From the NCBI RefSeq assembly GCF_017051705.1, contig NZ_JAFIDJ010000002.1, positions 1,069,939 to 1,133,938 on the forward strand: a DNA stretch of 64,000 bases, read 5' to 3'. Below the pieces are notes generated by a model that saw only the letters and a program-made list of their open reading frames with translations, was not told the origin of the DNA and made no database searches. Position 1 is the first letter of the stretch; every line of letters starts with the position of its first letter. This DNA comes from Algoriphagus lutimaris. GTDB lineage: Bacteria > Bacteroidota > Bacteroidia > Cytophagales > Cyclobacteriaceae. Positions 1 to 64,000 of this stretch are shown here, piece by piece. A program made the translations under genes and the position numbers.

Positions 1-983
1 CGTACATGAAGAAAAAACTGTGTAATCAAATAGGAAAGTCCGGGAACAAAAATGATGAGCTGGAAGCCCGCTTGATTTTTAATAAGTAGGAAATCAGAAG
101 CCGCAAAAATTAGCCCTAAAATGATTAATTGTCTTTGTTTTTGCTGGTTGATGGTAGATCCTTTTAGTACAGCTCCCAAGAAATAGCCCACTAAGGATAG
201 CAGGATAGGGAAAGATCCAATGATTAACCAACTCCAATAAGATTGGAAAAGAACGCTCGAAGATTTAAATATCAGTGGCCAAATATCTATAGCTTCCTGA
301 AGCCCGTCATTCCAATAATAGAACACTGCTATTAGAAGAATAGGTAAGAAATATCCAACCAGTGAAAGCATAAGTTGGCGGAAGGAAAAGCCACTGATGG
401 CGATCCCAGTCAGGATCATATACGGTAAGAAAAAGACGTAACTTGGATGAAATCCTGCCGCTAGACCTCCATAAATACCGATCAAGAGGGTGGATTCACT
501 GGTTTCTTTTTGAAGCACCGTTTGGGAAAACAATTGTCCTAATGCCAAAATCAAAAATGTACTTCCCAGCATGGCAGGGTTTAAAGAAAGCATATCGAAT
601 GAGAAATGAAAAAGTGCTGCCATGATCATCGCAGGCAAATAAGTGTTCTCATCAAAAACCCGGTATTTAATTAAGATGGTATTCCAATAAATGATCTGAA
701 ACAAAATGAAAATTCTACCGATTAACTCATAGGCTAACGGACTTCTTCCAAGGATAAAATCAACAATTGTAAAAAATCCCGCTGAAAGTGGCCCGGTATT
801 ATCAATGATGTCTTGATATAGGAAATAACCTTGTCCAAGCCTTTCACCTAACACCATCCAGGAAAGTTGGAGTGTAGTAAGCGGGAAAGGATCCCAAATC
901 AGAAATATGGCAGTAAGTAAAAGCAAGTAAATCGCTAAACCTACGAGTCTGAAAGGGTCATTAACTTTGAAAAATCTAAGCAA
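1..983 (-). CDS. DUF6427-like polytopic membrane protein (3' end off window)
   Basis: An open frame runs on the minus strand from a TTG at 981-983 (protein begins MLRFFKVNDPFRLVGL) past the left edge, about 327 residues visible. The product is almost wholly hydrophobic, with roughly eight predicted membrane segments and charged loops such as RLGQGYFLYQDIIDNTGPL. The start and pattern resemble the Bacteroidota DUF6427 family, which is distantly like GT-C glycosyltransferases; the function is unknown. No ATG lies between the upstream in-frame stop (TAG read from 1019-1017) and this TTG, so the TTG start is the only nearby choice. It is divergent from rbfA, with under 100 bp between. The family assignment is from memory of the pattern and is moderate. 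Confidence 0.7.
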   Translation of the reverse strand, partial: MLRFFKVNDPFRLVGLAIYLLLLTAIFLIWDPFPLTTLQLSWMVLGERLGQGYFLYQDIIDNTGPLSAGFFTIVDFILGRSPLAYELIGRIFILFQIIYWNTILIKYRVFDENTYLPAMIMAALFHFSFDMLSLNPAMLGSTFLILALGQLFSQTVLQKETSESTLLIGIYGGLAAGFHPSYVFFLPYMILTGIAISGFSFRQLMLSLVGYFLPILLIAVFYYWNDGLQEAIDIWPLIFKSSSVLFQSYWSWLIIGSFPILLSLVGYFLGAVLKGSTINQQKQRQLIILGLIFAASDFLLIKNQAGFQLIIFVPGLSYLITQFFLHV

Positions 984-1052
984 GATGTCTGGAAAATTGA
1001 GTTTGTATTGGGTAGTCTAAGCCCGAAATTAAAGGTTGCCCAACTATTTCGC

Positions 1053-1060
1053 TAAATTTG
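1053..1060 (+). promoter_or_regulatory. Bacteroidota -7 box (TAAATTTG) for rbfA
   Basis: TAAATTTG matches the TAnnTTTG consensus exactly and ends 17 bp before the chosen rbfA ATG, giving a leader of about 10 nt. No clear TTTG -33 element lies at the expected spacing. It lies inside the longer frame that begins at 1036, which supports starting RbfA at 1078. Confidence 0.45.
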
Positions 1061-1077
1061 TACCACAAATACTTCAC

Positions 1078-1461
1078 ATGGAAAGTAAAAGACAACAAAA
1101 ATACGCCAAATTGATCCAAAAAGAGCTTGGAGATATCTTTCAAAAAGACGCCAAGCATCTTGTAGGGAAAGCAATGATCACCATCACTCACGTTTTGGTC
1201 AGCCCTGACTTGGGTTTTGCAAAAGTATACTTAAGCTTTTTGCTCACAGACCCGGATGCAACTTATAAGTTGATCAATGAACACAAAAAAGAAATCAGGC
1301 ATCAATTGGCTAAAAGAATCGGAAAGTCAGTCCGCATCATTCCTGAGATCGCATTTTTCCCGGATGACTCTGCTTCCTATGCCCAGCATATGGACAAGGT
1401 CATTTCAGATTTGAATATTCCGGAGGCTCCAGAAGAGGAAGACGAAGATTCAGAGGATTAA
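1078..1461 (+). CDS. rbfA: Ribosome-binding factor A
   Basis: RbfA binds the 30S subunit and helps late 16S rRNA maturation, notably under cold stress. The 127-residue product starts MESKRQQKYAKLIQKEL, as RbfA proteins do, followed by the KH-like fold region (ITITHVLVSPDLGFAKVYLS) and the conserved stretch around IPEIAFFPDDS. An acidic tail (EAPEEEDEDSED) ends it. An upstream ATG at 1036 would add 14 non-conserved residues and overlap the -7 box, so 1078 is preferred. The Lol-type permease gene follows after 12 bp, so the two probably share a transcript. Confidence 0.93.
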   Translation: MESKRQQKYAKLIQKELGDIFQKDAKHLVGKAMITITHVLVSPDLGFAKVYLSFLLTDPDATYKLINEHKKEIRHQLAKRIGKSVRIIPEIAFFPDDSASYAQHMDKVISDLNIPEAPEEEDEDSED

Positions 1462-1473
1462 TTCTTAAGGCTA

Positions 1474-2700
1474 TTGACACTTAGTTTCTTCATAGCGCGC
1501 CGATATTTTCGCAGTAAGAAAAAGCGAAATTTTATCACGATCCTGTCCACCATTTCTATGGTGGGAGTAGCTGTGGGGACCATGGCATTGGTAATCGTGA
1601 TGTCGGTGTTTAATGGCTTGGAGGATTTAATCCGTAGTCTTTTTGTAAGCTTTGATGCGGAATTAAAGATTGAAGTCGCTGAGGGGAAAAGTTTTGAAGT
1701 AACGGAAGACTGGTTAGATAGTATTAGGTCTTTGGAAGGAGTGGAGGTCTTGACAGAGGTGATTGAAGATAATGCCTTGTTTGATTACAATGGAAATCAA
1801 ATTGTGGCAAGATTGAAAGGGGTTTCTGATAATTTCTTGGATCAGGGTAGGTTTACAAATGGCTATTTTTGGGGGGATACTACCTTGGGAACAGATTTGA
1901 GACCGGCTGCGATTTTAGGAAGAGGGGTTGGTTTTTTTCTTTCGGTCAACTTGAATGATGTCATTGTTCCATTAAAAGTCTTCTATCCCAAGGCTCCTAG
2001 ATCTGCAGCATCCATTGACCCAAATCAATTGTATTCTTCGGCAATCTTGGATCCAGTTGCCTTTTTCAGTATAGAGCGTCAGTTTGATGATGAGTACGTG
2101 ATTGCTCCGCTGGAATTCGCAAAAAATCTTTTGAATTATGGAAATAGAAGGACCTCATTGGAAATCAAAGTGGAAGAAAGCTATTCTATTAACTCTGTTC
2201 AATCTAGCTTAAAAGAATTACTAGGTCCGAAATTTTTGGTCAAAAATACAGATGAGCAACATGCGGGATTATTACGAACGGTGAAGTTGGAAAAGCTTTT
2301 CGTCTTTCTCACCTTGACTTTTATTTTGGCCATTGCGTCATTTAACATCTTTTTTTCATTGAGTATGCTGGCCATTGAGAAGAAAAAGGATATTGCCGTT
2401 TTAAAAGCCATGGGAGCTCCTGATAAATTGATCAGAAGGATTTTCCTGAAGCAAGGGGCATTGATTGCTTTGAGTGGAGCTATTATCGGATTGATTTTGG
2501 GGTTTTTGATTTGTCTGGCACAAGAAAAATTCGGACTGGTATCCTTGGGGATTTCATCGGCCGTGATCGACTCCTATCCTATAAAAATAGCCTGGACAGA
2601 CTTTATTTGGATAAGCTTGGCTGTTATTGGAATTACTTTATCGGCTAGCTATAGGCCTGCATTTATCGCATCCAAAGTGGATACAGTGAAGGAACTGTAA
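1474..2700 (+). CDS. LolC/LolE (FtsX-type) ABC transporter permease
   Basis: This is a permease subunit of a lipoprotein-release type ABC transporter in the inner membrane. The 408-residue protein begins with SFFIARRYFRSKKKRNF, a signature of the family, then TM1 (SMVGVAVGTMALVIVMSVFNG), a large periplasmic domain (about residues 45-265), and three C-terminal TM segments with the FtsX core (IEKKKDIAVLKAMGAP). The start is TTG; no ATG lies in a suitable place. It is 12 bp downstream of rbfA. The ATPase partner (LolD-like) is not in the window. Confidence 0.9.
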   Translation: MTLSFFIARRYFRSKKKRNFITILSTISMVGVAVGTMALVIVMSVFNGLEDLIRSLFVSFDAELKIEVAEGKSFEVTEDWLDSIRSLEGVEVLTEVIEDNALFDYNGNQIVARLKGVSDNFLDQGRFTNGYFWGDTTLGTDLRPAAILGRGVGFFLSVNLNDVIVPLKVFYPKAPRSAASIDPNQLYSSAILDPVAFFSIERQFDDEYVIAPLEFAKNLLNYGNRRTSLEIKVEESYSINSVQSSLKELLGPKFLVKNTDEQHAGLLRTVKLEKLFVFLTLTFILAIASFNIFFSLSMLAIEKKKDIAVLKAMGAPDKLIRRIFLKQGALIALSGAIIGLILGFLICLAQEKFGLVSLGISSAVIDSYPIKIAWTDFIWISLAVIGITLSASYRPAFIASKVDTVKEL

Positions 2701-2806
2701 TGTTCCTTTTTCATAAACATGAATTAATCCTTATTAATCTGTTGAAAATCAGTGTTTAATACTGAATTTTCAATGTTAGTTAAAAAGAGGATCAAAAAAA
2801 TCGTGT

Positions 2807-2814
2807 TATTTTTG
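2807..2814 (+). promoter_or_regulatory. Possible -7 box (TATTTTTG) for the coiled-coil membrane protein gene
   Basis: TATTTTTG fits TAnnTTTG and lies 62 bp before the ATG at 2876. No -33 TTTG is seen at about 20 bp upstream, so the call rests on the -7 box alone. Confidence 0.3.
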
Positions 2815-2875
2815 CCTCGAGGCATGTTTATTGAAGCCCCGATATCAATCCCCCAATTTGTAAATTAAATACCCA

Positions 2876-3478
2876 ATGTTAAAAGTATTGACCCTTTGTA
2901 GTTTGATGATGTTGTTTGTTGGACTTGGAAATCTAGCTCAAGCACAAGGCAGTTCCTCAGATCAGGGATCTCTAAACGGTGGCACGATCGATAGTCAATT
3001 TGATTATATCTACAATGTGTCCAATAATTACCAGGAATATAAGGTCGTTAAACGGACCAATCTGGATAAGTTAAAGTCTAATATTTTGGATTCCATGAGA
3101 ACTATGAGACAGGAAGTACTGGATCTTAAAACCCAGATTTCCAGTCAAAAAGACTCGATTGGCACCATGAATACGGTATTATTGCAGGTAGAAGCAGATA
3201 AAGAAGAGGCCATTGCAGCCAAAGACAATTTCACCTTTTTTGGCATTGGCATCCATAAAGGAGTCTACAGTTCTATGATGTGGCTTTTGGTGGCAATCTT
3301 GGCTGTTGCGCTGGCATTTTTCTCCATGCAATATTTGAGAAGTTTTAAAAAAATCAAGAAAGCCCAAAAGGATTTAGCGGAAGTTCAGGAAGAATTTGAC
3401 TCCCACAGAAAAAATACCTTGGAACGCGAACGAAAGTTAAAGCGTGAATTGGTTGATGCTCAGATGGGCAAAAAGTAG
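2876..3478 (+). CDS. Signal-peptide, coiled-coil, single-TM protein of unknown function
   Basis: The 200-residue product has an N-terminal signal sequence (MLKVLTLCSLMMLFVGLGNL, cleavage near AQAQ), an extracytoplasmic part with heptad-like stretches (SNILDSMRTMRQEVLDLKTQ), one strong TM segment (about residues 133-152) and a charged C-terminal helix (KKIKKAQKDLAEVQEEFDSH) rich in Lys and Glu. I recall similar Bacteroidota proteins named 'tRNA (guanine-N1)-methyltransferase'. Nothing here supports that: there is no trefoil-knot SPOUT motif, and a secreted coiled-coil protein is not a tRNA enzyme. The gene stands alone, with a strong terminator after it. Confidence 0.85.
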   Translation: MLKVLTLCSLMMLFVGLGNLAQAQGSSSDQGSLNGGTIDSQFDYIYNVSNNYQEYKVVKRTNLDKLKSNILDSMRTMRQEVLDLKTQISSQKDSIGTMNTVLLQVEADKEEAIAAKDNFTFFGIGIHKGVYSSMMWLLVAILAVALAFFSMQYLRSFKKIKKAQKDLAEVQEEFDSHRKNTLERERKLKRELVDAQMGKK

Positions 3479-3510
3479 AAAAATACTACATAATGAATTT
3501 TGACCTTCCC

Positions 3511-3556
3511 ATGGGTTAAAAACTGAGTTTTTCGGTTTTTAACCCATTTTTTTTTG
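3511..3556 (+). terminator. Rho-independent terminator
   Basis: A perfect 13-bp inverted repeat (ATGGGTTAAAAAC at 3511-3523 with its complement at 3535-3547) is followed by a run of ten T. Confidence 0.85.
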
Positions 3557-3612
3557 ATTTCCTTGTAATTTGAAAATCAAAATGGATCTTTTCTTATTCT
3601 TTTACTGCATGT

Positions 3613-4749
3613 ATGAAATTTCGGGATTTTGAGGTAATAGTAATAGGCTTGGGAGCAGTGGGATCTGCTACACTTTACCAACTTTCAAAAGCTGGAATTT
3701 CTGTTTTGGGCATTGATCGATTTGATCCGCCCCACCATAAGGGGTCTTCACATGGGGAAACCCGAATCACCAGATTGGCAGTTGGAGAGTCGGATACCTA
3801 TGTTCCTATGGTCAAACGATCTCATGAAATATGGAGAGAAATTGAGGCGATTTCAGGAGCATCTATTTTAACAGAATGTGGAGGTGTTTTATTGGATTCC
3901 GGAAAAACCCCTTGGGCCAAACATGGAGTGAAAGGGTTTTTCAAGAACACTGTAACTATTGCAGCTCAATTTGGGATTGCACATCAAATGATGTCCTCTG
4001 ATGAATTGAAAAAGAAATACCCTTTACTTCAACTTGAGAAAGAAGGAGCTGCCTATTTTGAATTTGCTGCAGGATATTTAAAACCTGAAATAGCCATTCA
4101 GTCCCAAATCAATCTTGCAGAAACGAATGGAGCTATAGTTTTAAGAAATAGCCCAGTACTTCAGGTGAAAAAACGGTCTGATTCAAAAGTACAAGTAGAA
4201 TTGGAAGGAGAAAGGGTGGTAGCAGATGTAGTGATCAATTGTTCCGGAGGTTGGATCAAAGATTTCTTATCCCAGACTGATCGTTCCAAATTTAAAATAT
4301 GCAGACAAATCCTCCATTGGGTAAAAATTGACCATGAGGGTTGGAAAGACTATCCGGTTTTTATGTGGGGCCACGGTCCGAATCCAGAGGATTTTATCTA
4401 TGGCTTTCCCTGCTTGGATGGGGTTTCTATCAAGATGGCAACCGAATCATTTGAAGCTGTGGACCATCCGGACCAAATCAATCGGGAAGTAACAGTGGAG
4501 GAGCAGCGTAGGTTCTGGAAGGAACAAGTTGAACCGAGGTTTGGGGGGCTGAAGCCAGAGTTTTTGAAATCTGAAGTTTGCTTTTACACGGTTAGTGAGG
4601 ATGCAAAATTTTTCATCCAGAAAAATGTGGATAATGAACAGGAGTGGATGGTATCTGCTTGCTCGGGACATGGGTTTAAGCATTCTGCTGCTTTGGGAGA
4701 ATATTTGGCTGATAGGATATTACAAAGGCCTCCTCGTTTCATTTTATAA
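3613..4749 (+). CDS. solA: Sarcosine oxidase / N-methyltryptophan oxidase-like FAD enzyme
   Basis: This is a DAO-superfamily flavoenzyme that oxidises an N-methyl amino acid, releasing formaldehyde and hydrogen peroxide in the monomeric sarcosine oxidase family. The Rossmann FAD motif VIGLGAVGSA is at residues 10-19 with G12, G14 and G17. The family signature GSSHGETRITRLA follows. Cys323 in VCFYTVSED lies where the family carries covalent FAD, and CSGHGFKHSAALGE near the C-terminus is the second FAD-binding segment. The length of 378 residues is normal. It is monocistronic, between a terminator and the ABC exporter promoter. The exact substrate cannot be told from sequence, so the symbol is by similarity. 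Confidence 0.82.
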   Translation: MKFRDFEVIVIGLGAVGSATLYQLSKAGISVLGIDRFDPPHHKGSSHGETRITRLAVGESDTYVPMVKRSHEIWREIEAISGASILTECGGVLLDSGKTPWAKHGVKGFFKNTVTIAAQFGIAHQMMSSDELKKKYPLLQLEKEGAAYFEFAAGYLKPEIAIQSQINLAETNGAIVLRNSPVLQVKKRSDSKVQVELEGERVVADVVINCSGGWIKDFLSQTDRSKFKICRQILHWVKIDHEGWKDYPVFMWGHGPNPEDFIYGFPCLDGVSIKMATESFEAVDHPDQINREVTVEEQRRFWKEQVEPRFGGLKPEFLKSEVCFYTVSEDAKFFIQKNVDNEQEWMVSACSGHGFKHSAALGEYLADRILQRPPRFIL

Positions 4750-4811
4750 GTAGAATTTTATTCTGGGAAAGGGAATTCTAAAATCTGGGAGGATAAACAT
4801 CCAAAAACTCT

Positions 4812-4819
4812 TACTTTTG
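4812..4819 (+). promoter_or_regulatory. -7 box (TACTTTTG) for the ABC exporter gene
   Basis: TACTTTTG fits TAnnTTTG and ends 25 bp before the ATG at 4845. This implies a leader of about 20 nt. Confidence 0.4.
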
Positions 4820-4844
4820 TCTGTTCAATTACCAAGAAAGTCTA

Positions 4845-6635
4845 ATGGCAAAACAAAGAGGCACTGCTTTGGAAGAGCACGAAAAGAGGAAGTTGTCAAA
4901 GCAGAATTTAGAAAAGATCGGAACCATATTCCGTTTTTTGATGCCCTATAAATGGGCATTTATTTTGGGTTTGGTGTTCCTACTCTTTTCTTCTTTAACT
5001 TTATTGACATTTCCTTTTGTTGCTGGTAAGCTCATTGATGCTGCTCAAGGCACGGAATGGATTGTATCTGATATTAATTCTATAGCTCTTATTCTCGTTG
5101 GGATATTAGCTGTACAAAGTATTTTCTCATTCTTTCGGGTTTGGCTATTTGCATTAGTGTCTGAACGCTCCATGCGGGATATTCGATTGGCTTTGTATTC
5201 TAGGATGGTCCGTTTGCCTATGAAGTTTTTCGATACCCGAAGAACAGGTGAGCTAATTTCAAGAATCACTTCGGATGTAAGTTTGCTTCAAGATACCTTT
5301 TCAGTTACGCTGGCAGAATTTTTCAGACAGATTATCACGTTAGTAGCAGGGGTAGCATTTCTGTTGATCAATACGCCTAAGCTTACTTTGTTCATGCTGG
5401 GCACATTCCCTGTCTTGGTGTTAATTGCGATGGTTTTTGGAAAATTTATCAGAAAACTTTCCAAGAAAACTCAAGATGAATTGGCTGCTGCCAACGTGAT
5501 CGTAGAAGAGACTTTGCAGTCCATCAGTACGGTCAAGTCTTTTGTCGGGGAAGTATATGAGTCTGCTCGTTATGGGAAAGGATTGAATTCTGTAGTAGGA
5601 GTAGCCTTGAGACAAGCCAAATACAGAGGTGCATTTATCTCATTTATCATCTTTGCTTTATTTGGCGGGATTGTAGCCGTGATGTGGTATGGGGCAAGCC
5701 TAGTGGGTTCAGGTGATATGAGCGTGGGCGAGCTGGTTTCATTTGTGTTGTATACCACGTTTATCGGGGGATCCATTGCAGGATTAGGGGATATCTACGG
5801 TCAAGTTCAAAAAGCCATTGGTTCATCTGAGCGGGTGTTGGAGATTTTGGAAGAAGAGGCAGAAAAAGTAGGGGGAGACGTAGCTTTGAACTTCCAGGGA
5901 AAAATCCATTTCCAGAATGTACAGTTCCATTATCCTACCAGACCAGAAGTTGAAGTGTTAAAAAGCTTGAGTTTCCATGTAAACCCAGGTGAGAAAGTTG
6001 CGTTGGCAGGACATTCAGGTGCCGGAAAATCCACGATTATTCAGTTACTGCTTCGATTCTATGACATTCAGAGTGGTCAAATCCTGGTAGATGATAAAAA
6101 TATCACCAATTGGGATCTACAGGCATTAAGAAGCAAAGTAGGGATGGTTCCACAGGAAGTCCTGTTATTTGGAGGCTCAATCCGTGAGAATATTTCGTAT
6201 GCAAAACCGAATGCGTCAGAGGCCGAAATTATAGAGGCAGCGAAGAAAGCTAATGCTTGGCAGTTTATCAGTCAATTCCCTGAAGGTTTGGATACCTTGG
6301 TGGGAGAACGTGGAGTGAAACTATCCGGTGGACAGAGACAGCGAGTGGCAATTGCAAGAGCGATATTAAAGGATCCCTCCATTTTGATTTTGGATGAGGC
6401 TACCTCTTCCTTGGATGCGGAGTCCGAGTCACTCGTTCAAGAAGCCTTGGATGAATTAATGAAAGGCAGAACGACCATCATTATTGCCCATAGACTGGCT
6501 ACCATCAGAAAAGTGGATAGAATCTACGTGTTGAAAGACGGAGAAATTATAGAGGAAGGAAATCACCAGGATTTGATTACCAAAGATGAGGGCTTTTATG
6601 CCAATTTGGTACGTCTTCAGTTCGCAGAAAATTAA
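4845..6635 (+). CDS. ABC exporter, fused permease-ATPase (MsbA/MDR type)
   Basis: This is a half-transporter that dimerises in the inner membrane and exports a lipid, drug or peptide. The first about 330 of 596 residues hold six TM helices, with the exporter signature MPMKFFDTRRTGELISRI-like segment in the first intracellular loop. The C-terminal ATPase carries Walker A GHSGAGKST (about 389-397), Q-loop MVPQEVLLF, ABC signature LSGGQRQR (about 493), Walker B ILILDEATS (about 513-521) and H-loop IIAHRL. All catalytic residues are intact. The substrate is unknown. DUF3050 follows within 70 bp and may be co-transcribed. Confidence 0.92.
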   Translation: MAKQRGTALEEHEKRKLSKQNLEKIGTIFRFLMPYKWAFILGLVFLLFSSLTLLTFPFVAGKLIDAAQGTEWIVSDINSIALILVGILAVQSIFSFFRVWLFALVSERSMRDIRLALYSRMVRLPMKFFDTRRTGELISRITSDVSLLQDTFSVTLAEFFRQIITLVAGVAFLLINTPKLTLFMLGTFPVLVLIAMVFGKFIRKLSKKTQDELAAANVIVEETLQSISTVKSFVGEVYESARYGKGLNSVVGVALRQAKYRGAFISFIIFALFGGIVAVMWYGASLVGSGDMSVGELVSFVLYTTFIGGSIAGLGDIYGQVQKAIGSSERVLEILEEEAEKVGGDVALNFQGKIHFQNVQFHYPTRPEVEVLKSLSFHVNPGEKVALAGHSGAGKSTIIQLLLRFYDIQSGQILVDDKNITNWDLQALRSKVGMVPQEVLLFGGSIRENISYAKPNASEAEIIEAAKKANAWQFISQFPEGLDTLVGERGVKLSGGQRQRVAIARAILKDPSILILDEATSSLDAESESLVQEALDELMKGRTTIIIAHRLATIRKVDRIYVLKDGEIIEEGNHQDLITKDEGFYANLVRLQFAEN

Positions 6636-6703
6636 GTTGTAGAAGAAAATTTGTTTTTTGTCATCCAAGGATGGCTCCTCTTCGTAATTCTTCAAAAAAA
6701 AGT

Positions 6704-7492
6704 ATGAGTACTCCGCTTGAAAGATTAATTCAATCTGTACAGACCGAACGTGAAATCTTACTAGATCATCCTATTTATAAAGACTTAACTAGTCTTGAAG
6801 ATTTTCAGGTTTTCATGAAGTACCATGTATTTGCAGTTTGGGACTTTATGAGTTTGTTGAAATCCTTGCAAGTTAAATTGACGGGAATCAATCTTCCCTG
6901 GGTCCCTGCTTCAGACCCTATGATCGCCAGACTCATCAATGATATTGTGCTGGCAGAAGAGAGTGATGAAGATGGAGAAGGAGGCTATTGTAGTCATTTT
7001 GAGCTCTATTTGCGAGCAATGAAAGAAGCAGGAGCTGAAACATATGACATCGATTTGATGATGCAAAAGCTGAAGTCGGGTGCTGATTTTTTGGAAACGA
7101 TGGAGGAGGTTCAATTACCAGTCTTCGTTAGGACTTTCCTGAAATTGAATTTTGAAATGGTGACTAAAGGAAAGCCACATGAAGTTGCGGCTTCTTTTAC
7201 CTTGGGAAGGGAAGATTTGATTCCTGATTTATTTCGAAAACTTGTGGATGAATTAGTAAAGAATCAGCCTGAAAAATTAAAGACTCTTTCATTTTATTTT
7301 GACCGACATATTCATTTGGATGAAGAGGAACATGGGCCTTTGGCCTGGAGAATGGTGAGTTTTTTAATTGGAGATGATCCAAAGAAGTTTGAAGAATCCG
7401 AAAAAGCGGCAAGGGAAGCTTTGCAAGCGAGAAAAGTTCTTTGGGATGGAATCCATCGGTCTATCAAAGAAAAAAAGTACGAATTGATTTAA
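6704..7492 (+). CDS. DUF3050 domain protein
   Basis: The 262-residue product matches the DUF3050 family, an all-helical fold reminiscent of haem-oxygenase-like or TenA proteins. Conserved acidic and His residues that could hold metal appear in MKYHVFAVWDFMSLLK, VLAEESDEDGEGGYCSHFEL and FYFDRHIHLDEEEHGPLA. Its biochemical role is not established. An alternative ATG at 6671 would add 11 residues (MAPLRNSSKKS). The ATG at 6704 follows an A-rich stretch, begins with the expected helix, and is preferred. The methyltransferase gene on the other strand ends 4 bp away, so the two transcripts converge. Confidence 0.8.
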   Translation: MSTPLERLIQSVQTEREILLDHPIYKDLTSLEDFQVFMKYHVFAVWDFMSLLKSLQVKLTGINLPWVPASDPMIARLINDIVLAEESDEDGEGGYCSHFELYLRAMKEAGAETYDIDLMMQKLKSGADFLETMEEVQLPVFVRTFLKLNFEMVTKGKPHEVAASFTLGREDLIPDLFRKLVDELVKNQPEKLKTLSFYFDRHIHLDEEEHGPLAWRMVSFLIGDDPKKFEESEKAAREALQARKVLWDGIHRSIKEKKYELI

Positions 7493-7496
7493 AGAA

Positions 7497-8168
7497 TTAG
7501 CCCAGATTGTGAGCAGATAGGGATTTGACCATTCCAAACATCTTTTCTTTATAGATAGATGCACCTGGGAAAAGGGTTCTCATTCCTTTTTCATCTAGCA
7601 ATAAAATCTCATCTAAATATTGTTGGGCATCTCGTTCATCCCATTTGCGAAGACGGCTCAGCCTTGTTTTGGTAAGTATGGGGAAGATGATGGACTTAGG
7701 CATATACTGTGCAAAAGGGATTGCATAATGCGCCTCTATTGGAAAGTATTTGTTGGGTGTTTGAATAAAAAAAGTCTTTCCTACACGTTGAATCTCATTG
7801 GCCATTTTCACTTGATTTTCCCAAGTATATACATGTTCGATCACAGAATTTGAAAATACCAGATCAAAGCTTTGGTCTTGAAATTCCGGCATACAGGTAG
7901 CATCTCCAACTACACTTTTCAACCCAGGCTGCTCTACTTTTTCTTTGGTCAAGTTCAGAAGGGTAATTTCTACCTGAGGCATTTTAGGTAGGGAACTGTT
8001 TTTCCAGAAATAGTCCGTACCCCCTACATCCAAAATTTTTATGGATTCGGAAGTTTTAAAATGAGAGAAGAAGAGGGCTTCAAAAACTTGCTGCCTTTTA
8101 TTTCTAAGTTTTGCTCCTAAAGAATTGGGATTATCTGATGCAGCAAATAAATCGGTAATAAAACTCAT
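7497..8168 (-). CDS. Class I SAM-dependent methyltransferase
   Basis: The 223-residue product has the Rossmann SAM-binding motif I KILDVGGTDYFW, a motif II region (VEITLLNLTKEKV), an acidic GDATCMPEF segment and a motif IV region FDLVFSNSVIEHVYTWENQ, as in methyltransferase type 11 proteins. PNKYFPIEAHYAIPFAQYMP is typical of a subgroup found near surface-glycan genes. The ATG at 8168 gives MSFITDLFAASDNPNS, the usual start; the longer frame to 8210 adds 14 unlikely residues. The substrate is unknown. Confidence 0.85.
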   Translation of the reverse strand: MSFITDLFAASDNPNSLGAKLRNKRQQVFEALFFSHFKTSESIKILDVGGTDYFWKNSSLPKMPQVEITLLNLTKEKVEQPGLKSVVGDATCMPEFQDQSFDLVFSNSVIEHVYTWENQVKMANEIQRVGKTFFIQTPNKYFPIEAHYAIPFAQYMPKSIIFPILTKTRLSRLRKWDERDAQQYLDEILLLDEKGMRTLFPGASIYKEKMFGMVKSLSAHNLG

Positions 8169-8402
8169 AAATTGCTCGAGTGAGCGTTTTCGGAAAACAA
8201 TTAAGCCCAAAAGTAATCAGCCTAGGTGATTCTTTTCTTAATTTTTTCCAATTAGATTGATTTTTGTCGAATATAGGTGTTTCCGGAAACAGATTTTTGC
8301 CCAAATAGGTTGATTTGAGTCTATTCTGTCAAAATTTTTTAAAAAATTACTCAATCAGGACCGAAAACCGAAAAGGTTCTCCTGTTAGCTTAAGAATTCG
8401 GC

Positions 8403-8410
8403 TAGTTTTG
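8403..8410 (+). promoter_or_regulatory. Possible -7 box (TAGTTTTG) for the Cys-containing methyltransferase gene
   Basis: TAGTTTTG fits TAnnTTTG. It lies about 90 bp before the ATG at 8501, in the 332-bp region between the divergent methyltransferase genes. That region otherwise shows nothing gene-like. Confidence 0.3.
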
Positions 8411-8500
8411 TCTTTGTTTAGAATATTGTTATTCCTGGGCAATTTGCTGAACCCATAAATGGGAGAGCATGCATTCTGCCAGAGTACAGAGATTATTTGA

Positions 8501-9412
8501 ATGGAGCAATGTAAATTTTGTGGTTCTTCGGAACAAAAGGAGTTCAATGCAACCGAACAGATGTTTGGATTAGGTGAAGCATTTGTTTACTCGGAATGTA
8601 AATCTTGTGGGTCTTTACAACTAGCAACGGTGCCTTCTGATATGTCTCCTTACTATAGTGGAGGCTATTATTCATTTCAGGAACTTGTGCCTTCCAGTTC
8701 TCTAAAAAAATTATTGAAGACCCTTCGGCTGCAAGCCTTCTTTTTAAGTGGAAGGAAAGAATTTGAACCAACCTATGGATATTGGTTAAAAAAATTAAGA
8801 CCAAAAGTTACAGATCGCATTGCAGATATCGGGTGTGGTAACGGCCAATTACTATATGAGCTTTTTGCATCCGGCTATAAAGATTTACATGGGTTCGATC
8901 CTTTTATGGCGCATGAAAAAGTGATTTCTCCTAACCTCACCTTGTGGAAAAAAACCATCGAGGAATCTGAAATGCAGTTTGACTTGATTATGATGCATCA
9001 TTCATTCGAGCACATGTCAGATCCCCAAGAGATTTTGAATACTTGCTTTGATAAGCTTCGCTCTGGAGGGAAACTGTTAATAAGAACGCCTGTTTCTGAT
9101 GCTCAAGTTTGGAAAGAGGAGCGAGCTTTTTGGGTGCAGTTGGATGCCCCAAGGCATTTAATTATTCCCTCTCTCAAAGGATTTGAGTTGGTTTCAAAAA
9201 AAGTGGGCTTTGAATTGAATGAGGTGGAATTTGATTCTACGGATTTTCAGTTTTGGGGAACCGAGTTGTACAAAAGAGGGCTTCCGCTTAATCCAGAGCT
9301 AGTTTCGAATGAATTTTCGAAAGAGGAATTTGATGAATTTCAAAAAAAAGCCCTCTATTATAATCAAGAGGGCTTAGGCGATCAGGTATGTTTTTATTTA
9401 ACCAGGCCTTAA
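8501..9412 (+). CDS. SAM-dependent methyltransferase with N-terminal zinc-ribbon-like motif
   Basis: The 303-residue product begins with two Cys pairs (CKFCG near residue 4 and CKSCG near residue 34), which probably bind zinc. A class I methyltransferase fold follows, with motif I IADIGCGNGQLLYEL, motif II HGFDPF and motif IV FDLIMMHHSFEHMSDPQE. This layout is seen in sugar C-methyltransferases and Bacteroidota polysaccharide loci, but the substrate is not evident. Its TAA overlaps by 4 bp the stop of the convergent UspA gene. Confidence 0.85.
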   Translation: MEQCKFCGSSEQKEFNATEQMFGLGEAFVYSECKSCGSLQLATVPSDMSPYYSGGYYSFQELVPSSSLKKLLKTLRLQAFFLSGRKEFEPTYGYWLKKLRPKVTDRIADIGCGNGQLLYELFASGYKDLHGFDPFMAHEKVISPNLTLWKKTIEESEMQFDLIMMHHSFEHMSDPQEILNTCFDKLRSGGKLLIRTPVSDAQVWKEERAFWVQLDAPRHLIIPSLKGFELVSKKVGFELNEVEFDSTDFQFWGTELYKRGLPLNPELVSNEFSKEEFDEFQKKALYYNQEGLGDQVCFYLTRP

Positions 9413-10323
9413 ATTTTAAATAGGGCATCGAAAAAGCCCATGGTTTCACCTTTCTTCTTAAAGATCAACATAGGCAATACATTATTAACCATGACTAGCT
9501 TTTCTGCTACACTTCCGAGTAGAATTGCGGCAGATTTGGTCTTTCCTCTAGAACCAAGTAATACCATGTCTACATCTAGTTCCAGCGCTTCATCCAGCAA
9601 GACTTTACCATCATCCTGTCCATCATTTAGTACAAACTGGCACTCCAATTCCGGATGGTTGTGCTTGCTTACAAACTTCTGGAAGTCATGACGAGCATTT
9701 TCCTTCATTATTTCTGCAAACTCCTCGAATGATTTGCCGGTTTTGGAATAACCATGAGGTACATGATACATATGAACAGGAACTAACTCAGCGTGGAGTT
9801 CATCTGAAATTCTTTCCCCAAAATCATAAATCATATGGGTGTGTTCAGAAAAATCACTTGGGATCATGATTTTCTTTGGAAGCCCAGCAGGACGTTTTTC
9901 CTGCAACATTAGGATAGAGCAAGGTGCTTTCTTAGCAATTCCTTTAGCGAGTGAGCCGCTTCCTTCCAAGGTTTCTTTTCTACCCATGATAATCAGGTCC
10001 ACATCCTTAATTTTGGCCCATCTTAAAAAAGTGTCCAAGGGGTGATTACCTTCTTCTGCGAATACTTCTAATTCAATATTCTCAGGGAAGTTAAATTGCT
10101 TTAATTTATCTGTAATCAATGCTTCCAGAGATTCGTCTCCTGGTGCTAATAAATCGGGGTATTTCTCCAAAATATCCTGAGGTATTGCTAAATCTTTTGC
10201 GACGTGAACGAAATAGCATTTATCGATTCCTAAGAACTCTAAAAAAACGATCGTTTTTTCAATTAGGATATCGTCCATTTCTGTAAGATCGAGGCCAATC
10301 ATGGCCTTAGAAAAGTATTTCAT
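9409..10323 (-). CDS. Universal stress protein with two UspA domains
   Basis: This is a 304-residue cytoplasmic stress protein of two tandem UspA folds. Domain 1 (about 1-145) ends with IMGRKETLEGSGSLAKGIA, and domain 2 (about 150-290) with LLGSRGKTKSAAILLGSVA. Both resemble the G-x2-G-x9-G(S/T) nucleotide-binding signature of ATP-binding Usp proteins; domain 2 fits better. Binding of ATP is inferred. It starts MKYFSKAMIGLDLTEMDD and is divergent from the 2H phosphoesterase gene. Confidence 0.9.
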   Translation of the reverse strand: MKYFSKAMIGLDLTEMDDILIEKTIVFLEFLGIDKCYFVHVAKDLAIPQDILEKYPDLLAPGDESLEALITDKLKQFNFPENIELEVFAEEGNHPLDTFLRWAKIKDVDLIIMGRKETLEGSGSLAKGIAKKAPCSILMLQEKRPAGLPKKIMIPSDFSEHTHMIYDFGERISDELHAELVPVHMYHVPHGYSKTGKSFEEFAEIMKENARHDFQKFVSKHNHPELECQFVLNDGQDDGKVLLDEALELDVDMVLLGSRGKTKSAAILLGSVAEKLVMVNNVLPMLIFKKKGETMGFFDALFKI

Positions 10324-10426
10324 AGCTGTTTGGTATTTGGCTTATCAATTTAATAGTTTGATTGAGGAATTCGAATAGTTTTTTTGTTTTTGCACATTAG
10401 AATAGATTTCAAGGTAAAATTGAGTG

Positions 10427-10984
10427 ATGGCAAGTTTTCAAAAGTATTTTCTGGCAATCGTTCCTGATGGTGAATTACAGGAAAAAGCAACTGCGTTAAA
10501 GTTGGAGTTGAAAGATCGTTTCAATATTAAGTATGCCTTGAAATCTCCTGCACATATAACCCTGAAAATGCCCTTTACTTATAACGAAGCTAAGGAAGAT
10601 TATTTAATTGAGAGGCTTCAGGAGTTTATGATTCATTATTCACCCTTAGAATTGACAATAGGAGGTATTGATACTTTTGGTAATCGGGTAGTCTTCTTAA
10701 AAGTGAAAGGAAATGAAGATTTGTTTCAGCTCCAAACTAATTTGAAAACTTTCTGTAAAAGAGAATTGAAGCTAAATGATGAGTTGAGCGATAGAAACTA
10801 TCATCCTCATATGACTTTGGCATTTAAAGATTTGAAAAAAAATCCAATACCAAATATTATTAAAGTTTTGGATTCACAACCTATTTTTGAAAAAATCGTT
10901 GTTAGGCAACTTTTTTTACTAAAAAGAGCAAATGGAAGGTGGTTTACTCACAGAAGTGTTGATTTCGGAGAAAAAAACAAGTGA
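10427..10984 (+). CDS. 2'-5' RNA ligase family (2H phosphoesterase)
   Basis: The 185-residue product holds the two HxT/S motifs that define the 2H superfamily: AHITLKMPF (near residue 45) and YHPHMTLAF (near residue 127). The length suits LigT/CPDase-like enzymes, which hydrolyse or ligate 2'-5' phosphodiester bonds or open cyclic phosphates. The ATG at 10427 gives MASFQKYFLAIVPDG; a GTG codon directly before it is not needed. The role in vivo is unknown. Confidence 0.85.
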   Translation: MASFQKYFLAIVPDGELQEKATALKLELKDRFNIKYALKSPAHITLKMPFTYNEAKEDYLIERLQEFMIHYSPLELTIGGIDTFGNRVVFLKVKGNEDLFQLQTNLKTFCKRELKLNDELSDRNYHPHMTLAFKDLKKNPIPNIIKVLDSQPIFEKIVVRQLFLLKRANGRWFTHRSVDFGEKNK

Positions 10985-11468
10985 TTATTACTGTTATTTC
11001 TCCAAAACAAGGAAATTTTGTTCCGTTTATAAAAAAACTTTGCAATTAATTAAATTTTGTCATTTAGTCCCTTTGTGAAATAATATTCCGATTTCTCTGA
11101 AAGGAAAATGTAAGTTCCCAGAATTAAATTGGGAAAAAATGCTTGGTTTTTAGTTTACTAAAAATTTTGTTTTGCGTTTTATGAACTAAACAAATTTTAG
11201 AACTATATTAGTTTTTTTAAAATCGATTATTTAAAGATATTTTTTAAAAATTTTCAGAATTTAATTACTGCTTTTATCGTGGGGATAGATGCTTTATATG
11301 GAAAATAGATGTATCAACATATGAACCATATAAAAAATAAATTTTTCTAGAAATAACCATATATAATTGCCTCCTAAGCGCTTTAGGGGCTTGTTTGAAA
11401 CTTTTTACAATTCAAACTTTCAGAAGATATTCGCCGCACGATAGTTAAAAAAACTAAATAATCGACCT
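10985..11468. other. 484-bp AT-rich leader upstream of the SusC gene
   Basis: No credible gene is present on either strand. Two palindromic sites lie near the 3' end: an imperfect one at 11373-11387 (CCTAAGCG/CTTTAGG) and an inverted repeat GTTTGAA (11393-11399)/TTCAAAC (11411-11417) just before the SusC start. They could be regulator sites or part of the 5' leader. No perfect TAnnTTTG box was found, so the promoter is not placed. Confidence 0.5.
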
Positions 11469-14400
11469 ATGAAGAAAGTTTTATTAGGCTTGGCGTTTAC
11501 ACTTCTGACAGTCATGTCAGTTTTGGCGCAAAGCAAAACAATCACTGGTAGGGTAACCTCGGCTGAAGAGCCAGAAGGCGTACCAGGAGCAAGCGTGGTG
11601 GTGAAAGGAACCACACAAGGAACAATTACGGATTTGGATGGTACATATACTATTCAAGTTCCAAGTGAAGCAACCACTTTGGTCTTCAGTTTTGTGGGAT
11701 ATCTTTCCAAAGAAATGCCTATTGGATCCAGCAACGTGATCAACGTGGTGATGGATGTAGATGTGAAAACTTTGAATGAAGTAGTAGTAGTAGGATACGG
11801 TACTCAAGAAAGAAGAGAAATCACCGGTTCTGTAACTTCCATTGATAGCAAGTCTATTGAAAACTTGGTCTCTCCATCTTTTGAATCTCAATTGGCTGGT
11901 AGAGCTCCTGGGGTGCAAATTACTACTCCATCTGGTATTTTAGGTGCTGCACCGATTATCAGAATCCGTGGTATCAACTCTATTTCTTCCAGTGCAAGCC
12001 CATTGATCGTAATTGATGGCGTGCCAGTTGTAAGCAGCGACCGATCTTCTGTAAACGCTGCCAACCCATTGGCAAACATTAACCCTGCAGATATTTCTTC
12101 TTTCGAAGTATTGAAGGATGGTTCTGCTTCTGCAATTTATGGTTCTAGAGCTGCAAACGGTGTGATTTTGATTACCACCAAGAGAGGTGCTTCTGGAAAA
12201 GCAAAAGTATCTTACAATACTTCAATGGGTTTCAATGAGGAAGTAGACCGATTTGATTTGTTGACTGGTGATGAGTGGGTAACGATTGCCAATGAGAAAA
12301 GAACGAATGCTAACCAATCTCCTTTGGCTAATCCAGGTGTAAACACTGATTGGCAAGATCTAATCTTCAGAAAAGGATTTACTCAACAGCATAACTTATC
12401 TATTGCTGGTGGTTCTGATGCTACGAAGTATTTCTTCTCTTTGGGTTACACAGATCAGCAATCTCCTGTAAGACCTAATGAATTGAGCAGATACTCTTTC
12501 AGAGCAAACATTGATCACAGTATTTCTAAAGCAGTTAGAATCGGAACTTCTCTTTCTTACTCTTTCACTGAAATTTTTGGTTTGAACAATGGTGCAAACT
12601 CACTTTCTGGTGCGATTTACAATGCGACCCGTTCTTTGCCTAACGTTCCAATATATGATGCTGAAAACACAGCATTTGATGGTTTCAACGTAACTGCTAA
12701 CGGTGCGACTACTGGTTTTGGTGCTAACCTAGCTGGTCCTGACAACAATATTCCAAACATTGGTTTTGTCATTAAAAATAACTTGTACAGAAGCCGTACT
12801 CATAGAGCAATTGGTAATGCTTATGGTGAGGTAGACATCATCACTGGTTTGACTGCTAGAACTCAAATTGGTATTGACTTGACCATGAATGATGACTTCC
12901 AATCATTGGACCCAAGACATGGTGATGGTAGAAGCTCTAACGGTTCTATGTTCATGGCATTCAATCCGGCATTCCGTTGGAACTGGCAAAACACCTTGAA
13001 TTATCAGACTGTCATTGGAGATGACCATAATTTAAACGTTACTGGTGGTCTAGAATATCAGTTTACTAAATTCTACAATTTCTCCGCTCAAGGAACTGAC
13101 CTTTCTGATAACTTCTACAGATTGAATAACCTGATTTCTGGTTCTTATAACAACCAGTTCTCTGGTGGTGGCTATGCAGAAAGAGGATTCGATTCTTATT
13201 TCGGTAGATTCAACTACTCTTACAAAGGAAAATATCTTGCGTCTTTCACTGTGAGAAACGATGGTATTTCTGATTTGGCTATTGAAAACCAAAGAGGTAC
13301 TTTCTTCGGTGGATCTGTGGGATGGAGAGTTTCTGACGAAGCGTTCTTCAACTCTGAATTAATTTCTGACTTCAAAGTAAGAGCTTCTTATGCTGAAGTA
13401 GGTAATACTGAAATCGGTACATTCGCTGCTTACGGTGGTTATAGCCCAGTATTGGGTGGTGCTGGTGCTGGTATCGGTTATGCTGCAATTGCGAACAATA
13501 ACCTACAGTGGGAAACTTCCAAGAAATTCAACGTTGGATTGGACATGACCATTGGTCGTGTAACCATCGCAGCTGATTATTTCAAGAATGACATTGATGG
13601 ATTGATCCTAGATGCTCCAACTGCACTTTCTCTTGGTGTACCTGGAAATAACATTAGCCAAAACATTGGATCCATGACCAACTCTGGTTTGGAATTGAGA
13701 GCGTATGCGAATGTAATCAACAGAGGGAACTTCTCTTGGGATACAGACTTCAACATTACCTTCATCAAAAACGAAGTAAATGAATTGATTTCTCCATTGA
13801 CTGGAACTTACAACAGAACTGAAGAGGGTAATCCAATCGCTCAGTTGTATGGATATCAGTGGGCAGGTGTGAACCCAGCAAATGGTAACCCAATGTATGT
13901 ATCTGGTGATAATATCGTACAGTACAATTTGGTTCCAGGTGCATTGGGCTATAAAGCTTACGATCCTGCTAATCCAGGTGATGTTTCAGTAGCTGGTTCA
14001 GCTCCTACTCAGGAATATTTAGGAAATACTCTTCCTAAGTGGCAAGGTGGATGGTCAAACAACTTCAAGTTTGGCAACTTTGATGCTGAAATCTTTACAA
14101 GGTTCTCAGGTGGTAACTACATCATGAATCAATCAGTAAGAGGCCTTTTGGGTCAAGGTTTCTCTAATAACCATGCAAGCATCTTAAATAGATGGACTGA
14201 AAGCGGTCAGGTAACTGACGTACCAAAACTATACTCTGGTCAGGACCAAAACATGTGGCAAAATTCTGCTTCGAACTCAAGATTTGTAGAGAAAGGTGAT
14301 TTCGTTAAAATCCAAAACATTGTAGTAGGTTATACTATTCCAACTGCTGCTCTTCAAACTGCTTTCAATGGAGCGATCTCCAATGCTAGATTCTTCGCAC

Positions 14401-14546
14401 AAGTACAGAATCCATTTACTTTCACTGGTTACTCAGGATTAGATCCGGAATCTAACCAGTTCTCAGGTCAGCTGAGCTTCGGTGTAGATTGGAACGTGGC
14501 TCCAATCATTCGTACTTACACCCTTGGCCTGAACGTAGGTTTCTAA
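11469..14546 (+). CDS. SusC/RagA family TonB-linked outer-membrane protein
   Basis: This is a TonB-dependent importer of oligosaccharides or peptides, partner of the SusD lipoprotein that follows after 28 bp. The 1025-residue protein has a signal peptide (MKKVLLGLAFTLLTVMSVLA), a CarboxypepD-reg-like domain (TITGRVTSAEEPEGVPGASV), the SusC TonB-box region LNEVVVVGYGTQERREITGS, a plug (VLKDGSASAIYGSRAANGVI) and a 22-strand barrel ending in the aromatic LGLNVGF. Nothing is truncated. Codon use is of a highly expressed type, rich in GGT, TCT and AAC. No glycosidase, regulator or anti-sigma partner adjoins, so the substrate cannot be inferred. Confidence 0.95.
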   Translation: MKKVLLGLAFTLLTVMSVLAQSKTITGRVTSAEEPEGVPGASVVVKGTTQGTITDLDGTYTIQVPSEATTLVFSFVGYLSKEMPIGSSNVINVVMDVDVKTLNEVVVVGYGTQERREITGSVTSIDSKSIENLVSPSFESQLAGRAPGVQITTPSGILGAAPIIRIRGINSISSSASPLIVIDGVPVVSSDRSSVNAANPLANINPADISSFEVLKDGSASAIYGSRAANGVILITTKRGASGKAKVSYNTSMGFNEEVDRFDLLTGDEWVTIANEKRTNANQSPLANPGVNTDWQDLIFRKGFTQQHNLSIAGGSDATKYFFSLGYTDQQSPVRPNELSRYSFRANIDHSISKAVRIGTSLSYSFTEIFGLNNGANSLSGAIYNATRSLPNVPIYDAENTAFDGFNVTANGATTGFGANLAGPDNNIPNIGFVIKNNLYRSRTHRAIGNAYGEVDIITGLTARTQIGIDLTMNDDFQSLDPRHGDGRSSNGSMFMAFNPAFRWNWQNTLNYQTVIGDDHNLNVTGGLEYQFTKFYNFSAQGTDLSDNFYRLNNLISGSYNNQFSGGGYAERGFDSYFGRFNYSYKGKYLASFTVRNDGISDLAIENQRGTFFGGSVGWRVSDEAFFNSELISDFKVRASYAEVGNTEIGTFAAYGGYSPVLGGAGAGIGYAAIANNNLQWETSKKFNVGLDMTIGRVTIAADYFKNDIDGLILDAPTALSLGVPGNNISQNIGSMTNSGLELRAYANVINRGNFSWDTDFNITFIKNEVNELISPLTGTYNRTEEGNPIAQLYGYQWAGVNPANGNPMYVSGDNIVQYNLVPGALGYKAYDPANPGDVSVAGSAPTQEYLGNTLPKWQGGWSNNFKFGNFDAEIFTRFSGGNYIMNQSVRGLLGQGFSNNHASILNRWTESGQVTDVPKLYSGQDQNMWQNSASNSRFVEKGDFVKIQNIVVGYTIPTAALQTAFNGAISNARFFAQVQNPFTFTGYSGLDPESNQFSGQLSFGVDWNVAPIIRTYTLGLNVGF

Positions 14547-14574
14547 TTTATAAAACCGAAAAAGAAGAATTACT

Positions 14575-16095
14575 ATGAAAAAATTCACAATAAAAAATAT
14601 CAAAATGGGTTTGGTAGCCCTAGTAATTGCTGGTTTTACCACTGCCTGTGATGTAACTGAATTGACTCCGGCCAATTTGATTCCTGATTCAGAGGCGTTT
14701 TCTACTGCCGCTAGAATTGAATCTGCGGTACTAGGTGTCTATGAATCTGCTCAGCGAGGTTATTACAACAATGCTGTACAAAGAGGTTATCCTTTTGGAG
14801 CAGCCAACGTGGAGCAGGGTGACATGCGTGGTGAAGACATGTACAACGACCAGTTGTTCTATGAAATCACCTATGTTGGATCTTATAGCCCTAACTCTGC
14901 CAACAACAATGGTATGTGGATCTCTCTTTACAGAATGATCAACAGATTGAATATCATTTTGGAGAATTTAGATATAGCTGTTGCGGACGGAGTTTTGACT
15001 TCTGAGCAAGGTGATAACTACAAAGGCGAAATGCTTTTCTTGAGAGCTTTGGCACATCATGAATTGTTGGTTCACTTTGCGAGACCATATTCTGATGATC
15101 CATCTTCCATGGGTATTCCTTATAGAACTTTTGGTATCGATGATGTAACTAAAGTTCCTGACGGTGAAGCGGTAGGTAGAACTACGGTAGGTGAGGATTA
15201 CACTCAATTATTGGCTGATTTGGATGCTGCAGAAAGCTTATTGCCGGAAGGTGATGCATTTAGAGCTAATAAAGGTGCTGCAATCGCATTGAAGTCAAGA
15301 GTTAAATTACACATGGGAGATTGGGCAGGTGTATTGACTGAATACAACAAGCTTACTTCTAAGTATGCTGTTACAGCTAATCCTGCTACTCCATTCAGAG
15401 GTGGTAACAGTTCTGATAACATCTTCTCTTTTGTTAACTCAGCAGAAGCAAACCCAGGTGTAAACGGTGCATTGCCTTCTATGTATGGTAACCCTGATTT
15501 GGGTGCTAGAGGTTTGGTGAAAATCAGTCCGATTATCTGGAGATCTGAATTCTGGCATGAAGAAGATACTAGAAGATCTACTTTAACTACTCGTAGTGGA
15601 ACAGGTATCTTCACTGACAAATATCAGGATGCAACAACCTATACTGACCCTAATGTGATTTTAAGATTTGCTGAAGTAGTATTGAATGCAGCAGAAGCAA
15701 ACGCTAGAACAGGTAAGTTGGCTGAAGCAGTAACCTTATTAAACTCTGTGAGAAGCCGTGCACTTCCTGCCTCCGTTCCAGCTTATACTGTAGCTGGTCT
15801 TGGAGATGAAGATGGCGTTTTAGCTGCTATCTTCAACGAAAGAAGAATCGAATTCTTGGCAGAAGGTAGAAGATGGTCTGATATCCATAGACTGTCCGGT
15901 GAAGGAAGAATGAACGGAGTACCTGCAAAAGCTACTTCCAGATCTATCACTAACATCGATTTCTATACAACTGATAGAGAAATCCCAATGGATCACTCCA
16001 TTGACTATTCTAGTCACTTGTTTGTTTGGCCAATTCCGTTGGCTGAACTACAGACTAACAATTCTGCTCCTATCCAGCAAAATCCAGGTTATTAA
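14575..16095 (+). CDS. SusD/RagB family nutrient-binding lipoprotein
   Basis: This surface lipoprotein forms the lid of the SusC channel and binds its substrate. The 506-residue protein has a signal sequence with lipobox FTTACD (Cys near residue 25), TPR-like helical segments, and SusD family hallmarks such as EMLFLRALAHHELLVHF near residue 160 and a C-terminal ALLNERR-like segment (IFNERRIEFLAEGRRWSD). It is in one operon with the SusC gene and ends before a strong terminator. Confidence 0.95.
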   Translation: MKKFTIKNIKMGLVALVIAGFTTACDVTELTPANLIPDSEAFSTAARIESAVLGVYESAQRGYYNNAVQRGYPFGAANVEQGDMRGEDMYNDQLFYEITYVGSYSPNSANNNGMWISLYRMINRLNIILENLDIAVADGVLTSEQGDNYKGEMLFLRALAHHELLVHFARPYSDDPSSMGIPYRTFGIDDVTKVPDGEAVGRTTVGEDYTQLLADLDAAESLLPEGDAFRANKGAAIALKSRVKLHMGDWAGVLTEYNKLTSKYAVTANPATPFRGGNSSDNIFSFVNSAEANPGVNGALPSMYGNPDLGARGLVKISPIIWRSEFWHEEDTRRSTLTTRSGTGIFTDKYQDATTYTDPNVILRFAEVVLNAAEANARTGKLAEAVTLLNSVRSRALPASVPAYTVAGLGDEDGVLAAIFNERRIEFLAEGRRWSDIHRLSGEGRMNGVPAKATSRSITNIDFYTTDREIPMDHSIDYSSHLFVWPIPLAELQTNNSAPIQQNPGY

Positions 16096-16122
16096 TAAAA
16101 GCCTATTAATCAAGTGTTTTAA

Positions 16123-16150
16123 AATCCGGCCCCAGGGCCGGATTTTTTAT
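16123..16150 (+). terminator. Rho-independent terminator of the SusCD operon
   Basis: A 10-bp stem AATCCGGCCC/GGGCCGGATT with a 2-nt CA gap at the apex is followed by TTTTTATTTTT. Confidence 0.85.
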
Positions 16151-16298
16151 TTTTATAGATGGAGGATTTTCACCCTCTTCTGAAAAATCCTCATATTTTT
16201 AATTTAAATCTTTAAATGAAATCCCGCATATCTTCATTCTTTGAGGCATTTATTGGATATTTCACTAAGTTTTCAACTCAGAAATAAATAATAACCTC

Positions 16299-18284
16299 AT
16301 GCGTGCTTTTATCCTCTTTTTATTTTTCACCTCTACAGCTGCTTTTGCACAACTAAATAGCCTGAAACCACTTCGGAATTCTATTGAAACCGAAACAAGG
16401 GTGATTCGCATGGATGTTCCGATGACTAATTCCATCCGAAAGGCATTTGCAGAAGGGACGAGAGACTTTTCTGGGACCCCAGGCCCAAATTATTGGCAGT
16501 TGGAAACAGATTTTACCATTCAGGCGAGCTTGGATCCATCTACTCAAACCATAACTGGTTCAGAGAAAATCCTTGTTCACAACAATAGCAGGGATGATTT
16601 AAATCAAATCGTTTTAAGATTAGACCATAATATATTTAGAGCAGATGTTCCTCGTGGATTTTCTACTCCGGCCGAGCAGACAGAGGGAATGATTGTGACG
16701 CGCTTGCAAGTAAATGGAGATGATGTGGATTTGAATGCTGCTCCTTCTCGTTGGGATGAATCTCCTCAACTTCGGGTTTCTGGGTTAACAAGAACAATAG
16801 CTGTAATTACTTTGGAGAAGCCAATTAAAGCAGGTACGAAAGCAGAATTGGAAATAGATTGGAATACGAAATTACCGGGTGGCCCAAATGGAAGAGGGCA
16901 TAGAATGACCCAGCGATTTGACAGTACATTGTTTCAACCTACTCAATGGTTTCCTAGACTAGCTAAGTATGACGATTTGAGGGGATGGGAAACGAATGAT
17001 TATTTAGGGCCGGCTGAGTTCTTCAATAATTTTGGAAAATTCGATGTGTCTTTGACAGTGCCTGCAGGTTGGGTTGTATCTGGAACAGGCGTTTTACAAA
17101 ACCCAGAAGAAGTATTAACACCAAAAGCGATCCAGCAACTTTCAAAAGTCTTGGGCTCTGATGAGGAAATTACCATTGTTGGTGAAGAGGAAAGTGGTCC
17201 GGGCAAATCCACTGTTGATGGAGACCAGCTGACTTGGAGATTTGTAGCTGATAAAGTAAATGATTTTGCTTGGGCTACCTCTGATAGATTTATTTGGAAA
17301 GCTACAAGAGCCTTGATTCCAGAGAAAGGCCCAATTCCTATTCATATGGTGTTTATTCCTGAAAGAGCTCGGTATTTTGAAAATGCGGCTGAGAGAACCC
17401 GACATGCATTAGAGTATTACTCCAAGCTTTGGGCACCTTATCCTTTTCCACAATTGACGATGCAGGATGGTCCAAGCGCCGGAATGGAATACCCCATGGT
17501 AATTAACTCGAATCAGGGTGCTGCAGACCATGAAACGGCCCATCAATGGTGGCCAATGATGTTGGGAACCAATGAGACTCGGTATGGCTGGATGGATGAA
17601 GGCTTCAATCAATATATGAATATATTGTCTGCAGCAGATGCAGCAGGGGAGCCTTATGATTTGGATGGTTACGGTCAAAGCTATGGCATGATGAGTGGCA
17701 ATGAGGATGAAGCTCCTTTGATGTGGAGTGCGAACTATGCGGGAACTGGCTATGGCTACCAGACCTACAGAAAGACACCCCTGATGTTGTCTATGCTAGG
17801 AGGAATTGTTGGTGATGACAAAGTGATCGATGCCATTCGAAAATACACCGCTGTTTGGGCATATAAGCATCCATCTCCTTGGGATTTCATGTTTTTTATG
17901 AACCATCAGTTAGGAGAAAATCTTGAATGGTTTTGGTATTACTGGTTGTTTACTACAGAAACGGTGGAAGGCTCGATTCAGGATGTAAGGACCGAGGGAG
18001 AGGTGACTACTGTAAGCGTTAGACAAGATGGAGAGATGCCATCTCCTATCGTATTGAAAGTGGAATTTGAAAGCGAAGGCCCTGCAATCAAACCTATTTC
18101 AAATGGGAAAATGATCGATGCCACAACGATGGAGGTTACTTGGCCAGTCACCGTTTGGTTTGATGGGGATCGGACTTTTGAAGCTAAAATGGATATTGGG
18201 GCTAGAAAAATCAAGATGATCACTCTTGATCCCCATCGGAGATTTCCAGATAAGAATATAGAGGATAATACTTGGACCAAATGA
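16299..18284 (+). CDS. M1 family metallopeptidase (aminopeptidase-like), secreted
   Basis: This exported zinc peptidase has 661 residues. A signal peptide (MRAFILFLFFTSTAAFA) leads an N-terminal beta domain. The M1 exopeptidase site appears as GMEYPM, equivalent to GAMEN, then HETAH at 411-415 and the third zinc ligand Glu434, spaced exactly as HExxH-x18-E. The conserved Tyr region (YQTYRKTPLML) follows. It starts about 200 bp after the SusD gene and the terminator. A second, longer M1 protein lies 2.3 kb downstream (20537). The two share many short stretches, such as GAPxHxYWQ-like N-termini and MDEG, so they are likely old paralogs. Confidence 0.92.
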   Translation: MRAFILFLFFTSTAAFAQLNSLKPLRNSIETETRVIRMDVPMTNSIRKAFAEGTRDFSGTPGPNYWQLETDFTIQASLDPSTQTITGSEKILVHNNSRDDLNQIVLRLDHNIFRADVPRGFSTPAEQTEGMIVTRLQVNGDDVDLNAAPSRWDESPQLRVSGLTRTIAVITLEKPIKAGTKAELEIDWNTKLPGGPNGRGHRMTQRFDSTLFQPTQWFPRLAKYDDLRGWETNDYLGPAEFFNNFGKFDVSLTVPAGWVVSGTGVLQNPEEVLTPKAIQQLSKVLGSDEEITIVGEEESGPGKSTVDGDQLTWRFVADKVNDFAWATSDRFIWKATRALIPEKGPIPIHMVFIPERARYFENAAERTRHALEYYSKLWAPYPFPQLTMQDGPSAGMEYPMVINSNQGAADHETAHQWWPMMLGTNETRYGWMDEGFNQYMNILSAADAAGEPYDLDGYGQSYGMMSGNEDEAPLMWSANYAGTGYGYQTYRKTPLMLSMLGGIVGDDKVIDAIRKYTAVWAYKHPSPWDFMFFMNHQLGENLEWFWYYWLFTTETVEGSIQDVRTEGEVTTVSVRQDGEMPSPIVLKVEFESEGPAIKPISNGKMIDATTMEVTWPVTVWFDGDRTFEAKMDIGARKIKMITLDPHRRFPDKNIEDNTWTK

Positions 18285-18377
18285 AAAAAAGTTGAAGCCT
18301 GAAAGATTCTGATTTTTGGATAATTAGTAATTGTGGATCAACCCCATGTCTTGTGGTAGAAATACACATGAATCAGT

Positions 18378-18414
18378 AAAAAAAAGAAAAGGCTCCTTTT
18401 CATTGGAGCCTTTT
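18378..18414 (-). terminator. Rho-independent terminator read on the minus strand
   Basis: A 10-bp stem AAAAGGCTCC/GGAGCCTTTT (18387-18396 with 18405-18414) has a long T-rich run on its 3' side only when read on the minus strand (the plus strand shows the A-rich run at 18378-18390). It would end transcription coming from the CAP-domain gene or from the structured element at 18436-18517. Confidence 0.7.
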
Positions 18415-18435
18415 ATGACAATGACGATAGGTATC

Positions 18436-18517
18436 AACTAAACTAAGAAAAGCCTTACTCTCCGTGTGAGCTGCAAGACAAGTCTGTGTCATCACATTCT
18501 TAAATACTGATTTAGTT
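18436..18517. ncRNA. Possible structured RNA element
   Basis: Three nested pairings close an 82-nt unit: AACTAAA (18436-18442) with TTTAGTT (18511-18517), TAAGAA (18444-18449) with TTCTTA (18497-18502), and TGTGA (18465-18469) with TCACA (18492-18496). A small AGA/TCT hairpin sits at the apex. On the minus strand it is followed by the terminator at 18378-18414, so it could be the end of a 3' UTR or a small RNA. A short minus-strand frame also crosses it (about 30 residues from an ATG), so it may instead be a coding remnant. The strand and function are unknown. Confidence 0.25.
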
Positions 18518-18611
18518 AAACAAGGTTCTCCCTTTAAGATTTTTTATGATTTTAGGCCTAAAACCCCTCCAATCGGGCATTTTTCAGGATAAATGAAAAT
18601 TAAGGATGCTC

Positions 18612-19289
18612 TTATTTTTGTTCACTACTGAAACATTGTACGCTTATGAAATTAGGCATATCAAAGAAGGTATCATCTCCGTAATAAGCCGCTGCACATC
18701 CCAAATATTGATAGCAGGTACTGATGATATTGTTTTTATGACCTCTGGAATTCATCCATAAAATCAGTACTGATCTTGCGAAAGAAATATAGGTATGGGG
18801 AACAATTTCTTCGCTTTTTGAACGGCTTACATAGGTGAATATGCCACTGGGGTCAGGAGGGTTAACTTTTCTTCCATATTCATATTGGAGGCCATTACTT
18901 GAGCTGATATTCTCTGCATAACAATAGGGGTCTAGCCCTTCCAATTTAAGTCTATCAGTTAGCAGCTTTTTGCCTGGCACTTTGCTGTAATGAGAGTAGA
19001 AATCATATGCTACCATGTCATCTGCATGGTCTTTGGCAACCTTTTCTGCAGCAGGAAGATGTTTAAACAAGGGAAGCCTCCTTTTTTGACGCATTTCATT
19101 GGTCACATAAAAAATGGCCGCATGTAATAAAGGTCGGTCAATGTTCTTAAAATCGATGGGCTTATAAATCGCCTCTAATTGAAAGAACTCCTGTACCGAA
19201 TATTTTTCGTAGTCTTTTTCAGACCAATTTTGGGCAGATAATCGGAAACAGTTACCAAGAAAGAGGATGATGAAAAGAAAGCGAAACAA
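18612..19289 (-). CDS. CAP-domain (SCP-like) secreted protein
   Basis: The 225-residue product has a signal peptide (MFRFLFIILFLGNCFRLSAQ) and a CAP fold with the usual cavity residues: His in KDHADDMVAYDFYSH, Glu in YCYAENISSS, and His in NSRGHKNNIIS. CAP proteins from Bacteroidota are exported, but their activity is unclear; lipid or metal binding and peptidase roles have been proposed for the wider family. The gene is downstream of the DUF6702 gene on the same strand (72 bp gap) and may share its transcript. Confidence 0.85.
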   Translation of the reverse strand: MFRFLFIILFLGNCFRLSAQNWSEKDYEKYSVQEFFQLEAIYKPIDFKNIDRPLLHAAIFYVTNEMRQKRRLPLFKHLPAAEKVAKDHADDMVAYDFYSHYSKVPGKKLLTDRLKLEGLDPYCYAENISSSNGLQYEYGRKVNPPDPSGIFTYVSRSKSEEIVPHTYISFARSVLILWMNSRGHKNNIISTCYQYLGCAAAYYGDDTFFDMPNFISVQCFSSEQK

Positions 19290-19360
19290 GGGAATAGTTT
19301 AATTTGACTTCTTCTCTTTTGACGAAAAAAATGCCAAAATAGTATTCCGAGAAATTTCTT

Positions 19361-19852
19361 TTAAAACTCCAAGCTTTCAGATTCATGCCCTTTTCTCAAG
19401 AGCATACTTTTAGGACTGTTTCCTTTGACATACACATGCACAATGTTTTGCTGGGCCTCATGCTCAGTTAGCAAAATTGAATTTTGGACTTTGATGGAAT
19501 GGTCAAAGCTGGTGCTGGCAGATTCTATATAAAACCAAATGGCCTCTTCTTCCACTTCATATCCGAGAATATTCAAAGAAACCGGTTTCCCATCAACCCA
19601 GATTTTATTGTGATCTAATAAATAGGCATTGACCTGTTTGTTGAACAGATCTTTATCAGTAGGATTTAAAACATCGATATTGGCATCGTGAAATTCCTCC
19701 AATGAGATTTCAAGATCATCCCAAAATATTTTTTGAGCAATTTCTAATTTTTGGCTGTTTTCGTTGTATCTGATCTCGGTGAGACTCAAGAAGAATGGGT
19801 GGGAAAATGCCAACCATCCCCAAGAAATTAGACATATATAAAGATGATGCAT
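19361..19852 (-). CDS. DUF6702 family exported protein
   Basis: The 163-residue product has an N-terminal hydrophobic signal (MHHLYICLISWGWLAFSH), followed by HPFFLSLTEIRYNENSQKLE and an all-beta pattern typical of DUF6702. Members sit beside HupE/UreJ-like genes and M1 peptidase genes in Bacteroidota, exactly as here: it is divergent from the HupE gene with 83 bp between. The function is not known. Confidence 0.8.
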   Translation of the reverse strand: MHHLYICLISWGWLAFSHPFFLSLTEIRYNENSQKLEIAQKIFWDDLEISLEEFHDANIDVLNPTDKDLFNKQVNAYLLDHNKIWVDGKPVSLNILGYEVEEEAIWFYIESASTSFDHSIKVQNSILLTEHEAQQNIVHVYVKGNSPKSMLLRKGHESESLEF

Positions 19853-19935
19853 TTGGTAAGAGTCTTTTGTCTTTTGTGGGAATAATCCTGTATAATTGCC
19901 GCTAATTTACTTCATGAGAAGTAGTTCTACCCTAT

Positions 19936-20517
19936 ATGAGTTCCTTTCAATTATATTTTCGCCTGGGTGTTCAACATATTTTGGACATACAAGGTTACGA
20001 TCATATTTTATTTGTCTTAGCACTCTGTGCTGTTTTTATTCCAAGGGATTGGAGAAAGATCATCGTGTTGGTGACCGCCTTTACGATTGGACATTCCATT
20101 ACACTTGCTTTGGCTACTTTCAAAGTCATCCAAGTCAATACTGAATTGATTGAGTTTTTGATTCCTGTGACCATTGCAATCACTTCTTTTATCAGCCTTT
20201 TACGACCTAAACCTGCCTCAGGAAAAGGAGTGAGCATCAATTACATTTTTGCCTTATTCTTTGGCCTTATTCATGGCTTGGGTTTTTCCAATTACCTGAG
20301 AAATCTCTTAGGTCAGGAGATGTCTATTTGGCAACCCTTATTGGCTTTCAATTTGGGCTTGGAATTGGGACAAATAGTAATTGTTGGAGCGTACTTACTG
20401 GCCACCTCCATTTTAGTGGGATTGGTTGGAGTAACTAGAAAGGAGTGGACCTTGATCGTATCCTCCTTTGTGTTTGGGATATCCCTGATGTTAATGTTAG
20501 AAATGAAATTTTGGTAA
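19936..20517 (+). CDS. HupE/UreJ family integral membrane protein
   Basis: The 193-residue polytopic inner-membrane protein has about six TM helices. The HupE/UreJ hallmarks are visible: GYDHILFVLALCAVF with the conserved His, FTIGHSITLAL, and FGLIHGLGFSN. Proteins of this family are proposed nickel or cobalt permeases. The start at 19936 gives MSSFQLYFRLGVQHIL, the usual family start. It is followed after 19 bp by the second M1 peptidase gene, so it is probably co-transcribed with it. No hydrogenase or urease gene is present, so the metal link is inferred from the family only. Confidence 0.85.
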   Translation: MSSFQLYFRLGVQHILDIQGYDHILFVLALCAVFIPRDWRKIIVLVTAFTIGHSITLALATFKVIQVNTELIEFLIPVTIAITSFISLLRPKPASGKGVSINYIFALFFGLIHGLGFSNYLRNLLGQEMSIWQPLLAFNLGLELGQIVIVGAYLLATSILVGLVGVTRKEWTLIVSSFVFGISLMLMLEMKFW

Positions 20518-20536
20518 TAAATCACCTTATAGTTAT

Positions 20537-22867
20537 ATGAAGAAAATCGGATTAATTGCTTCTTTGGCACTATTGAGTGTTGCAGGAGTTTTTGCGCAAC
20601 AACGATCTGAGCAAAACCATGCAGAACGATTTGAGCAGTTGGGGCCTATGCTTCGAACACCTAATGTGTACAGAACAGCCTCAGGAGCTCCTGGCCATAT
20701 GTACTGGCAGCAACAGGCAAATTATGTGATCAATGTTGAACTGGATGATGAAAACCAATCCATCAAAGGTTCAGAAAAAGTAACCTATATCAATAATTCT
20801 CCTGATCAATTGACCTACTTATGGGTTCAGCTGGAGGAAAACCAACGTGGAGCAGATTCCAGCACACCAAAAGTCGCTGAGAGTTCTATCAACAACAGAA
20901 TGACTCTTCGAACTCTTGAAGGCATCATCTGGGCAAATGAGGACTTTGGATATAAAGTTTTGGAAGTAACGGATGCCAAAGGAAATCCATTGCCAGTGAC
21001 TGTGAACAATACCATGATGCGAATTGATTTGCCAACGCCATTGAAGGCAGGTGACTCATTCACTTTTGGAGTGGAATGGTCTTTCAATATCACCAATCGA
21101 GTAGGGTATATTTCAGGTCGTCCAGGATATGAATACTTTGAAGAAGATGGAAATTATCTCTATACCATGGCTGAGTGGTTCCCAAGAATGGCCGTTTACT
21201 CTGATTTTGAAGGGTGGCAAAACAAGCAATTTTTAGGTAGAGGCGAGTTCGCTTTGGTTTTTGGTAACTATGAAGTAAATATCACGGTGCCTGCTGATCA
21301 TATGGTGGGTGCGACAGGTGTCTTACAAAACCCAAATCAAGTGCTTTCTTCCACAGAATTGGAGCGTTGGAACAGAGCGAAGCAAACCTATGATGCTCCT
21401 GTGGTAATCAGAACGCAAGAGGAAGCTACGGAACTAGAGAAAGGGAAAGCTACTACCAAGAAAACCTGGAAATTTAAAGCAGAAAACGTAAGGGATTTTG
21501 CCTGGACTTCTTCTAGAAAATTCATCTGGGATGCCATGGCTGTGAAGCAAGGTGGAAAAGATGTGATGGCCATGTCTTACTATGGCAAAGAAGCAAATCC
21601 ACTTTGGGGTCAGTATTCTACCAGAGTAGTTGCCCATACGATCAAGTCTTACTCAAGCCATACCTTTGATTATCCATACCCAACGGCCATCTCTGTGGAG
21701 GCTGCCAATGGAATGGAGTATCCAATGATCTGCTTCAACTACGGAAGACCAGATGCTGATGGTACGTATTCTGAAGCGGTGAAAAACGGAATGATCGGGG
21801 TAATTATCCACGAAGTTGGTCACAATTTCTTCCCAATGATTGTTAATTCTGATGAGCGTCAGTGGACTTGGATGGATGAAGGCTTGAATACCTTCATGCA
21901 ATACATGGCGGAGCAGGAATGGGATAGAAATTTCCCTTCCAGAAGAGGCCCTGCACATAAAATTGTTCCTTACATGAGAAGCCCAAAAAATACCTTAGAG
22001 CCCATCATGACCAATTCTGAAAATATCGTTCAATTTGGTCCAAATGCTTACGCAAAGCCAGCTACTGCGCTGAATATCTTGAGAGAGACGGTGATGGGTC
22101 GTGAGTTGTTTGATTATGCATTCAAAGAATACGCAAGAAGATGGATGTTTAAGCATCCTACTCCGGATGATTTATTCAGAACTTTGGAAGATGCTTCGGC
22201 AGTAGATTTGGATTGGTTCTGGAGAGGTTGGTTCTATGGAACAGAGCCTGTAGATATTGCAATTGAAAATGTGACTTGGTTCAAATTGGATCAGCGAACT
22301 CCAGCGGAGAAAGCCGCCGATGCCAAAGCAGCAGCTGAGTATGATGAGACAAACGTGTCTAGAACTGCCAACATGAAGGATGTTCCTCAAACTGTGATTG
22401 AAGCTGATCCAGAGACACGTGATTTCTACACCACCTACAATCCATTTACGGTTACTCCTGCTGAGGAGGAGGCCTATAAAAGCTTCATGGCGAGCTTATC
22501 TCCAAAAGAGAAGGAGTTGTTGAATTCAAATATGAATTTCTATGAGCTCAACTTCAAAAATGTGGGTGGGTTGGTGATGCCGATTATTTTGGAATGGCAA
22601 TACACAGATGGAACTTCTGAAATCGAACGGATCCCTGCGGAGATCTGGAGGTTGAATGAAATAGAAGTGACGAAGGTTTTTGCCAAGAAAAAGGAAGTGA
22701 AGCAAATTGTTTTGGATCCTTTGAGAGAGACAGCGGATATTGATGAGTCCAATAATTACTGGCCAAGACAATATCAGCCTACGCGTTTCGAATTGTTCAA
22801 AGGTTCAGGAGCTGTAAGAGGAACTTCTACAGGAAGCAACCCAATGAAAAGAGCAAAAAATAATTAA
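20537..22867 (+). CDS. M1 family metallopeptidase, secreted (long paralog)
   Basis: The 776-residue exported peptidase starts with a signal sequence (MKKIGLIASLALLSVAGVFA). The active site is intact: GMEYPM, then HEVGH at 425-429 and Glu448 (HExxH-x18-E), with the M1 Tyr region downstream. The C-terminal 250 residues are additional and include a loop rich in Ala and Lys (AEKAADAKAAAEYDE). It shares an arrangement with the 661-residue M1 protein upstream and follows the HupE-like gene by 19 bp. The substrate is unknown. Confidence 0.92.
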   Translation: MKKIGLIASLALLSVAGVFAQQRSEQNHAERFEQLGPMLRTPNVYRTASGAPGHMYWQQQANYVINVELDDENQSIKGSEKVTYINNSPDQLTYLWVQLEENQRGADSSTPKVAESSINNRMTLRTLEGIIWANEDFGYKVLEVTDAKGNPLPVTVNNTMMRIDLPTPLKAGDSFTFGVEWSFNITNRVGYISGRPGYEYFEEDGNYLYTMAEWFPRMAVYSDFEGWQNKQFLGRGEFALVFGNYEVNITVPADHMVGATGVLQNPNQVLSSTELERWNRAKQTYDAPVVIRTQEEATELEKGKATTKKTWKFKAENVRDFAWTSSRKFIWDAMAVKQGGKDVMAMSYYGKEANPLWGQYSTRVVAHTIKSYSSHTFDYPYPTAISVEAANGMEYPMICFNYGRPDADGTYSEAVKNGMIGVIIHEVGHNFFPMIVNSDERQWTWMDEGLNTFMQYMAEQEWDRNFPSRRGPAHKIVPYMRSPKNTLEPIMTNSENIVQFGPNAYAKPATALNILRETVMGRELFDYAFKEYARRWMFKHPTPDDLFRTLEDASAVDLDWFWRGWFYGTEPVDIAIENVTWFKLDQRTPAEKAADAKAAAEYDETNVSRTANMKDVPQTVIEADPETRDFYTTYNPFTVTPAEEEAYKSFMASLSPKEKELLNSNMNFYELNFKNVGGLVMPIILEWQYTDGTSEIERIPAEIWRLNEIEVTKVFAKKKEVKQIVLDPLRETADIDESNNYWPRQYQPTRFELFKGSGAVRGTSTGSNPMKRAKNN

Positions 22868-22886
22868 GAATTAGTATAGATATAGG

Positions 22887-22919
22887 AAAAGCCGGCGAGA
22901 GTCGGCTTTTTTTGTTTTT
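22887..22919 (+). terminator. Rho-independent terminator
   Basis: A 10-bp stem (AAAAGCCGGC with GTCGGCTTTT, one G-T pair) has a GAGA tetraloop of the GNRA type and is followed by a long T run. Confidence 0.85.
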
Positions 22920-22961
22920 GGCCTTTAACTGAAAAAGGGTTAAGATGATCTGAAGGTATTC

Positions 22962-23143
22962 TTGCTTTTCGCGTTTCGATAATTATCGAAATGCAACATC
23001 GAAGTTAGTTCAGAAGATTTTTATTCCTCAAAAGAGATTTAAAATCACTGACCTGAAATTTAATAATCCTATATAGTCAGATTAAAAATCCTATGAAATA
23101 GGTTCAGGATTGCTCCCGACAATTGTCGTGGATCCTGAACAGC
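22962..23143. repeat. REP-type palindromic unit a
   Basis: The first of four mosaic units made of four hairpin types. P2 (CTTCGxGGTTTGCAACC...-like, degenerate here) holds an apical perfect 18-bp palindrome TTTCGATAATTATCGAAA (22974-22991). A weak P3 (GAAGATTTTT...) and P4 (near 23079-23095, GATTAAAAATC core) follow. P1 at 23102-23140 is GTTCAGGAT...ATCCTGAAC with apical CGACAATTGTCG. It is the first copy of a tandem 327-bp duplication. Confidence 0.75.
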
Positions 23144-23164
23144 TGAATTTCCTGGGGCCATTGT

Positions 23165-23304
23165 TTTTTGGAGAGCCCTTTGCATTTATAAATGAGACTA
23201 ATTGATTTCTAAATTTAAAAACTGCTAAAAAAGGAAATGGAAAAGTCTCAGGCTCGAATTTTGTTTTTATTCTTATTTCTCACATTACCTCATTTGGTCA
23301 AATC
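23165..23304. repeat. Direct repeat, upstream copy (promoter and signal-peptide region)
   Basis: About 140 bp at 23165-23304 recurs almost unchanged at 23492-23631, an offset of 327 bp. The repeated block carries the sequence before the ATG and the signal-peptide codons of the beta-barrel gene. Together with the preceding REP units it forms a tandem duplication of about 327 bp. Confidence 0.85.
23237..23304 (+). pseudogene. Truncated 5' copy of the beta-barrel gene
   Basis: This encodes MEKSQARILFLFLF, then LTLPHLVKS, nearly the same signal peptide as the intact gene at 23564. At 23305 it runs directly into a REP hairpin unit. The frame goes on to 23479 but only through repeat sequence, so no functional product is expected beyond a signal peptide. 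Confidence 0.7.
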
Positions 23305-23470
23305 TTGCTCTTCGAGGTTTGCAACCTCGAAGTTAGTTCAGAAGATTTTTAATCTTCAAAAGAGATATAAAATCACAAACCTAATTGTTAATTGTCCTAT
23401 ACAATCGGATTACAAATCCAATGATATAAGTTCAGGATTGCTCCCAACAATTGTCGTGGATCCTGAACAG
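23305..23470. repeat. REP-type palindromic unit b
   Basis: This is the clearest unit, with four palindromes in order. P2 is at 23310-23332 (CTTCGAGGTT TGC AACCTCGAAG), P3 at 23341-23357 (GAAGATT...AATCTTC), P4 at 23404-23422 (ATCGGATT acaa ATCCaAT) and P1 at 23430-23468 (GTTCAGGATT...ATCCTGAAC with an apical CAACAATTGTCG). All share a GATT/AATC-like centre. Confidence 0.85.
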
Positions 23471-23563
23471 CGAAAATAGCTGGATTTCTAATTTTTGGAG
23501 AGCCCTTTGCATTTATAAATGAGACTAATTGATTTCTAAATTTAAAAACCGTTAAAAAAGGAA

Positions 23564-24325
23564 ATGGAAAAGCCTCAACTCCGAATTTTGTTTTTATTCT
23601 TATTTCTCACATTACCTCATTTGGTCAAATCCCAATTTAGGCTCAATTTGGAGTCTGGGGCTGCTTTTTCGCAGTATAATGACGTTAGGGTTCCAAATGG
23701 AGAATCAAATTCCGGGACACTATTTTCCCTTCAGGATGATTTCAAGCCTTCGACTACTGCTTTTTTCAGACTGGAAATGAGCTATCTGATTAAAGGTAAA
23801 CATACAGTCGAATTGACGGCAGCTCCCTTACAGATTGGGTATCAGGATTCACAACTTGAGGAAATAAATTTCGCTGGATCACTATTTTCAGGAGAAGGAA
23901 TTGATGGTTCTTATCAATTTAATACCTATCGGGCCAGCTATAGATATCGCTTAGTGGGCAATAATCAATGGATCTTGGATTTAGGAGCTACTATTTTGGC
24001 TAGGGACGCTCGAATAGCACTTGAGCAAGGTGAGTTGCAGGCTGAGGATACGGACTTGGGCTTTGTGCCATTACTCAGCTTCAATCTAAATTATTCCCCA
24101 AAAGATAAACTCTCTTTTGTGTTAAAGGGTGATGCTTTAGTTGGTCCGCAGGGGAGGGCTGAGGATATTTTTGCAGGGATTAACTATCCGATTGGAACAA
24201 AGGGCCTACAACTTAAAGCTGGTTATCGTCTAATAGAAGGAGGAGCCGACGTGGATCAGGTATATAATTTTGCCTACATTCATTTTGCCAGTCTAGGATT
24301 GATGTATGATTTTTCTTTAAGATAA
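23564..24325 (+). CDS. Probable outer-membrane beta-barrel protein of unknown family
   Basis: The 253-residue product has a signal peptide (MEKPQLRILFLFLFL, cleaved near VKSQ) and alternating amphipathic strands through the rest, ending in the aromatic YDFSLR. This fits an eight-stranded or similar barrel. I do not recognise the family. The promoter and signal-peptide region are duplicated upstream at 23237, and a diverged copy of the last 23 codons lies at 25379-25449. The gene is therefore the survivor of at least two related copies that were broken up among REP units. Confidence 0.75.
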   Translation: MEKPQLRILFLFLFLTLPHLVKSQFRLNLESGAAFSQYNDVRVPNGESNSGTLFSLQDDFKPSTTAFFRLEMSYLIKGKHTVELTAAPLQIGYQDSQLEEINFAGSLFSGEGIDGSYQFNTYRASYRYRLVGNNQWILDLGATILARDARIALEQGELQAEDTDLGFVPLLSFNLNYSPKDKLSFVLKGDALVGPQGRAEDIFAGINYPIGTKGLQLKAGYRLIEGGADVDQVYNFAYIHFASLGLMYDFSLR

Positions 24326-24340
24326 AATGGAAATATTTAA

Positions 24341-24583
24341 GTTCAGGATTGCTTACTTGCTCTTCGAGTTCCGATAATTATCGGAATGCAACCTCGAAGC
24401 TTGATCTGGAGTTTTTTAATTTTTAAAAGAGTTTTAAAAACACTGGCCTGATCGTTAATTGTCCCATATAATCGGATTAAAAATCCTATGAAATAGGTTC
24501 AGGATTATAAATCCTGAACAGCGAAGAATCCTGCTCTTCGGGATTTGTAATCCCGAAGCTAGATCTGAAGATTTCTAATCTTC
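24341..24583. repeat. REP-type palindromic unit c, two partial sets
   Basis: Begins with half of P1 (GTTCAGGATTGC, 24341-24352). It then has P2 at 24362-24399 with apical TTCCGATAATTATCGGAA (perfect 18-bp palindrome), P4 at 24471-24489, P1 at 24497-24519 (GTTCAGGATT ATA AATCCTGAAC), P2 at 24536-24558 (CTTCGGGATT...AATCCCGAAG) and P3 at 24567-24583 (GAAGATT...AATCTTC). It ends 16 bp from the RAYT stop codon. Confidence 0.85.
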
Positions 24584-24599
24584 AACAAACACTTCCATT

Positions 24600-25130
24600 T
24601 CATCCAAAATCTGTCAATTGAATTGGCCCTTTTCTTATTCCGTAAAAATCTCCGGCGCTACTATTTAAATATTCCTCTTCCTTCTCCACAATTCCGGCTC
24701 TTACAGGGTTTTGATGAATGTAATTGGATTTTACGCTAAAAAACTTGACAGTAAATATCTCTTCTCCGTGATATCCATCTTCCCAAAACCAAATATTGCC
24801 TTGGTAACTCAAGGCTAATAGCAACCATGGTTTTCTGCTTTCTCTAGGGTTATCTTGAATAGCTCTAAAAATCTTCTTCGCAGTGAATTTTTTGAAATCC
24901 CTAATAATATCTGATAAATTTTCATTTTTTGCTCTTGCAATCAAATGAAGATGATTGCTCATTATCACCCATGAAAATATTTCCAGACCTTTTTCTTTTT
25001 GACAAAAGTTGAGACTTTCCAGGATTAGATCTGAATAGTCTTTCCTGCTAAAAACATCTATCCATTGATGAACTGTAAATGTCAGAAAATGGACAGCTCC
25101 TTGATCTCGAATTTTGAACTCGAATCCCAT
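24600..25130 (-). CDS. REP-associated tyrosine transposase (RAYT, Y1/HUH type)
   Basis: The 176-residue protein is of the Y1-transposase / TnpA-REP family. It carries the HUH metal motif SNHLHLIARA (His60, His62) and the catalytic Tyr137 in SNYIHQNPVRAGIV; FYGIRKGP-like residues close the domain. RAYTs act on single-stranded hairpin DNA such as REP sequences, nick at a tetranucleotide next to the hairpin, and are often single-copy domesticated genes. Here REP units lie on both sides (24341-24583 and 25165-25371) within 20-40 bp, which supports RAYT over a mobile IS200/IS605 enzyme. Length is normal and both motifs are intact. Confidence 0.9.
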   Translation of the reverse strand: MGFEFKIRDQGAVHFLTFTVHQWIDVFSRKDYSDLILESLNFCQKEKGLEIFSWVIMSNHLHLIARAKNENLSDIIRDFKKFTAKKIFRAIQDNPRESRKPWLLLALSYQGNIWFWEDGYHGEEIFTVKFFSVKSNYIHQNPVRAGIVEKEEEYLNSSAGDFYGIRKGPIQLTDFG

Positions 25131-25164
25131 AATTAAATTACTAAGCTTTTAGAATTTAGGTGAA

Positions 25165-25371
25165 AAGGGTTAAAAATCCTATGATTATAGTTCAGGATAA
25201 CAAATCCTGAACAGTCAAAGTCGTCTGCTCTTCGAGATTTGCAATCTCGAAGCTTGATATGAAGATTTTGAATCTTCAATGCCATCTGAAAAGACTAAGT
25301 AAATTGTTCATTGTTTTTAGCATTCGGATTGAAAATCCTATGGTATAAGTTCAGGATTGCAAATCCTGAAC
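25165..25371. repeat. REP-type palindromic unit d
   Basis: Starts with the end of P4 (GGTTAAAAATCC, about 25168). It then carries P1 at 25190-25212, P2 at 25230-25252 (CTTCGAGATT TGC AATCTCGAAG), P3 at 25261-25277, P4 at 25322-25341 and a second P1 at 25349-25371 (GTTCAGGATT GCA AATCCTGAAC). It lies just upstream of the RAYT gene on its own strand. Confidence 0.85.
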
Positions 25372-25378
25372 AGCCAAA

Positions 25379-25449
25379 ATCAGGTATATAATTTTGCCTT
25401 TATTCATTTTGCCAGTCTAGGATTGGTGTATGATTTTTCTTTCAAATAG
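25379..25449 (+). pseudogene. Diverged 3' end of a beta-barrel gene copy
   Basis: 71 bp match 24255-24325 (offset 1124). The copy encodes QVYNFAFIHFASLGL, then VYDFSFK, against QVYNFAYIHFASLGL, then MYDFSLR, with a stop codon in the same place. Most changes are conservative in the protein, so it looks like the tail of a paralogous gene rather than a recent copy. It abuts REP unit d with no coding sequence before it. Confidence 0.7.
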
Positions 25450-25456
25450 AAACCAT

Positions 25457-25506
25457 GATATAAGTTCAGGATAGCATCCAGGATATTAATCGAGATCTGA
25501 ACAACG
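25457..25506. repeat. Degenerate REP-like palindrome (unit e)
   Basis: The segment contains AAGTTCAGGAT and, at its far end, ATCTGAAC, so it is a decayed or recombined P1 hairpin. The NIPSNAP gene begins 130 bp later, and 25507-25638 shows nothing further. Confidence 0.4.
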
Positions 25507-25638
25507 CAGGCTTTATCACTAAGTAGTTTCGTTTCGAATCCACTTTTTCTTAAAATCTCCTTAGGAATGGAAGTACAGGATAATTTCTTTGTTCAAAAAG
25601 GTTATTTTGAGCAATCAAAACCCAAAACCTATCATATC

Positions 25639-26418
25639 ATGAATCGAAAGAATTTCATTTTCACCCTATGTATCATGTTTTCATTTTTTTTGAGTAGTTC
25701 TCTATTTGCTCAAAAAAGAGATATCTATGAATTAATTACCTACCATATCGAATCGGCAGACCAAGAAGCGATGTTGGATGCTTATTTGGAAAATGCCTTT
25801 ATTCCAGCGGCCCACAGAAATGGAGTATCCAATGTTGGAGTGTTTAAGCCTATAGCTTCCCAGCCTGATGCAGGTCAAAAAGTATATGTATTTATTCCCT
25901 TTAAATCTTTGAGTGAGTTTGAGGCATTTGAGGGGAAACTGTTGAAAGACCAAAAATATCTTTCAGATGGTGATGCCTATATCAATGCGGCATTTGATAA
26001 TCCGCCTTATAAAAGAATGGAAACTTCTATCATGAAGGCTATGACAGAACATCCAAAGTATGCTCCTTCTAAATTAACTAATTCGAAGAAAGATAGAATT
26101 TATGAATTGAGAAGTTATGAGGGACCTACAGAGAGATTGTACCGTCAGAAAGTAAAGATGTTCAATTCAGGAGAGATGGAGATCTTTGACCGATTAAACT
26201 GTAGCCCTGTTTTCTATGCTGAAACGATTGCTGGTGCGAATATGCCGAATTTGATGTACATGACCACCCATGAAAATATGGATGTCAGAAATGAGCATTG
26301 GAAGCAATTTGGAGTGGATCCAAAATGGATTGAAATGAGAGATATTGAAGAATACAAAAACACGGTTTCCCGAAACGATACTCGATTGTTGTATCCGACG
26401 GAGTATTCAGATTTATAA
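25639..26418 (+). CDS. NIPSNAP family protein with signal peptide
   Basis: The 259-residue exported protein has a signal sequence (about residues 1-23, ending LFAQ) and two ferredoxin-like NIPSNAP halves: YELITYHIESADQEAMLDAY first and YELRSYEGPTERLYRQKVKMF second. NIPSNAP domains resemble ABM monooxygenase folds; the function in bacteria is unclear. The start at 25639 gives a signal peptide directly, while the longer frame (25567) adds 24 residues before it, so 25639 is preferred. It stands alone, downstream of the REP mosaic. Confidence 0.8.
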   Translation: MNRKNFIFTLCIMFSFFLSSSLFAQKRDIYELITYHIESADQEAMLDAYLENAFIPAAHRNGVSNVGVFKPIASQPDAGQKVYVFIPFKSLSEFEAFEGKLLKDQKYLSDGDAYINAAFDNPPYKRMETSIMKAMTEHPKYAPSKLTNSKKDRIYELRSYEGPTERLYRQKVKMFNSGEMEIFDRLNCSPVFYAETIAGANMPNLMYMTTHENMDVRNEHWKQFGVDPKWIEMRDIEEYKNTVSRNDTRLLYPTEYSDL

Positions 26419-26445
26419 ATAATCCCTAATTGTAGCAAGGCTTTC

Positions 26446-26545
26446 GAGGCTGTTTCAAAGATTTTCTATTTTCACCTTTCGATCCCGTACAATTGTCGGG
26501 ACGTTCAAGGTGTCATCTTAAATTATTGAAACAGCCTCTTTTTAT
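26446..26545. terminator. Long composite hairpin, bidirectional terminator
   Basis: A perfect 13-bp outer stem (GAGGCTGTTTCAA 26446-26458 with TTGAAACAGCCTC 26526-26538) is followed by TTTTTATT. Inside are AAGAT/ATCTT, CACCTT/AAGGTG and an apical TCCCG t ACAATTGT CGGGA palindrome (about 26483-26501). It lies between convergent genes and can end both. The length of 93 nt is unusual for a terminator. Confidence 0.7.
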
Positions 26546-27666
26546 TGATTAATCTTTCTGGCAATGGCCTCAAATAGTTTTACTCCGGATTCAATGAGTT
26601 CATCTGGGAAATCATAGGTAGGTTCATGGAGTTGTGGGCAGTTTTCTCCAGATCCCAATCCAAATAGGTAGGCAGGACCAGATTGACTGAACAATCCAAA
26701 ATCCTCGGACCATCGGAATGGTTCTGATTTGTCGTATATGTCGAATCCTAGCTCCTTCATGGTAGACTCTGCGATTGTTGCCGCTTCTTGATCATTCTGG
26801 GATACAGCAAACTCTTCTCTATAAAAGATCTCAAATTTTAGTTTTTCACTTTCCGAAATACTTTTCACTTTCTCCTTAATTCGTTGGATTAAGATGTCTA
26901 ACTCTTCCTGATCAAATGCTCTGATGGTTAAACTTAGACTTCCCTTTCCTGCGCTGGTACCGAAAGCAAGGCTTCCAATTTCTGCATGGATGACAGTCAC
27001 CAATGCAAATCCGTTTAATTTCTCAGGGAGCTGAGGAAGAATTTGAATGAGTTGCGCAATGGCATGGGCAGGATTTATTCCAGCTTCAGGATGAGCTGCA
27101 TGCGATGTTTTTCCAGTTAATGTGATGGTCATCCCGGTACTACCAGCTGCGAAAGTTCCTTTCCTTGTCACCAACTGATGCAAGGGAAATCCTGGGAGAT
27201 TGTGCAAAGCAAATGCAAAATCCGGTTGGATTCTTTGAAACTTCGGATCATCCAAAATCCTTCTGGCACCTTCACCGGTTTCTTCAGCAGGTTGGAATAA
27301 TAACACCACTTCTCCTTTTTCAGGTCTTTGCGCAGCTAATTTTTCACCCAATCCGCAGATAATCGTCATATGACCATCATGGCCACAAAGATGTCCTTTC
27401 CCATCTATCTTACTTTTATAGCTTGGATTTCCAGATTCCTGAATCGGAAGTGCATCCAATTCAGCTCGAAATAACGTTCGCGGGCCAGCAGTTTTCCCTT
27501 TAAAAATAAATGCAAGACCAAACCCTCCCAAGTTTTCTATCACTTCATCTGGTCCCATTTTAGAGAAAAAACTAAGGATTTTAGAAGCGGTATTTCCCTC
27601 TTCACCGGCGATTTCTGGTGATTGATGTAGTTCTTGTCGTAATTGAGTGAGTTGGTTTAAAATCAT
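26542..27666 (-). CDS. M20 family amidohydrolase (peptidase / amino-acid amide hydrolase)
   Basis: The 374-residue enzyme is of the M20D group (hippurate or N-acyl-amino-acid hydrolase type). It shows ELHQSPEIAGEE, the metal-site motif GHLCGHDGHM (Cys94, His96), the PAEETGEGA segment with the catalytic Glu, and GKTSHAAHPEAGINP of the dimerisation lid. A start at 27666 gives MILNQLTQLRQELHQ, as in relatives. The longer frame (27717) adds 17 residues, and a partial -7-like box TACCTTGG lies between them on the minus strand, so 27666 is preferred with some doubt. No metabolic partner gene is near. Confidence 0.85.
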   Translation of the reverse strand: MILNQLTQLRQELHQSPEIAGEEGNTASKILSFFSKMGPDEVIENLGGFGLAFIFKGKTAGPRTLFRAELDALPIQESGNPSYKSKIDGKGHLCGHDGHMTIICGLGEKLAAQRPEKGEVVLLFQPAEETGEGARRILDDPKFQRIQPDFAFALHNLPGFPLHQLVTRKGTFAAGSTGMTITLTGKTSHAAHPEAGINPAHAIAQLIQILPQLPEKLNGFALVTVIHAEIGSLAFGTSAGKGSLSLTIRAFDQEELDILIQRIKEKVKSISESEKLKFEIFYREEFAVSQNDQEAATIAESTMKELGFDIYDKSEPFRWSEDFGLFSQSGPAYLFGLGSGENCPQLHEPTYDFPDELIESGVKLFEAIARKINQ

Positions 27667-27806
27667 TTTATTGAAAATTTCCACCAAGGTAAAGACCTGA
27701 TTTTCTTTTGGAACCATTTTTGACGAAAAAAAATAGCCTAGGATCAGGAACTTTTCAAGATCTGGGGCTATTTTAGAACATCACTTCAACCCTTAATCTA
27801 ACTTTT

Positions 27807-27983
27807 ATGAGCGAAGCACAAACTCAAGACTACAACGAGCAAATCAAAGCTTTGGAAGCACAAATCACCGGAGACATGTTTGCAGACATGGAAATCCGTG
27901 ATCAGATCCACAATTTGAAAATGAAAAGAGATGGCATCAAACCAGAGGGATCTGATTTTGAATGCGTAGGTTGCGGAAGTTAA
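27807..27983 (+). CDS. Small protein with Cys-containing C-terminus
   Basis: The 58-residue frame (ATG at 27807, TAA at 27981-27983) starts MSEAQTQDYNEQIKAL, continues with an amphipathic helix (DMEIRDQIHNLKMKRDG) and ends in ECVGCGS. It is too short to be found by length filters. A CxxC at the very end could bind metal or form a disulfide; no family is known to me. The start lies 12 bp after the TA-rich CTTAATCTAA, and the RluE-type gene starts 13 bp after the stop, so both probably share a transcript. Confidence 0.7.
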   Translation: MSEAQTQDYNEQIKALEAQITGDMFADMEIRDQIHNLKMKRDGIKPEGSDFECVGCGS

Positions 27984-27995
27984 TTCCGAAAAATA

Positions 27996-28625
27996 GTGGC
28001 ACGTTACTTTATAATATACAAACCCTTTGGGGTTTTAAGCCAATTTTCAGGAGAGGGGCAGACATTAGCCTCTCTTTTTGATTTTCCAAAGGAGGTATAT
28101 CCTGTGGGAAGATTGGATAAGGACTCTGAAGGTTTGCTTTTGATTACTGATGATAAATGGCTGAACCATCACTTGCTGAACCCTCGATTTGGTCATCAAC
28201 GAACCTATTTAGCCCAAGTGGAAGGAATTCCTACGCCAGAAGCACTGAAAGCCTTGGGTAACGGGGTTCGGATAAACGTGGACCGAAAAGATTACCTAAC
28301 CAAACCTGCCATTGCAAAACTTCTCCCTGAAGCCCCTGAGTTGCCAGATCGGGACCCTCCTATAAGGTACAGAAAGAACGTGCCTGATTCCTGGATAGAA
28401 TTGACCTTGATCGAGGGGAAAAACAGACAAGTCCGAAAAATGACTGCTGCTGTTGGCTTTCCTACACTTCGTTTGGTACGTAAGTCTATGGAAAAAATCA
28501 ATATTTTGGGTTTCAAAGTGGGGGAGGTTCAAGAGTTGGACCAAGAAACCATCTATCATAAGCTAGGACTGACCGGCTTTAAGGAAGCTGCGAAGCAATA
28601 CCAAAAAAGACCGAAAAGGTCTTAA
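27996..28625 (+). CDS. rluE: RluE/RsuA-type pseudouridine synthase
   Basis: The enzyme isomerises a uridine in rRNA to pseudouridine. The 209-residue protein has the catalytic motif VGRLDKDSEGLLLITDD with Asp41, the RTYLAQVEG segment and IEGKNRQVRKMTAAVG, all typical of the RsuA/RluB/E/F branch; it lacks the S4 domain, as RluE does. The start is GTG at 27996. The symbol is by similarity; the modified base was not tested. It is 288 bp upstream and on the same strand as the MoxR gene. Confidence 0.85.
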   Translation: MARYFIIYKPFGVLSQFSGEGQTLASLFDFPKEVYPVGRLDKDSEGLLLITDDKWLNHHLLNPRFGHQRTYLAQVEGIPTPEALKALGNGVRINVDRKDYLTKPAIAKLLPEAPELPDRDPPIRYRKNVPDSWIELTLIEGKNRQVRKMTAAVGFPTLRLVRKSMEKINILGFKVGEVQELDQETIYHKLGLTGFKEAAKQYQKRPKRS

Positions 28626-28738
28626 AAAATCCTAAATTTCCTTTCTACACGAGGCTTTACCGCTTCTAAGATTTAAGATTGTCCTTTGGGACTTTTTAAC
28701 TTATTTTAGTCCCATCGCATCGTATAAAATCCTCATCC

Positions 28739-29707
28739 ATGCATCAGGAAAAAATTCAAGCAGTAATAGAAGAAGTAAAAAAGGTGGTCGTAGGACAAGA
28801 CCGAATGGTCAATAGATTGTTGATCGGCTTATTTACCAATGGACATATATTATTAGAAGGTGTACCTGGATTGGCTAAAACCTTGACCGTTAATACACTC
28901 GCAAAAGTCTTACACCTAGATTTCAATCGAATTCAGTTTACGCCGGATTTGTTACCAGCGGATTTGATCGGGACCATGATCTATAATCAGCAGACAGGTG
29001 ATTTTGAAGTAAAAAAGGGCCCCATATTTTCAAATTTGATTTTGGCGGATGAGGTGAACCGATCTCCTGCCAAAGTTCAATCCGCTTTATTAGAGGCGAT
29101 GCAGGAGAAACAAGTAACCATTGGTGAGACTACTTTTCAATTGGATCGGCCGTTTTTGGTACTTGCTACTCAAAACCCTGTGGATCAAGAAGGGACCTAT
29201 CCGCTTCCGGAAGCACAGGTTGATCGTTTTATGATGAAAGTCCATATTGACTATCCAAGTAAAGCAGACGAAATGGAAGTCATGAGAAGGATGGCAAATA
29301 TGTCATTCACTAATGAAGTAAATCCTATGCTTTCCAAGCAGGACGTATTTGATATAAGAAATCAGATCAATTCGGTGAAAATTGCAGAGCCTTTGGAACA
29401 TTATATAATTGAATTGGTCTTTGCGACAAGGTTTCCAAATCAATATGGCTTGAACAATGAGGCCAAGTATATTATGTTTGGTGTATCTCCAAGAGCAAGT
29501 ATCAATTTGAACTTGGCTGCAAAGGCTGTTGCCTACATGGATGGTAGAGATTATGTATTACCAGAGGATATCAAAGAGATAGCTGAGGATGTGTTAAATC
29601 ACCGAATTATTCTGAATTATGAGGCAGAAGCAGACGGAATTAATACAAGAGACCTTGTGAAAATATTAATGGAAAAAGTTCCGATTAATAAGTCGGTAAC
29701 ATTCTAA
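28739..29707 (+). CDS. MoxR family AAA+ ATPase
   Basis: The 322-residue cytoplasmic chaperone-like ATPase carries Walker A GVPGLAKT (residues 41-48), Walker B and sensor features NLILADEVNRSP (99-110) and sensor 1 LATQNPVDQEGTYPLPEAQ. MoxR proteins mature or insert metal cofactors in partner proteins, usually with a DUF58 and von Willebrand factor gene beside them. No such partners are present here, so the operon partner is missing or elsewhere. A GNRA-loop terminator follows. Confidence 0.92.
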   Translation: MHQEKIQAVIEEVKKVVVGQDRMVNRLLIGLFTNGHILLEGVPGLAKTLTVNTLAKVLHLDFNRIQFTPDLLPADLIGTMIYNQQTGDFEVKKGPIFSNLILADEVNRSPAKVQSALLEAMQEKQVTIGETTFQLDRPFLVLATQNPVDQEGTYPLPEAQVDRFMMKVHIDYPSKADEMEVMRRMANMSFTNEVNPMLSKQDVFDIRNQINSVKIAEPLEHYIIELVFATRFPNQYGLNNEAKYIMFGVSPRASINLNLAAKAVAYMDGRDYVLPEDIKEIAEDVLNHRIILNYEAEADGINTRDLVKILMEKVPINKSVTF

Positions 29708-29724
29708 TAACATTAGAACCCGTC

Positions 29725-29757
29725 AAAAAAGGCTTTCCGCAAGGGAAGCCTTTTTTT
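29725..29757 (+). terminator. Rho-independent terminator
   Basis: An A-rich arm and GGCTT...AAGCC stem (with one T-G pair) close on a GCAA tetraloop and are followed by seven T. Confidence 0.85.
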
Positions 29758-29898
29758 ATGCCAGAATTATTAATTCAATATTAAATTCTGTCGATTTATT
29801 TAAAAAAAGCATAATTCAAATAATTCTATTGTGAATATTAATTGGATCACTTTTGTATCATCAAAAGAGAACGAAACCACAATTCAATTAATAACTCA

Positions 29899-31131
29899 AT
29901 GAAAAAGTTTAATTCCCTATTCATCCTATTCGCTGTGACCGTGTTCGGTTTCACTAGCTGTATAGAGGGTAATGACAAGCCTACACCGGTTACTGAACCT
30001 GAAGATACAAGTAATGTACTGGTAACTTCCAACATTACAACCAATACCACTTGGGAAACTGGTAAAGTCTATGTCCTAGGAGGTAGAATTTCAGTTACTG
30101 CTGGAAATACATTGACTATCCAACCTGGAGTAATTGTAAAAGGTGAGGTTGGTACTGGCTCCAATGCTACTGCATTGATTATTGCAAGAGGTGCAAAAAT
30201 CGATGCGCAAGGGACTGCAGCTTCTCCAATCATTTTCACAACTGTGGCTGATGAAATCATGCCAGGAGAAATCGCTTCCCCAAACCTTGAGCCAAACCTT
30301 TCTGGACTTTGGGGTGGATTGTTGATCCTTGGTAATGCCAAAGGTTCATTTGCTGGTGATGTTACGGAAATTCAAATTGAAGGTATTCCACCATCAGATA
30401 CGAATGGTCTTTATGGTGGGACTAATGATGAAGATAACTCAGGTGTTCTAAAATATGTGTCTATCAGACATGGTGGAGCTAATATTGGTGAAGGAAACGA
30501 AATCAATGGGCTTACACTAGGAGGTGTTGGTTCAGGAACAATCATCGAAAATTTAGAAGTAATCGGAAACCAAGATGATGGAATCGAATGGTTCGGTGGA
30601 GCAGTAAACGTGAAAAACGCGTTGGTGTGGAATCCTGGTGATGACGGTTTGGATACAGATCAAGCATGGTCTGGAACATTAGATAACTTCATCGTAATCG
30701 CAGGTGGCGAGACAGATCACACATTAGAAATCGATGGTCCAGAAGGTTCTGCTACTGCAGGTCACACACTAAAAAATGGAACAATTAAAGGTAACGATGT
30801 TGCTGAGCTAGGTGACTTCAGAGATGGAGCTAGAGGAACTTTCGAAAACATCTACTTCTTTGGATTTGCTGATCCAGCGACTACAGATGGAAGAGGAGAT
30901 CTTTCCCTAAGCGGTGATAAGACATTAGCCACTTTCGCTGATGGTGAATTAAAATTCATGAACCTTGAAGCTACTCTTGCTGAAGGTGTAACTCTTGAAA
31001 CAGTATTCAAAGCGGGAACAGTTGATTTTGCAACTGCAGTAGCCGCTGGTGCTAACACAGTTGGAGCGGATAAGTCAGCATTTGCTAGCTGGACTTGGGC
31101 TTCTGTAGCTGGTGAATTAGCAGACTTCTAA
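29899..31131 (+). CDS. Right-handed beta-helix lipoprotein, TonB-receptor partner
   Basis: The 410-residue product has a lipobox signal (MKKFNSLFILFAVTVFGFTSC) and then a repetitive beta-helix-like core rich in G, N, D and T: TTNTTWETGKVYVLGGRISV, TLTIQPGVIVKGEVGTGSNA and GIEWFGGAVNVKNALVW. Related proteins in Bacteroidota are often named 'multidrug transporter', which the sequence does not support: it has no TM helices. The position directly before a TonB receptor suggests a surface-exposed substrate-binding lipoprotein, by analogy with SusD. The ATG at 29899 gives the signal peptide; the longer frame from 29842 does not. The substrate is unknown. Confidence 0.8.
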   Translation: MKKFNSLFILFAVTVFGFTSCIEGNDKPTPVTEPEDTSNVLVTSNITTNTTWETGKVYVLGGRISVTAGNTLTIQPGVIVKGEVGTGSNATALIIARGAKIDAQGTAASPIIFTTVADEIMPGEIASPNLEPNLSGLWGGLLILGNAKGSFAGDVTEIQIEGIPPSDTNGLYGGTNDEDNSGVLKYVSIRHGGANIGEGNEINGLTLGGVGSGTIIENLEVIGNQDDGIEWFGGAVNVKNALVWNPGDDGLDTDQAWSGTLDNFIVIAGGETDHTLEIDGPEGSATAGHTLKNGTIKGNDVAELGDFRDGARGTFENIYFFGFADPATTDGRGDLSLSGDKTLATFADGELKFMNLEATLAEGVTLETVFKAGTVDFATAVAAGANTVGADKSAFASWTWASVAGELADF

Positions 31132-31222
31132 TATTAAAACAAACCTTTTAGAAAAGGGAAGAAAGGACTTGCAAGGTGTCTTTCTTCCCAACTCTAGAAT
31201 CAAGTTACTATCAATTTGCTGT

Positions 31223-34129
31223 ATGAAAAATAAATCTACAAACCCGTTCATGGCACGTACTATTGTTGTACTGATTATTCTGGTATTATCCCAGATTATT
31301 GCGGGCTTCGCATTTGCACAAACAGGAACTATTCGTGGAACCATCTTCGAAGAAGGTACTGGCGAGCCTCTTTTTGGAGTTTCTGTGCTAGTTAAAGAAA
31401 CATCTACTGGAGCAGTTACTGACTTCGATGGTAAATTCGAAATTCAAGTACAACCTGGAACTTACTCTTTAGCTATTTCTTATATCTCATATGCCACTGT
31501 TGAATTGACAGGTGTTGAGGTAAAAGCAGGAGAAGTAAATGTATTAAACGATATCTCCATGGCTGAAGAAGCCTCTGAATTGGAGACTGTAACGATTGCT
31601 GCTACTGCAATCAGAACTACAGAATCTGCTTTGATGTCTGTAAAAAGAAATGCAGCCAATTTAATGGATGGTATTTCTGCAAGTACTTTCCGTCAAATCG
31701 GAGATGGTGATGCTGCTTCTGCGGTGAAGCGTGTTACTGGTGTCTCTATTGAAGGAGGTAAATATATCTACGTTCGTGGATTAGGTGATAGATATACCAA
31801 AACTGTATTGAATGGAGTAGATATTCCTGGTCTTGATCCGGATAGAAACTCTATCCAAATGGATATCTTTCCAACGAACGTAATTGATAATATTATAGTG
31901 TCTAAATCATTTACTGCTGAGTTACCAGCTGATTTTACTGGTGGTGTAGTAGATATTGAAACAAAAGATTTTCCTGAGGAAAAAAATATGAAGTTGAGCT
32001 TGAGTGGTGGAATTAACCCTTCTATGCACTTCAACTCTGACTATTTAAAATACGATGGTGGCAGCACCGATTGGTTAGGTTTCGATGATGGAACCAGAGA
32101 GATTCCAACAGGAGGAAGAACTGATATTCCACAATACGGGGATGTAGTTGGTAATCCAAACGGGCCAAAAGGATTAGAGTACCAAGAGATTCTTGGCAAC
32201 TTCAATAAGACCTTAGGTGGATATAGAAGCAATAGCTTGATGGATATGGGAGTAAGTTTCTCTCTAGGAAATCAAATCGCTAGATCAAGGGCTACTTGGG
32301 GATATAATTTCGCATTGACGTATAAGAATGAGACTGAGTTTTATCAAGATGCGGAGTTCAATCTTTATGCTAAGCCTAGAGAGGCTACAGAAACAGAGTT
32401 AGAATCACTGGAAAGACAAAAAGGTGACTATGGTGTCAACAACGTATTGTTGGGTGGTCTAGCTGGAATTGCCCTTAAAACTGATAATTCAAAGTTCAAA
32501 TTGAACTTGATGCACCTTCAGAATGGTGAATCTAAAGCTGGTGAGTTCGAATTCGAAAACACTAATCTTGGTGCAAACTTTACAGCAAAGCAATATAACC
32601 TGGAATATAGCCAAAGAGCATTAACCAGTGTTCTATTAGGCGGTACTCATTACTTGAATGGAAGAGATTGGGAAGTAAACTGGAAGTTGGCTCCAACTCG
32701 TTCTACAATCAAAGATCCAGATATCAGGTTCACAAGATTCAGAGTACCTGAAAATACCATCTCTACGGAGGTAGGTTTGCCAGCTAGAATCTGGAGAGAT
32801 CTAGAAGAGTATAGTGTGGTAGGTAAATTGGACGTAGCAAGAAATCTTTCTCTATTCCAAAGAGATGCGAAAGTGAAGTTCGGTACTAACTATGTATTCA
32901 AATACAGAGACTTTAACATCCAAAGTTTCCAGTTTGCGACAGGAAGCACCGAATTTACTGGAGATCCTAATGAGATTTTACTTCCAGAAAACCTATTTGC
33001 TGCGGATAACAGAAACGGGGTAAGATACAATGCGGACTTTATTCCGATCAACCCAAACAAATACGAATCCATTGCTACCAACATTGGTGGATATGCATCT
33101 GTGGAAGCAAATCCAGCAAACAATTTGAAAGCGATCCTAGGTTTGAGAGTAGAGCAGTTTAATCAGTATTATACTGGTACTAACCAAACAGGAACCATCA
33201 ATTATGATTTGGTGACTATGTTGGACGATTTGGATTTCTTCCCAACCGTCAACTTGATCTACAATTTGAAAGAAAAGCAAAACTTGAGATTCTCTGCTTC
33301 TAGAACGATTGCTAGACCATCTTTCAAAGAGTTGTCTTATGCTGAAATCTTGGATCCAATCACAGGTAGAACATTCATCGGTGGTTTGTATCCAGAGACC
33401 ACAAATGGAGGTTCTGAAGTATTATGGGATGGTAACTTGGTTTCTACTCGAATCAATAACTTCGATTTGAGATGGGAAGCATTCCAAGATAGAGGTCAAA
33501 TGTTCTCAGTAAGTGCATTCTATAAGTCTTTTGACAAGCCAATTGAAATGGTTCAGTTCCTTTCTGACCCAGGTACTTTCCAGCCAAGAAACGTAGGTAA
33601 CGGATCAGTAGCAGGTTTGGAATTTGAATTCAGAAAGTCCTTGAAGTTTATCGCTCCTAAATTGGAGAACTTCAATTGGAATACGAACGTGACAGTAACT
33701 AAATCTCAGATCAAAATGTCTGAGTCTGAATACAGATCAAGGGTATTGACTGCAAGAGAAGGTCAGGAAATTAAGGATACTCGTGATATGGCTGGTCAAG
33801 CACCTTTCATCATCAATACAGGGCTTAGCTACCAATCCTATGTCAATGGACTTGAAGCAGGGTTATTCTATAATGTTCAAGGATCTACATTGAACTATGT
33901 AGGTTTCGGTAACAGAACAGATACTTACACTGTACCATTCCACAGCTTAAACTTAAACGTAAATAAGACGTTTGGAGCAGATGAAAGACTTCAGGCAGGA
34001 TTCGGTGTTCAGAACTTGTTGAATGATAAAAAAGAAATGGTGTTCAAGTCCTACGAGGCTCAAGACCAAATCTTTACAAGATTGTCTCCAGGAACTAAAA
34101 TCACGATGAGAGTTGCGTTCTCTTTCTAA
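31223..34129 (+). CDS. TonB-dependent outer-membrane receptor
   Basis: This 968-residue outer-membrane importer has a signal region (TIVVLIILVLSQIIAGFAFA), a CarboxypepD-reg-like domain (IRGTIFEEGTGEPLFGVSV), a plug (YIYVRGLGDRYTKTVLNGV) and a barrel ending in MRVAFSF. The DDPD-like stretch GLDPDRNSIQMDIFPTNVID is a mark of the family that pairs with the beta-helix lipoprotein upstream. The ATG at 31223 (MKNKSTNPFMARTIV) is preferred over the TTG-type longer frame from 31169. A terminator follows. The substrate is unknown. Confidence 0.92.
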   Translation: MKNKSTNPFMARTIVVLIILVLSQIIAGFAFAQTGTIRGTIFEEGTGEPLFGVSVLVKETSTGAVTDFDGKFEIQVQPGTYSLAISYISYATVELTGVEVKAGEVNVLNDISMAEEASELETVTIAATAIRTTESALMSVKRNAANLMDGISASTFRQIGDGDAASAVKRVTGVSIEGGKYIYVRGLGDRYTKTVLNGVDIPGLDPDRNSIQMDIFPTNVIDNIIVSKSFTAELPADFTGGVVDIETKDFPEEKNMKLSLSGGINPSMHFNSDYLKYDGGSTDWLGFDDGTREIPTGGRTDIPQYGDVVGNPNGPKGLEYQEILGNFNKTLGGYRSNSLMDMGVSFSLGNQIARSRATWGYNFALTYKNETEFYQDAEFNLYAKPREATETELESLERQKGDYGVNNVLLGGLAGIALKTDNSKFKLNLMHLQNGESKAGEFEFENTNLGANFTAKQYNLEYSQRALTSVLLGGTHYLNGRDWEVNWKLAPTRSTIKDPDIRFTRFRVPENTISTEVGLPARIWRDLEEYSVVGKLDVARNLSLFQRDAKVKFGTNYVFKYRDFNIQSFQFATGSTEFTGDPNEILLPENLFAADNRNGVRYNADFIPINPNKYESIATNIGGYASVEANPANNLKAILGLRVEQFNQYYTGTNQTGTINYDLVTMLDDLDFFPTVNLIYNLKEKQNLRFSASRTIARPSFKELSYAEILDPITGRTFIGGLYPETTNGGSEVLWDGNLVSTRINNFDLRWEAFQDRGQMFSVSAFYKSFDKPIEMVQFLSDPGTFQPRNVGNGSVAGLEFEFRKSLKFIAPKLENFNWNTNVTVTKSQIKMSESEYRSRVLTAREGQEIKDTRDMAGQAPFIINTGLSYQSYVNGLEAGLFYNVQGSTLNYVGFGNRTDTYTVPFHSLNLNVNKTFGADERLQAGFGVQNLLNDKKEMVFKSYEAQDQIFTRLSPGTKITMRVAFSF

Positions 34130-34153
34130 GAGAATTACATAGCCACAATGATT

Positions 34154-34184
34154 AAGGGCTCCCAATTTTGGGAGCCCTTTTTTT
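34154..34184 (+). terminator. Rho-independent terminator
   Basis: An 11-bp stem AAGGGCTCCCA/TGGGAGCCCTT with a 4-nt loop is followed by seven T; it serves the TonB receptor transcript and lies at the end of the convergent cupin gene. Confidence 0.85.
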
Positions 34185-34671
34185 ATGTTAATCGCTTGAT
34201 AATTTCGTCATTTCCAGGATAGTCTTTGATCAACTCCTCTTTGCTGAAAAGTTCAAAATCTTGAAAATCAAAACCCGGAGAAACGACACAGGATACCAAT
34301 GCGTAACTATCTGGTTCATCCACTGTACTCCCGAAGATTTTTTCGGCTGGCACGAGATGTTGTGGACAGGATCCTGTAGCAGTATTTACTGGGCCTAAGG
34401 ACAACTGATGGTGAAATCCGCCATCTAATATATGAATGGTTAATGGGCTTCCCTCATGCCAAAACCAGTGTTCATCGCTTTGTATTCGGTGGAATTTTGA
34501 AACATTGGAGGAGGTCAAAAGAAAATAGATCACGGTACAGAGATTTCGCTCCCCATTTGGACTTTTTACCAAATCCAGAGATCTATACGTTTCTTTATAA
34601 AATCCTCCCTCTGGATGAGGCAGTAGCTCTAATTGAACAGCCAAATGTGCGATTCTATCCTGAACGTTCAT
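34183..34671 (-). CDS. DUF985 cupin-fold protein
   Basis: The 162-residue product is of the DUF985 cupin family. Visible are HPEGGFYKETYRS, CTVIYFLLTSSNVSKFHRI with the metal-type His, and DEHWFWHEGSPLTIHIL. Cupins of this type bind a small ligand, perhaps a sugar nucleotide or a metal. The start is ATG at 34671, one base after the wecB stop (TAA A ATG), giving translational coupling; the longer frame would overlap wecB by 20 bp. The place next to wecB hints at a surface-sugar role, but that is inference. Confidence 0.8.
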   Translation of the reverse strand: MNVQDRIAHLAVQLELLPHPEGGFYKETYRSLDLVKSPNGERNLCTVIYFLLTSSNVSKFHRIQSDEHWFWHEGSPLTIHILDGGFHHQLSLGPVNTATGSCPQHLVPAEKIFGSTVDEPDSYALVSCVVSPGFDFQDFELFSKEELIKDYPGNDEIIKRLT

Positions 34672-34672
34672 T

Positions 34673-35770
34673 TTAATCCGGGTACTTTTCAATTAATATT
34701 TTCACAATTCTTTCAGCGGTTTTTCCATCCCACAGCGGGATTCCTTGGTAGGATTTCCAATTCCCATCCATCACCTTTTTTAAATAAGGTTTCAGTTTTT
34801 TAGGGTCTGTTCCTACCAATTCATTGGTTCCTAACAAGATGGTTTCTTCTCGCTCTGTATTATCCCGAAGTGTAATACAAGGAACATTCATTACTGAAGC
34901 TTCTTCTGTAATCCCACCTGAATCTGTGATCACTCCTTTGGCATTCTTTACCAAGTAATTAAACTCTAAATAGCTCAGTGGCTCAGTCATAAATAAATTA
35001 GAAGCCTGGATGCCAATTTCTTTTAGGTTTTTAGCTGTTCTAGGATGTACAGGGAATATGATTGGCAACCCATCAGCACCTTCCAGTATTGCATCAATCA
35101 TAGCTTTTAACTTGTGCTCCTGATCTACATTGGCTGGGCGATGCATGGTCATCACGAAGTAATTGCCAAAATTTAAGTTTTCAAAAACTGCTCCCTCTGG
35201 TTTTTTAAAGTGAGGCATTTGCGCCAATAGCGTATCAATCATGGTATTTCCCACAAAATGGATCTTGTCCTCTGTGATACCACTATTTCTTAAATTAGCA
35301 TTGGCAATTTCTGAAGTGGTAAAAAAGTGGTCGGTAATGCTATCAGTTACCATTCTATTGATTTCTTCAGGCATGGTCAAATCACCGGAGCGGATACCAC
35401 CTTCCACATGGGCAACGTCGATTTGGAGTTTCTTTGCTGTGATAGAACAGGCCAAAGTGCTGGTTACATCCCCAACGACTAATACCAGATCGGGACGGTT
35501 TTCGAGTAGTTCTTTTTCAAAAGCCACCATAATAGCCGCAGTTTGTTCGGCTTGAGTTCCACCACCACCCCCAAGATTTGAATCTGGCTCAGGAATATTG
35601 AGCTGATCAAAAAAATCACCCGACATTTTTTTATCATAATGCTGCCCGGTATGGATCAGTCTAAATGTGAGGATTGCTCCTTCCTTCTGCTGTTTTTGGA
35701 GAGCATGGATGATCGGTGCTATTTTCATGAAGTTTGGCCGAGCACCAGCGACAATGGTAAATTTACCCAT
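34673..35770 (-). CDS. wecB: UDP-N-acetylglucosamine 2-epimerase (non-hydrolysing)
   Basis: The enzyme interconverts UDP-GlcNAc and UDP-ManNAc for surface polysaccharide synthesis. The 365-residue GT-B-like protein starts MGKFTIVAGARPNFMKIAP, the typical opening, and has DVTSTLACSITAKKLQIDVA, the active-site region HVEGGIRSGDLTMPEEINR, MHRPANVD and the UDP-binding ITDSGGITEEASVMNVP. All expected catalytic residues are visible. It is the first gene of a two-gene operon with the cupin gene, which starts 1 nt after its stop. Confidence 0.93.
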   Translation of the reverse strand: MGKFTIVAGARPNFMKIAPIIHALQKQQKEGAILTFRLIHTGQHYDKKMSGDFFDQLNIPEPDSNLGGGGGTQAEQTAAIMVAFEKELLENRPDLVLVVGDVTSTLACSITAKKLQIDVAHVEGGIRSGDLTMPEEINRMVTDSITDHFFTTSEIANANLRNSGITEDKIHFVGNTMIDTLLAQMPHFKKPEGAVFENLNFGNYFVMTMHRPANVDQEHKLKAMIDAILEGADGLPIIFPVHPRTAKNLKEIGIQASNLFMTEPLSYLEFNYLVKNAKGVITDSGGITEEASVMNVPCITLRDNTEREETILLGTNELVGTDPKKLKPYLKKVMDGNWKSYQGIPLWDGKTAERIVKILIEKYPD

Positions 35771-35909
35771 AGTGGATTCTTGAAAATTTATTTAAAATTA
35801 AAGATTCCTTTTTGTCTATCTTTAGAAAAATAGGAAAGTTTGAATAAACCGCATTTGGCTGGTTTTTTGTTTCTTTGTGCAGTACGTTTTTACCTGCAAA
35901 TATTAATTC

Positions 35910-36575
35910 ATGTCATTTCGCACTTGGTTTAAAAACTGGATATCCTTACCAGTCATAATTTTCTTAGGATTTCTTACTTCCTGTACCGATACTTTAGAGT
36001 CTGAAACAATAGTATATTCTAACGATTTTTCGGAACTGGATCTTGCAGGCTTTGAAAATGGAAAACTTTTTATTTTTGGAAAAGACACACTTGCCGGATA
36101 TTACCATAATGAGGAAGTAGCAGTTAATCTCTCCGACCTCCCTTCTCATAATCTTCTTAAAGTTACAATAGACATTATTGTGCATGATAGCTGGGATGGA
36201 AATGCTGATGATGGAGTAGGCGGACCGGATTACTGGTTTTTTGGAATAGATAATCAAGAGGTTTTTAGAACTACTTTCTCTAACTCACCTTGTGAATCTA
36301 CTTATTGTCTATACCAATCTTATCCCAATACATACTTTAGACAGAATGTACCAAAGTCAGGTGCGACACAAACCAATTTACCAGGCCTTTGTCTATTTGG
36401 CGCAAGTAATAATTATAGTACCAGATACAGCATTTCAAAGATTGTGGAGCATAGTAACTCTAATGTCAGGATTTATATGAATTCTGACCTTATAGCAGAG
36501 AACTCACCTGACCCGGTTTGTGATGAATCCTGGTCTATTTCCAAAATTGAAATTACAGCACTCACACTTAACTAA
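35910..36575 (+). CDS. Putative lipoprotein of unknown function
   Basis: The 221-residue product has a lipobox signal (about 1-25, ending FLTSC). The mature part carries a beta-sandwich-like pattern with KVTIDIIVHDSWDGNADD and two Cys-containing loops (SNSPCESTYCLYQ). I do not recognise the family. It is followed by the Wzi-like gene after 4 bp, so a role in the cell envelope is likely but not shown. Confidence 0.75.
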   Translation: MSFRTWFKNWISLPVIIFLGFLTSCTDTLESETIVYSNDFSELDLAGFENGKLFIFGKDTLAGYYHNEEVAVNLSDLPSHNLLKVTIDIIVHDSWDGNADDGVGGPDYWFFGIDNQEVFRTTFSNSPCESTYCLYQSYPNTYFRQNVPKSGATQTNLPGLCLFGASNNYSTRYSISKIVEHSNSNVRIYMNSDLIAENSPDPVCDESWSISKIEITALTLN

Positions 36576-36579
36576 TCAG

Positions 36580-38274
36580 ATGAAGAATATTGTGAGAAAA
36601 TTTATAATAATCGGATTATTATTTTTTGTAATTGATACCTCCATAGCGCAGACTGTGCCGATGGGTATGCCTGTCTTGGATCAATATCTTAGAAGGGCTC
36701 AATTATTAGGAAAGGTGGACTCAAGTTCGTCTTTTATGATTCGCCCTCTCTACCCTACAGAATCTTTTGGATTTGAAAATGGATTTGATATTGATGGTTC
36801 CACTGTAGATTTAGATGCTTCAAAAATCCATAGATATTTTGGGAAAGATCGTAAAGGTAAATTTTTACTATTGCCTGCAATTTTGAAAGCTCAGTATAAT
36901 TCTACATATGCTTTTGGGGTAAACGATGGAGCGTTTATTCCTAACAGAGGGTTTCAGACGATTTTGAGCCCAGGGGTGTATGCAGAATATGGAAATTGGA
37001 GCATCCAGTTACAGCCTGAATTACTATTGGCAGCTAATAAGGATTACAAAGGATTTCCAATAGAGCATCAGGCGACTATTTTATTTTATTATGAGTACAT
37101 GAACCGCATTGATATGCCTGAAAGGTTTGGAAACTCAGGATATAATAAAGTTTATGGGGGTCAGTCTAGTTTAAGATATAACTTCCGGGAATTCTCGTTG
37201 GGACTTTCAACAGAAAACCTTTGGTGGGGACCGGGAAGAAGAAATTCCTTATTGCTCGGGAATAATGCTCCTGGATTCCTTCATTTTACTTTGAATACGA
37301 GGAAACCTGTACAGACGAAAATAGGCTCATTTGAAGGGCAGTTTATATCAGGATTTTTAAAATCCAGCGGATATTTACCACCTCATTCGGATTATCATAT
37401 TCAGGAGAACCCAGTTTATATTCCAAAACCTGAAGACAGCAACAGATACATTTCTGGACTGGTATTTACCTATCAACCAAAATGGGTCCCCGGACTTTTT
37501 CTGGGCTATGGTTCTGTTAACCATATGTATCGAAAAGATGTGTCTACTTTAGGAGATGTATTACCCATATTTAATGGGAGAAAAGGGCCTGAAAATATCT
37601 TCGATCCTATTAGAGATAAAAGGCAGCAGTTTAGTTCTGGGTTTTTTAGATGGCTTAGTCCCGAAGGTCATTTTGAATTTTATGGGGAATATGGAACCAA
37701 TGGCAATAGTAGAAGGATAGGTGATTTTATGATTGAACCCGAGTCTGGAAGAGCTTTTACCTTTGGTTTTTCTCATTTGATGAGCCTGAAGAAGCCAGGT
37801 CATTATTTCCAGATCAGTTCTGAAATGACGCAAACTGGTCAGACAATTAGAGAGGATATCAGGAATTTAGAAACCTGGTATATCCATGATTATGTGAGGG
37901 ATGGATATACACATAATGGACAAGTCTTGGGAGCTGGAAATGGTCCAGGTAGTAATGTGATTTTTGTGGAGTTGGCGTGGGTGAATAATATGAATCGTTT
38001 TGGACTTCAAATGGAGCGTATTGTTTACAACAATGATTTTTATTATTACCGTTACGAAGCTTCCAAAGACTGGAGAAATAAATATGTCGATTTAGTTCCT
38101 TCCCTTGTAGGGGACTGGAAAGTCGGTGATTTCCTAATCAGTGGAAAAATGCAGTATGTAAATACATTGAATTACAAATGGTACTTGGAGAATCAACCTG
38201 ACCAATATTTTGTGCCAGGATATGATCGAAAGAATTTTGTGGCTCAAATTGGTGTTTCATACTTATTCAGATAA
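36580..38274 (+). CDS. Capsule assembly Wzi family outer-membrane protein
   Basis: The 564-residue exported protein has a signal peptide (MKNIVRKFIIIGLLFFVIDT, cleavage near IAQ) and a large barrel with the Wzi-type core ENLWWGPGRRNSLLLGNNAPG and SGLVFTYQPKWVPGLFLGYG. Wzi helps anchor capsular polysaccharide to the outer membrane. The start at 36580 is preferred; the longer frame begins inside the preceding gene. It follows the lipoprotein gene by 4 bp, and the wecB operon lies 0.9 kb upstream, in line with a surface polysaccharide function. Confidence 0.82.
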   Translation: MKNIVRKFIIIGLLFFVIDTSIAQTVPMGMPVLDQYLRRAQLLGKVDSSSSFMIRPLYPTESFGFENGFDIDGSTVDLDASKIHRYFGKDRKGKFLLLPAILKAQYNSTYAFGVNDGAFIPNRGFQTILSPGVYAEYGNWSIQLQPELLLAANKDYKGFPIEHQATILFYYEYMNRIDMPERFGNSGYNKVYGGQSSLRYNFREFSLGLSTENLWWGPGRRNSLLLGNNAPGFLHFTLNTRKPVQTKIGSFEGQFISGFLKSSGYLPPHSDYHIQENPVYIPKPEDSNRYISGLVFTYQPKWVPGLFLGYGSVNHMYRKDVSTLGDVLPIFNGRKGPENIFDPIRDKRQQFSSGFFRWLSPEGHFEFYGEYGTNGNSRRIGDFMIEPESGRAFTFGFSHLMSLKKPGHYFQISSEMTQTGQTIREDIRNLETWYIHDYVRDGYTHNGQVLGAGNGPGSNVIFVELAWVNNMNRFGLQMERIVYNNDFYYYRYEASKDWRNKYVDLVPSLVGDWKVGDFLISGKMQYVNTLNYKWYLENQPDQYFVPGYDRKNFVAQIGVSYLFR

Positions 38275-38285
38275 AGTAAAATATC

Positions 38286-38801
38286 ATGGTTGTTGAAAAA
38301 AATAAAGTCGTCGGGATTGCCTATCAACTCAAGGTAGATGATGGTGAATCCGGAATGGTAGATTTTGAGCATGTGCCAGAAAATCAACCTTTCCTTTTCT
38401 TATTTGGGGCAGGAGCTGTTTTTCCAAAATTCGAAGAAGCCTTAGCGGGAAAGTCGATAGGAGATGGGTTTTCTGTTTTCATCGATTTTGAAAATGCATA
38501 TGGAGATTACTACGAAGAAAGAAAAACGATTATCCCTAAGGCAAATTTCAAAAAGGATGGAAAGAAGCAAAATGAAATGCTTAAAGTAGGCGCAGTGATT
38601 CCTATGCAGGATGACAAAGGGAATCAGATCAAAGGTGAAATCACCAAGATCGATTACATGGGGGTCCATATGGATTTTAATCCACCTTTGGCAGCACATG
38701 ATTTACAATTTGATGGGAAGATCATTTCTATTCGAGATGCTCAGCCTGAAGAAATCGACCATGGTCATGTTCATGGGCCTGATGGACATCACCATCACTA
38801 A
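38286..38801 (+). CDS. SlyD-type FKBP peptidyl-prolyl isomerase
   Basis: The 171-residue protein combines an FKBP fold (GMVDFEHVPENQPFLFLFGA, FEEALAGKSIGDGFSVFIDF) with an insert-in-flap arrangement and a His-rich tail GHVHGPDGHHHH that can bind nickel or other metals, as in SlyD. It is a cytoplasmic folding helper and possible metal chaperone. It starts 11 bp after the Wzi-like gene; a bidirectional terminator follows. Confidence 0.88.
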   Translation: MVVEKNKVVGIAYQLKVDDGESGMVDFEHVPENQPFLFLFGAGAVFPKFEEALAGKSIGDGFSVFIDFENAYGDYYEERKTIIPKANFKKDGKKQNEMLKVGAVIPMQDDKGNQIKGEITKIDYMGVHMDFNPPLAAHDLQFDGKIISIRDAQPEEIDHGHVHGPDGHHHH

Positions 38802-38821
38802 TTGAAGTAAAACTTACCAAA

Positions 38822-38853
38822 ACAAAAGCCCCTTCTTTGGAAGGGGCTTTTGT
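38822..38853. terminator. Bidirectional rho-independent terminator
   Basis: A 14-bp stem ACAAAAGCCCCTTC/GAAGGGGCTTTTGT with loop TTTG lies between two convergent genes. Confidence 0.85.
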
Positions 38854-38881
38854 TACTTTAGGGGTATTGATTATTATTCTC

Positions 38882-39706
38882 TTACTTAATGTCGTATCCA
38901 TAAACCTTATAGGCTTGTTCTTTAGCAAGGTCCTGAAGGTTTTTAATACGTTCTGAGTTATATAAAACCAGTGCTTTACTTAGCTGCTTGGATGCTAATC
39001 CAAATGATTGCTCATTAAAATGTGTAATTGCATCATTATAATATTGTAACCCTGCGAGCTCGGTCAGAGACACTTTTCTGAAAATGGCATGGTCAGCTAG
39101 GCTAAGTTCAGGATCTCCCAAGCGCTCGGTCAAAGAAGCCAATTGAGCAAATTCTTTGGGTTGGTAACTTTCCAAGTAAGCTCTCACCTCTGAAGGGCTT
39201 GAGATCATTCCTCCAATCGCTAAGGTACTTTCTAAGATGACCGTTTTATCATTGATGTCTACCTTTATGAATACATGGTAATCTGTTTCAATGATTTCAT
39301 AATTGTAATTGTATCGGTCCAAAAGCATCCCTAATGTTGCTGAACCACTTACACAATCAAAATTGCCTTCTTCCAGCATGTTATTAAATGTAGAATGCTG
39401 AACATAGTTTTTGAGAAGGGTCTGATGTGATTTCTGGAAAATAGACCTTAGGAAGTTGTAATCATTTTTGGTTTTCGATCTTTTATGATCCAATTCTTGG
39501 ATTAACTCTTCCCATTTTTGGTATTGAATGTCTTTGGCATGTACCGCTGTAAAAAGCATCAGGGGATTTTCTTGTTCTTTTTGCCAAATGGCCTCTTCCA
39601 CCTGAGTTTCAAAAAATAATTCTTCCTCAGGACGTAGATTTCCCTGGGCTAAAATGACTCCATATAGCCCGATAAATGCCAAGTATGTGAGGATCATATG
39701 TTTCAT
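38882..39706 (-). CDS. Exported protein with transglutaminase-like Cys-His motif
   Basis: The 274-residue product has a signal peptide (MKHMILTYLAFIGLYGVILA, cleaved near AQ). Residues about 117-165 show FDCVSGSATLGMLLDR, then ETDYHVFIKVDI and VILEST, the order Cys, His, acidic residue of transglutaminase/cysteine-protease-like folds. A helical C-terminus (LGDPELSLADHAIFRKVSL onward) resembles TPR repeats. I do not recognise the family, and the activity is inferred only from motif order. No operon partner is evident. Confidence 0.6.
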   Translation of the reverse strand: MKHMILTYLAFIGLYGVILAQGNLRPEEELFFETQVEEAIWQKEQENPLMLFTAVHAKDIQYQKWEELIQELDHKRSKTKNDYNFLRSIFQKSHQTLLKNYVQHSTFNNMLEEGNFDCVSGSATLGMLLDRYNYNYEIIETDYHVFIKVDINDKTVILESTLAIGGMISSPSEVRAYLESYQPKEFAQLASLTERLGDPELSLADHAIFRKVSLTELAGLQYYNDAITHFNEQSFGLASKQLSKALVLYNSERIKNLQDLAKEQAYKVYGYDIK

Positions 39707-39872
39707 CTTACATGAAGCCTATGTTAATCAGATGATGTAAAGTTAACAATTTGGTAACATTAGCAAATAAAAAAGCTAAAAACTTAACATTGAGGTAAAA
39801 ATATAAACTGGCAAAGCCAGCCAATTTCTAGGCTAGCCACCTAATTATTGCTGTATGAAAATTCAGATTAGC

Positions 39873-40346
39873 TTACTCGTGATGGTAAGGCTCGTTTCTT
39901 AGAATTGTAAACCCTCGATACAACTGCTCAATAAAAAATGGACGGATCATTTGGTGTGAAAAAGTCATTTTTGAAATGGAAATTTTTCCATTTGCTCTTG
40001 CATATACAGCATCTGAAAAGCCATAAGGTCCTCCAATTACAAAAATAAGCTGTTTCAGCCCCCCATTCATTTTCTTTTGTAAGTAAGCCGAAAAATCTAT
40101 GGAGCTATAGCTTTTCCCTCGTTCGTCTAAAAGAATTAATTCATCGGAGTTAGTTAATTTCTTCAAAATCAACTCTCCCTCTTTTTCCTTTTGGAGAGAT
40201 TCCGACAAGGATTTAGTGTTCTTCAGGTCGGGAATTACCTCAAATTCAAATTTGATGTAAAAATTTAGGCGTTTGGTATACTCCTCAATTAATGAATTGA
40301 TGGATTGATTATCTGTTTTACCAATAGCGATCAATTTGATTTGCAT
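39873..40346 (-). CDS. rlmH: 23S rRNA m3-pseudouridine 1915 methyltransferase RlmH
   Basis: RlmH is a SPOUT-fold enzyme that N3-methylates pseudouridine 1915 in helix 69. The 157-residue product starts MQIKLIAIGKTDN, and has LILLDERGKSYSSIDFSAYL, the knot motif FVIGGPYGFSDAVYARA and the C-terminal SHQMIRPFFIEQLYRGFTIL with the EPYHHE tail. These are near-invariant in the family. The ATG at 40346 is the usual start; an ATG 6 nt earlier is unneeded. Confidence 0.95.
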   Translation of the reverse strand: MQIKLIAIGKTDNQSINSLIEEYTKRLNFYIKFEFEVIPDLKNTKSLSESLQKEKEGELILKKLTNSDELILLDERGKSYSSIDFSAYLQKKMNGGLKQLIFVIGGPYGFSDAVYARANGKISISKMTFSHQMIRPFFIEQLYRGFTILRNEPYHHE

Positions 40347-40496
40347 ACTCAAATATCTAAAAATTCTTTATTGAAGCCTTTTCTTTTTTTGCTGAAGGAA
40401 TACAGATTTATCGATTTGATTTAAAAATCTGATAAACAATTGTTTAATAGACGTGTTACTAGCTTGTAAACTAAAATAACTATTACCAAAAAAATT

Positions 40497-41003
40497 ATGA
40501 GAAAATTAGTAGCAGCAGTTACACTGACCATGTTAGTAGTAGCTTCCTCATTTACCCCGAAAGTTAATTCAATTCATGAGACCAAAGTGGAGGCAGATAT
40601 TGTAGATCTAGCCGTATCACAGGATTTCTTAACGACTTTGGTAGCAGCTGTCAAAGCTGGTGACTTAGTAGATGTATTGAAAGGTGACGGTCCCTTTACT
40701 GTATTTGCTCCCACTAACGAAGCATTTGCTCAACTTCCAGCTGGCACTGTAGAAAGTTTATTAAAGCCAGAAAACAAAGAGAAGTTAGTAAAGATTCTTA
40801 CTTATCATGTGGTATCTGGAAAAGTATTATCTTCTGATTTAAAAAATGGTCAGATGGCTAAAACTGTAGAAGGAAGCTCCGTAAAAGTTACATTGAAAGA
40901 TGGTAAGGCTATGATTAATGACGCAACTGTTGTTAATGCAGATATCATGGCAGATAATGGAGTGGTTCATGTGATCGATAAAGTGATAATGCCATCAATG
41001 TAA
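40497..41003 (+). CDS. Fasciclin (FAS1) domain secreted protein
   Basis: The 168-residue exported protein has a signal sequence (about 1-21) and one FAS1 domain: [36 protein letters not shown] and [16 protein letters not shown], ending [12 protein letters not shown]1 proteins are cell-surface or extracellular adhesion modules. Monocistronic, with a terminator just after it. Confidence 0.93.
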
Positions 41004-41025
41004 AATTTAATCATTGATTCTATTC

Positions 41026-41053
41026 AGCCCGTCCTTTGGATGGGCTTTTTTAT
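41026..41053 (+). terminator. Rho-independent terminator
   Basis: The stem AGCCCGTCC pairs with GGATGGGCT (one G-T pair), has a TTT loop, and is followed by TTTTTTATTT. Confidence 0.8.
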
Positions 41054-41103
41054 TTATGGTGGGTTTTTAACTTTAGTATACTTTTCATTTAAACCACCTT
41101 GTA

Positions 41104-41960
41104 ATGAGAAACTTATTCTTGGCTCTACTTTTATTAGTAGGATTTAACACAGTTAATGCTCAACAATTAAAATCCCCATATTTTACATTTTCCCCAACAT
41201 TGACTCCCGATGGAGAAACAATTGTTTTCAGCTATGAGGGTGATCTATGGAAGGTTTCTATAAATGGTGGACAGGCCTATAGAATGACTGCTATGGAGGG
41301 AGAAGAAACTAGGCCAGCTGTTTCTCCAGATGGAAAATGGCTTGCCTTCTCTGCAGAGCAATTTGGAAATGCGGATGTGTTTATCATGCCCATAGAAGGA
41401 GGGGAGATCCAACAATTGACCTATCATGAAGCGACAGATGAAGTAGAATCTTGGAGTTGGGATAGTCAAACCATTTATTTTACTTCCAATAGATACAATC
41501 GATATACTGCTTTTGAAATTAATATAGCAGGGTCCACTCCAAAACGATTATTTCCAAATTACTTCAACACGGTCCACAATACGGTAGTGAGCCCTGTCAA
41601 CGGAGAGATTTTTTTTAATGAAAGTTGGGAAAGTAAAAACTTTGCACATCGCAAACGATACAAAGGAGAATATAATCCAGATATTAAATCATATAATCCC
41701 AAGACCAAAGTTTATCAGCAATACACAGATTACGAAGGGAAGGATTTTGGAGCAAGTATAGACCAGAATGGGAACTTGTATTTCATGTCTGATGAGGCCA
41801 ATGGAGAGTACAACTTGTATACTTTAAAGAGTCCCAAAAAACTCAATTAACTGAATTTCCAACCTCTATCATGTGGCCAAAAGTTAGTGCCAATGGTGAA
41901 AAAATAGTTTTCCAAAAGGATTACCAACTATTTGTACACAATCGTTGCGATCCAAGATAA
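41104..41960 (+). pseudogene. Truncated, frameshifted tricorn-type protease gene
   Basis: The 5' part encodes a signal peptide (MRNLFLALLLLVGFNTVNA) and WD40-like beta-propeller repeats (PDGETIVFSYEGDLWKVSI, EGEETRPAVSPDGKWLAFS) found at the start of tricorn-like S41 peptidases of about 1000 residues. A stop appears at 41850, right after an A6 run (41836-41841). Shifting one base restores TQLTEFPTSIMWPKVSANGE and FQKDYQLFV up to a stop at 41958-41960. The remaining PDZ and S41 catalytic domains are absent. The gene is dead by frameshift plus deletion, unless it is a sequencing error at the A6 run; the missing 3' part stays missing either way. Confidence 0.75.
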
Positions 41961-41986
41961 ACTAGCGTATTGGAGAAAAACACCAG

Positions 41987-42421
41987 ATGAAAAAGCTTAT
42001 ACTGATTCAGCTTGTATTGCTTATATGGTTTCCATTTTTCTCCTGTACTGATAATGATCAAGGACCTAAACTTGTGTGGGATGATTCAAAGGTCTTGATT
42101 GATCAAAAGGCTTTTGATGCTGCCATAACTGATGATCTGAAAATTAATTCTTTGGATATAGAGGGGGATTTCCTAACCATTAATATCAGTTCCGGTGGCT
42201 GTAATGGAGAATCCTGGGAAATCAGGCTCATTGATTCAGGGGAGGTGTTGGAATCGGATCCTCCTCAACGAAACCTGGTTTTGTTCTTTAAGAATGAGGA
42301 GTTATGCGAGGCTTACATCACCAAAGAGGTGGCATTTGATATCGCTGATTTAAAAGTTGAAGGAGATCAAGTATTATTGAACATTAGGAATACAGGACAA
42401 CAGATTTTATACGAGTACTAA
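41987..42421 (+). CDS. Putative lipoprotein of unknown function
   Basis: The 144-residue product has a lipobox signal (MKKLILIQLVLLIWFPFFSC). The mature region includes SSGGCNGESWEIRLIDSGEV and a second Cys (EELCEAYITKE), so one disulfide is possible. I do not recognise the family. It starts 26 bp after the tricorn remnant's last stop, and a terminator follows. The gene may have been joined to the remnant by the deletion that removed the protease domains. Confidence 0.75.
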   Translation: MKKLILIQLVLLIWFPFFSCTDNDQGPKLVWDDSKVLIDQKAFDAAITDDLKINSLDIEGDFLTINISSGGCNGESWEIRLIDSGEVLESDPPQRNLVLFFKNEELCEAYITKEVAFDIADLKVEGDQVLLNIRNTGQQILYEY

Positions 42422-42429
42422 TTAAAAAT

Positions 42430-42460
42430 AAAAGCCTCCTAATCAGGAGGCTTTATTATT
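42430..42460. terminator. Rho-independent terminator between convergent genes
   Basis: An 11-bp stem TAAAGCCTCCT/AGGAGGCTTTA has an AATC loop and is followed by TTATT; the other strand shows a similar AT-rich flank. Confidence 0.75.
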
Positions 42461-42475
42461 AAAATGGTCTGATTC

Positions 42476-42949
42476 TTATTTGATCAGTTCTTTTCTTTTC
42501 AGAATAGTTTCCATGAATTTTCGCTCATTATCTGAATTGAAAATTCTGAATGGAAGGTGAATAAATTGTGCCTTTGATAGGTATAGTACATACGCATCTT
42601 TTTTTACTTCAGCCTTTTTGATCATATTCCATTGCACTGGCATTCCTTGACGAGTATTGATTTTCATCAAGATTTGTCTACTGTCAATTTCGTAGGCCAT
42701 TTTCTCAAAGATGGTTTTGTTTTGCTCCATCTGAGTTACTCCTGTAAACTGGATTGCCCAAAATAATACATACAAGCCATAGGCGATTAAGGCTCCGATA
42801 ATCCACCAAATGGAAGGAATCCAGAAATAGCCACACATAATGGCTACGGCGATTAGGATTACCCACCATTGCTCTTTAAGAATGCTGGTTAATCCCATTT
42901 TAATATAAGTTCCTGTTTCCAGTTGGTATTTTTTCGTCTTTACTATCAT
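42476..42949 (-). CDS. YcxB-like membrane protein
   Basis: The 157-residue protein has two TM helices (about 28-45 and 48-68) and a C-terminal cytoplasmic domain (IFEKMAYEIDSRQILMKINT, KAEVKKDAYVLYLSKAQFIH, LPFRIFNSDNERKFMETIL) typical of the YcxB family. The role is unknown. The ATG at 42949 is preferred; the codon before it is a GTG. A plausible promoter lies just upstream. Confidence 0.75.
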   Translation of the reverse strand: MIVKTKKYQLETGTYIKMGLTSILKEQWWVILIAVAIMCGYFWIPSIWWIIGALIAYGLYVLFWAIQFTGVTQMEQNKTIFEKMAYEIDSRQILMKINTRQGMPVQWNMIKKAEVKKDAYVLYLSKAQFIHLPFRIFNSDNERKFMETILKRKELIK

Positions 42950-42968
42950 CACTTTTATTTTCAGTGCG

Positions 42969-42999
42969 CAAATATCCTAGTATCTGAGGGATTAAACAA
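42969..42999 (-). promoter_or_regulatory. Candidate promoter for the YcxB-like gene
   Basis: On the minus strand a TTG (plus 42997-42999) is followed after 20 nt by GATATTTG (plus 42969-42976), one base off the TAnnTTTG -7 box and with the spacing expected for a Bacteroidota promoter. Confidence 0.4.
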
Positions 43000-43096
43000 G
43001 TCGAATAAAATCATAAAATCATGATTTCTAGAAACAATTTGCAAAAGGCATTGATTTAAAATATGTATTGGATTATCTTATATAAAATTTTTAGCC

Positions 43097-43324
43097 ATGA
43101 GTAGTTTAGTAATAGATCTGGTGCTCTGTGGGTTGGCGTATGTGATTTTAATATATTTCGTAGCCACCCTTACTCGCAACTCTCTAAAAAAGAGAGACAG
43201 TAACGGAGATGATGGAGATGGAGGTGTGGAAGATATGACCCCACCAAAGATTGATTTGCCTCCTGGTGTTATCTGGCCGTCTGATGTGCCAAGAGGATCC
43301 AGGACAGAACCGGTGGAGTTTTAA
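43097..43324 (+). CDS. Small single-TM protein
   Basis: The 75-residue product has one N-terminal TM helix (MSSLVIDLVLCGLAYVILIY to about residue 24) and then a polar region with acidic repeats (NGDDGDGGVEDM) and a Pro-rich tail. No family is recognised. It ends by sharing TTAA with the convergent Fur gene. Confidence 0.6.
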   Translation: MSSLVIDLVLCGLAYVILIYFVATLTRNSLKKRDSNGDDGDGGVEDMTPPKIDLPPGVIWPSDVPRGSRTEPVEF

Positions 43325-43731
43325 TGGCATTTATCGCAGATACCCTGCACCAATAAACTCATTTCTTTTTTTTGAAACCCATTTGGGAGTTTGATAGTCG
43401 GTAGTGTAATTGACTCCAGGCAAGTGGTTTCTCCACATTTTTCACATTTGAAATGTACATGTTCATGACTATGCGCTTCATGCTCTTCATGTGAACAAAG
43501 CGCATATTTTGCTCCCCCACTATCGTCTAAAACCTTGTGGATAACATCTTTGTCTACAAATGTTTTTAAGGTTCTGTAAATCGTAACCCGGTCAAATTGA
43601 TTGTCTAAGCTATCTTCTAAGTCGGCATGTGCCAAAGCGACTTGCTTTTCGAGAAATTCTCGAATTATTTCCAGTCTGCAGTCGGTAATTCGCAGTTTGT
43701 GACTTTGTAATATGGAATGTGGGTTGGACAT
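43321..43731 (-). CDS. Fur family metal-responsive transcriptional repressor
   Basis: The 136-residue regulator has an N-terminal winged helix (LRITDCRLEIIREFLEKQVA, DRVTIYRTLKTFVDKDVIH) and a C-terminal dimerisation half with regulatory His residues (CSHEEHEAHSHEHVHFKCEK) and structural zinc Cys pairs CEKC and CDKC. The His run resembles Zur/PerR-like subgroups more than classical Fur, but the metal cannot be fixed from sequence. The ATG at 43731 is the likely start. Its regulated genes are not evident here; a weak -7-like TAATTTAG lies upstream on its strand. Confidence 0.88.
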   Translation of the reverse strand: MSNPHSILQSHKLRITDCRLEIIREFLEKQVALAHADLEDSLDNQFDRVTIYRTLKTFVDKDVIHKVLDDSGGAKYALCSHEEHEAHSHEHVHFKCEKCGETTCLESITLPTIKLPNGFQKKEMSLLVQGICDKCH

Positions 43732-43827
43732 ATCTCTTATTGACAACGCTAAATTACTAGAAAAATTTGCCTTGGAAAAGAAAGAGGCTCCAAATAGGAA
43801 CCTCTATCATACCTGATTAGGAAGGTT

Positions 43828-46344
43828 TTATTTAGGATCTAAGATCGCATCAATTCTAGCTGAAAGATCTTCCAAATGAAGTTTAGACATTCTATCAGAT
43901 GTTCTGGAAATAGCGGCATTGATCTGTCTTTGTAGTGTTTTTAATTCCCCTCTTGCCATCGGACGAATATCAGATTGAGAGGCATTGATTTGAGGCCCCA
44001 CGTATCTTCTGAATGCAGCAGAAACGGAAGGCTCATCTTGTGTAAGTAAAACTTCCAATCGCTCGATATGGGCTCTTTGAAGTGCTCTTCTGTGAACGTC
44101 AATGGTTTTACCAGAAGCTAGTTCAGTCCAGATGCCTTTTCTCAAGTCTTCAAAAAGTTCAACCATGGAATAGGCTTTAGCTCCATTCAATGCTTCATTT
44201 TCAATGACTCTACCAAGCCTTCCCCATTCCAATACACCATTTAAAGCATTCACTTGAACACCTCTGATTCTCTCTAATGCTCCAAAGTCATCTATTCTTG
44301 CAAAGATTTGATCATCCATCAACCAAGTTGGGGTTGCAAATAACTCTTTGTTAAGAAAAGCAACTGCTGATTTTTGAATCTCTTTTGGGGTATGTGTATA
44401 CACTGCCTCGCCTTGTCCTGAAGATTTATACACCTCAGCCACTCCACCAACATTGGTTCTAACATGCCCCATATATCTGTTAAACTGGGTGACAACTTGC
44501 CCATACATTTCTTCCAAGTCATCATAGTTTTTGAAAGGTTTGTCAGGTTCAGCAGTCCAAGAATCCAAATTTGGAACGATTCGCTTCAAGTTAGCAATTC
44601 CATACTCTGAGGCTTTCATGGAGTTATCCCCTAAATCTTCAGATTGAGCAGTTGGGTCATAACTGTTTCCTTGACGCCCGTATCTATAAATAGGATCACC
44701 ATTTTTAGATGTAATCCACTGATCCAATGTCAGCTGTTCTTCTTCTGGTGTTTTAGCTTCTAAGATAGGTCTGTAGCCCCAAGCAATTGCATATTTGTCG
44801 TAAGGCCCTACATTAGGCATCAAACTAACTCCCTCATCACCAGGCTGTGCAATGTAATTGAATCGAGCATAATCCATAATGGAAGGTGCCGTCCCCATTG
44901 CTTTGGTGAATTCAGCATCTCTCAATTTCTCAACCGGATAAGCGTGAGAAGAGGCAAAGTTGTGAGGAAGGCCCAACGTATGCCCAACTTCATGGGAGGA
45001 TACAAAACGAATCAATCTACCCATTACTTCATCATCAAATTTGACGTTCCTTGCATCTGGGTTGATGGCTGCAGTCTGAATAAAGAACCAATTTCTTAGA
45101 AGGTTCATTACGTTATGGTACCAACCAATATCTGATTCCAAAATTTCACCTGTTCTTGGGTCAGAAACGTGAGGGCCATAGGCATTCTGAATATCAGAAG
45201 CGAAATATCTAATCACTGAATAACGAGCATCTTCTGGACTCCAATCCGGATCCTCTTCTTTGCTAGGAGCTCTTTTGGCAGTGATGGCGTTTTTGAAACC
45301 AGCCTCTTCGAATGCCGCTTGCCAATCTTCCACACCAGCAATCAGGTAAGGTACCCACTTCTCAGGAGTAGCAGGGTCGATGTAATAAACAATCTGCTTT
45401 TTTGGTTCTACAAGTTCTCCTCTTTTAAATTTCTCAACATCTTCTTCTTTTACTTCCAATCTCCAGCGATCAAGGAAGGTTCTATTGGCAGCTTTTTGGG
45501 CATCGGAACCATAATCCACAATAGATCTGCTAAACCAACCTACTCTTCTGTCTGCTAATCGTTGCATCATAGGTTTCTCAGGAAGTAAGATCATAGAGGA
45601 GTTCATTTCCAAGGTGATTAGCCCAGTGGAACTGTTGGAAGGTGGCTCAGAAGCATTATAGGTTAAGATATATCTTGCTTCAATATTGATTGGATATGTA
45701 TGAATATGCTGTATGAAGGATCGCTCACTGTCCAGGCGAGTTACTTTAAAACCAGTTCTTCTGTTTCTAGGTAAACCTAAAGCTTGAACATCTTTGCTGA
45801 ATAAGTCAGTCGCTTCAATCACCACTCCTGTAGAATCAGTAGATCTTGATTTGACATCGAATTTTTGAAGAATTGGTTCAAAGTTGGAGTTTTTAACTGC
45901 CATCGAAATAGGCAGTGAATCTGCAGCAAAATTGTTGACAGAAACCACTCTCAATAATACGTTGTCATTGTCTTTTTCCCATCTTAGCATCAGTGTGTTG
46001 GTGCGTTCCCCTCCATACCCAATACCATCTGCTGTTTTGGCAATGGTAGTTACCATCAGCATATCTTTCCCGAACATGGATTCAGGAATTTCATAAAAAT
46101 ACTTTTCATCAATTTGGTGAACTTTAAAAAGGCCATCTTTTGATTTTGCCTCTTTGGTGATTACCTCTGAGTAAGGTTTTGGGCCTGACTTAGAGCCATT
46201 AGGTTTTGCAGGGGTAGAGGTGACTGCAGGAGCATTTTTGGAGTCTTTCTTTTTTTTCTTTTGACCAAAAGAGTCCTCAGCATGTAAAAAGACACACATG
46301 ACACATAGCATCAGAGTAAATCTCTTTAATAATTTGGGTTGCAT
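43828..46344 (-). CDS. Zinc-dependent metalloprotease (DUF5117/DUF5118 type), exported
   Basis: The 838-residue exported protein has a signal region (about 1-28, FLHAEDSFGQ) and a Lys- and Pro-rich linker. A DUF5118/DUF5117-like N-terminal half leads to a metzincin-type site HEVGHTLGLPH (His451, Glu452, His455, His461), which fits HExxHxxGxxH. A long C-terminal part (DUF4953-like) follows. Such proteins are widespread in Bacteroidota, and their substrates are unknown. Terminator-like sequence between it and the Fur gene is weak. Confidence 0.92.
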   Translation of the reverse strand: MQPKLLKRFTLMLCVMCVFLHAEDSFGQKKKKKDSKNAPAVTSTPAKPNGSKSGPKPYSEVITKEAKSKDGLFKVHQIDEKYFYEIPESMFGKDMLMVTTIAKTADGIGYGGERTNTLMLRWEKDNDNVLLRVVSVNNFAADSLPISMAVKNSNFEPILQKFDVKSRSTDSTGVVIEATDLFSKDVQALGLPRNRRTGFKVTRLDSERSFIQHIHTYPINIEARYILTYNASEPPSNSSTGLITLEMNSSMILLPEKPMMQRLADRRVGWFSRSIVDYGSDAQKAANRTFLDRWRLEVKEEDVEKFKRGELVEPKKQIVYYIDPATPEKWVPYLIAGVEDWQAAFEEAGFKNAITAKRAPSKEEDPDWSPEDARYSVIRYFASDIQNAYGPHVSDPRTGEILESDIGWYHNVMNLLRNWFFIQTAAINPDARNVKFDDEVMGRLIRFVSSHEVGHTLGLPHNFASSHAYPVEKLRDAEFTKAMGTAPSIMDYARFNYIAQPGDEGVSLMPNVGPYDKYAIAWGYRPILEAKTPEEEQLTLDQWITSKNGDPIYRYGRQGNSYDPTAQSEDLGDNSMKASEYGIANLKRIVPNLDSWTAEPDKPFKNYDDLEEMYGQVVTQFNRYMGHVRTNVGGVAEVYKSSGQGEAVYTHTPKEIQKSAVAFLNKELFATPTWLMDDQIFARIDDFGALERIRGVQVNALNGVLEWGRLGRVIENEALNGAKAYSMVELFEDLRKGIWTELASGKTIDVHRRALQRAHIERLEVLLTQDEPSVSAAFRRYVGPQINASQSDIRPMARGELKTLQRQINAAISRTSDRMSKLHLEDLSARIDAILDPK

Positions 46345-46463
46345 AATTTTTTGTTAGTTTAAGCTTTCAATTGCTGTCAAAATAACCTTGATTTTCCTGT
46401 AAGGTTATTTTCCAAAACTAATTATTTGATAAGCGGTTTAATCCATGAGCTAAAGGGAAAACA

Positions 46464-47579
46464 TTGAGTAATACAAATTCAGTTGTTATAATAGGGGGAG
46501 GCTTGGCAGGCTTAGTTTCAGCCTATTTGCTAGCCAAAAATGGACAAAGAGTACTTTTGATCGAGAAAAAGGAGTATCCCCTACATCGGGTTTGTGGTGA
46601 ATATGTGTCCAATGAAGCACGGGATTTTTTGGAACGTGAAGGACTATTTCCCAAAGAATTGACCTTCCCACAAATACATAATTTTTTATTTTCTGACGTA
46701 TTGGGAAATTCAACAATCATTCCCTTGGATCTAGGCGGTTTTGGGATCAGTCGATTCGTATTTGATCATTTTTTATATCAACAAGCATTAAATGCTGGAG
46801 TAGAAATGAAGCTCAAGACACAAGTGTTTGAAGTGGAGTTTATGGAGAATGAAAATCAGTTTTGTTATACCTTATCGGATGGTTCCAAGAGCTATTCCAA
46901 CTATGTAATTGGAGCTTTTGGGAAGCGATCAAAACTAGATAAAGCTTTAAAAAGACCTTTTATAGAGAGAAGAAGTCCATTTATTGGAGTCAAATATCAT
47001 GTGAAAACAGATTTTCTAAGAGACACGGTGGCTTTGCATAATTTTGAAGGGGGCTATTGTGGAATAAATGCCATTGAGGACGAAAAATTTAATATCTGCT
47101 ATTTGGGAAGTAAAGAGCAGTTGAGAAAATTTGGCTCTATAGAAGAGATGGAGACTGAGAGATTGTGGAAAAATCCCATTTTAAAGGACTTATTTAAAAA
47201 TAGTGACTTCTTGTTTGATAAACCTGAAGTCATCAATGAAATTAATTTTGAGCCAAAAAAACCAGTTGAAAATCATATCCTGATGGCAGGAGATGCTGCA
47301 GGCTTGATTACACCTCTTTGTGGGAATGGTATGGCGATGGCAATTCAATCTGGCAAATTAGCTGCGGAATCGATTATAAAAGGAGGTCCAAGGAACTTGG
47401 TTGAAAGGCATTACGAACAACAATGGAAGGATCTATTTCAAAAAAGACTATGGTTTGGAAGACAAATTCAAACCCTTTTTGGAGCCAAGAATAGTTCAGT
47501 TTTTGCTGGAAAATTGATTGGGAATTTTCCGGTGATCGCAAATTTCATTGTAAGGAATACTCATGGGAGACCATTTTAA
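46464..47579 (+). CDS. FAD-dependent oxidoreductase of the type III PKS cluster
   Basis: The 371-residue flavoprotein starts with a Rossmann motif VVIIGGGLAGLVSAYLLAKN and the geranylgeranyl-reductase/monooxygenase-like LHRVCGEYVSNEARDFLERE. A second FAD site, MAGDAAGLITPLCGNGMAMA, lies near residue 275. It may hydroxylate or dehydrogenate the polyketide product or its prenyl chain. The start is TTG; no in-frame ATG is close. Its stop overlaps that of the convergent UbiA gene by 4 nt (TTAA). The role is inferred from the neighbours. Confidence 0.82.
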   Translation: MSNTNSVVIIGGGLAGLVSAYLLAKNGQRVLLIEKKEYPLHRVCGEYVSNEARDFLEREGLFPKELTFPQIHNFLFSDVLGNSTIIPLDLGGFGISRFVFDHFLYQQALNAGVEMKLKTQVFEVEFMENENQFCYTLSDGSKSYSNYVIGAFGKRSKLDKALKRPFIERRSPFIGVKYHVKTDFLRDTVALHNFEGGYCGINAIEDEKFNICYLGSKEQLRKFGSIEEMETERLWKNPILKDLFKNSDFLFDKPEVINEINFEPKKPVENHILMAGDAAGLITPLCGNGMAMAIQSGKLAAESIIKGGPRNLVERHYEQQWKDLFQKRLWFGRQIQTLFGAKNSSVFAGKLIGNFPVIANFIVRNTHGRPF

Positions 47580-48472
47580 TAGCCAAAGACCTGTAAAATC
47601 TGGGTGTTTTCGAAAAAGTAATAGATAAAGAAAGCATTTAGGAATAAAGCAGAGATAGTATTCATTCCCATGGCCCAGCTATAGTTTGCGTATTTTTCAG
47701 GATTGGTTCTTACGAAGCTAAACCAAAGTAAAAAATACAAGATAATGGGAGCCATTGCGCCTAGATATACCCAGATTATTTCCTGTTGATTTTTACTTAT
47801 GAAATACCCTATGAAAGCGATACCAGTTAAGATAAACCAGAGGTTTGAAAAGAAAAATGTTCCTTTAATTCCAAGTTTTAGGCTAAGAGTCAAATCTCCT
47901 CTTTTGGAATCTTCTCGATGTTGATAAACTTGGGTCAGCGGGTAAGATCCCCAAAGCATCATACTGGTCAACATGCCTGGAATGATCACATGGGGCTTTA
48001 AGAGAGAGGTCCACGTTAAATCGCTCAAGCCTACATAAGCCATGGCAAAGGTGAAGTAGCCCTGAAAAAAACCAGCGATAAACCAGCTTGCCCAAGGGTA
48101 TTTTTTAATTCTTATTCCGGGATGGCTATAGGCCATGCTTACCAAGCCATAAAGGAGAACCATGGAGGCAAATTGCCAATTGATCTGGAGTCCAATAAAT
48201 ATAGCTAAGGCAAAAAAGAGCAAGGATAACCAAAATAAGTCCGGGGTGACTTTGGGGGGAGTTTTTAATCCTCCAATGCTTTCTTCATCCTGATCATAGA
48301 AGCTGTTGTAAGCATTACTGGAAGGGTACAAGAATAAATGCAAGGATAGAAAAACCCATAGTATTCTCAATTCTTGAAGGTTAGGTGTGATTGCTAGCGC
48401 AAAAAAGAATACGGGCATCAGGAATAATGAAAAATGAATTCTTAAATGCTTTAAACTGGAAACAGTGATCAT
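47576..48472 (-). CDS. UbiA-family prenyltransferase
   Basis: The 298-residue polytopic membrane enzyme has about eight TM helices. The first aspartate-rich motif is NSFYDQDEES (canonical NDxxDxxxD, with Ser for the first Asp), and the second is HREDSKRGDLTLSLKLG. It would transfer an isoprenoid diphosphate to an aromatic acceptor. The divergent partner is the type III PKS, sharing a 91-bp promoter region, so the acceptor is probably its aromatic product. The acceptor and prenyl length are not known. Confidence 0.85.
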   Translation of the reverse strand: MITVSSLKHLRIHFSLFLMPVFFFALAITPNLQELRILWVFLSLHLFLYPSSNAYNSFYDQDEESIGGLKTPPKVTPDLFWLSLLFFALAIFIGLQINWQFASMVLLYGLVSMAYSHPGIRIKKYPWASWFIAGFFQGYFTFAMAYVGLSDLTWTSLLKPHVIIPGMLTSMMLWGSYPLTQVYQHREDSKRGDLTLSLKLGIKGTFFFSNLWFILTGIAFIGYFISKNQQEIIWVYLGAMAPIILYFLLWFSFVRTNPEKYANYSWAMGMNTISALFLNAFFIYYFFENTQILQVFGY

Positions 48473-48563
48473 ATTGTAGTTCTGATTGCGCTAATAACTT
48501 TATTAAGTAGAGAAGGTTGTATTGCTACGATTCAATTTAGAAAATATCCCTTAACTTAAGAAT

Positions 48564-49640
48564 ATGAATTCCAGCATCGTCAGTATTGGCTTAGCCAACC
48601 CAGGGTATCCAATCAAACAGGCTTCTATAGCAGGTTTTATGAAATTTGCCCATCAACTCGATGAAGTGGAGGCCAGAAAGCTAAGGTTTTTATATAAAAA
48701 ATCGGGTATTGAAACCAGGCATAGTGTACTGATGGATTTTGAAAAAGAAGACCCTAGCGAGTTTACGTTTTTTCCAAATAATCAAGAATTATCTCCATTC
48801 CCTAGAACCAAATCTAGGATGGGGGTTTTTAATAAAACGGCACCAGAGCTAGCTTTAGAAGCTTCCAAGAAATGTCTGGATAGAGTTGCCGTACACGCAA
48901 AAGAGGTGACACACCTTATTTTGGTTTCCTGTACGGGGATGGTAGCACCTGGTGTGGAACTTGAATTAATGAATCTTTTGGGGCTAGATGATTCCGTGGA
49001 GCGTTATTGCTTGCACTTTATGGGATGTTATGCGGCTTTTACCGGGATTAAACTTTCTGATAAAATCCTGAAAGCAGAACCAGATGCAAATGTATTATTG
49101 GTGTCTGTGGAGTTATGCACCCTACATTTTCAGAAAGAGTATGTTGAAGATAATATTCTAGCTAATTCTCTTTTTGGAGATGGAGCAGCAGCTGCCTTAT
49201 TAAAAAAATCAGATCACGGCTTGAAAATAAAATCCTACCTAAGTCAGGTAATTCGGGAAGGAGAAAAGGACATGGCTTGGGGCATAGGAGATTTTGGTTT
49301 TGAAATGAGATTGACAAAATATATCCCTTCCTTATTGGATTTGGGAATACACCAGTTAATAGATTTGTTTGAAAGAAAATTTCAGGTTTCCAAAATAAAA
49401 CATTTTGCCATACATCCTGGAGGGAAACAAATTCTAAACAAAGTTCAAGAAGCCTTTGGGTTACCTAAATCTGTAAACTTCCATTCATTGGAAGTCCTGC
49501 GAAATTTTGGAAACATGTCTTCAGCAACTATACTTTTTGTGCTGGAACGGATGCTTCATGATGAGGCAGTATCCGGGGATATTCTATCACTTGGGTTTGG
49601 GCCGGGCTTGACTTTGGAAACGCTTCATTTAGAAAAGTAA
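48564..49640 (+). CDS. Type III polyketide synthase (chalcone/stilbene synthase family)
   Basis: The 358-residue thiolase-fold enzyme extends an acyl-CoA starter with malonyl-CoA and cyclises the product. The catalytic triad is complete: Cys155 in HFMGCYAAFTG, His284 in FAIHPGGKQIL and Asn317 in NFGNMSSATILF. The C-terminal loop LSLGFGPGLTLETL is the family signature GFGPG. Starter and product cannot be told; fatty-acyl starters giving alkyl-resorcinols or pyrones are common in bacteria. Its stop codon overlaps the ATG of the methyltransferase (TAATG), so translation is coupled. Confidence 0.93.
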   Translation: MNSSIVSIGLANPGYPIKQASIAGFMKFAHQLDEVEARKLRFLYKKSGIETRHSVLMDFEKEDPSEFTFFPNNQELSPFPRTKSRMGVFNKTAPELALEASKKCLDRVAVHAKEVTHLILVSCTGMVAPGVELELMNLLGLDDSVERYCLHFMGCYAAFTGIKLSDKILKAEPDANVLLVSVELCTLHFQKEYVEDNILANSLFGDGAAAALLKKSDHGLKIKSYLSQVIREGEKDMAWGIGDFGFEMRLTKYIPSLLDLGIHQLIDLFERKFQVSKIKHFAIHPGGKQILNKVQEAFGLPKSVNFHSLEVLRNFGNMSSATILFVLERMLHDEAVSGDILSLGFGPGLTLETLHLEK

Positions 49641-50344
49641 TGGGCAAATTTTCTCAAAGGAGCTACGAAAAAGAATTGATGGATAATCTGGAATGTGGAG
49701 GAGAGGAACTCAGCCATACCTTGAATGAATTGAAAATCATCAATAAGTGGCTAGGAGGAAATTATGTAACCACTTCCGGAATTGCTAAACTGGTCAAACT
49801 GAAACCACAAGAAACTTATGAGGTAGCGGATATTGGTTGCGGTGGTGGGGATATGATCAAAGTGATGTATGATTGGTCCAGATCCCAAAAAAATAGGTTC
49901 AAATTTATAGGAATTGACGCCAATCGGAACATTATTGACCTTGCACTGGTTAGGTTATCAAATGAATCCGAAATTACTTTTGAAGTTCAAAATGTATTTG
50001 AACCAGGGTTTTCAGATTGCAAAGTAGATATTACTACTTGTACGCTCTTTACACATCATTTTACAGATCAAGAACTTATTGATCTTCTCAAATCACTTCG
50101 GGAAAAATCCCTTGTGGGAATTGTCATCAATGATTTGCACCGGCATTGGTTTGCTTATTACAGTATCAAAGTACTGACTAGGTTATTTAGCAAATCCAAA
50201 ATGGTACAAAATGACGCTCCTTTGTCGGTATTAAGAAGCTTTTCTAAACGAGATTGGGAAAGGATATTAAATTCAGCTCAATTGCCGAATTTTGAAATCA
50301 GCTGGCATTGGGCTTTTCGATGGCAAGTTTTAATTTTATTATAA
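49640..50344 (+). CDS. SAM-dependent methyltransferase of the type III PKS cluster
   Basis: The 234-residue class I methyltransferase has motif I VADIGCGGGDMIKVMYD, motif II FIGIDANRNIID and a motif IV region VDITTCTLFTHHFTD. The ATG is embedded in the PKS stop (TAATG). Methylation of the polyketide, at oxygen or carbon, is the simplest role; similar enzymes finish resorcinol and quinone-type products. Confidence 0.88.
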   Translation: MGKFSQRSYEKELMDNLECGGEELSHTLNELKIINKWLGGNYVTTSGIAKLVKLKPQETYEVADIGCGGGDMIKVMYDWSRSQKNRFKFIGIDANRNIIDLALVRLSNESEITFEVQNVFEPGFSDCKVDITTCTLFTHHFTDQELIDLLKSLREKSLVGIVINDLHRHWFAYYSIKVLTRLFSKSKMVQNDAPLSVLRSFSKRDWERILNSAQLPNFEISWHWAFRWQVLILL

Positions 50345-50369
50345 TCATCAACCAACAAATTTATTTATC

Positions 50370-51221
50370 ATGTTTGAATTGTCTCAAGAAACTACAGATG
50401 CACTTTATGCAGAGGGTATTAGTTTTGGTATAGAGATCGCTCTTCGGATTATTAGCGCATTAATTTTTTACTTCGTTGCCAAGTTTATTGTCAAGAAAAT
50501 CTTATCGGGATTAAAGCGCTTTTTAGATAAAAGAGATGACGCTCCTTCCCTGAACGAATTTCTTTATGGCTTCTCCAAGATTCTACTATATGCAGTGGTT
50601 TTTGTGGGTGTCCTAATGATTTTAGGTGTCCCGGGAAGTTCATTTTTAGCAATATTTGGTGCCGCTGGTCTTGCTATAGGTTTAGCGCTTCAAGGTTCCT
50701 TATCCAATTTCGCAGGGGGCTTATTGATATTGGCATTTAAACCATTTAAGGTAGGGCATGTGGTAGTCGCTCAGGGCCATACTGGAACCGTTGCAAAAAT
50801 CCAGATCCTGTATACCCATTTGATGACTTTTGATAATCAAGAAGTGATTATCCCCAATGGTAATCTGGCAAATTCTGATATTGTCAATATGAGTACGCAA
50901 GAGACAAGAAGAGCTGAGTTAAAGGTGGGAGTTGCCTATGGTACGAATATTAAGCAAGCAAAAGAGATTATCTTAAACATTTTTGAGAATGACCCTAGAG
51001 CATTGAAAGATCCGGCACCTTTTGTTGCATTGAATAATTTTGGGGATAGCTCTTTGGACATTGTGGTCCGAGTTTGGGCAAAATCAGCTGACATGTGGCC
51101 AATGTATTTTGCGGGTATGGAAGCGATTAATTCGGAATTCGAAAAGCATGGAATTGAAATACCATTCCCTCAACGAGTGGTTCACCAAATCAAAGAAAAG
51201 GCGGCAGAAGAAGAATCATAA
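50370..51221 (+). CDS. MscS-family mechanosensitive channel
   Basis: The 283-residue inner-membrane channel has three TM helices, the TM3 pore lining (FLAIFGAAGLAIGLALQGSLSN FAGG region), and the cytoplasmic beta domain VGHVVVAQGHTGTVAKIQI followed by IPNGNLANSDIVN. It opens on osmotic downshock and releases solutes. The gene lies 26 bp after the methyltransferase but is a housekeeping gene, so its link to the cluster is chance. A terminator follows. Confidence 0.93.
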   Translation: MFELSQETTDALYAEGISFGIEIALRIISALIFYFVAKFIVKKILSGLKRFLDKRDDAPSLNEFLYGFSKILLYAVVFVGVLMILGVPGSSFLAIFGAAGLAIGLALQGSLSNFAGGLLILAFKPFKVGHVVVAQGHTGTVAKIQILYTHLMTFDNQEVIIPNGNLANSDIVNMSTQETRRAELKVGVAYGTNIKQAKEIILNIFENDPRALKDPAPFVALNNFGDSSLDIVVRVWAKSADMWPMYFAGMEAINSEFEKHGIEIPFPQRVVHQIKEKAAEEES

Positions 51222-51240
51222 ATCGCAATTAATTTTAAAG

Positions 51241-51274
51241 AAGGCGATCAAAAATTTATTGATCGCCTTTTTTT
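51241..51274. terminator. Rho-independent terminator
   Basis: An 11-bp stem AAGGCGATCAA/TTGATCGCCTT with a 7-nt loop is followed by a T run; it closes the MscS transcript and faces the nitroreductase stop. Confidence 0.85.
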
Positions 51275-51950
51275 AAAACCTTACCATAATATCATCAAGA
51301 GATTTTCGATGAATATCAGGTACATAGGTTTCTTCCTTGGGATATCCTACTGGTACTAATAAAAAGGGTTTTTCATGGGAAGGGCGACGAAGAATTTGGC
51401 TTAAAAAATTCATCGGACTGGGAGTATGGGTGACCGCTACTAATCCTGCTTGATGAATTGCCGCAATTAAAAACCCACAAGCTATTCCAACGGATTCGCT
51501 GACATAATAATGTTGGACTTTTTCTCCGTTTTCCATGCCATAAGACTGCTTGAACACCACAATTAAGTAAGGAGCCTCTTCTAAAAATGGTTTTTCCCAA
51601 TTAGTCCCTAAAGGTTTTAAATCTGTCTTCCACGTCTCACTCATTCTACCGCTGTAACTGATTTTCTCTTCTTCTTCTGCGGCTAATCTGATTTTTCTCT
51701 TGACTCCTGGATCTGAGATTACACAGAATGTCCAAGGTTGCTTATGGGCGCCTGAGGGAGCCGTGCTTGCAGTTTTGATAATATTCTCGATTACCTCCAT
51801 TGGAATTGGTCTCGGATCAAATTCTCTCACTGTTCTTCGTTGATCCATTTCAAGGAAGAATTCCTCAGATTTTGAAATCATTTCTTCCGAGGAGATTTGG
51901 GCTCTTTTGTAACGGATATGGTCATACCCATCAATTTTTTTCTTTTCCAT
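51273..51950 (-). CDS. Nitroreductase family FMN enzyme
   Basis: The 225-residue enzyme is a nitroreductase-like flavoprotein with DQRRTVREFDPRPIPMEVIE (FMN-phosphate Arg), APSGAHKQPWTFCVISDP and VGIACGFLIAAIHQAGLVAVTHT. The ATG at 51950 is chosen: the longer frame from 51998 is the translation of a terminator hairpin (51955-51988). The start codon lies 4 nt downstream of that hairpin on the minus strand. The physiological substrate is unknown. Confidence 0.88.
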   Translation of the reverse strand: MEKKKIDGYDHIRYKRAQISSEEMISKSEEFFLEMDQRRTVREFDPRPIPMEVIENIIKTASTAPSGAHKQPWTFCVISDPGVKRKIRLAAEEEEKISYSGRMSETWKTDLKPLGTNWEKPFLEEAPYLIVVFKQSYGMENGEKVQHYYVSESVGIACGFLIAAIHQAGLVAVTHTPSPMNFLSQILRRPSHEKPFLLVPVGYPKEETYVPDIHRKSLDDIMVRF

Positions 51951-51954
51951 AAAA

Positions 51955-51988
51955 CAAAAACGGCTACCTCGAAAGATAGCCGTTTTTG
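51955..51988 (-). terminator. Rho-independent terminator of the upstream lipoprotein gene
   Basis: Read on the minus strand, a 12-bp stem CAAAAACGGCTA/TAGCCGTTTTTG with a 10-nt loop is followed by T-rich sequence, just before the nitroreductase ATG. It explains why the longer nitroreductase frame is false. Confidence 0.8.
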
Positions 51989-52004
51989 AGAAAATCAAAT
52001 AAGA

Positions 52005-52832
52005 TTAATCGAAAGTGATGTCTTTGGTGCCTCCTGGATAAGTGATCGTACCAGTCTTGTCGCATTCTCCAGAACCATAATCCAAGGTCATGGATGTTCC
52101 TTTGTAGGTGAACTGGATTTGGCCACTGCTAGGGCTAAATATTCCAGATTCAAGACAGGATTGTGTAATGATAAGACTTTCGGTAACGGTAGCGGTGAAG
52201 TCATTACCTTCTAGGCTTTTTCCGCTAGCTGTTCCAGTTAATTTGGCTTCATACCCAGCGCTACCTAAGGTGATTTCTCTGATTTCATTGGTATTGATGG
52301 TTACGAACTTTCCATCAGGGAAAGTTACTTTTCCATTTTCTATTTTGACAGCGAGGGTAATCGTGCTTGTAAATATGTCCAGTTTGGTATTGGTAATGGT
52401 TCGAGTCCCTTCAATTTTATACCCATTTACCTCGTAGCCTTCGAAGGTGGTGACAATGTTTGCACCAGGTACTAAAAGGTTTCCAGAATAAGAAATAATT
52501 ATTTTTCCTTTTCTATTAACTCCGTTTGGACTTTCACAGCCTGCCCCAAAATCTATTGTGATTAACTTTTGCTCTAAATTGCTTGTCACTACTGTTGAAG
52601 CACAAAAATCTCCGGCAGCAATAGTGGATTTACGTGCTCCTAAACCAGAGTTTTCGAGCACTGCTAAGGTCAGGTTATCCAGATCTTCAAATTTTTGGTT
52701 TACCTGTGATACTTCGACAACAATGGAAGTGTCTGCTACAGCAGGGGTATCATCTTCAGAATTACAGGAAAACCCAATAAGGCCTACCAATGCTAAGAAT
52801 AAAAGTGAGTGAAACTTTGTAAAATGGTTCAT
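52005..52832 (-). CDS. Putative lipoprotein of unknown function
   Basis: The 275-residue product has a lipobox signal (MNHFTKFHSLLFLALVGL, Cys in GFSC). The mature part begins with an acidic linker (NSEDDTPAVADTS) and has paired Cys residues (GDFCASTVVTSN, DFGAGCESPNGV, TQSCLESGIFSP, YGSGECDKTG) with Gly- and Thr-rich beta strands. I do not recognise the family; a secreted beta-sandwich or barrel-plug lipoprotein is likely. It ends before a terminator. Confidence 0.75.
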   Translation of the reverse strand: MNHFTKFHSLLFLALVGLIGFSCNSEDDTPAVADTSIVVEVSQVNQKFEDLDNLTLAVLENSGLGARKSTIAAGDFCASTVVTSNLEQKLITIDFGAGCESPNGVNRKGKIIISYSGNLLVPGANIVTTFEGYEVNGYKIEGTRTITNTKLDIFTSTITLAVKIENGKVTFPDGKFVTINTNEIREITLGSAGYEAKLTGTASGKSLEGNDFTATVTESLIITQSCLESGIFSPSSGQIQFTYKGTSMTLDYGSGECDKTGTITYPGGTKDITFD

Positions 52833-52950
52833 ATAATTATGGGTTGGTATAAAAGAGTATAAAAGAATAGTAAAAATCGTGCCTACCTACTTATAAATAA
52901 AAGGTTTATTATTTCTTTATAAAAATACAGAAATACCCTCTTATATGAAA

Positions 52951-53142
52951 TTAGGAAGAAACGCCATTATTGCCATTTGAATTCTTGTTGGAATTGGATT
53001 TCTTCCGACCTCCAACACAGCCGATATTTTGAGTGAGAGAAATGTCTTCTGGTAGAATCCCCATGCCATTTTCTAAATCCCAATCTTCTGCATAAACCTC
53101 TTTAGTAGGTTTTTCTTTTGACTTTTGTTTTCCTTTTTTCAT
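52951..53142 (-). CDS. Small protein with GILPEDI and GCVGG motifs
   Basis: The 63-residue product has a Lys-rich start (MKKGKQKSKEKPTKE), an acidic block (DWDLENGMGILPEDISLTQN) and the motif IGCVGG, then a Lys/Asn/Ser-rich tail. No signal peptide or TM segment is seen. The family is not known to me; the central motif looks conserved rather than random. It is divergent from the MutS-like gene, 93 bp between the starts. Confidence 0.6.
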   Translation of the reverse strand: MKKGKQKSKEKPTKEVYAEDWDLENGMGILPEDISLTQNIGCVGGRKKSNSNKNSNGNNGVSS

Positions 53143-53224
53143 AGTAATAGGGTTTACATATTTCTACGTGAATCGTTTTCCGGTTGTTTGTTAAGAATCC
53201 TTTTTCAGGCAGGGTTGGTTGTAC

Positions 53225-53232
53225 TATCTTTG
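53225..53232 (+). promoter_or_regulatory. -7 box (TATCTTTG) for the MutS-like gene
   Basis: TATCTTTG fits TAnnTTTG. It ends only 3 nt before the ATG at 53236, so transcription would start at or inside that codon. Either the mRNA is leaderless, or translation begins at the next Met (53257). Confidence 0.45.
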
Positions 53233-53235
53233 GGC

Positions 53236-55002
53236 ATGAAGGGATTTGATTATGATATGGATGATCTTCCGGGTAAAATTGCTCAAGTAAAAAGCAATGC
53301 TGGAAGTTTATCTTTTTTAAGGCTCCTTATTTTTGTAGGGATAGGAATTTTTGGGGTGTTGACCTTATCGCAATCAGTATTGTGGGCCTTACCATTGGTA
53401 GCTGCGATCATTATTTTTATTATCTCTATTCAGAAATATAACTATAAAAAGGACCAAGAAGCGATTTACAATGCCCTAATTTTAATTGATAGACAGGCAG
53501 GTCAAAGGAAAGACCGGGAACTGGTAGGAATTGACCAAGGAAAAGAATTTCAAGACAAAAATCACCCTTTTGCCAATGACTTGGATCTTTTTGGAGAGCA
53601 CTCCTTATTTCAACTGGTAAATCATACCGTATCAAAAGGTGCGAGGAAAAAGTTGGCGGATTTAATGAAAAGCTCCTTTGATCAAAAAGAAGCTAAAAAG
53701 CTTCAAAAAGCAAGTGAGGAATTAGCAGGAAAGCCAGGCTTGTTAAAAGCAATTGAGAGCTGTGGGATTGCATTTTTTTCAGAGGAAAAATCCTCTTCAC
53801 ATTGGCGGGAATTACTTACTAGGGAGAAAAAAATCCCCTTTTACATCTCTGTTTTGTCAATTCTAGGTCCAGTTTTCGGGTTGATATTGGTAGGATTGTC
53901 TATAGCTGGAGTTATCCCCGGAGCTATAGTAGGAGTTTGGATTTTGCTAGGATTAATCCCTTTGGGGTATGTTTTCAAATTTTTGAAGGAAGCATCTGAA
54001 AAGCTTCCGACTAGGAGCCAATTGAAAGCCTATACTACCTGGTTATTTGAATTGGAGAAAATGGAGTTTTCCTCTGCTTTATTGAAAGAAAAGCATCAGT
54101 TAATTCTTACCAAAAGGGAAAGCGCTTCTCAACTTTTTAAACAATTGGATCGACTGGGGATGTGGATTGATAATAGATTGAATATACTTTATATACCTTT
54201 CAATCTACTCTTATGGACTGATTTGATGTTGATGAAGCAATTTCAGACATGGATAAATACCCATGGAGAAGATATGGCCAAAATCCCCAACTTGTTAGAA
54301 GATTGGGAAGTCTTAATTTCATTGGGTGCCTTTGAGCATGAAATTGGTGTTCATGGAGATCTCCAATTTGAAGATTCTGCAGTCTTGGAGGGATTAGAAG
54401 TTTCCCATCCCTTGTTGAAACCTGAGAAAGCAATTGCGAATGACTTTCAACTAGGACAAAGCCAAAGGTTTATACTGTTGACTGGGGCCAATATGAGTGG
54501 AAAGACGACATTTATGAGAACACTTGGTATAAATGCGGTCATGGCAAATCTTGGGTTGAAGCCATTTGCGAGTAAGTTTAAAATGGGTGATTTTCAGCTC
54601 TACACCAGTATGCGGAATACGGATAATTTAGGAGAGTCTGTCAGTTCATTTTATGCCGAACTAAGTAGAATTCATAATTTGATTGAGCGATTGGAGAAGA
54701 ATGAGAAAATATTTTTTCTATTGGATGAAATTCTAAAAGGTACTAATACAGAAGATCGAATAGCGGGTAGTGAGGCTTTGCTTAAACAGGTAGCAAAAAC
54801 AGAAGGGTTAGGAATTGTCAGTACACATGATATAGAACTGTCAGCTTTAGAAGGAAAGATTGCAGGCGTTGAAAACCGAAGTTTTCATTCGGAGATTTTG
54901 GATGATACCATCAACTTTGATTATAAATTAAAAAGAGGGCCATGCCCAAGTTTTAATGCACATAAATTAATGGAGTTGATGGGAATCAGGTTTCAAGAGT
55001 AG
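53236..55002 (+). CDS. Membrane-anchored MutS-like ATPase
   Basis: The 588-residue protein has paired TM helices near the N-terminus (about residues 25-70) and again in the middle (about 200-245), then a lever-like helical region and a C-terminal MutS-type ATPase: Walker A GANMSGKTTFM (417-425), Walker B FFLLDEILKGTNTED and STHD. It lacks the mismatch-recognition and connector domains, so it belongs to the MutS2/MutS-like membrane branch and is unlikely to act in mismatch repair. The start is taken at 53236 (MKGFDYDMDDLPGK); the longer frame from 53125 runs into the divergent small gene. Confidence 0.85.
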   Translation: MKGFDYDMDDLPGKIAQVKSNAGSLSFLRLLIFVGIGIFGVLTLSQSVLWALPLVAAIIIFIISIQKYNYKKDQEAIYNALILIDRQAGQRKDRELVGIDQGKEFQDKNHPFANDLDLFGEHSLFQLVNHTVSKGARKKLADLMKSSFDQKEAKKLQKASEELAGKPGLLKAIESCGIAFFSEEKSSSHWRELLTREKKIPFYISVLSILGPVFGLILVGLSIAGVIPGAIVGVWILLGLIPLGYVFKFLKEASEKLPTRSQLKAYTTWLFELEKMEFSSALLKEKHQLILTKRESASQLFKQLDRLGMWIDNRLNILYIPFNLLLWTDLMLMKQFQTWINTHGEDMAKIPNLLEDWEVLISLGAFEHEIGVHGDLQFEDSAVLEGLEVSHPLLKPEKAIANDFQLGQSQRFILLTGANMSGKTTFMRTLGINAVMANLGLKPFASKFKMGDFQLYTSMRNTDNLGESVSSFYAELSRIHNLIERLEKNEKIFFLLDEILKGTNTEDRIAGSEALLKQVAKTEGLGIVSTHDIELSALEGKIAGVENRSFHSEILDDTINFDYKLKRGPCPSFNAHKLMELMGIRFQE

Positions 55003-55032
55003 GAATGAGTTTTTCCTTCCCCCAGATTCTCG

Positions 55033-55040
55033 TATTTTTG
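55033..55040 (+). promoter_or_regulatory. -7 box (TATTTTTG) for purK-purE
   Basis: TATTTTTG fits TAnnTTTG and ends 16 nt before the purK ATG, giving a leader of about 10 nt. No purine riboswitch-like fold is seen in this short space. Confidence 0.45.
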
Positions 55041-55056
55041 TGATTCAATTTTAGCT

Positions 55057-56199
55057 ATGGCGAATAAAAATCAATCCCCTGTTTTAGGAGTTCTCGGTGG
55101 AGGACAGTTAGGCAGAATGCTGATTCAATCTGCAATTAATTACAACCAAGATATCCACATTTTGGATCCAGATCCAAATGCCCCTTGCAAGGACCTATCT
55201 CAAAAATTTACGGTAGGTTCTCTTAAGGATTTTGACACTGTTTATGCATTTGGAAAGGAATGTGATGTGATTACGGTGGAAATTGAAAGTGTTAATGCTG
55301 AGGCGCTTATAAAACTTGAATCCGAAGGGAAGAAAGTTTATCCACAACCTAAGATTCTTCAATTGATTCAGGACAAGCGTGAGCAAAAACAATTTTATCA
55401 ACAACACGATATTCCTACTGCGGAATTCATTTTGACAGCAGATAAGTCTGAAGTTATCCACAATAAAAGTTTCCTTCCTGCAGTGAACAAGCTAGGAAAA
55501 GAAGGGTATGATGGAAGAGGGGTACAAGTCTTAAAATCAGAAGAGGATTTGGACAAAGCGTTTGATGCGCCTGGCTTATTGGAAAAATTAATTGATTTTG
55601 ATAAAGAAATTGCGGTTACGGTCGCTAGAAATGAGGCCGGAGATTTGACCGTCTATCCGGCTGTAGAATGTGCTTTTCACCCTACAGCTAATTTGGTGGA
55701 ATTTTTATTTGCCCCAGCAGAAATTTCCAAAGAGGTAGAAGAGAAAGCCAAAGAAATTGCTAAAGATGTAATTTTAAAATTGGGAATGGTTGGGATTTTG
55801 GCTGTTGAAATGTTTGTAACCAAAGATGGAGAAGTGTTGGTAAATGAAATTGCTCCAAGACCCCATAATAGCGGACACCATACGATTGAGGCAAACTTTA
55901 CCTCCCAGTTTGAGCAGCATTTAAGATCAGTGATGAATTGGCCTTTGGGTAATCCTGAATTAAGATGCCCAGCAGCCATGATTAATTTATTGGGAGAAGA
56001 AGGCTTTACAGGCCCCGCTGTGGTAGAGGGACAGGAAGTTGCTATGGCAGAAAAGGGCGTTTACATTCATATGTATGGTAAAAAATTAACCAAGCCGTTT
56101 CGAAAAATGGGACATGTGACTGTATTAGATGAAGATGTATCCCAACTCAAAACCAAAGCATTGAAAATAAAAGACCTAATTAAAATCAAATCCATCTAA
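55057..56199 (+). CDS. purK: 5-(carboxyamino)imidazole ribonucleotide synthase
   Basis: PurK converts AIR, bicarbonate and ATP to N5-CAIR in de novo purine synthesis. The 380-residue ATP-grasp protein has VLGVLGGGQLGRMLIQSA at the N-terminus, NKLGKEGYDGRGVQVLKSEE of the ATP-grasp loop, and EIAPRPHNSGHHTIEA with the metal-binding residues. All family hallmarks are present. Its TAA overlaps the purE ATG (TAATG), so the two are coupled. Confidence 0.96.
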   Translation: MANKNQSPVLGVLGGGQLGRMLIQSAINYNQDIHILDPDPNAPCKDLSQKFTVGSLKDFDTVYAFGKECDVITVEIESVNAEALIKLESEGKKVYPQPKILQLIQDKREQKQFYQQHDIPTAEFILTADKSEVIHNKSFLPAVNKLGKEGYDGRGVQVLKSEEDLDKAFDAPGLLEKLIDFDKEIAVTVARNEAGDLTVYPAVECAFHPTANLVEFLFAPAEISKEVEEKAKEIAKDVILKLGMVGILAVEMFVTKDGEVLVNEIAPRPHNSGHHTIEANFTSQFEQHLRSVMNWPLGNPELRCPAAMINLLGEEGFTGPAVVEGQEVAMAEKGVYIHMYGKKLTKPFRKMGHVTVLDEDVSQLKTKALKIKDLIKIKSI

Positions 56200-56714
56200 T
56201 GAAGCCATCAGTAGGAATTATCATGGGAAGCCAGTCCGACCTCCCAATTATGTCAGAAGCAGCCCAATTTTTAGAGGAAATAGGGGTTGAATATGAATTG
56301 ACTGTGGTTTCGGCTCACAGAACCCCTCAGCGTATGATTGATTATGCGGGTTCTGCTCGTGAAAGAGGGATCAAAGTCATAGTGGCAGGAGCGGGAGGAG
56401 CAGCGCATTTGCCTGGCATGGTAGCCTCATTGACGAGTTTGCCTGTGATTGGGGTCCCAATTTTAAGTTCCAATTCAATAGATGGTTGGGATAGTATTTT
56501 ATCCATCCTTCAGATGCCTTCTGGGATTCCAGTAGCTACGGTTGCATTAAATGGAGGAAAAAATGCCGGAATTTTGGCAGCTTCCATTGTGGGATCCTTT
56601 GATCAGGAGGTAGCTTCAAAAATGGATGAATTCAAAGCCTCTTTAAGAGAAAAAGTAGAAGCTTCTGCTTTGCAACTAGAAAAAAAAGGGTGGAAGGAGA
56701 TTTTAAAGAAATGA
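56199..56714 (+). CDS. purE: N5-CAIR mutase (class I PurE)
   Basis: PurE rearranges N5-CAIR to CAIR, the step after PurK. The 171-residue protein starts MKPSVGIIMGSQSDLPIMSE, with the active-site VSAHRTPQRMIDYAG, IKVIVAGAGGAAHLPGMVAS and PVIGVP. Presence with purK fits the class I bacterial pathway. A palindromic terminator overlaps its stop. Confidence 0.96.
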   Translation: MKPSVGIIMGSQSDLPIMSEAAQFLEEIGVEYELTVVSAHRTPQRMIDYAGSARERGIKVIVAGAGGAAHLPGMVASLTSLPVIGVPILSSNSIDGWDSILSILQMPSGIPVATVALNGGKNAGILAASIVGSFDQEVASKMDEFKASLREKVEASALQLEKKGWKEILKK

Positions 56715-56739
56715 AAAATGCGGCCTAGGCCGCATTTTT
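56714..56739. terminator. Rho-independent terminator of purKE
   Basis: A perfect palindrome AAAAATGCGGCC TA GGCCGCATTTTT starts at the purE stop and is followed by further T. Confidence 0.85.
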
Positions 56740-56746
56740 TTATACT

Positions 56747-56896
56747 ATGAACTGGAAGAAACCAATTCGATTTACCGTGGGAGGTGAAAAATGGGAAGTT
56801 CCTTTGAATATCCTCATTTTAGTGATCCTTATTACGCTTTTACTGATGTTCTTCGGCGCATGGATGGGCTTTAGCTTTGGTGGAGGAAAATTTTAG
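56747..56896 (+). CDS. Small single-TM protein
   Basis: The 49-residue frame (ATG 56747, TAG 56894-56896) starts MNWKKPIRFTVGGEKWEVPL, has one TM helix (about residues 21-41, NILILVILITLLLMFFG) and ends GFSFGGGKF. It is below common length filters. The end shares 4 nt with the convergent acidic-protein gene. No family known. Confidence 0.55.
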   Translation: MNWKKPIRFTVGGEKWEVPLNILILVILITLLLMFFGAWMGFSFGGGKF

Positions 56897-57351
56897 TCTG
56901 TAAAAATTCCCCAACCATCATCGTATTTTTCATTGGCATCAAAACCTTGGATCCACTCCACAAAAAGCACTCGATACTCTTCAATAGCATCTCGAAGCAA
57001 CTGCAAATGCTCTTCGGCATGAGTGGACTCTACAGCAAGCTGGTAAGTCATTGCTCTTAGGCTTTTAGCATGTACTTTCATGATGGTCGCATTTTCCATT
57101 TTTGCAACAAAATCCTCCAGGCCTTCGGTACCTGCAAATTTGGAACTCATTATTGTTGCATCTTCCATCATTAAGCCTCCATATAATTCTTTTCTAGCTT
57201 CGTCTAGACTACCTACCAAAGCATGAGTTAAAGCAATGATGTCTCTGGCTTTTAGCATCAAAGGATGTTTATAAATCCGGTCCTGAGGATTGTTAAAATT
57301 TTCTTCATCCTCATCGTCCCATTCTGAATTTTCATCAAAATCATCCCACAT
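56893..57351 (-). CDS. Acidic helical protein of unknown function
   Basis: The 152-residue cytoplasmic protein has a very acidic start (MWDDFDENSEWDDEDEENF), then helices (KARDIIALTHALVGSLDEARK, HAKSLRAMTYQLAVESTHAEE). It has no recognisable domain. It is 13 bp downstream of the DUF3127 gene and probably in one operon with it. Confidence 0.75.
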   Translation of the reverse strand: MWDDFDENSEWDDEDEENFNNPQDRIYKHPLMLKARDIIALTHALVGSLDEARKELYGGLMMEDATIMSSKFAGTEGLEDFVAKMENATIMKVHAKSLRAMTYQLAVESTHAEEHLQLLRDAIEEYRVLFVEWIQGFDANEKYDDGWGIFTD

Positions 57352-57364
57352 GAGCTGCCTTCAA

Positions 57365-57721
57365 TTAAAATGGTAGCGTATCCTCATCGCTGTCTGAATG
57401 AAAACTGCTTACTTCAGGCATTTCGTTAGCTGAAGGAGTGCTAGGTGCCCCATTGCCTGTTCTATCTACTTTATAAGCTTTTACATCCGTATACCATCTT
57501 CCGTTATATTCTCTACTTTCAACATCTACACCTAAAGTTACTTGCTCGCCTACCTGAAGTGAAAATTGATCAATTTTATCACCCCAAATTGATAAACAGA
57601 CTTTTTTTGGGTAATTACCCTCTGTTTCTAAAATATATTCCTGCTTTCTCCAAGCATTTCCATTTCTAGAATTACCGCCTACTTCTGGTAGAACTTGTAT
57701 AATCTTTCCGCTTAATTCCAT
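57365..57721 (-). CDS. DUF3127 protein (OB-fold, SSB-like C-terminal tail)
   Basis: The 118-residue protein matches DUF3127, an OB-fold family of Bacteroidota. Visible are QVLPEVGGNSRNGNAWRKQE, KKVCLSIWGDKIDQFSLQVG and VESREYNGRWYTDVKAYKV, all as in the family. The C-terminus ends SDEDTLPF, an acidic tip with Pro-Phe like that of single-stranded DNA-binding protein (SSB, DDDIPF type), through which SSB recruits repair and replication partners. The sharing of that tail is observed; a nucleic acid role is inferred. Confidence 0.85.
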   Translation of the reverse strand: MELSGKIIQVLPEVGGNSRNGNAWRKQEYILETEGNYPKKVCLSIWGDKIDQFSLQVGEQVTLGVDVESREYNGRWYTDVKAYKVDRTGNGAPSTPSANEMPEVSSFHSDSDEDTLPF

Positions 57722-58071
57722 CTTCTAATTTAATTTTAATCGATTTCACGAAGTTAATCAATGGTATGTAAAACTCATGAATGTAGGGTGGTAAAATAGT
57801 CTTAGGAAAGAATAGGGTTTAACATTTTTTGGCATGAACCTTGGTTCTTTCCGTTCTTACAATTTAAATAAGGATTCCAAAAATTTAGTGTTAGTTCGAT
57901 AATACGAAATAATATTTGGTTTCTAGATTTTCGTGCATTTTATGATGCAAAAAGAGTAGTTTTCTTTGCAGGGGTGTATCGTAAATCATATTTTTAAAAT
58001 TCTTTCATTTTGTTTCACACTTAATTAATACTATGGTATAGACTTCTACGTTGTTCATAAACCAACTGAAG
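57722..58071. other. 350-bp AT-rich leader of the ECF sigma-factor gene
   Basis: No gene-like frame or strong terminator is seen; the region is AT-rich and likely holds divergent promoters for the DUF3127 and sigma-factor genes. No exact TAnnTTTG box was found near the sigma start. Confidence 0.4.
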
Positions 58072-58674
58072 ATGAGTAAAAGAAAAGGACCTCAAGACAG
58101 CGATTTGATCTCACAATATAGAAGTGGAAATGATGCTGCCTTTGATCTTTTGGTAGATCGATACCAAAGTAAACTTTATACCACAATATTCTTGATCGTT
58201 AAGGATCAGGCAATTGCTGAAGATTTGTTGCAGGAGGTATTTGTAAAAGTTGTGAATACCCTCAATTCTGATAAATACAATGAGGAGGGTAAATTTCAAC
58301 CTTGGGTAATGCGTATTGCTCATAACTTGGCTATTGATCATTTTAGAAAAGCGAAGCGATATCCAATGATATTAATGGAAGATGGTTCAAATGTCTTCAA
58401 TTCGTTGCGATTTGCGGAAGAAACGGTCGAAGATCGTCAAATGAGAGATGAGACAGTTGAGCTTGTCAAAAGGTTGATTGAAGAGCTTCCAGAAGCACAA
58501 AAGCAAGTATTAATTATGCGGCATTACCTGGATATGAGTTTTCAGGAAATTGCTGATCAAACTGGAGTTAGCATCAATACTGCATTGGGAAGAATGAGGT
58601 ATGCGCTAATTCATTTAAGAAAAAAAATGAAACATCTTAATGTTGCCTATGACAAAACTATTTACCCCAAATGA
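58072..58674 (+). CDS. ECF-type RNA polymerase sigma factor
   Basis: The 200-residue group IV sigma factor has region 2 (DLLVDRYQSKLYTTIFLIVK, EDLLQEVFVKVVNTL, PWVMRIAHNLAIDHFRK) and region 4 (ELPEAQKQVLIMRHYLDMSF, QEIADQTGVSINTALGRMRY). The ATG at 58072 (MSKRKGPQDSDLISQY) is preferred to the TTG at 58051. The next gene starts within its 3' end. The regulon cannot be seen in the window. Confidence 0.92.
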   Translation: MSKRKGPQDSDLISQYRSGNDAAFDLLVDRYQSKLYTTIFLIVKDQAIAEDLLQEVFVKVVNTLNSDKYNEEGKFQPWVMRIAHNLAIDHFRKAKRYPMILMEDGSNVFNSLRFAEETVEDRQMRDETVELVKRLIEELPEAQKQVLIMRHYLDMSFQEIADQTGVSINTALGRMRYALIHLRKKMKHLNVAYDKTIYPK

Positions 58675-58882
58675 CCTGATGAGATATATCTATCAGGAAA
58701 TGACCGAGGATGAACAAGATCTTTTAGTGCAAGCCTTACACAATGACGAGTCATTGATGGAAGAATACGTAGAAATGCTGAGCACCTTGGAGCAATTAAA
58801 CCAGATCAAGCTTCAACCTTCGGAAAAAGTAGTAAATGCCATCAAATCGAGGGCACAGTCTACGGGACTGGAAAGAGTCTAA
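58649..58882 (+). CDS. Small protein overlapping the sigma-factor gene
   Basis: The 77-residue product starts MTKLFTPNDLMRYIYQEMTE, is acidic and helical, and contains DEQDLLVQALHNDESLMEE, reminiscent of the N-terminal zinc-finger-less helices of anti-sigma or putative anti-sigma proteins. It has no TM segment. It overlaps the sigma gene by 26 nt (in-frame alternative ATG at 58640), which suggests coupled synthesis. A role as sigma regulator is inferred from context only. Confidence 0.65.
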   Translation: MTKLFTPNDLMRYIYQEMTEDEQDLLVQALHNDESLMEEYVEMLSTLEQLNQIKLQPSEKVVNAIKSRAQSTGLERV

Positions 58883-58892
58883 AAAAATTGGT

Positions 58893-58917
58893 AACCCCGC
58901 AATAGCGGGGTTTTTTT
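58893..58917 (+). terminator. Rho-independent terminator
   Basis: An 8-bp stem AACCCCGC/GCGGGGTT with an AATA loop is followed by seven T. Confidence 0.85.
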
Positions 58918-59785
58918 ATAGTTCGCTATTAATAAAATCAGCAGCTTTTTGAATAATAATGGGGTAGGTACTGAGTCCAAACCCATGGCCTTGGCCTGGA
59001 ATCGCTTCATAATAATAAGAAACACCTGCCTCTTTTAGTTTACTTTCTAATAATTCACTTTGTGAAATAGGGACTACCACATCTTCCGTACCATGAAAGA
59101 AGACCGTGGGTACGCTTGTAGAGGTTACATAATTAGTAGGGCTAGATTCCAGATATGCAGTTTCTTGGTTTTCTGGAGTTCCATTTAGCAATAGTTGCAA
59201 TCCTTGTTGGGTTAGGATATTAAAATCATACAATGAGATCAAGTCTGTTGGAGGAAATAAAGCCATTACGGCCTGAATATTACCGATTTCTGGATGCTTA
59301 TAACTATGTAAGAGGGCCAAATGACCTCCTGCGCTTGCACCTGCGAGAATAAGTTCATCGGATACATTCCAGTCATCTGTTTTCGATTCTATATAGTTAA
59401 TCGCATCTATGATATCATTTTCTTGAGCTGGGAACTGACCGGTACCTGTTCCTAAATCATATAAGCTATAATTCAGTGAAATTATCGCATATCCAGGAAA
59501 AGAAAATTCCAATAATGTCCTAAAAGCTAATATTTCACTTTTATCACCACTGTTCCAAGCCCCACCATGAATGTAGATAAATACTGGTGTGGAAGTTTTT
59601 GTTCTGCCTTCCGGTAAAAAAATATCCATAGAATTATCTTCGTCACTTCCATAGGACTCATCATAAATGTCCATTGCAGCGATCGGTTCTAATACCGGGT
59701 CTTTCGAATCGGAGCTGCAGGAAAATAAAAGCAGTGGTATTGCTAGGGCAAATAAAAATCGAATTGTAAAAAGTTTTCTTTTCAT
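58916..59785 (-). CDS. Alpha/beta-hydrolase lipoprotein (HSL/BD-FAE-like esterase)
   Basis: The 289-residue exported esterase has a lipobox signal (Cys23 in LLFSCSS). The oxyanion motif YIHGGAW, the nucleophile elbow GASAGGH, the acidic position in GTEDVVVPISQ and the His in GQGHGFG form a full catalytic set. The preferred ATG at 59785 overlaps the ALDH stop (ATGA), so the genes are translationally coupled. The substrate is unknown; an ester or acyl-peptide is likely. Confidence 0.85.
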   Translation of the reverse strand: MKRKLFTIRFLFALAIPLLLFSCSSDSKDPVLEPIAAMDIYDESYGSDEDNSMDIFLPEGRTKTSTPVFIYIHGGAWNSGDKSEILAFRTLLEFSFPGYAIISLNYSLYDLGTGTGQFPAQENDIIDAINYIESKTDDWNVSDELILAGASAGGHLALLHSYKHPEIGNIQAVMALFPPTDLISLYDFNILTQQGLQLLLNGTPENQETAYLESSPTNYVTSTSVPTVFFHGTEDVVVPISQSELLESKLKEAGVSYYYEAIPGQGHGFGLSTYPIIIQKAADFINSEL

Positions 59786-61191
59786 AACCATTTGATTAAA
59801 GCTGAAATAATTTTTTGAGTCTTTTTATCATAGGGTGGTTTCATTAAGGTAGAATTGTTAAAGCCCACTCTTTGTTTTAAAATACCCTTTTCATTGGAAA
59901 AAGAAAGGTAACCATAATAACCATGTGATTTTCCAATGCCGCTGTTATTGACCCCTCCAAAAGGTAAGTTAGGATGAATAAAATGTAGCACGCAATCGTT
60001 AAAGACCACATTTCCTGAGCTAGTTTCATGAATCACCTTTTTATAGGTGTCGCTTTCTTCCCCAAAATAATATAAGGCTAGTGGTTTCGGCTTTTTATTA
60101 ATTAGGGAAATAGCCTCTTCAATTGTTGTGTAGGAAAGGACTGGAAGTAGTGGGCCAAATATTTCTTCTTCAGCGATATCCATTTCTTCAGTGATATTAG
60201 ATATGAGGGTAGGTTCTATATATAGTGTTTCAAGGTTAGAATTTCCACCAAATTCCACCTTTGCACCTTTTGATTTTGAATCCTCTATTAAAGAGTTAAG
60301 CCGATTAAAGTGTTTTAGGTTAATGACTCTTGCTAAATCCGCCGATTTTTCAATTCCTTTATATTGAGGGTCATACATTTTTTGAATGGCTACCTTAAGC
60401 TCCATAAGTAATTGGTCCTTAATATCCTTGTGGACCAATAAATAGTCTGGGGCAATACAGGTTTGTCCACAGTTTAAAAATTTTCCATATATGATTTTGA
60501 AAGCAGCATCATTTAAATCTGCGTCGCTATGAATGATTGTAGGGGATTTCCCTCCTAACTCAAGAGTAACGGAGCTTAGGTTTTTAGAAGCGGCTTCCAT
60601 TACGAGTTTTCCTACGGTAGGGCTGCCTGTAAAAAATATATGATCAAATGGGAGCTCAAGAAGTTTTTTAGCCACCTCTGCATTTCCATTAAAAACCTGG
60701 ACTTCAGAAGGGTCAAAAATTTCTTCTACCATATTTTGTATTAATCCGGAGGTATGGGGAGATAGTTCAGAAGGTTTTAAAATTACTGGACAGCCTGCTG
60801 CCAAAGCTGATATCAAGGGTTCAATAGCTAAGTTGAATGGGTAATTCCATGGGCTGATAATTAAGGATACTCCTTTAGGTTCGTAGAAAATTTTTGCTTT
60901 GGTTCCTGTCATGGAGAGTCCTGGAGCAACTTTTTTAGGTGCCATCCAGGCTTTTAGGTTTTTAAGGGTATGCTTAATTGCTGCGGTCACAGGATAGACT
61001 TCGCTAAGATCTGTTTCGGCTGGGTGTTTTTTTAAATCTTCGTGTAGGGCTTCTTGAATTCTGGAGATATTTCTTTCAATCCACTTTTGAATTTTGATGA
61101 TTCGTTCTGCTCTTTCTTTACGAGAAGAAGTTCTCCATTGAATTGCAGTAGTTTTTTGAGATTCAAAGCATGAGATTATTTCTTGGGACAT
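59782..61191 (-). CDS. Aldehyde dehydrogenase, NAD(P)-dependent
   Basis: The 469-residue enzyme has PWNYPFNLAIEPLISALAAG with the active-site Asn116, the Lys of VILKPSE, FTGSPTVGK, the general base Glu211 in LELGGKSP and the nucleophile Cys245 in CGQTCIAPDY. It resembles the fatty-aldehyde or coniferyl-type class 3 branch of medium-length ALDHs. It is the first gene of a two-gene operon with the esterase lipoprotein. Confidence 0.92.
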   Translation of the reverse strand: MSQEIISCFESQKTTAIQWRTSSRKERAERIIKIQKWIERNISRIQEALHEDLKKHPAETDLSEVYPVTAAIKHTLKNLKAWMAPKKVAPGLSMTGTKAKIFYEPKGVSLIISPWNYPFNLAIEPLISALAAGCPVILKPSELSPHTSGLIQNMVEEIFDPSEVQVFNGNAEVAKKLLELPFDHIFFTGSPTVGKLVMEAASKNLSSVTLELGGKSPTIIHSDADLNDAAFKIIYGKFLNCGQTCIAPDYLLVHKDIKDQLLMELKVAIQKMYDPQYKGIEKSADLARVINLKHFNRLNSLIEDSKSKGAKVEFGGNSNLETLYIEPTLISNITEEMDIAEEEIFGPLLPVLSYTTIEEAISLINKKPKPLALYYFGEESDTYKKVIHETSSGNVVFNDCVLHFIHPNLPFGGVNNSGIGKSHGYYGYLSFSNEKGILKQRVGFNNSTLMKPPYDKKTQKIISALIKWL

Positions 61192-61662
61192 TATAGAGTT
61201 GATTGCTTGGTCGTAGATACTAATTTTCTTCTTTTATCTAAAAGAAAAACAATTTTTTTAGTCTGTATATAGATATTGTGCATAGGGAGCAATTGTATTT
61301 TTTCTTTTTTCCAAAATCTTCTGATTTTCAATGAGATAGCTTTTTTTGCTTATTTAGCCCCTTTAAGCCCCTTAAAATCAATTTTAAATACTGGAAAAAT
61401 AATTTCACAACAAAAAAAATGCATTACGTAAAAAAATTTTCATGCATTTATTTGGATATGAAAAGCAAAAAAATGTATTTTTAACGCATAATTGGATTGA
61501 CATTATTCCTTTTAAGGCAAAACATGAAAATCTAATGGTTATTAAATGTTGAATTATTTATGATTTTGATTGCTAAAAATTGAAATAATTCAATAAGAAA
61601 TTAATAAAAGTTAATTATTGACGAAAGTTTTACGAACTCGAGAAATTTTAAATAATAACGAT
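61192..61662. other. 471-bp AT-rich region before the giant repeat protein gene
   Basis: No gene-like frame is seen on either strand. The sequence is very AT-rich with several A- and T-runs; GCATTA and ATGCATT-type short repeats occur near 61420-61450. It must hold the promoter of the repeat protein gene, but no exact TAnnTTTG box near the start was found. Confidence 0.4.
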
Positions 61663-64000
61663 ATGGAGTATTTATCCAATCATCAATTTAGCGATCAGCC
61701 CCAAAAGGGTGGATTTTTATCGGGAAAGAATAGTTTTTTGGACTTCAGGATTCTACTTCTTCTTCTGCTTTTTTTTCTCCAAGGTTTTTTAGGTAACACA
61801 CAGGTTAAAGCTCAAGAAGTGCCTGCCGTTGTTAGTCCTTCAACTCCTTTTTTTATTGATCCAGATAATCCGCCTTCGTGTTCCCAGAATAATCTTAGGA
61901 TAATCGCGGTAGATTTTAGAGATCCAAATACTGGGAAAACTTTTGATCCAAATGATCTTATAGGAACTCCAATTGGGACTCCAATTGATGGGGAAATATA
62001 TGTCACTTTTGCAGTTAGTGGTCAAGGTTACAATTTCCATGTTCAATATGACCTTTTTATTGATGGGGAGCCTCAAATTATTGATGGGGAGCCTCAAGGT
62101 CGACGAGCCCTTTGTATAGTTGTTGAGGATGGTAATGGAAATACTGTCAATATTGAAGATGGGAATGAAGTTTTTATCTCTAATTTTACATGGAATTATG
62201 GATCTAAAGTCGAAATAAAGAATGTTTATCAGACTTGGAAAACAGGTAATGCCAAGCCTAATGATAAGTCTTGCCCTTCGACTGCTGGTAATTCTCAATG
62301 TGATTATGTCGGAGAAGGTTTTGTAGTTGAAACTCCTGTTGTTGCAAATTTTGAGTTTGAAACTTTTTGTGAAAATCGTGATGTTTCATTCACTAATTTT
62401 TCTACTGGGGGTGAGGAAAATGTTGCCTTTTCCTATTCCTGGGATTTTGGGGATGGAAATACTTCTAATGATGCAAACCCGACTCATACTTATGCCACTG
62501 CAGGAACTTATACCGTTACGTTAACTTCTACTAAAGGAGCGGATTCTGACGAAATTCAAATTGATGTTACTGTAAATGATCCTATCACACTTTCTATTAA
62601 TGCTCCACCCGCAGTTTGTGAGCCCAATACAGTTGATCTAACTGATCCAGCAGTGACAAGTGGGTCATCTGCAGGTTTGACCTATACATATTGGCTAGAT
62701 GATCAAGCTACTCAGGAATTAAATAACCCCAATGCGGTCGGTGTTAGTGGTACTTATTACATTAAAGGTTTCAATGCCCTAACAGGTTGTGAATTGATTA
62801 AACCTGTTGAAGTGTCTATAGGAACCTGTAGTCTTACATTGGTTAAAGAAGCGACCAATGGACCAATTGGTGAGGATTGTTTGGACCCTACTTTAAGCCC
62901 AATTATCAATTACACTTTTACATTAAATAATAATGGAACCTTCCCATTAACCAATATTCAGATTTCTGATCCACTTTTTGAGGCTCCAAACCCTGTTGTG
63001 GCATTAACCCTTTCTGATGATGGAAATGGTGATGCAGAATTAGGTGTTGGAGAAACTTGGGTTTATACTGCTTCTTATACTATTACAGCAACGGATATTG
63101 AAAATGGTCAGGTGCAAAACCAAGCTACTGCAAGTGGAGATGCCAATGGTTTTACTGCATCTGACTTATCAGGAACAGCAGTAGACAACGATACTCCTAC
63201 GGTCGTTTCTGTTTGTCAAAATTATGAATTGACCTTAGATAAGCAGGTTAAATCTGGAGATCCATATTCAGCTGTCGGTAACGTGGTTGTTTATGATTAT
63301 GTGATCACTAATTCAGGTAATGTGACTCTCGATGGTCCATTCAGCGTTTCAGATGATAAAATCGCAGGTATTGCAGATGTGAATGGTCCATTGGCACCGG
63401 GAGCTAGTGTAACCGCAACTGGAAGTTATACCATTTCACAAGCTGATATTGACGCAGGTTTTGTAACTAACATCGCTACTGCTTCTGGAAATGGAGTAGT
63501 ATCCAACTCGGATACAGAAACTGTAAATGCAACTCAGACTCCGTCCATCAACATCGTGAAGAGTGCTTCACCTTCTACCTATGATGGTGCAGGAGATGTG
63601 ATCACCTATACATTCGATGTGAGCAACACAGGAAACGTGACCTTGACAGGTGTGACAGTAACAGATCCATTGACTGGATTGAGCGCGATCACTCCTGATC
63701 CGGTGACGTTGGCACCGGGCGAGAACCAGGTGTTCACAGCCACTTATACCATCACTCAGTCCGACATGGACGCGGGTCAGGTGGACAACACTGCTACAGC
63801 GACAGGCAATGATCCTGACGATGTGGAAGTGAGCGATACAGACAGTGAGACGATCACGGTAGTGAAGGATGCGTCCATCAACATCGTGAAGAGTGCTTCA
63901 CCTTCTACCTATGATGGTGCAGGAGATGTGATCACCTATACATTCGATGTGAGCAACACAGGAAACGTGACCTTGACAGGTGTGACAGTAACAGATCCAT
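61663..64000 (+). CDS. Giant secreted adhesin-like protein with PKD and DUF11-type repeats (5' part)
   Basis: An open frame runs from ATG at 61663 to the window end, 779 codons without a stop. It begins with a polar start and a hydrophobic signal-like segment (FLDFRILLLLLLFFLQGFLG, cleavage near VKAQ). A PKD-like domain (SWDFGDGNTSNDANPTHTY, near residues 255-300) follows, then DUF11/conserved-repeat domains with marks such as VVYDYVITNSGNVTLDGP and SASPSTYDGAGDVITYTFDV. The last repeats are about 110 residues each. Such proteins are usually several thousand residues, are exported by type IX secretion, and end in a CHU-type C-terminal domain, which lies outside the window. Adhesion or matrix function is inferred. 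Confidence 0.85.
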   Translation, partial: MEYLSNHQFSDQPQKGGFLSGKNSFLDFRILLLLLLFFLQGFLGNTQVKAQEVPAVVSPSTPFFIDPDNPPSCSQNNLRIIAVDFRDPNTGKTFDPNDLIGTPIGTPIDGEIYVTFAVSGQGYNFHVQYDLFIDGEPQIIDGEPQGRRALCIVVEDGNGNTVNIEDGNEVFISNFTWNYGSKVEIKNVYQTWKTGNAKPNDKSCPSTAGNSQCDYVGEGFVVETPVVANFEFETFCENRDVSFTNFSTGGEENVAFSYSWDFGDGNTSNDANPTHTYATAGTYTVTLTSTKGADSDEIQIDVTVNDPITLSINAPPAVCEPNTVDLTDPAVTSGSSAGLTYTYWLDDQATQELNNPNAVGVSGTYYIKGFNALTGCELIKPVEVSIGTCSLTLVKEATNGPIGEDCLDPTLSPIINYTFTLNNNGTFPLTNIQISDPLFEAPNPVVALTLSDDGNGDAELGVGETWVYTASYTITATDIENGQVQNQATASGDANGFTASDLSGTAVDNDTPTVVSVCQNYELTLDKQVKSGDPYSAVGNVVVYDYVITNSGNVTLDGPFSVSDDKIAGIADVNGPLAPGASVTATGSYTISQADIDAGFVTNIATASGNGVVSNSDTETVNATQTPSINIVKSASPSTYDGAGDVITYTFDVSNTGNVTLTGVTVTDPLTGLSAITPDPVTLAPGENQVFTATYTITQSDMDAGQVDNTATATGNDPDDVEVSDTDSETITVVKDASINIVKSASPSTYDGAGDVITYTFDVSNTGNVTLTGVTVTDP
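62059..62097 (+). repeat. 21-bp tandem duplication in coding sequence
   Basis: ATTGATGGGGAGCCTCAA recurs after 21 bp, duplicating IDGEPQ in frame within the repeat protein. Confidence 0.85.
63541..64000 (+). repeat. 330-bp near-identical tandem repeats in the adhesin gene
   Basis: The sequence beginning GTCCATCAACATCGTGAAGA at 63543 recurs at 63873 (330 bp, 110 codons), identical as far as the window runs (about 128 bp). The repeat continues beyond the window. Base composition is richer in G+C here than in the first 1.5 kb of the gene. Confidence 0.9.

Follow-up and report, generated by a model that had tools for sequence, protein, structure and literature searches.

RAYT locus of Algoriphagus lutimaris

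The window analysed here is a 64-kb stretch of Algoriphagus lutimaris DNA. In it, a RAYT (TnpA-REP) gene lies among five blocks of palindromes (P1 to P4), close to an ORF which the original prediction labelled as a beta-barrel. All five predicted blocks were found, and the predicted order P2-P3-P4-P1 holds in each of them, unit A being degenerate. The features are as follows.

22964..23143, + strand: unit A, degenerate P2-P3-P4-P1, P2 and P1 each with an additional small palindrome within the loop; R1 matches at 22964-23029 (+, 18.2 bits) and 23077-23143 (-, 41.6 bits)
23165..23304, + strand: partial duplication (copy 1) covering the 5′ end of the barrel ORF plus the DNA upstream of it, 95% identical to 23492-23631
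23307..23471, + strand: unit B, P2-P3-P4-P1 with an extra palindrome in the P1 loop; R1 matches of 62.8 and 48.8 bits; edges GCT/AGC
23564..24325, + strand: intact 253-aa barrel ORF, single-copy, neighbour of an M1 peptidase gene
24255..24327, + strand: 3′ end of the barrel ORF (copy 1), duplicated downstream, 92% identical to 25379-25451
24359..24522, + strand: unit C, P2-P3-P4-P1 with an extra palindrome in the P2 loop; R1 matches of 23.7 and 62.4 bits
24533..25215, - strand: unit D, the RAYT element, GCT-P2-P3-[RAYT]-P4-P1-AGT; R1 matches at 24533-24583 (+, 66.7 bits) and 25165-25215 (-, 42.9 bits)
24600..25130, - strand: RAYT coding sequence, 176 aa, called from the ORF, NCBIfam, and an alignment of relatives
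25227..25374, + strand: unit E, P2-P3-P4-P1, the best preserved; R1 matches of 66.3 and 65.4 bits
25379..25451, + strand: copy 2 of the 3′ end of the barrel ORF, a duplicate that adjoins the NIPSNAP flank, an arrangement also present in genome G013
25464..25502, + strand: single P1-like hairpin, long-looped, following copy 2 of the 3′ end, seen in the sequence

A P1-like hairpin similarly follows the barrel ORF in G013.

It had been proposed that the palindromes have broken up a family of beta-barrel genes. Instead, there is one intact single-copy ORF with partial duplications of 140 bp and 73 bp. Gene fragments do lie among the units, as these two short duplications at unit edges, but they do not amount to a fragmented family. 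Both 5′ copies match a single stretch in G013. Among 73 congeneric genomes, the ORF is full-length in five, truncated in one, and weakly matched (28-31% identity) in five, and none of the 73 has two full copies. The ORF has no Pfam or NCBIfam family, and a phmmer search against PDB sequences gave one chance-level match (E=0.5).

The RAYT is intact and has the predicted HUH and Tyr motifs, namely NHLH at residue 59 and YIHQNP at residue 137, and the Tyr lies 77 residues after the first His of HUH. Both HUH His residues and the Tyr are invariant in all 101 aligned relatives. The protein matches NCBIfam NF047646 (REP-associated tyrosine transposase) with 102 bits (cut-off 80), while phmmer found no match among PDB sequences at 0.01. 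The account of subclass 2.6 (group 5 of Bertels) in Quentin et al. 2018 (PMC6006769) gives Bacteroidetes hosts, NH[LIV]H, YIH[QN]NP, and a median length of 179 aa; the median distance between the motifs is 82 aa. In the same account, the flanks of these genes carry "atypical secondary structures" that lack GT[AG]G and have copies elsewhere in the genome, and such structures and copies were found here. Thus, the window RAYT fits this described group in its motifs, length, and flanks. The W motif is WQ in the subclass and WE in the window RAYT; the W is kept in 99 of the 101 relatives, with E as the next residue in 43 and Q in 35.

Composite double-hairpin ends

The original prediction spoke of four different hairpins. 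Loop polarity and the 5′ GCT instead indicate that P1-P4 is two inverted copies of one composite end. This end consists of 5′-GCT, a 10-bp hairpin L, 8-10 nucleotides often with GATC, TATC, or AGATA, and a 5-8-bp hairpin S. The L loop has three nucleotides, mostly TGC or TGT; for this reason no matches came from a search pattern that gave P1 a 4-nt loop. P2 and P3 form one end, and P1 and P4 form the other, inverted end. One unit carries the RAYT between its P3 and P4 (GCT-L-S-RAYT-S-L-AGC, ~680 bp), with 15 nucleotides between S and the stop codon and about 35 on the start side. The gene-less units (~130-180 bp) have two inverted ends around a spacer of about 50 nucleotides, and their edges are equally sharp.

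The hairpins were predicted to be unlike simple REPIN pairs, but an inverted pair of two-hairpin ends is REPIN-like in plan: two inverted modules (L-S...S-L) make one unit in the window, at C1:97316-97442, and in three units of genome G016. The solo unit and the G016 units support the hairpin set as one ordered unit, while the RAYT sits inside one such unit. The proposal of a Bacteroidota REP-like system tied to a RAYT is supported.

Conservation of the tetranucleotides next to each hairpin had been named as a check. A trinucleotide was found instead: of 158 oriented hairpins, 103 have GCT immediately before L on the 5′ side, 22 have GAT, 17 GTT, 6 ACT, and 10 others. The 3′ flanks are diverse, and the GTAG/GTGG of canonical REPtrons is absent from the hairpin foot. 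Under a strict rule that requires S and a 10-bp L arm with no more than one mismatch, the window has five half-units, all at the RAYT locus, while each of 20 dinucleotide shuffles has none. When folded as single-stranded DNA, the two strands of unit E have z-scores of -5.9 and -5.6, and the C1 solo unit has -5.9. Out of 112 ends found, 58 distinct ends have perfect L arms; 43 of them were aligned, 15 having been omitted by hand (mostly near-duplicates and the two L060 ends). Both sides change in 12 of 17 pairs, although L-arm pairing holds by construction in this alignment because perfect L arms were the selection criterion. Further pair types show no excess (22 versus a shuffle mean of 24.0), which was counted against reading the locus as a transposon.

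Do the hairpins belong to the RAYT? Around the best 80 of 212 matching RAYT relatives, the density of hairpins with this core is 6.1 per kb in the first 100 nucleotides downstream versus 0.24 per kb beyond 2 kb. The 5′ trinucleotide/hairpin type tracks the RAYT tree, with 12 changes versus at least 19 in 300 shuffles. This tree was made by a quick method from 101 proteins, identical and short ones dropped; 61 have a hairpin label and 40 do not. The label counts are lower bounds, since several unlabelled loci carry terminal hairpins of another loop type.

Element limits

The locus may be an ordinary REPtron, in which an immobile, domesticated RAYT spreads REPs in trans and the double hairpins are such REPs piled up beside the gene. 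Consistent with this, RAYT copy number is low in its own genome, and five of the 26 compared RAYT pairs at ≥75% identity are syntenic (L020-L021, L100-L101, L017-L177, L042-L044, and L102-L104). Furthermore, where a syntenic RAYT is compared in L174 and L177, the units immediately upstream of it are not the same. However, the S hairpins are tight against the gene in the window, and homology of non-syntenic RAYT loci often ends at the flanking GCT and AGC. In nine of the 21 non-syntenic pairs at ≥75% DNA identity, GCT and AGC are callable at each locus, which makes the pair testable, the other 12 not being callable on both sides. In five of the nine, both homology edges lie within 3 nucleotides of GCT and AGC in both loci; these pairs draw on seven loci and are not all independent. 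The limits of unit D coincide within 2 nucleotides with those of its homology block with L014/L173, the upstream edge of the RAYT locus in the window having been read by eye. An immobile RAYT is thus considered unlikely.

Several results were counted against the transposon reading. Three of the other four testable pairs have at least one edge off the predicted limit, and L035-L044 has neither edge at the nearest L. No target-site rule or fixed-length duplication was found. The near-identical copies or demonstrated transposition that mark IS200/IS605 elements are lacking, since the genome of A. lutimaris has one RAYT copy and the two RAYTs of G054, the only within-genome pair compared, agree at 125 of 177 positions. 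Thus, no recent jump is documented. G054 carries a second clade-I RAYT (C44:114712), for which no counterpart turned up in its close relative G002 (92-96% over the RAYT locus that the two share). None of the loci compared offers a clean empty site corresponding to the complete GCT...AGC block.

Homologous recombination and slippage between palindromes might move or copy units while the RAYT is uninvolved. Tandem duplications in the window, L162, L164, and L165 would suit this, as would half-units in genomes without a RAYT. Among repeated copies, however, upstream homology is lost within 9 nucleotides of L in 56 of 66 pairs, leaving a sharp 5′ end at GCT-L beside unrelated DNA, while homology extends for 48-372 nucleotides from the first base of L onward; 39 of the 66 pairs come from one genome, G051. 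Seven units of two genomes have identical edges. Together with the hairpin types tracking the RAYT tree, these edges make an uninvolved RAYT quite improbable. Finally, it is hardly credible that the hairpins are RNA-level elements (terminators or mRNA stabilisers) retained by the host: the window units are intergenic, and single internal mismatches (n=76; G-T 31, A-C 15, other 30) have a weak strand bias, but no T-run follows L or S in these units, Rfam at gathering thresholds has no match within the window, and the inverted design with GCT/AGC limits would rather resemble element ends. A secondary role at the RNA level would be compatible with these results.

Presence and absence of units were compared at eight orthologous M1-NIPSNAP intervals. 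The short intervals of G049, G072, G007, and G003 have no unit. G016 has one unit, and G013 has one unit and the barrel ORF without a RAYT. The interval of G026 (L217) is long and has one half-unit. G013 also lacks the solo unit that lies upstream of a nitrilase-like gene. Loss in G013 could account for the difference between the A. lutimaris genome and G013. A RAYT relic was seen at a different spot of the M1-NIPSNAP locus in G022. The cargo ORF in G016 has no Pfam family.

Distribution across genomes

Are the palindromes confined to this locus? The A. lutimaris genome has 23 half-units at E≤0.01, 14 of which are elsewhere in the genome. Across 51 high-quality congeneric genomes, the number ranges from 1 to 44 at the same threshold, with a model that is blind to other hairpin types; by this model the hundreds of REPs per genome typical of canonical REPtrons were not found. 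The correlation with RAYT presence, which had been named as a check, stood in part. Half-units are commoner in 13 genomes with a full-length clade-I RAYT than in the 38 others (one-sided p=0.0019), the 13 including G025, whose RAYT has an internal stop. On the other hand, they persist in some genomes without such a RAYT, with 42 matches in G016, 20 in G018, and 12 in G013. G018 has no Y1_Tnp match at E≤0.001, just a 49-residue RAYT remnant. Thus, abundance without a RAYT, which had been named in advance as a refutation, was seen to some extent.

L stems of distal copies (from the 150 best-scoring matches) were compared with the RAYT-flanking stems of the same genome, one RAYT locus per genome. 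Identical stems were found in 9 of 50 cases (4.3 expected, p=0.03). The notion that each genome's repeats match its own RAYT is too simple.

Proposed mechanism

The locus is probably a nest formed by a compact single-strand transposon (HUH, Y1) and by derivatives of it that lack the gene, and not a REPtron with an immobile RAYT. The sequence itself supplies the anatomy, the sharp GCT...AGC limits, and the presence or absence at orthologous sites. The autonomous form would be two inverted ends around RAYT (~680 bp, 24533-25215 in the window), and the putative non-autonomous form would be the same ends around a ~50-nt spacer (~130-180 bp). By eye, no clear similarity was found between the spacer of the units and the inside of the RAYT element, which gives no support for units as internal deletions of that element.

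By analogy with the TnpA-REP and IS200/IS605 literature, the RAYT would bind the L hairpin in single-stranded DNA, use the 5′ trinucleotide as a guide, and cut beside it, and the 5′ end would be joined elsewhere. More speculatively, the cut end might be joined to a neighbouring strand belonging to a sister copy, giving local tandem duplications from GCT-L with flanking host DNA. Under such one-ended joining, duplications would begin exactly at the hairpin and take in pieces of neighbouring genes. This would explain the two barrel-gene fragments, and it is a testable explanation of how small repeats may duplicate and fragment neighbouring genes. It is a tentative, less probable extension that Bacteroidota group-5 RAYTs in general are not domesticated genes but live minimal transposons with double-hairpin ends, a GCT guide, gene-less derivatives, and host DNA copied by one-ended joining.

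Comparison with known systems

RAYTs serve as the standard case of a transposase that became a resident gene in bacteria. A 2021 NAR paper (PMC8266576) states that there is no evidence of tnpA-REP mobility, and according to a 2021 Genetics paper (PMC8049555), RAYT genes make no copies of themselves. The present architecture suggests that a RAYT family generally regarded as immobile is built here like a mobile element. In the main text of Quentin et al. 2018 (PMC6006769), the subclass 2.6 repeats are described just as "atypical" and "weaker", with no resolved structure. In contrast, the repeats resolved here are inverted GCT-L-S ends enclosing the gene, with sharp limits. GCT-L-S is thus a defined candidate substrate for a group whose target was merely called atypical.

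Gramella forsetii is a Bacteroidota species. In the text of Di Nocera et al. 2013 (PMC3733652), it appears as a species with CGTC repeats and a tyrosine transposase only. The same text describes TIRtrons (TIRYT), in which a RAYT-like gene lies within inverted repeats, some being "double palindromic TIRs" and some carrying GGGGWSAS; the repeat families are moderately abundant, and the hosts are Acidobacteria, Pseudomonas, Stenotrophomonas, and others. The present locus shares a RAYT-like gene in inverted, partly double-palindromic repeats, whereas the sections on TIRtrons give no GCT guide or element limits.

REPINs/BIMEs with canonical RAYTs (E. coli group 2, Stenotrophomonas group 3) share two inverted hairpin modules, units in tandem, a short conserved sequence abutting the hairpin on its 5′ side, and an HUH Y1 enzyme. 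They differ in that here GCT (or GTT, ACT) replaces GTAG/GTGG, each module has two hairpins, copies number tens rather than hundreds, and the gene is inside the module pair. IS200/IS605 elements (IS608, ISDra2) share a Y1 transposase, hairpins at both ends, and compactness, and their gene-less derivatives resemble the gene-less units. Unlike them, the present element has a RAYT-class transposase and two hairpins per end, with L at the limit and not subterminal. A RAYT clade that unites gene, hairpins, and sharp limits in a single block would represent an intermediate stage between IS200/IS605 and REPtrons.

Anatomy of the hairpin unit

The genome of Algoriphagus lutimaris (4.72 Mb; the window lies on contig C8) was compared with those of 72 other species of the genus. 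As originally predicted, five blocks of the palindrome types P1-P4 are arranged in the order P2-P3-P4-P1. They lie between the M1 peptidase and NIPSNAP genes. Also in this interval are a 253-aa ORF and the gene for a REP-associated tyrosine transposase (RAYT), both intact; the nearest named relatives of this RAYT, among the best 80 of 212 found, are from Algoriphagus. It was found that P1-P4, once reverse-complemented, follows the same plan as P2-P3, from outside to inside: GCT, then hairpin L (10 bp, with a 3-nt loop starting with T), 8-10 nt, and the shorter hairpin S. Thus, the predicted set of four hairpins is a real ordered unit but consists of an inverted pair, L-S...S-L, of one composite. 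By a strict composite rule, the window has five half-units (single GCT-L-S ends), all in the M1-NIPSNAP locus, while 20 dinucleotide shuffles have none. The fourth block is split by the RAYT gene, whose stop codon lies 15 nt past the P3 hairpin; P4 lies about 35 nt beyond the start codon. Thus, the RAYT gene is inside a unit:

24533-25215, gene on the minus strand: RAYT element, GCT-L-S-RAYT-S-L-AGC (AGT in the window copy)

Small palindromes occur within the loops of some L hairpins (hairpin on hairpin; window 22971-22994, 23114-23131, 23442-23459, and 24369-24386), and also in the RAYT flanks of two loci from other genera (L028 and L037). Downstream of the NIPSNAP gene, window 26446-26538 contains an inverted repeat (19-bp arms, 55 nt apart) with a CAATTG-centred palindrome in the loop and a T run after it; this repeat is probably a terminator.

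Hairpins beside RAYT relatives

Among the best 80 of the 212 relatives, the density of same-core hairpins with arms of at least 8 bp is 6.1 per kb over the 100 nt that follow the RAYT gene and 0.24 per kb at distances above 2 kb. The 81 RAYTs (these relatives and that of the window) have 164 L-type hairpins within 600 nt, and the loop allows 158 of them to be oriented (TGC in 96, TGT in 35, TAT in 14, and others in 13). The trinucleotide on their 5′ side is GCT in 103 cases, GAT in 22, GTT in 17, ACT in 6, and another in 10; the bases on the 3′ side are diverse. GAT cases occur in L029, L042, L044, L068, and L074; in the first three, which were inspected, they resemble long S hairpins. At least one L-type hairpin is present beside 39 of the 81 RAYTs (29/44 at ≥56% identity and 10/37 below), which is a lower bound, as several others have terminal hairpins of other loop types.

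In 43 aligned ends, 12 of the 17 base pairs have changes in both partners, and none of 500 shuffles reaches the covariation score; perfect L arms were a selection criterion here, and the evidence is the stem variety only, not the perfect pairing. The number of further pair types in these ends (22) was not above the shuffles. In congeneric RAYTs at about 50% identity, the hairpins occupy similar places but differ: ACT-AGGYGTAG.../GGGTGAAG... in one clade and a GCTTCTCCAGAAGC core in another. On a RAYT tree made by a quick method (101 RAYTs, 61 labelled rows), the hairpin label requires 12 changes, versus at least 19 in 300 shuffles (mean 22.9).

RAYT and hairpins as one block

Pairwise comparison of RAYT loci with 1.4-kb flanks gave 26 pairs at ≥75% DNA identity, 5 syntenic and 21 non-syntenic. 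GCT upstream and AGC downstream are callable in both loci of 9 of the 21 non-syntenic pairs, making these 9, but not the other 12, comparable on both sides; the upstream GCT of the window was read by eye because the hairpin there is imperfect. In five of the nine pairs (L178-L096, L096-L099, L178-L099, L014-window, and L018-L177; 7 loci, so not all are independent), both homology edges coincide with GCT and AGC to within 3 nt in each of the two loci. At least one edge is at the limit in three more (L017-L018, L020-L103, and L021-L103), and neither is in L035-L044. The limits are also visible by eye when the window, L172, and L173 are aligned; a search of 1.5 kb outside the block found no homology other than further repeat copies. 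In the congeneric genome G025, codon 10 of the RAYT (L014/L173) is an internal stop.

Units without the gene

The palindromes extend beyond this locus, as the original prediction supposed: with R1, a covariance model of one end, 23 half-units were found at E ≤ 0.01 in the A. lutimaris genome, 9 of them at the window locus. One complete unit stands alone:

C1:97316-97442 (contig C1 of A. lutimaris): complete solo unit upstream of a nitrilase-like gene

This unit is absent from the congeneric genome G013, whose downstream flank is 95% identical and in which homology resumes beside AGC. On the other side, 97 more A. lutimaris bases are unmatched, among them a hairpin resembling those of one of the ~50% clades; thus, the left limit of the difference is not clean. 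The nitrilase-like gene was sought in seven genomes, G013 among them; G016 has a unit there with unalignable flanks, and the remaining five gave nothing usable. The GCT and AGC limits are common to seven units from two genomes. Among 66 pairs of copies repeated within a genome (39 from G051), upstream homology stops no more than 9 nt from L in 56, while 4 reach the 120-nt limit (tandem copies) and 6 run 11-38 nt.

Half-units are present in 68 of the 73 genomes of the genus, including all 51 of high quality. With stricter filters, 12 of 198 genomes of the phylum, A. lutimaris counted, have a match at E ≤ 0.001, so the matches of the model are not noise. The proposed correlation with RAYT presence holds in part. 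Among the high-quality genomes, copies are commoner where a clade-I RAYT (≥60% identity) is present at full length: 13 genomes have 13-44 matches versus 1-44 in 38 others (one-sided Mann-Whitney p = 0.0019, generous because the genomes are related), the 13 being 12 with uninterrupted RAYTs and G025 with the internal stop. However, many copies occur without such a RAYT in G016, G003, G013, and G018. G013 has no RAYT match genome-wide and G018 no Y1_Tnp match, both at E ≤ 0.001; a RAYT remnant of 49 residues is present in G018. With one RAYT locus used per genome, 9 of 50 distal-copy stems (10 genomes) exactly match those of the resident RAYT, versus 4.3 expected (p = 0.03).

History of the M1-NIPSNAP locus

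Eight orthologous M1-NIPSNAP intervals were compared. Those of G049, G072, G007, and G003 are short (~160-260 nt between aligned stretches) and have no L hairpin. The interval has one unit in G016, one half-unit within ~2.8 kb in G026, a degenerate P2-P3 with the final 42 RAYT codons ahead of the 253-aa ORF homologue in G022, and one degenerate unit, this ORF, and a lone P1-like hairpin in G013. Positions 25379-25451 of the window run on into NIPSNAP like the end of the ORF in G013. Thus, the stretch from the third to the fifth unit is either extra in A. lutimaris or lost in G013. It is bordered by a 73-bp repeat, and the second unit by a 140-bp repeat. In G016, a 62-bp piece of the NIPSNAP end is repeated on either side of a block of two units and a 234-aa ORF (no Pfam family); this ORF, between the two units (L211, about 13090-14290 of the reverse complement), is possibly a passenger gene.

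The predicted break-up of a beta-barrel gene family was not supported, the 253-aa ORF having a single copy, next to the M1 gene. Of 73 genomes, 5 have it at full length and 1 has a truncated piece, with weak matches (28-31%) in 5. In G025 (L324, ~1770-1990), a homologue is cut short near a degenerate GCT-L-S remnant, and the repeats may have damaged it.

Possible mechanism and longer repeats

TnpA-REPs of E. coli and other species are described as cutting at C|T beside a hairpin with a 5′ guide and as joining to a 3′ end in C (PMC8266576). By analogy, I infer that the window RAYT may read GCT-L in single strands and that one-ended joining to the sister strand would produce tandem duplications starting at GCT-L. 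The junction of the 140-bp duplication (...AAATC|TTGCT-L) fits the C|T joint, and that of the 73-bp duplication has no obvious fit. Inspection by eye also showed duplications starting at GCT-L where arrays have their left edge in L162 (G051), L164 (G022), and L165 (G016).

These three loci, each from a different species, have longer repeats opening with GCT-L-S (e.g., L162:2700-4200), followed by GCTGGC...GCCAGC, a CCCAGGG/CCCTGGG-type hairpin, and GACCCC/GGGGTC. They are spaced ~220-480 bp apart in the arrays, with dispersed copies in G051, and resemble chimeras that combine two hairpin systems.

Comparison with known systems

Other Y1_Tnp genes of the genus (L249, L250, L251, L257, and L258; frames of ~150-220 aa with a Y-x3-Q-x2-HH motif) have repeated palindromes on their flanks and resemble subclass 1.2, which is without REP in Table 1 of Quentin et al. 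2018 (PMC6006769). No flanking palindromes were found in the other subclass-1.2-like loci inspected, e.g., L243, L244, and L248. TIRtrons, some with double palindromic TIRs, are described by Di Nocera et al. 2013 (PMC3733652), and Nunvar et al. 2010 (PMC2817692) observed no IS-like mobility of RAYTs. A literature search, mostly of titles and abstract openings, found no published description of the GCT-L-S anatomy. Thus, the RAYT family is already known, and what the present analysis adds is the end structure, the putative guide, the limits, and the gene-inside-unit design.
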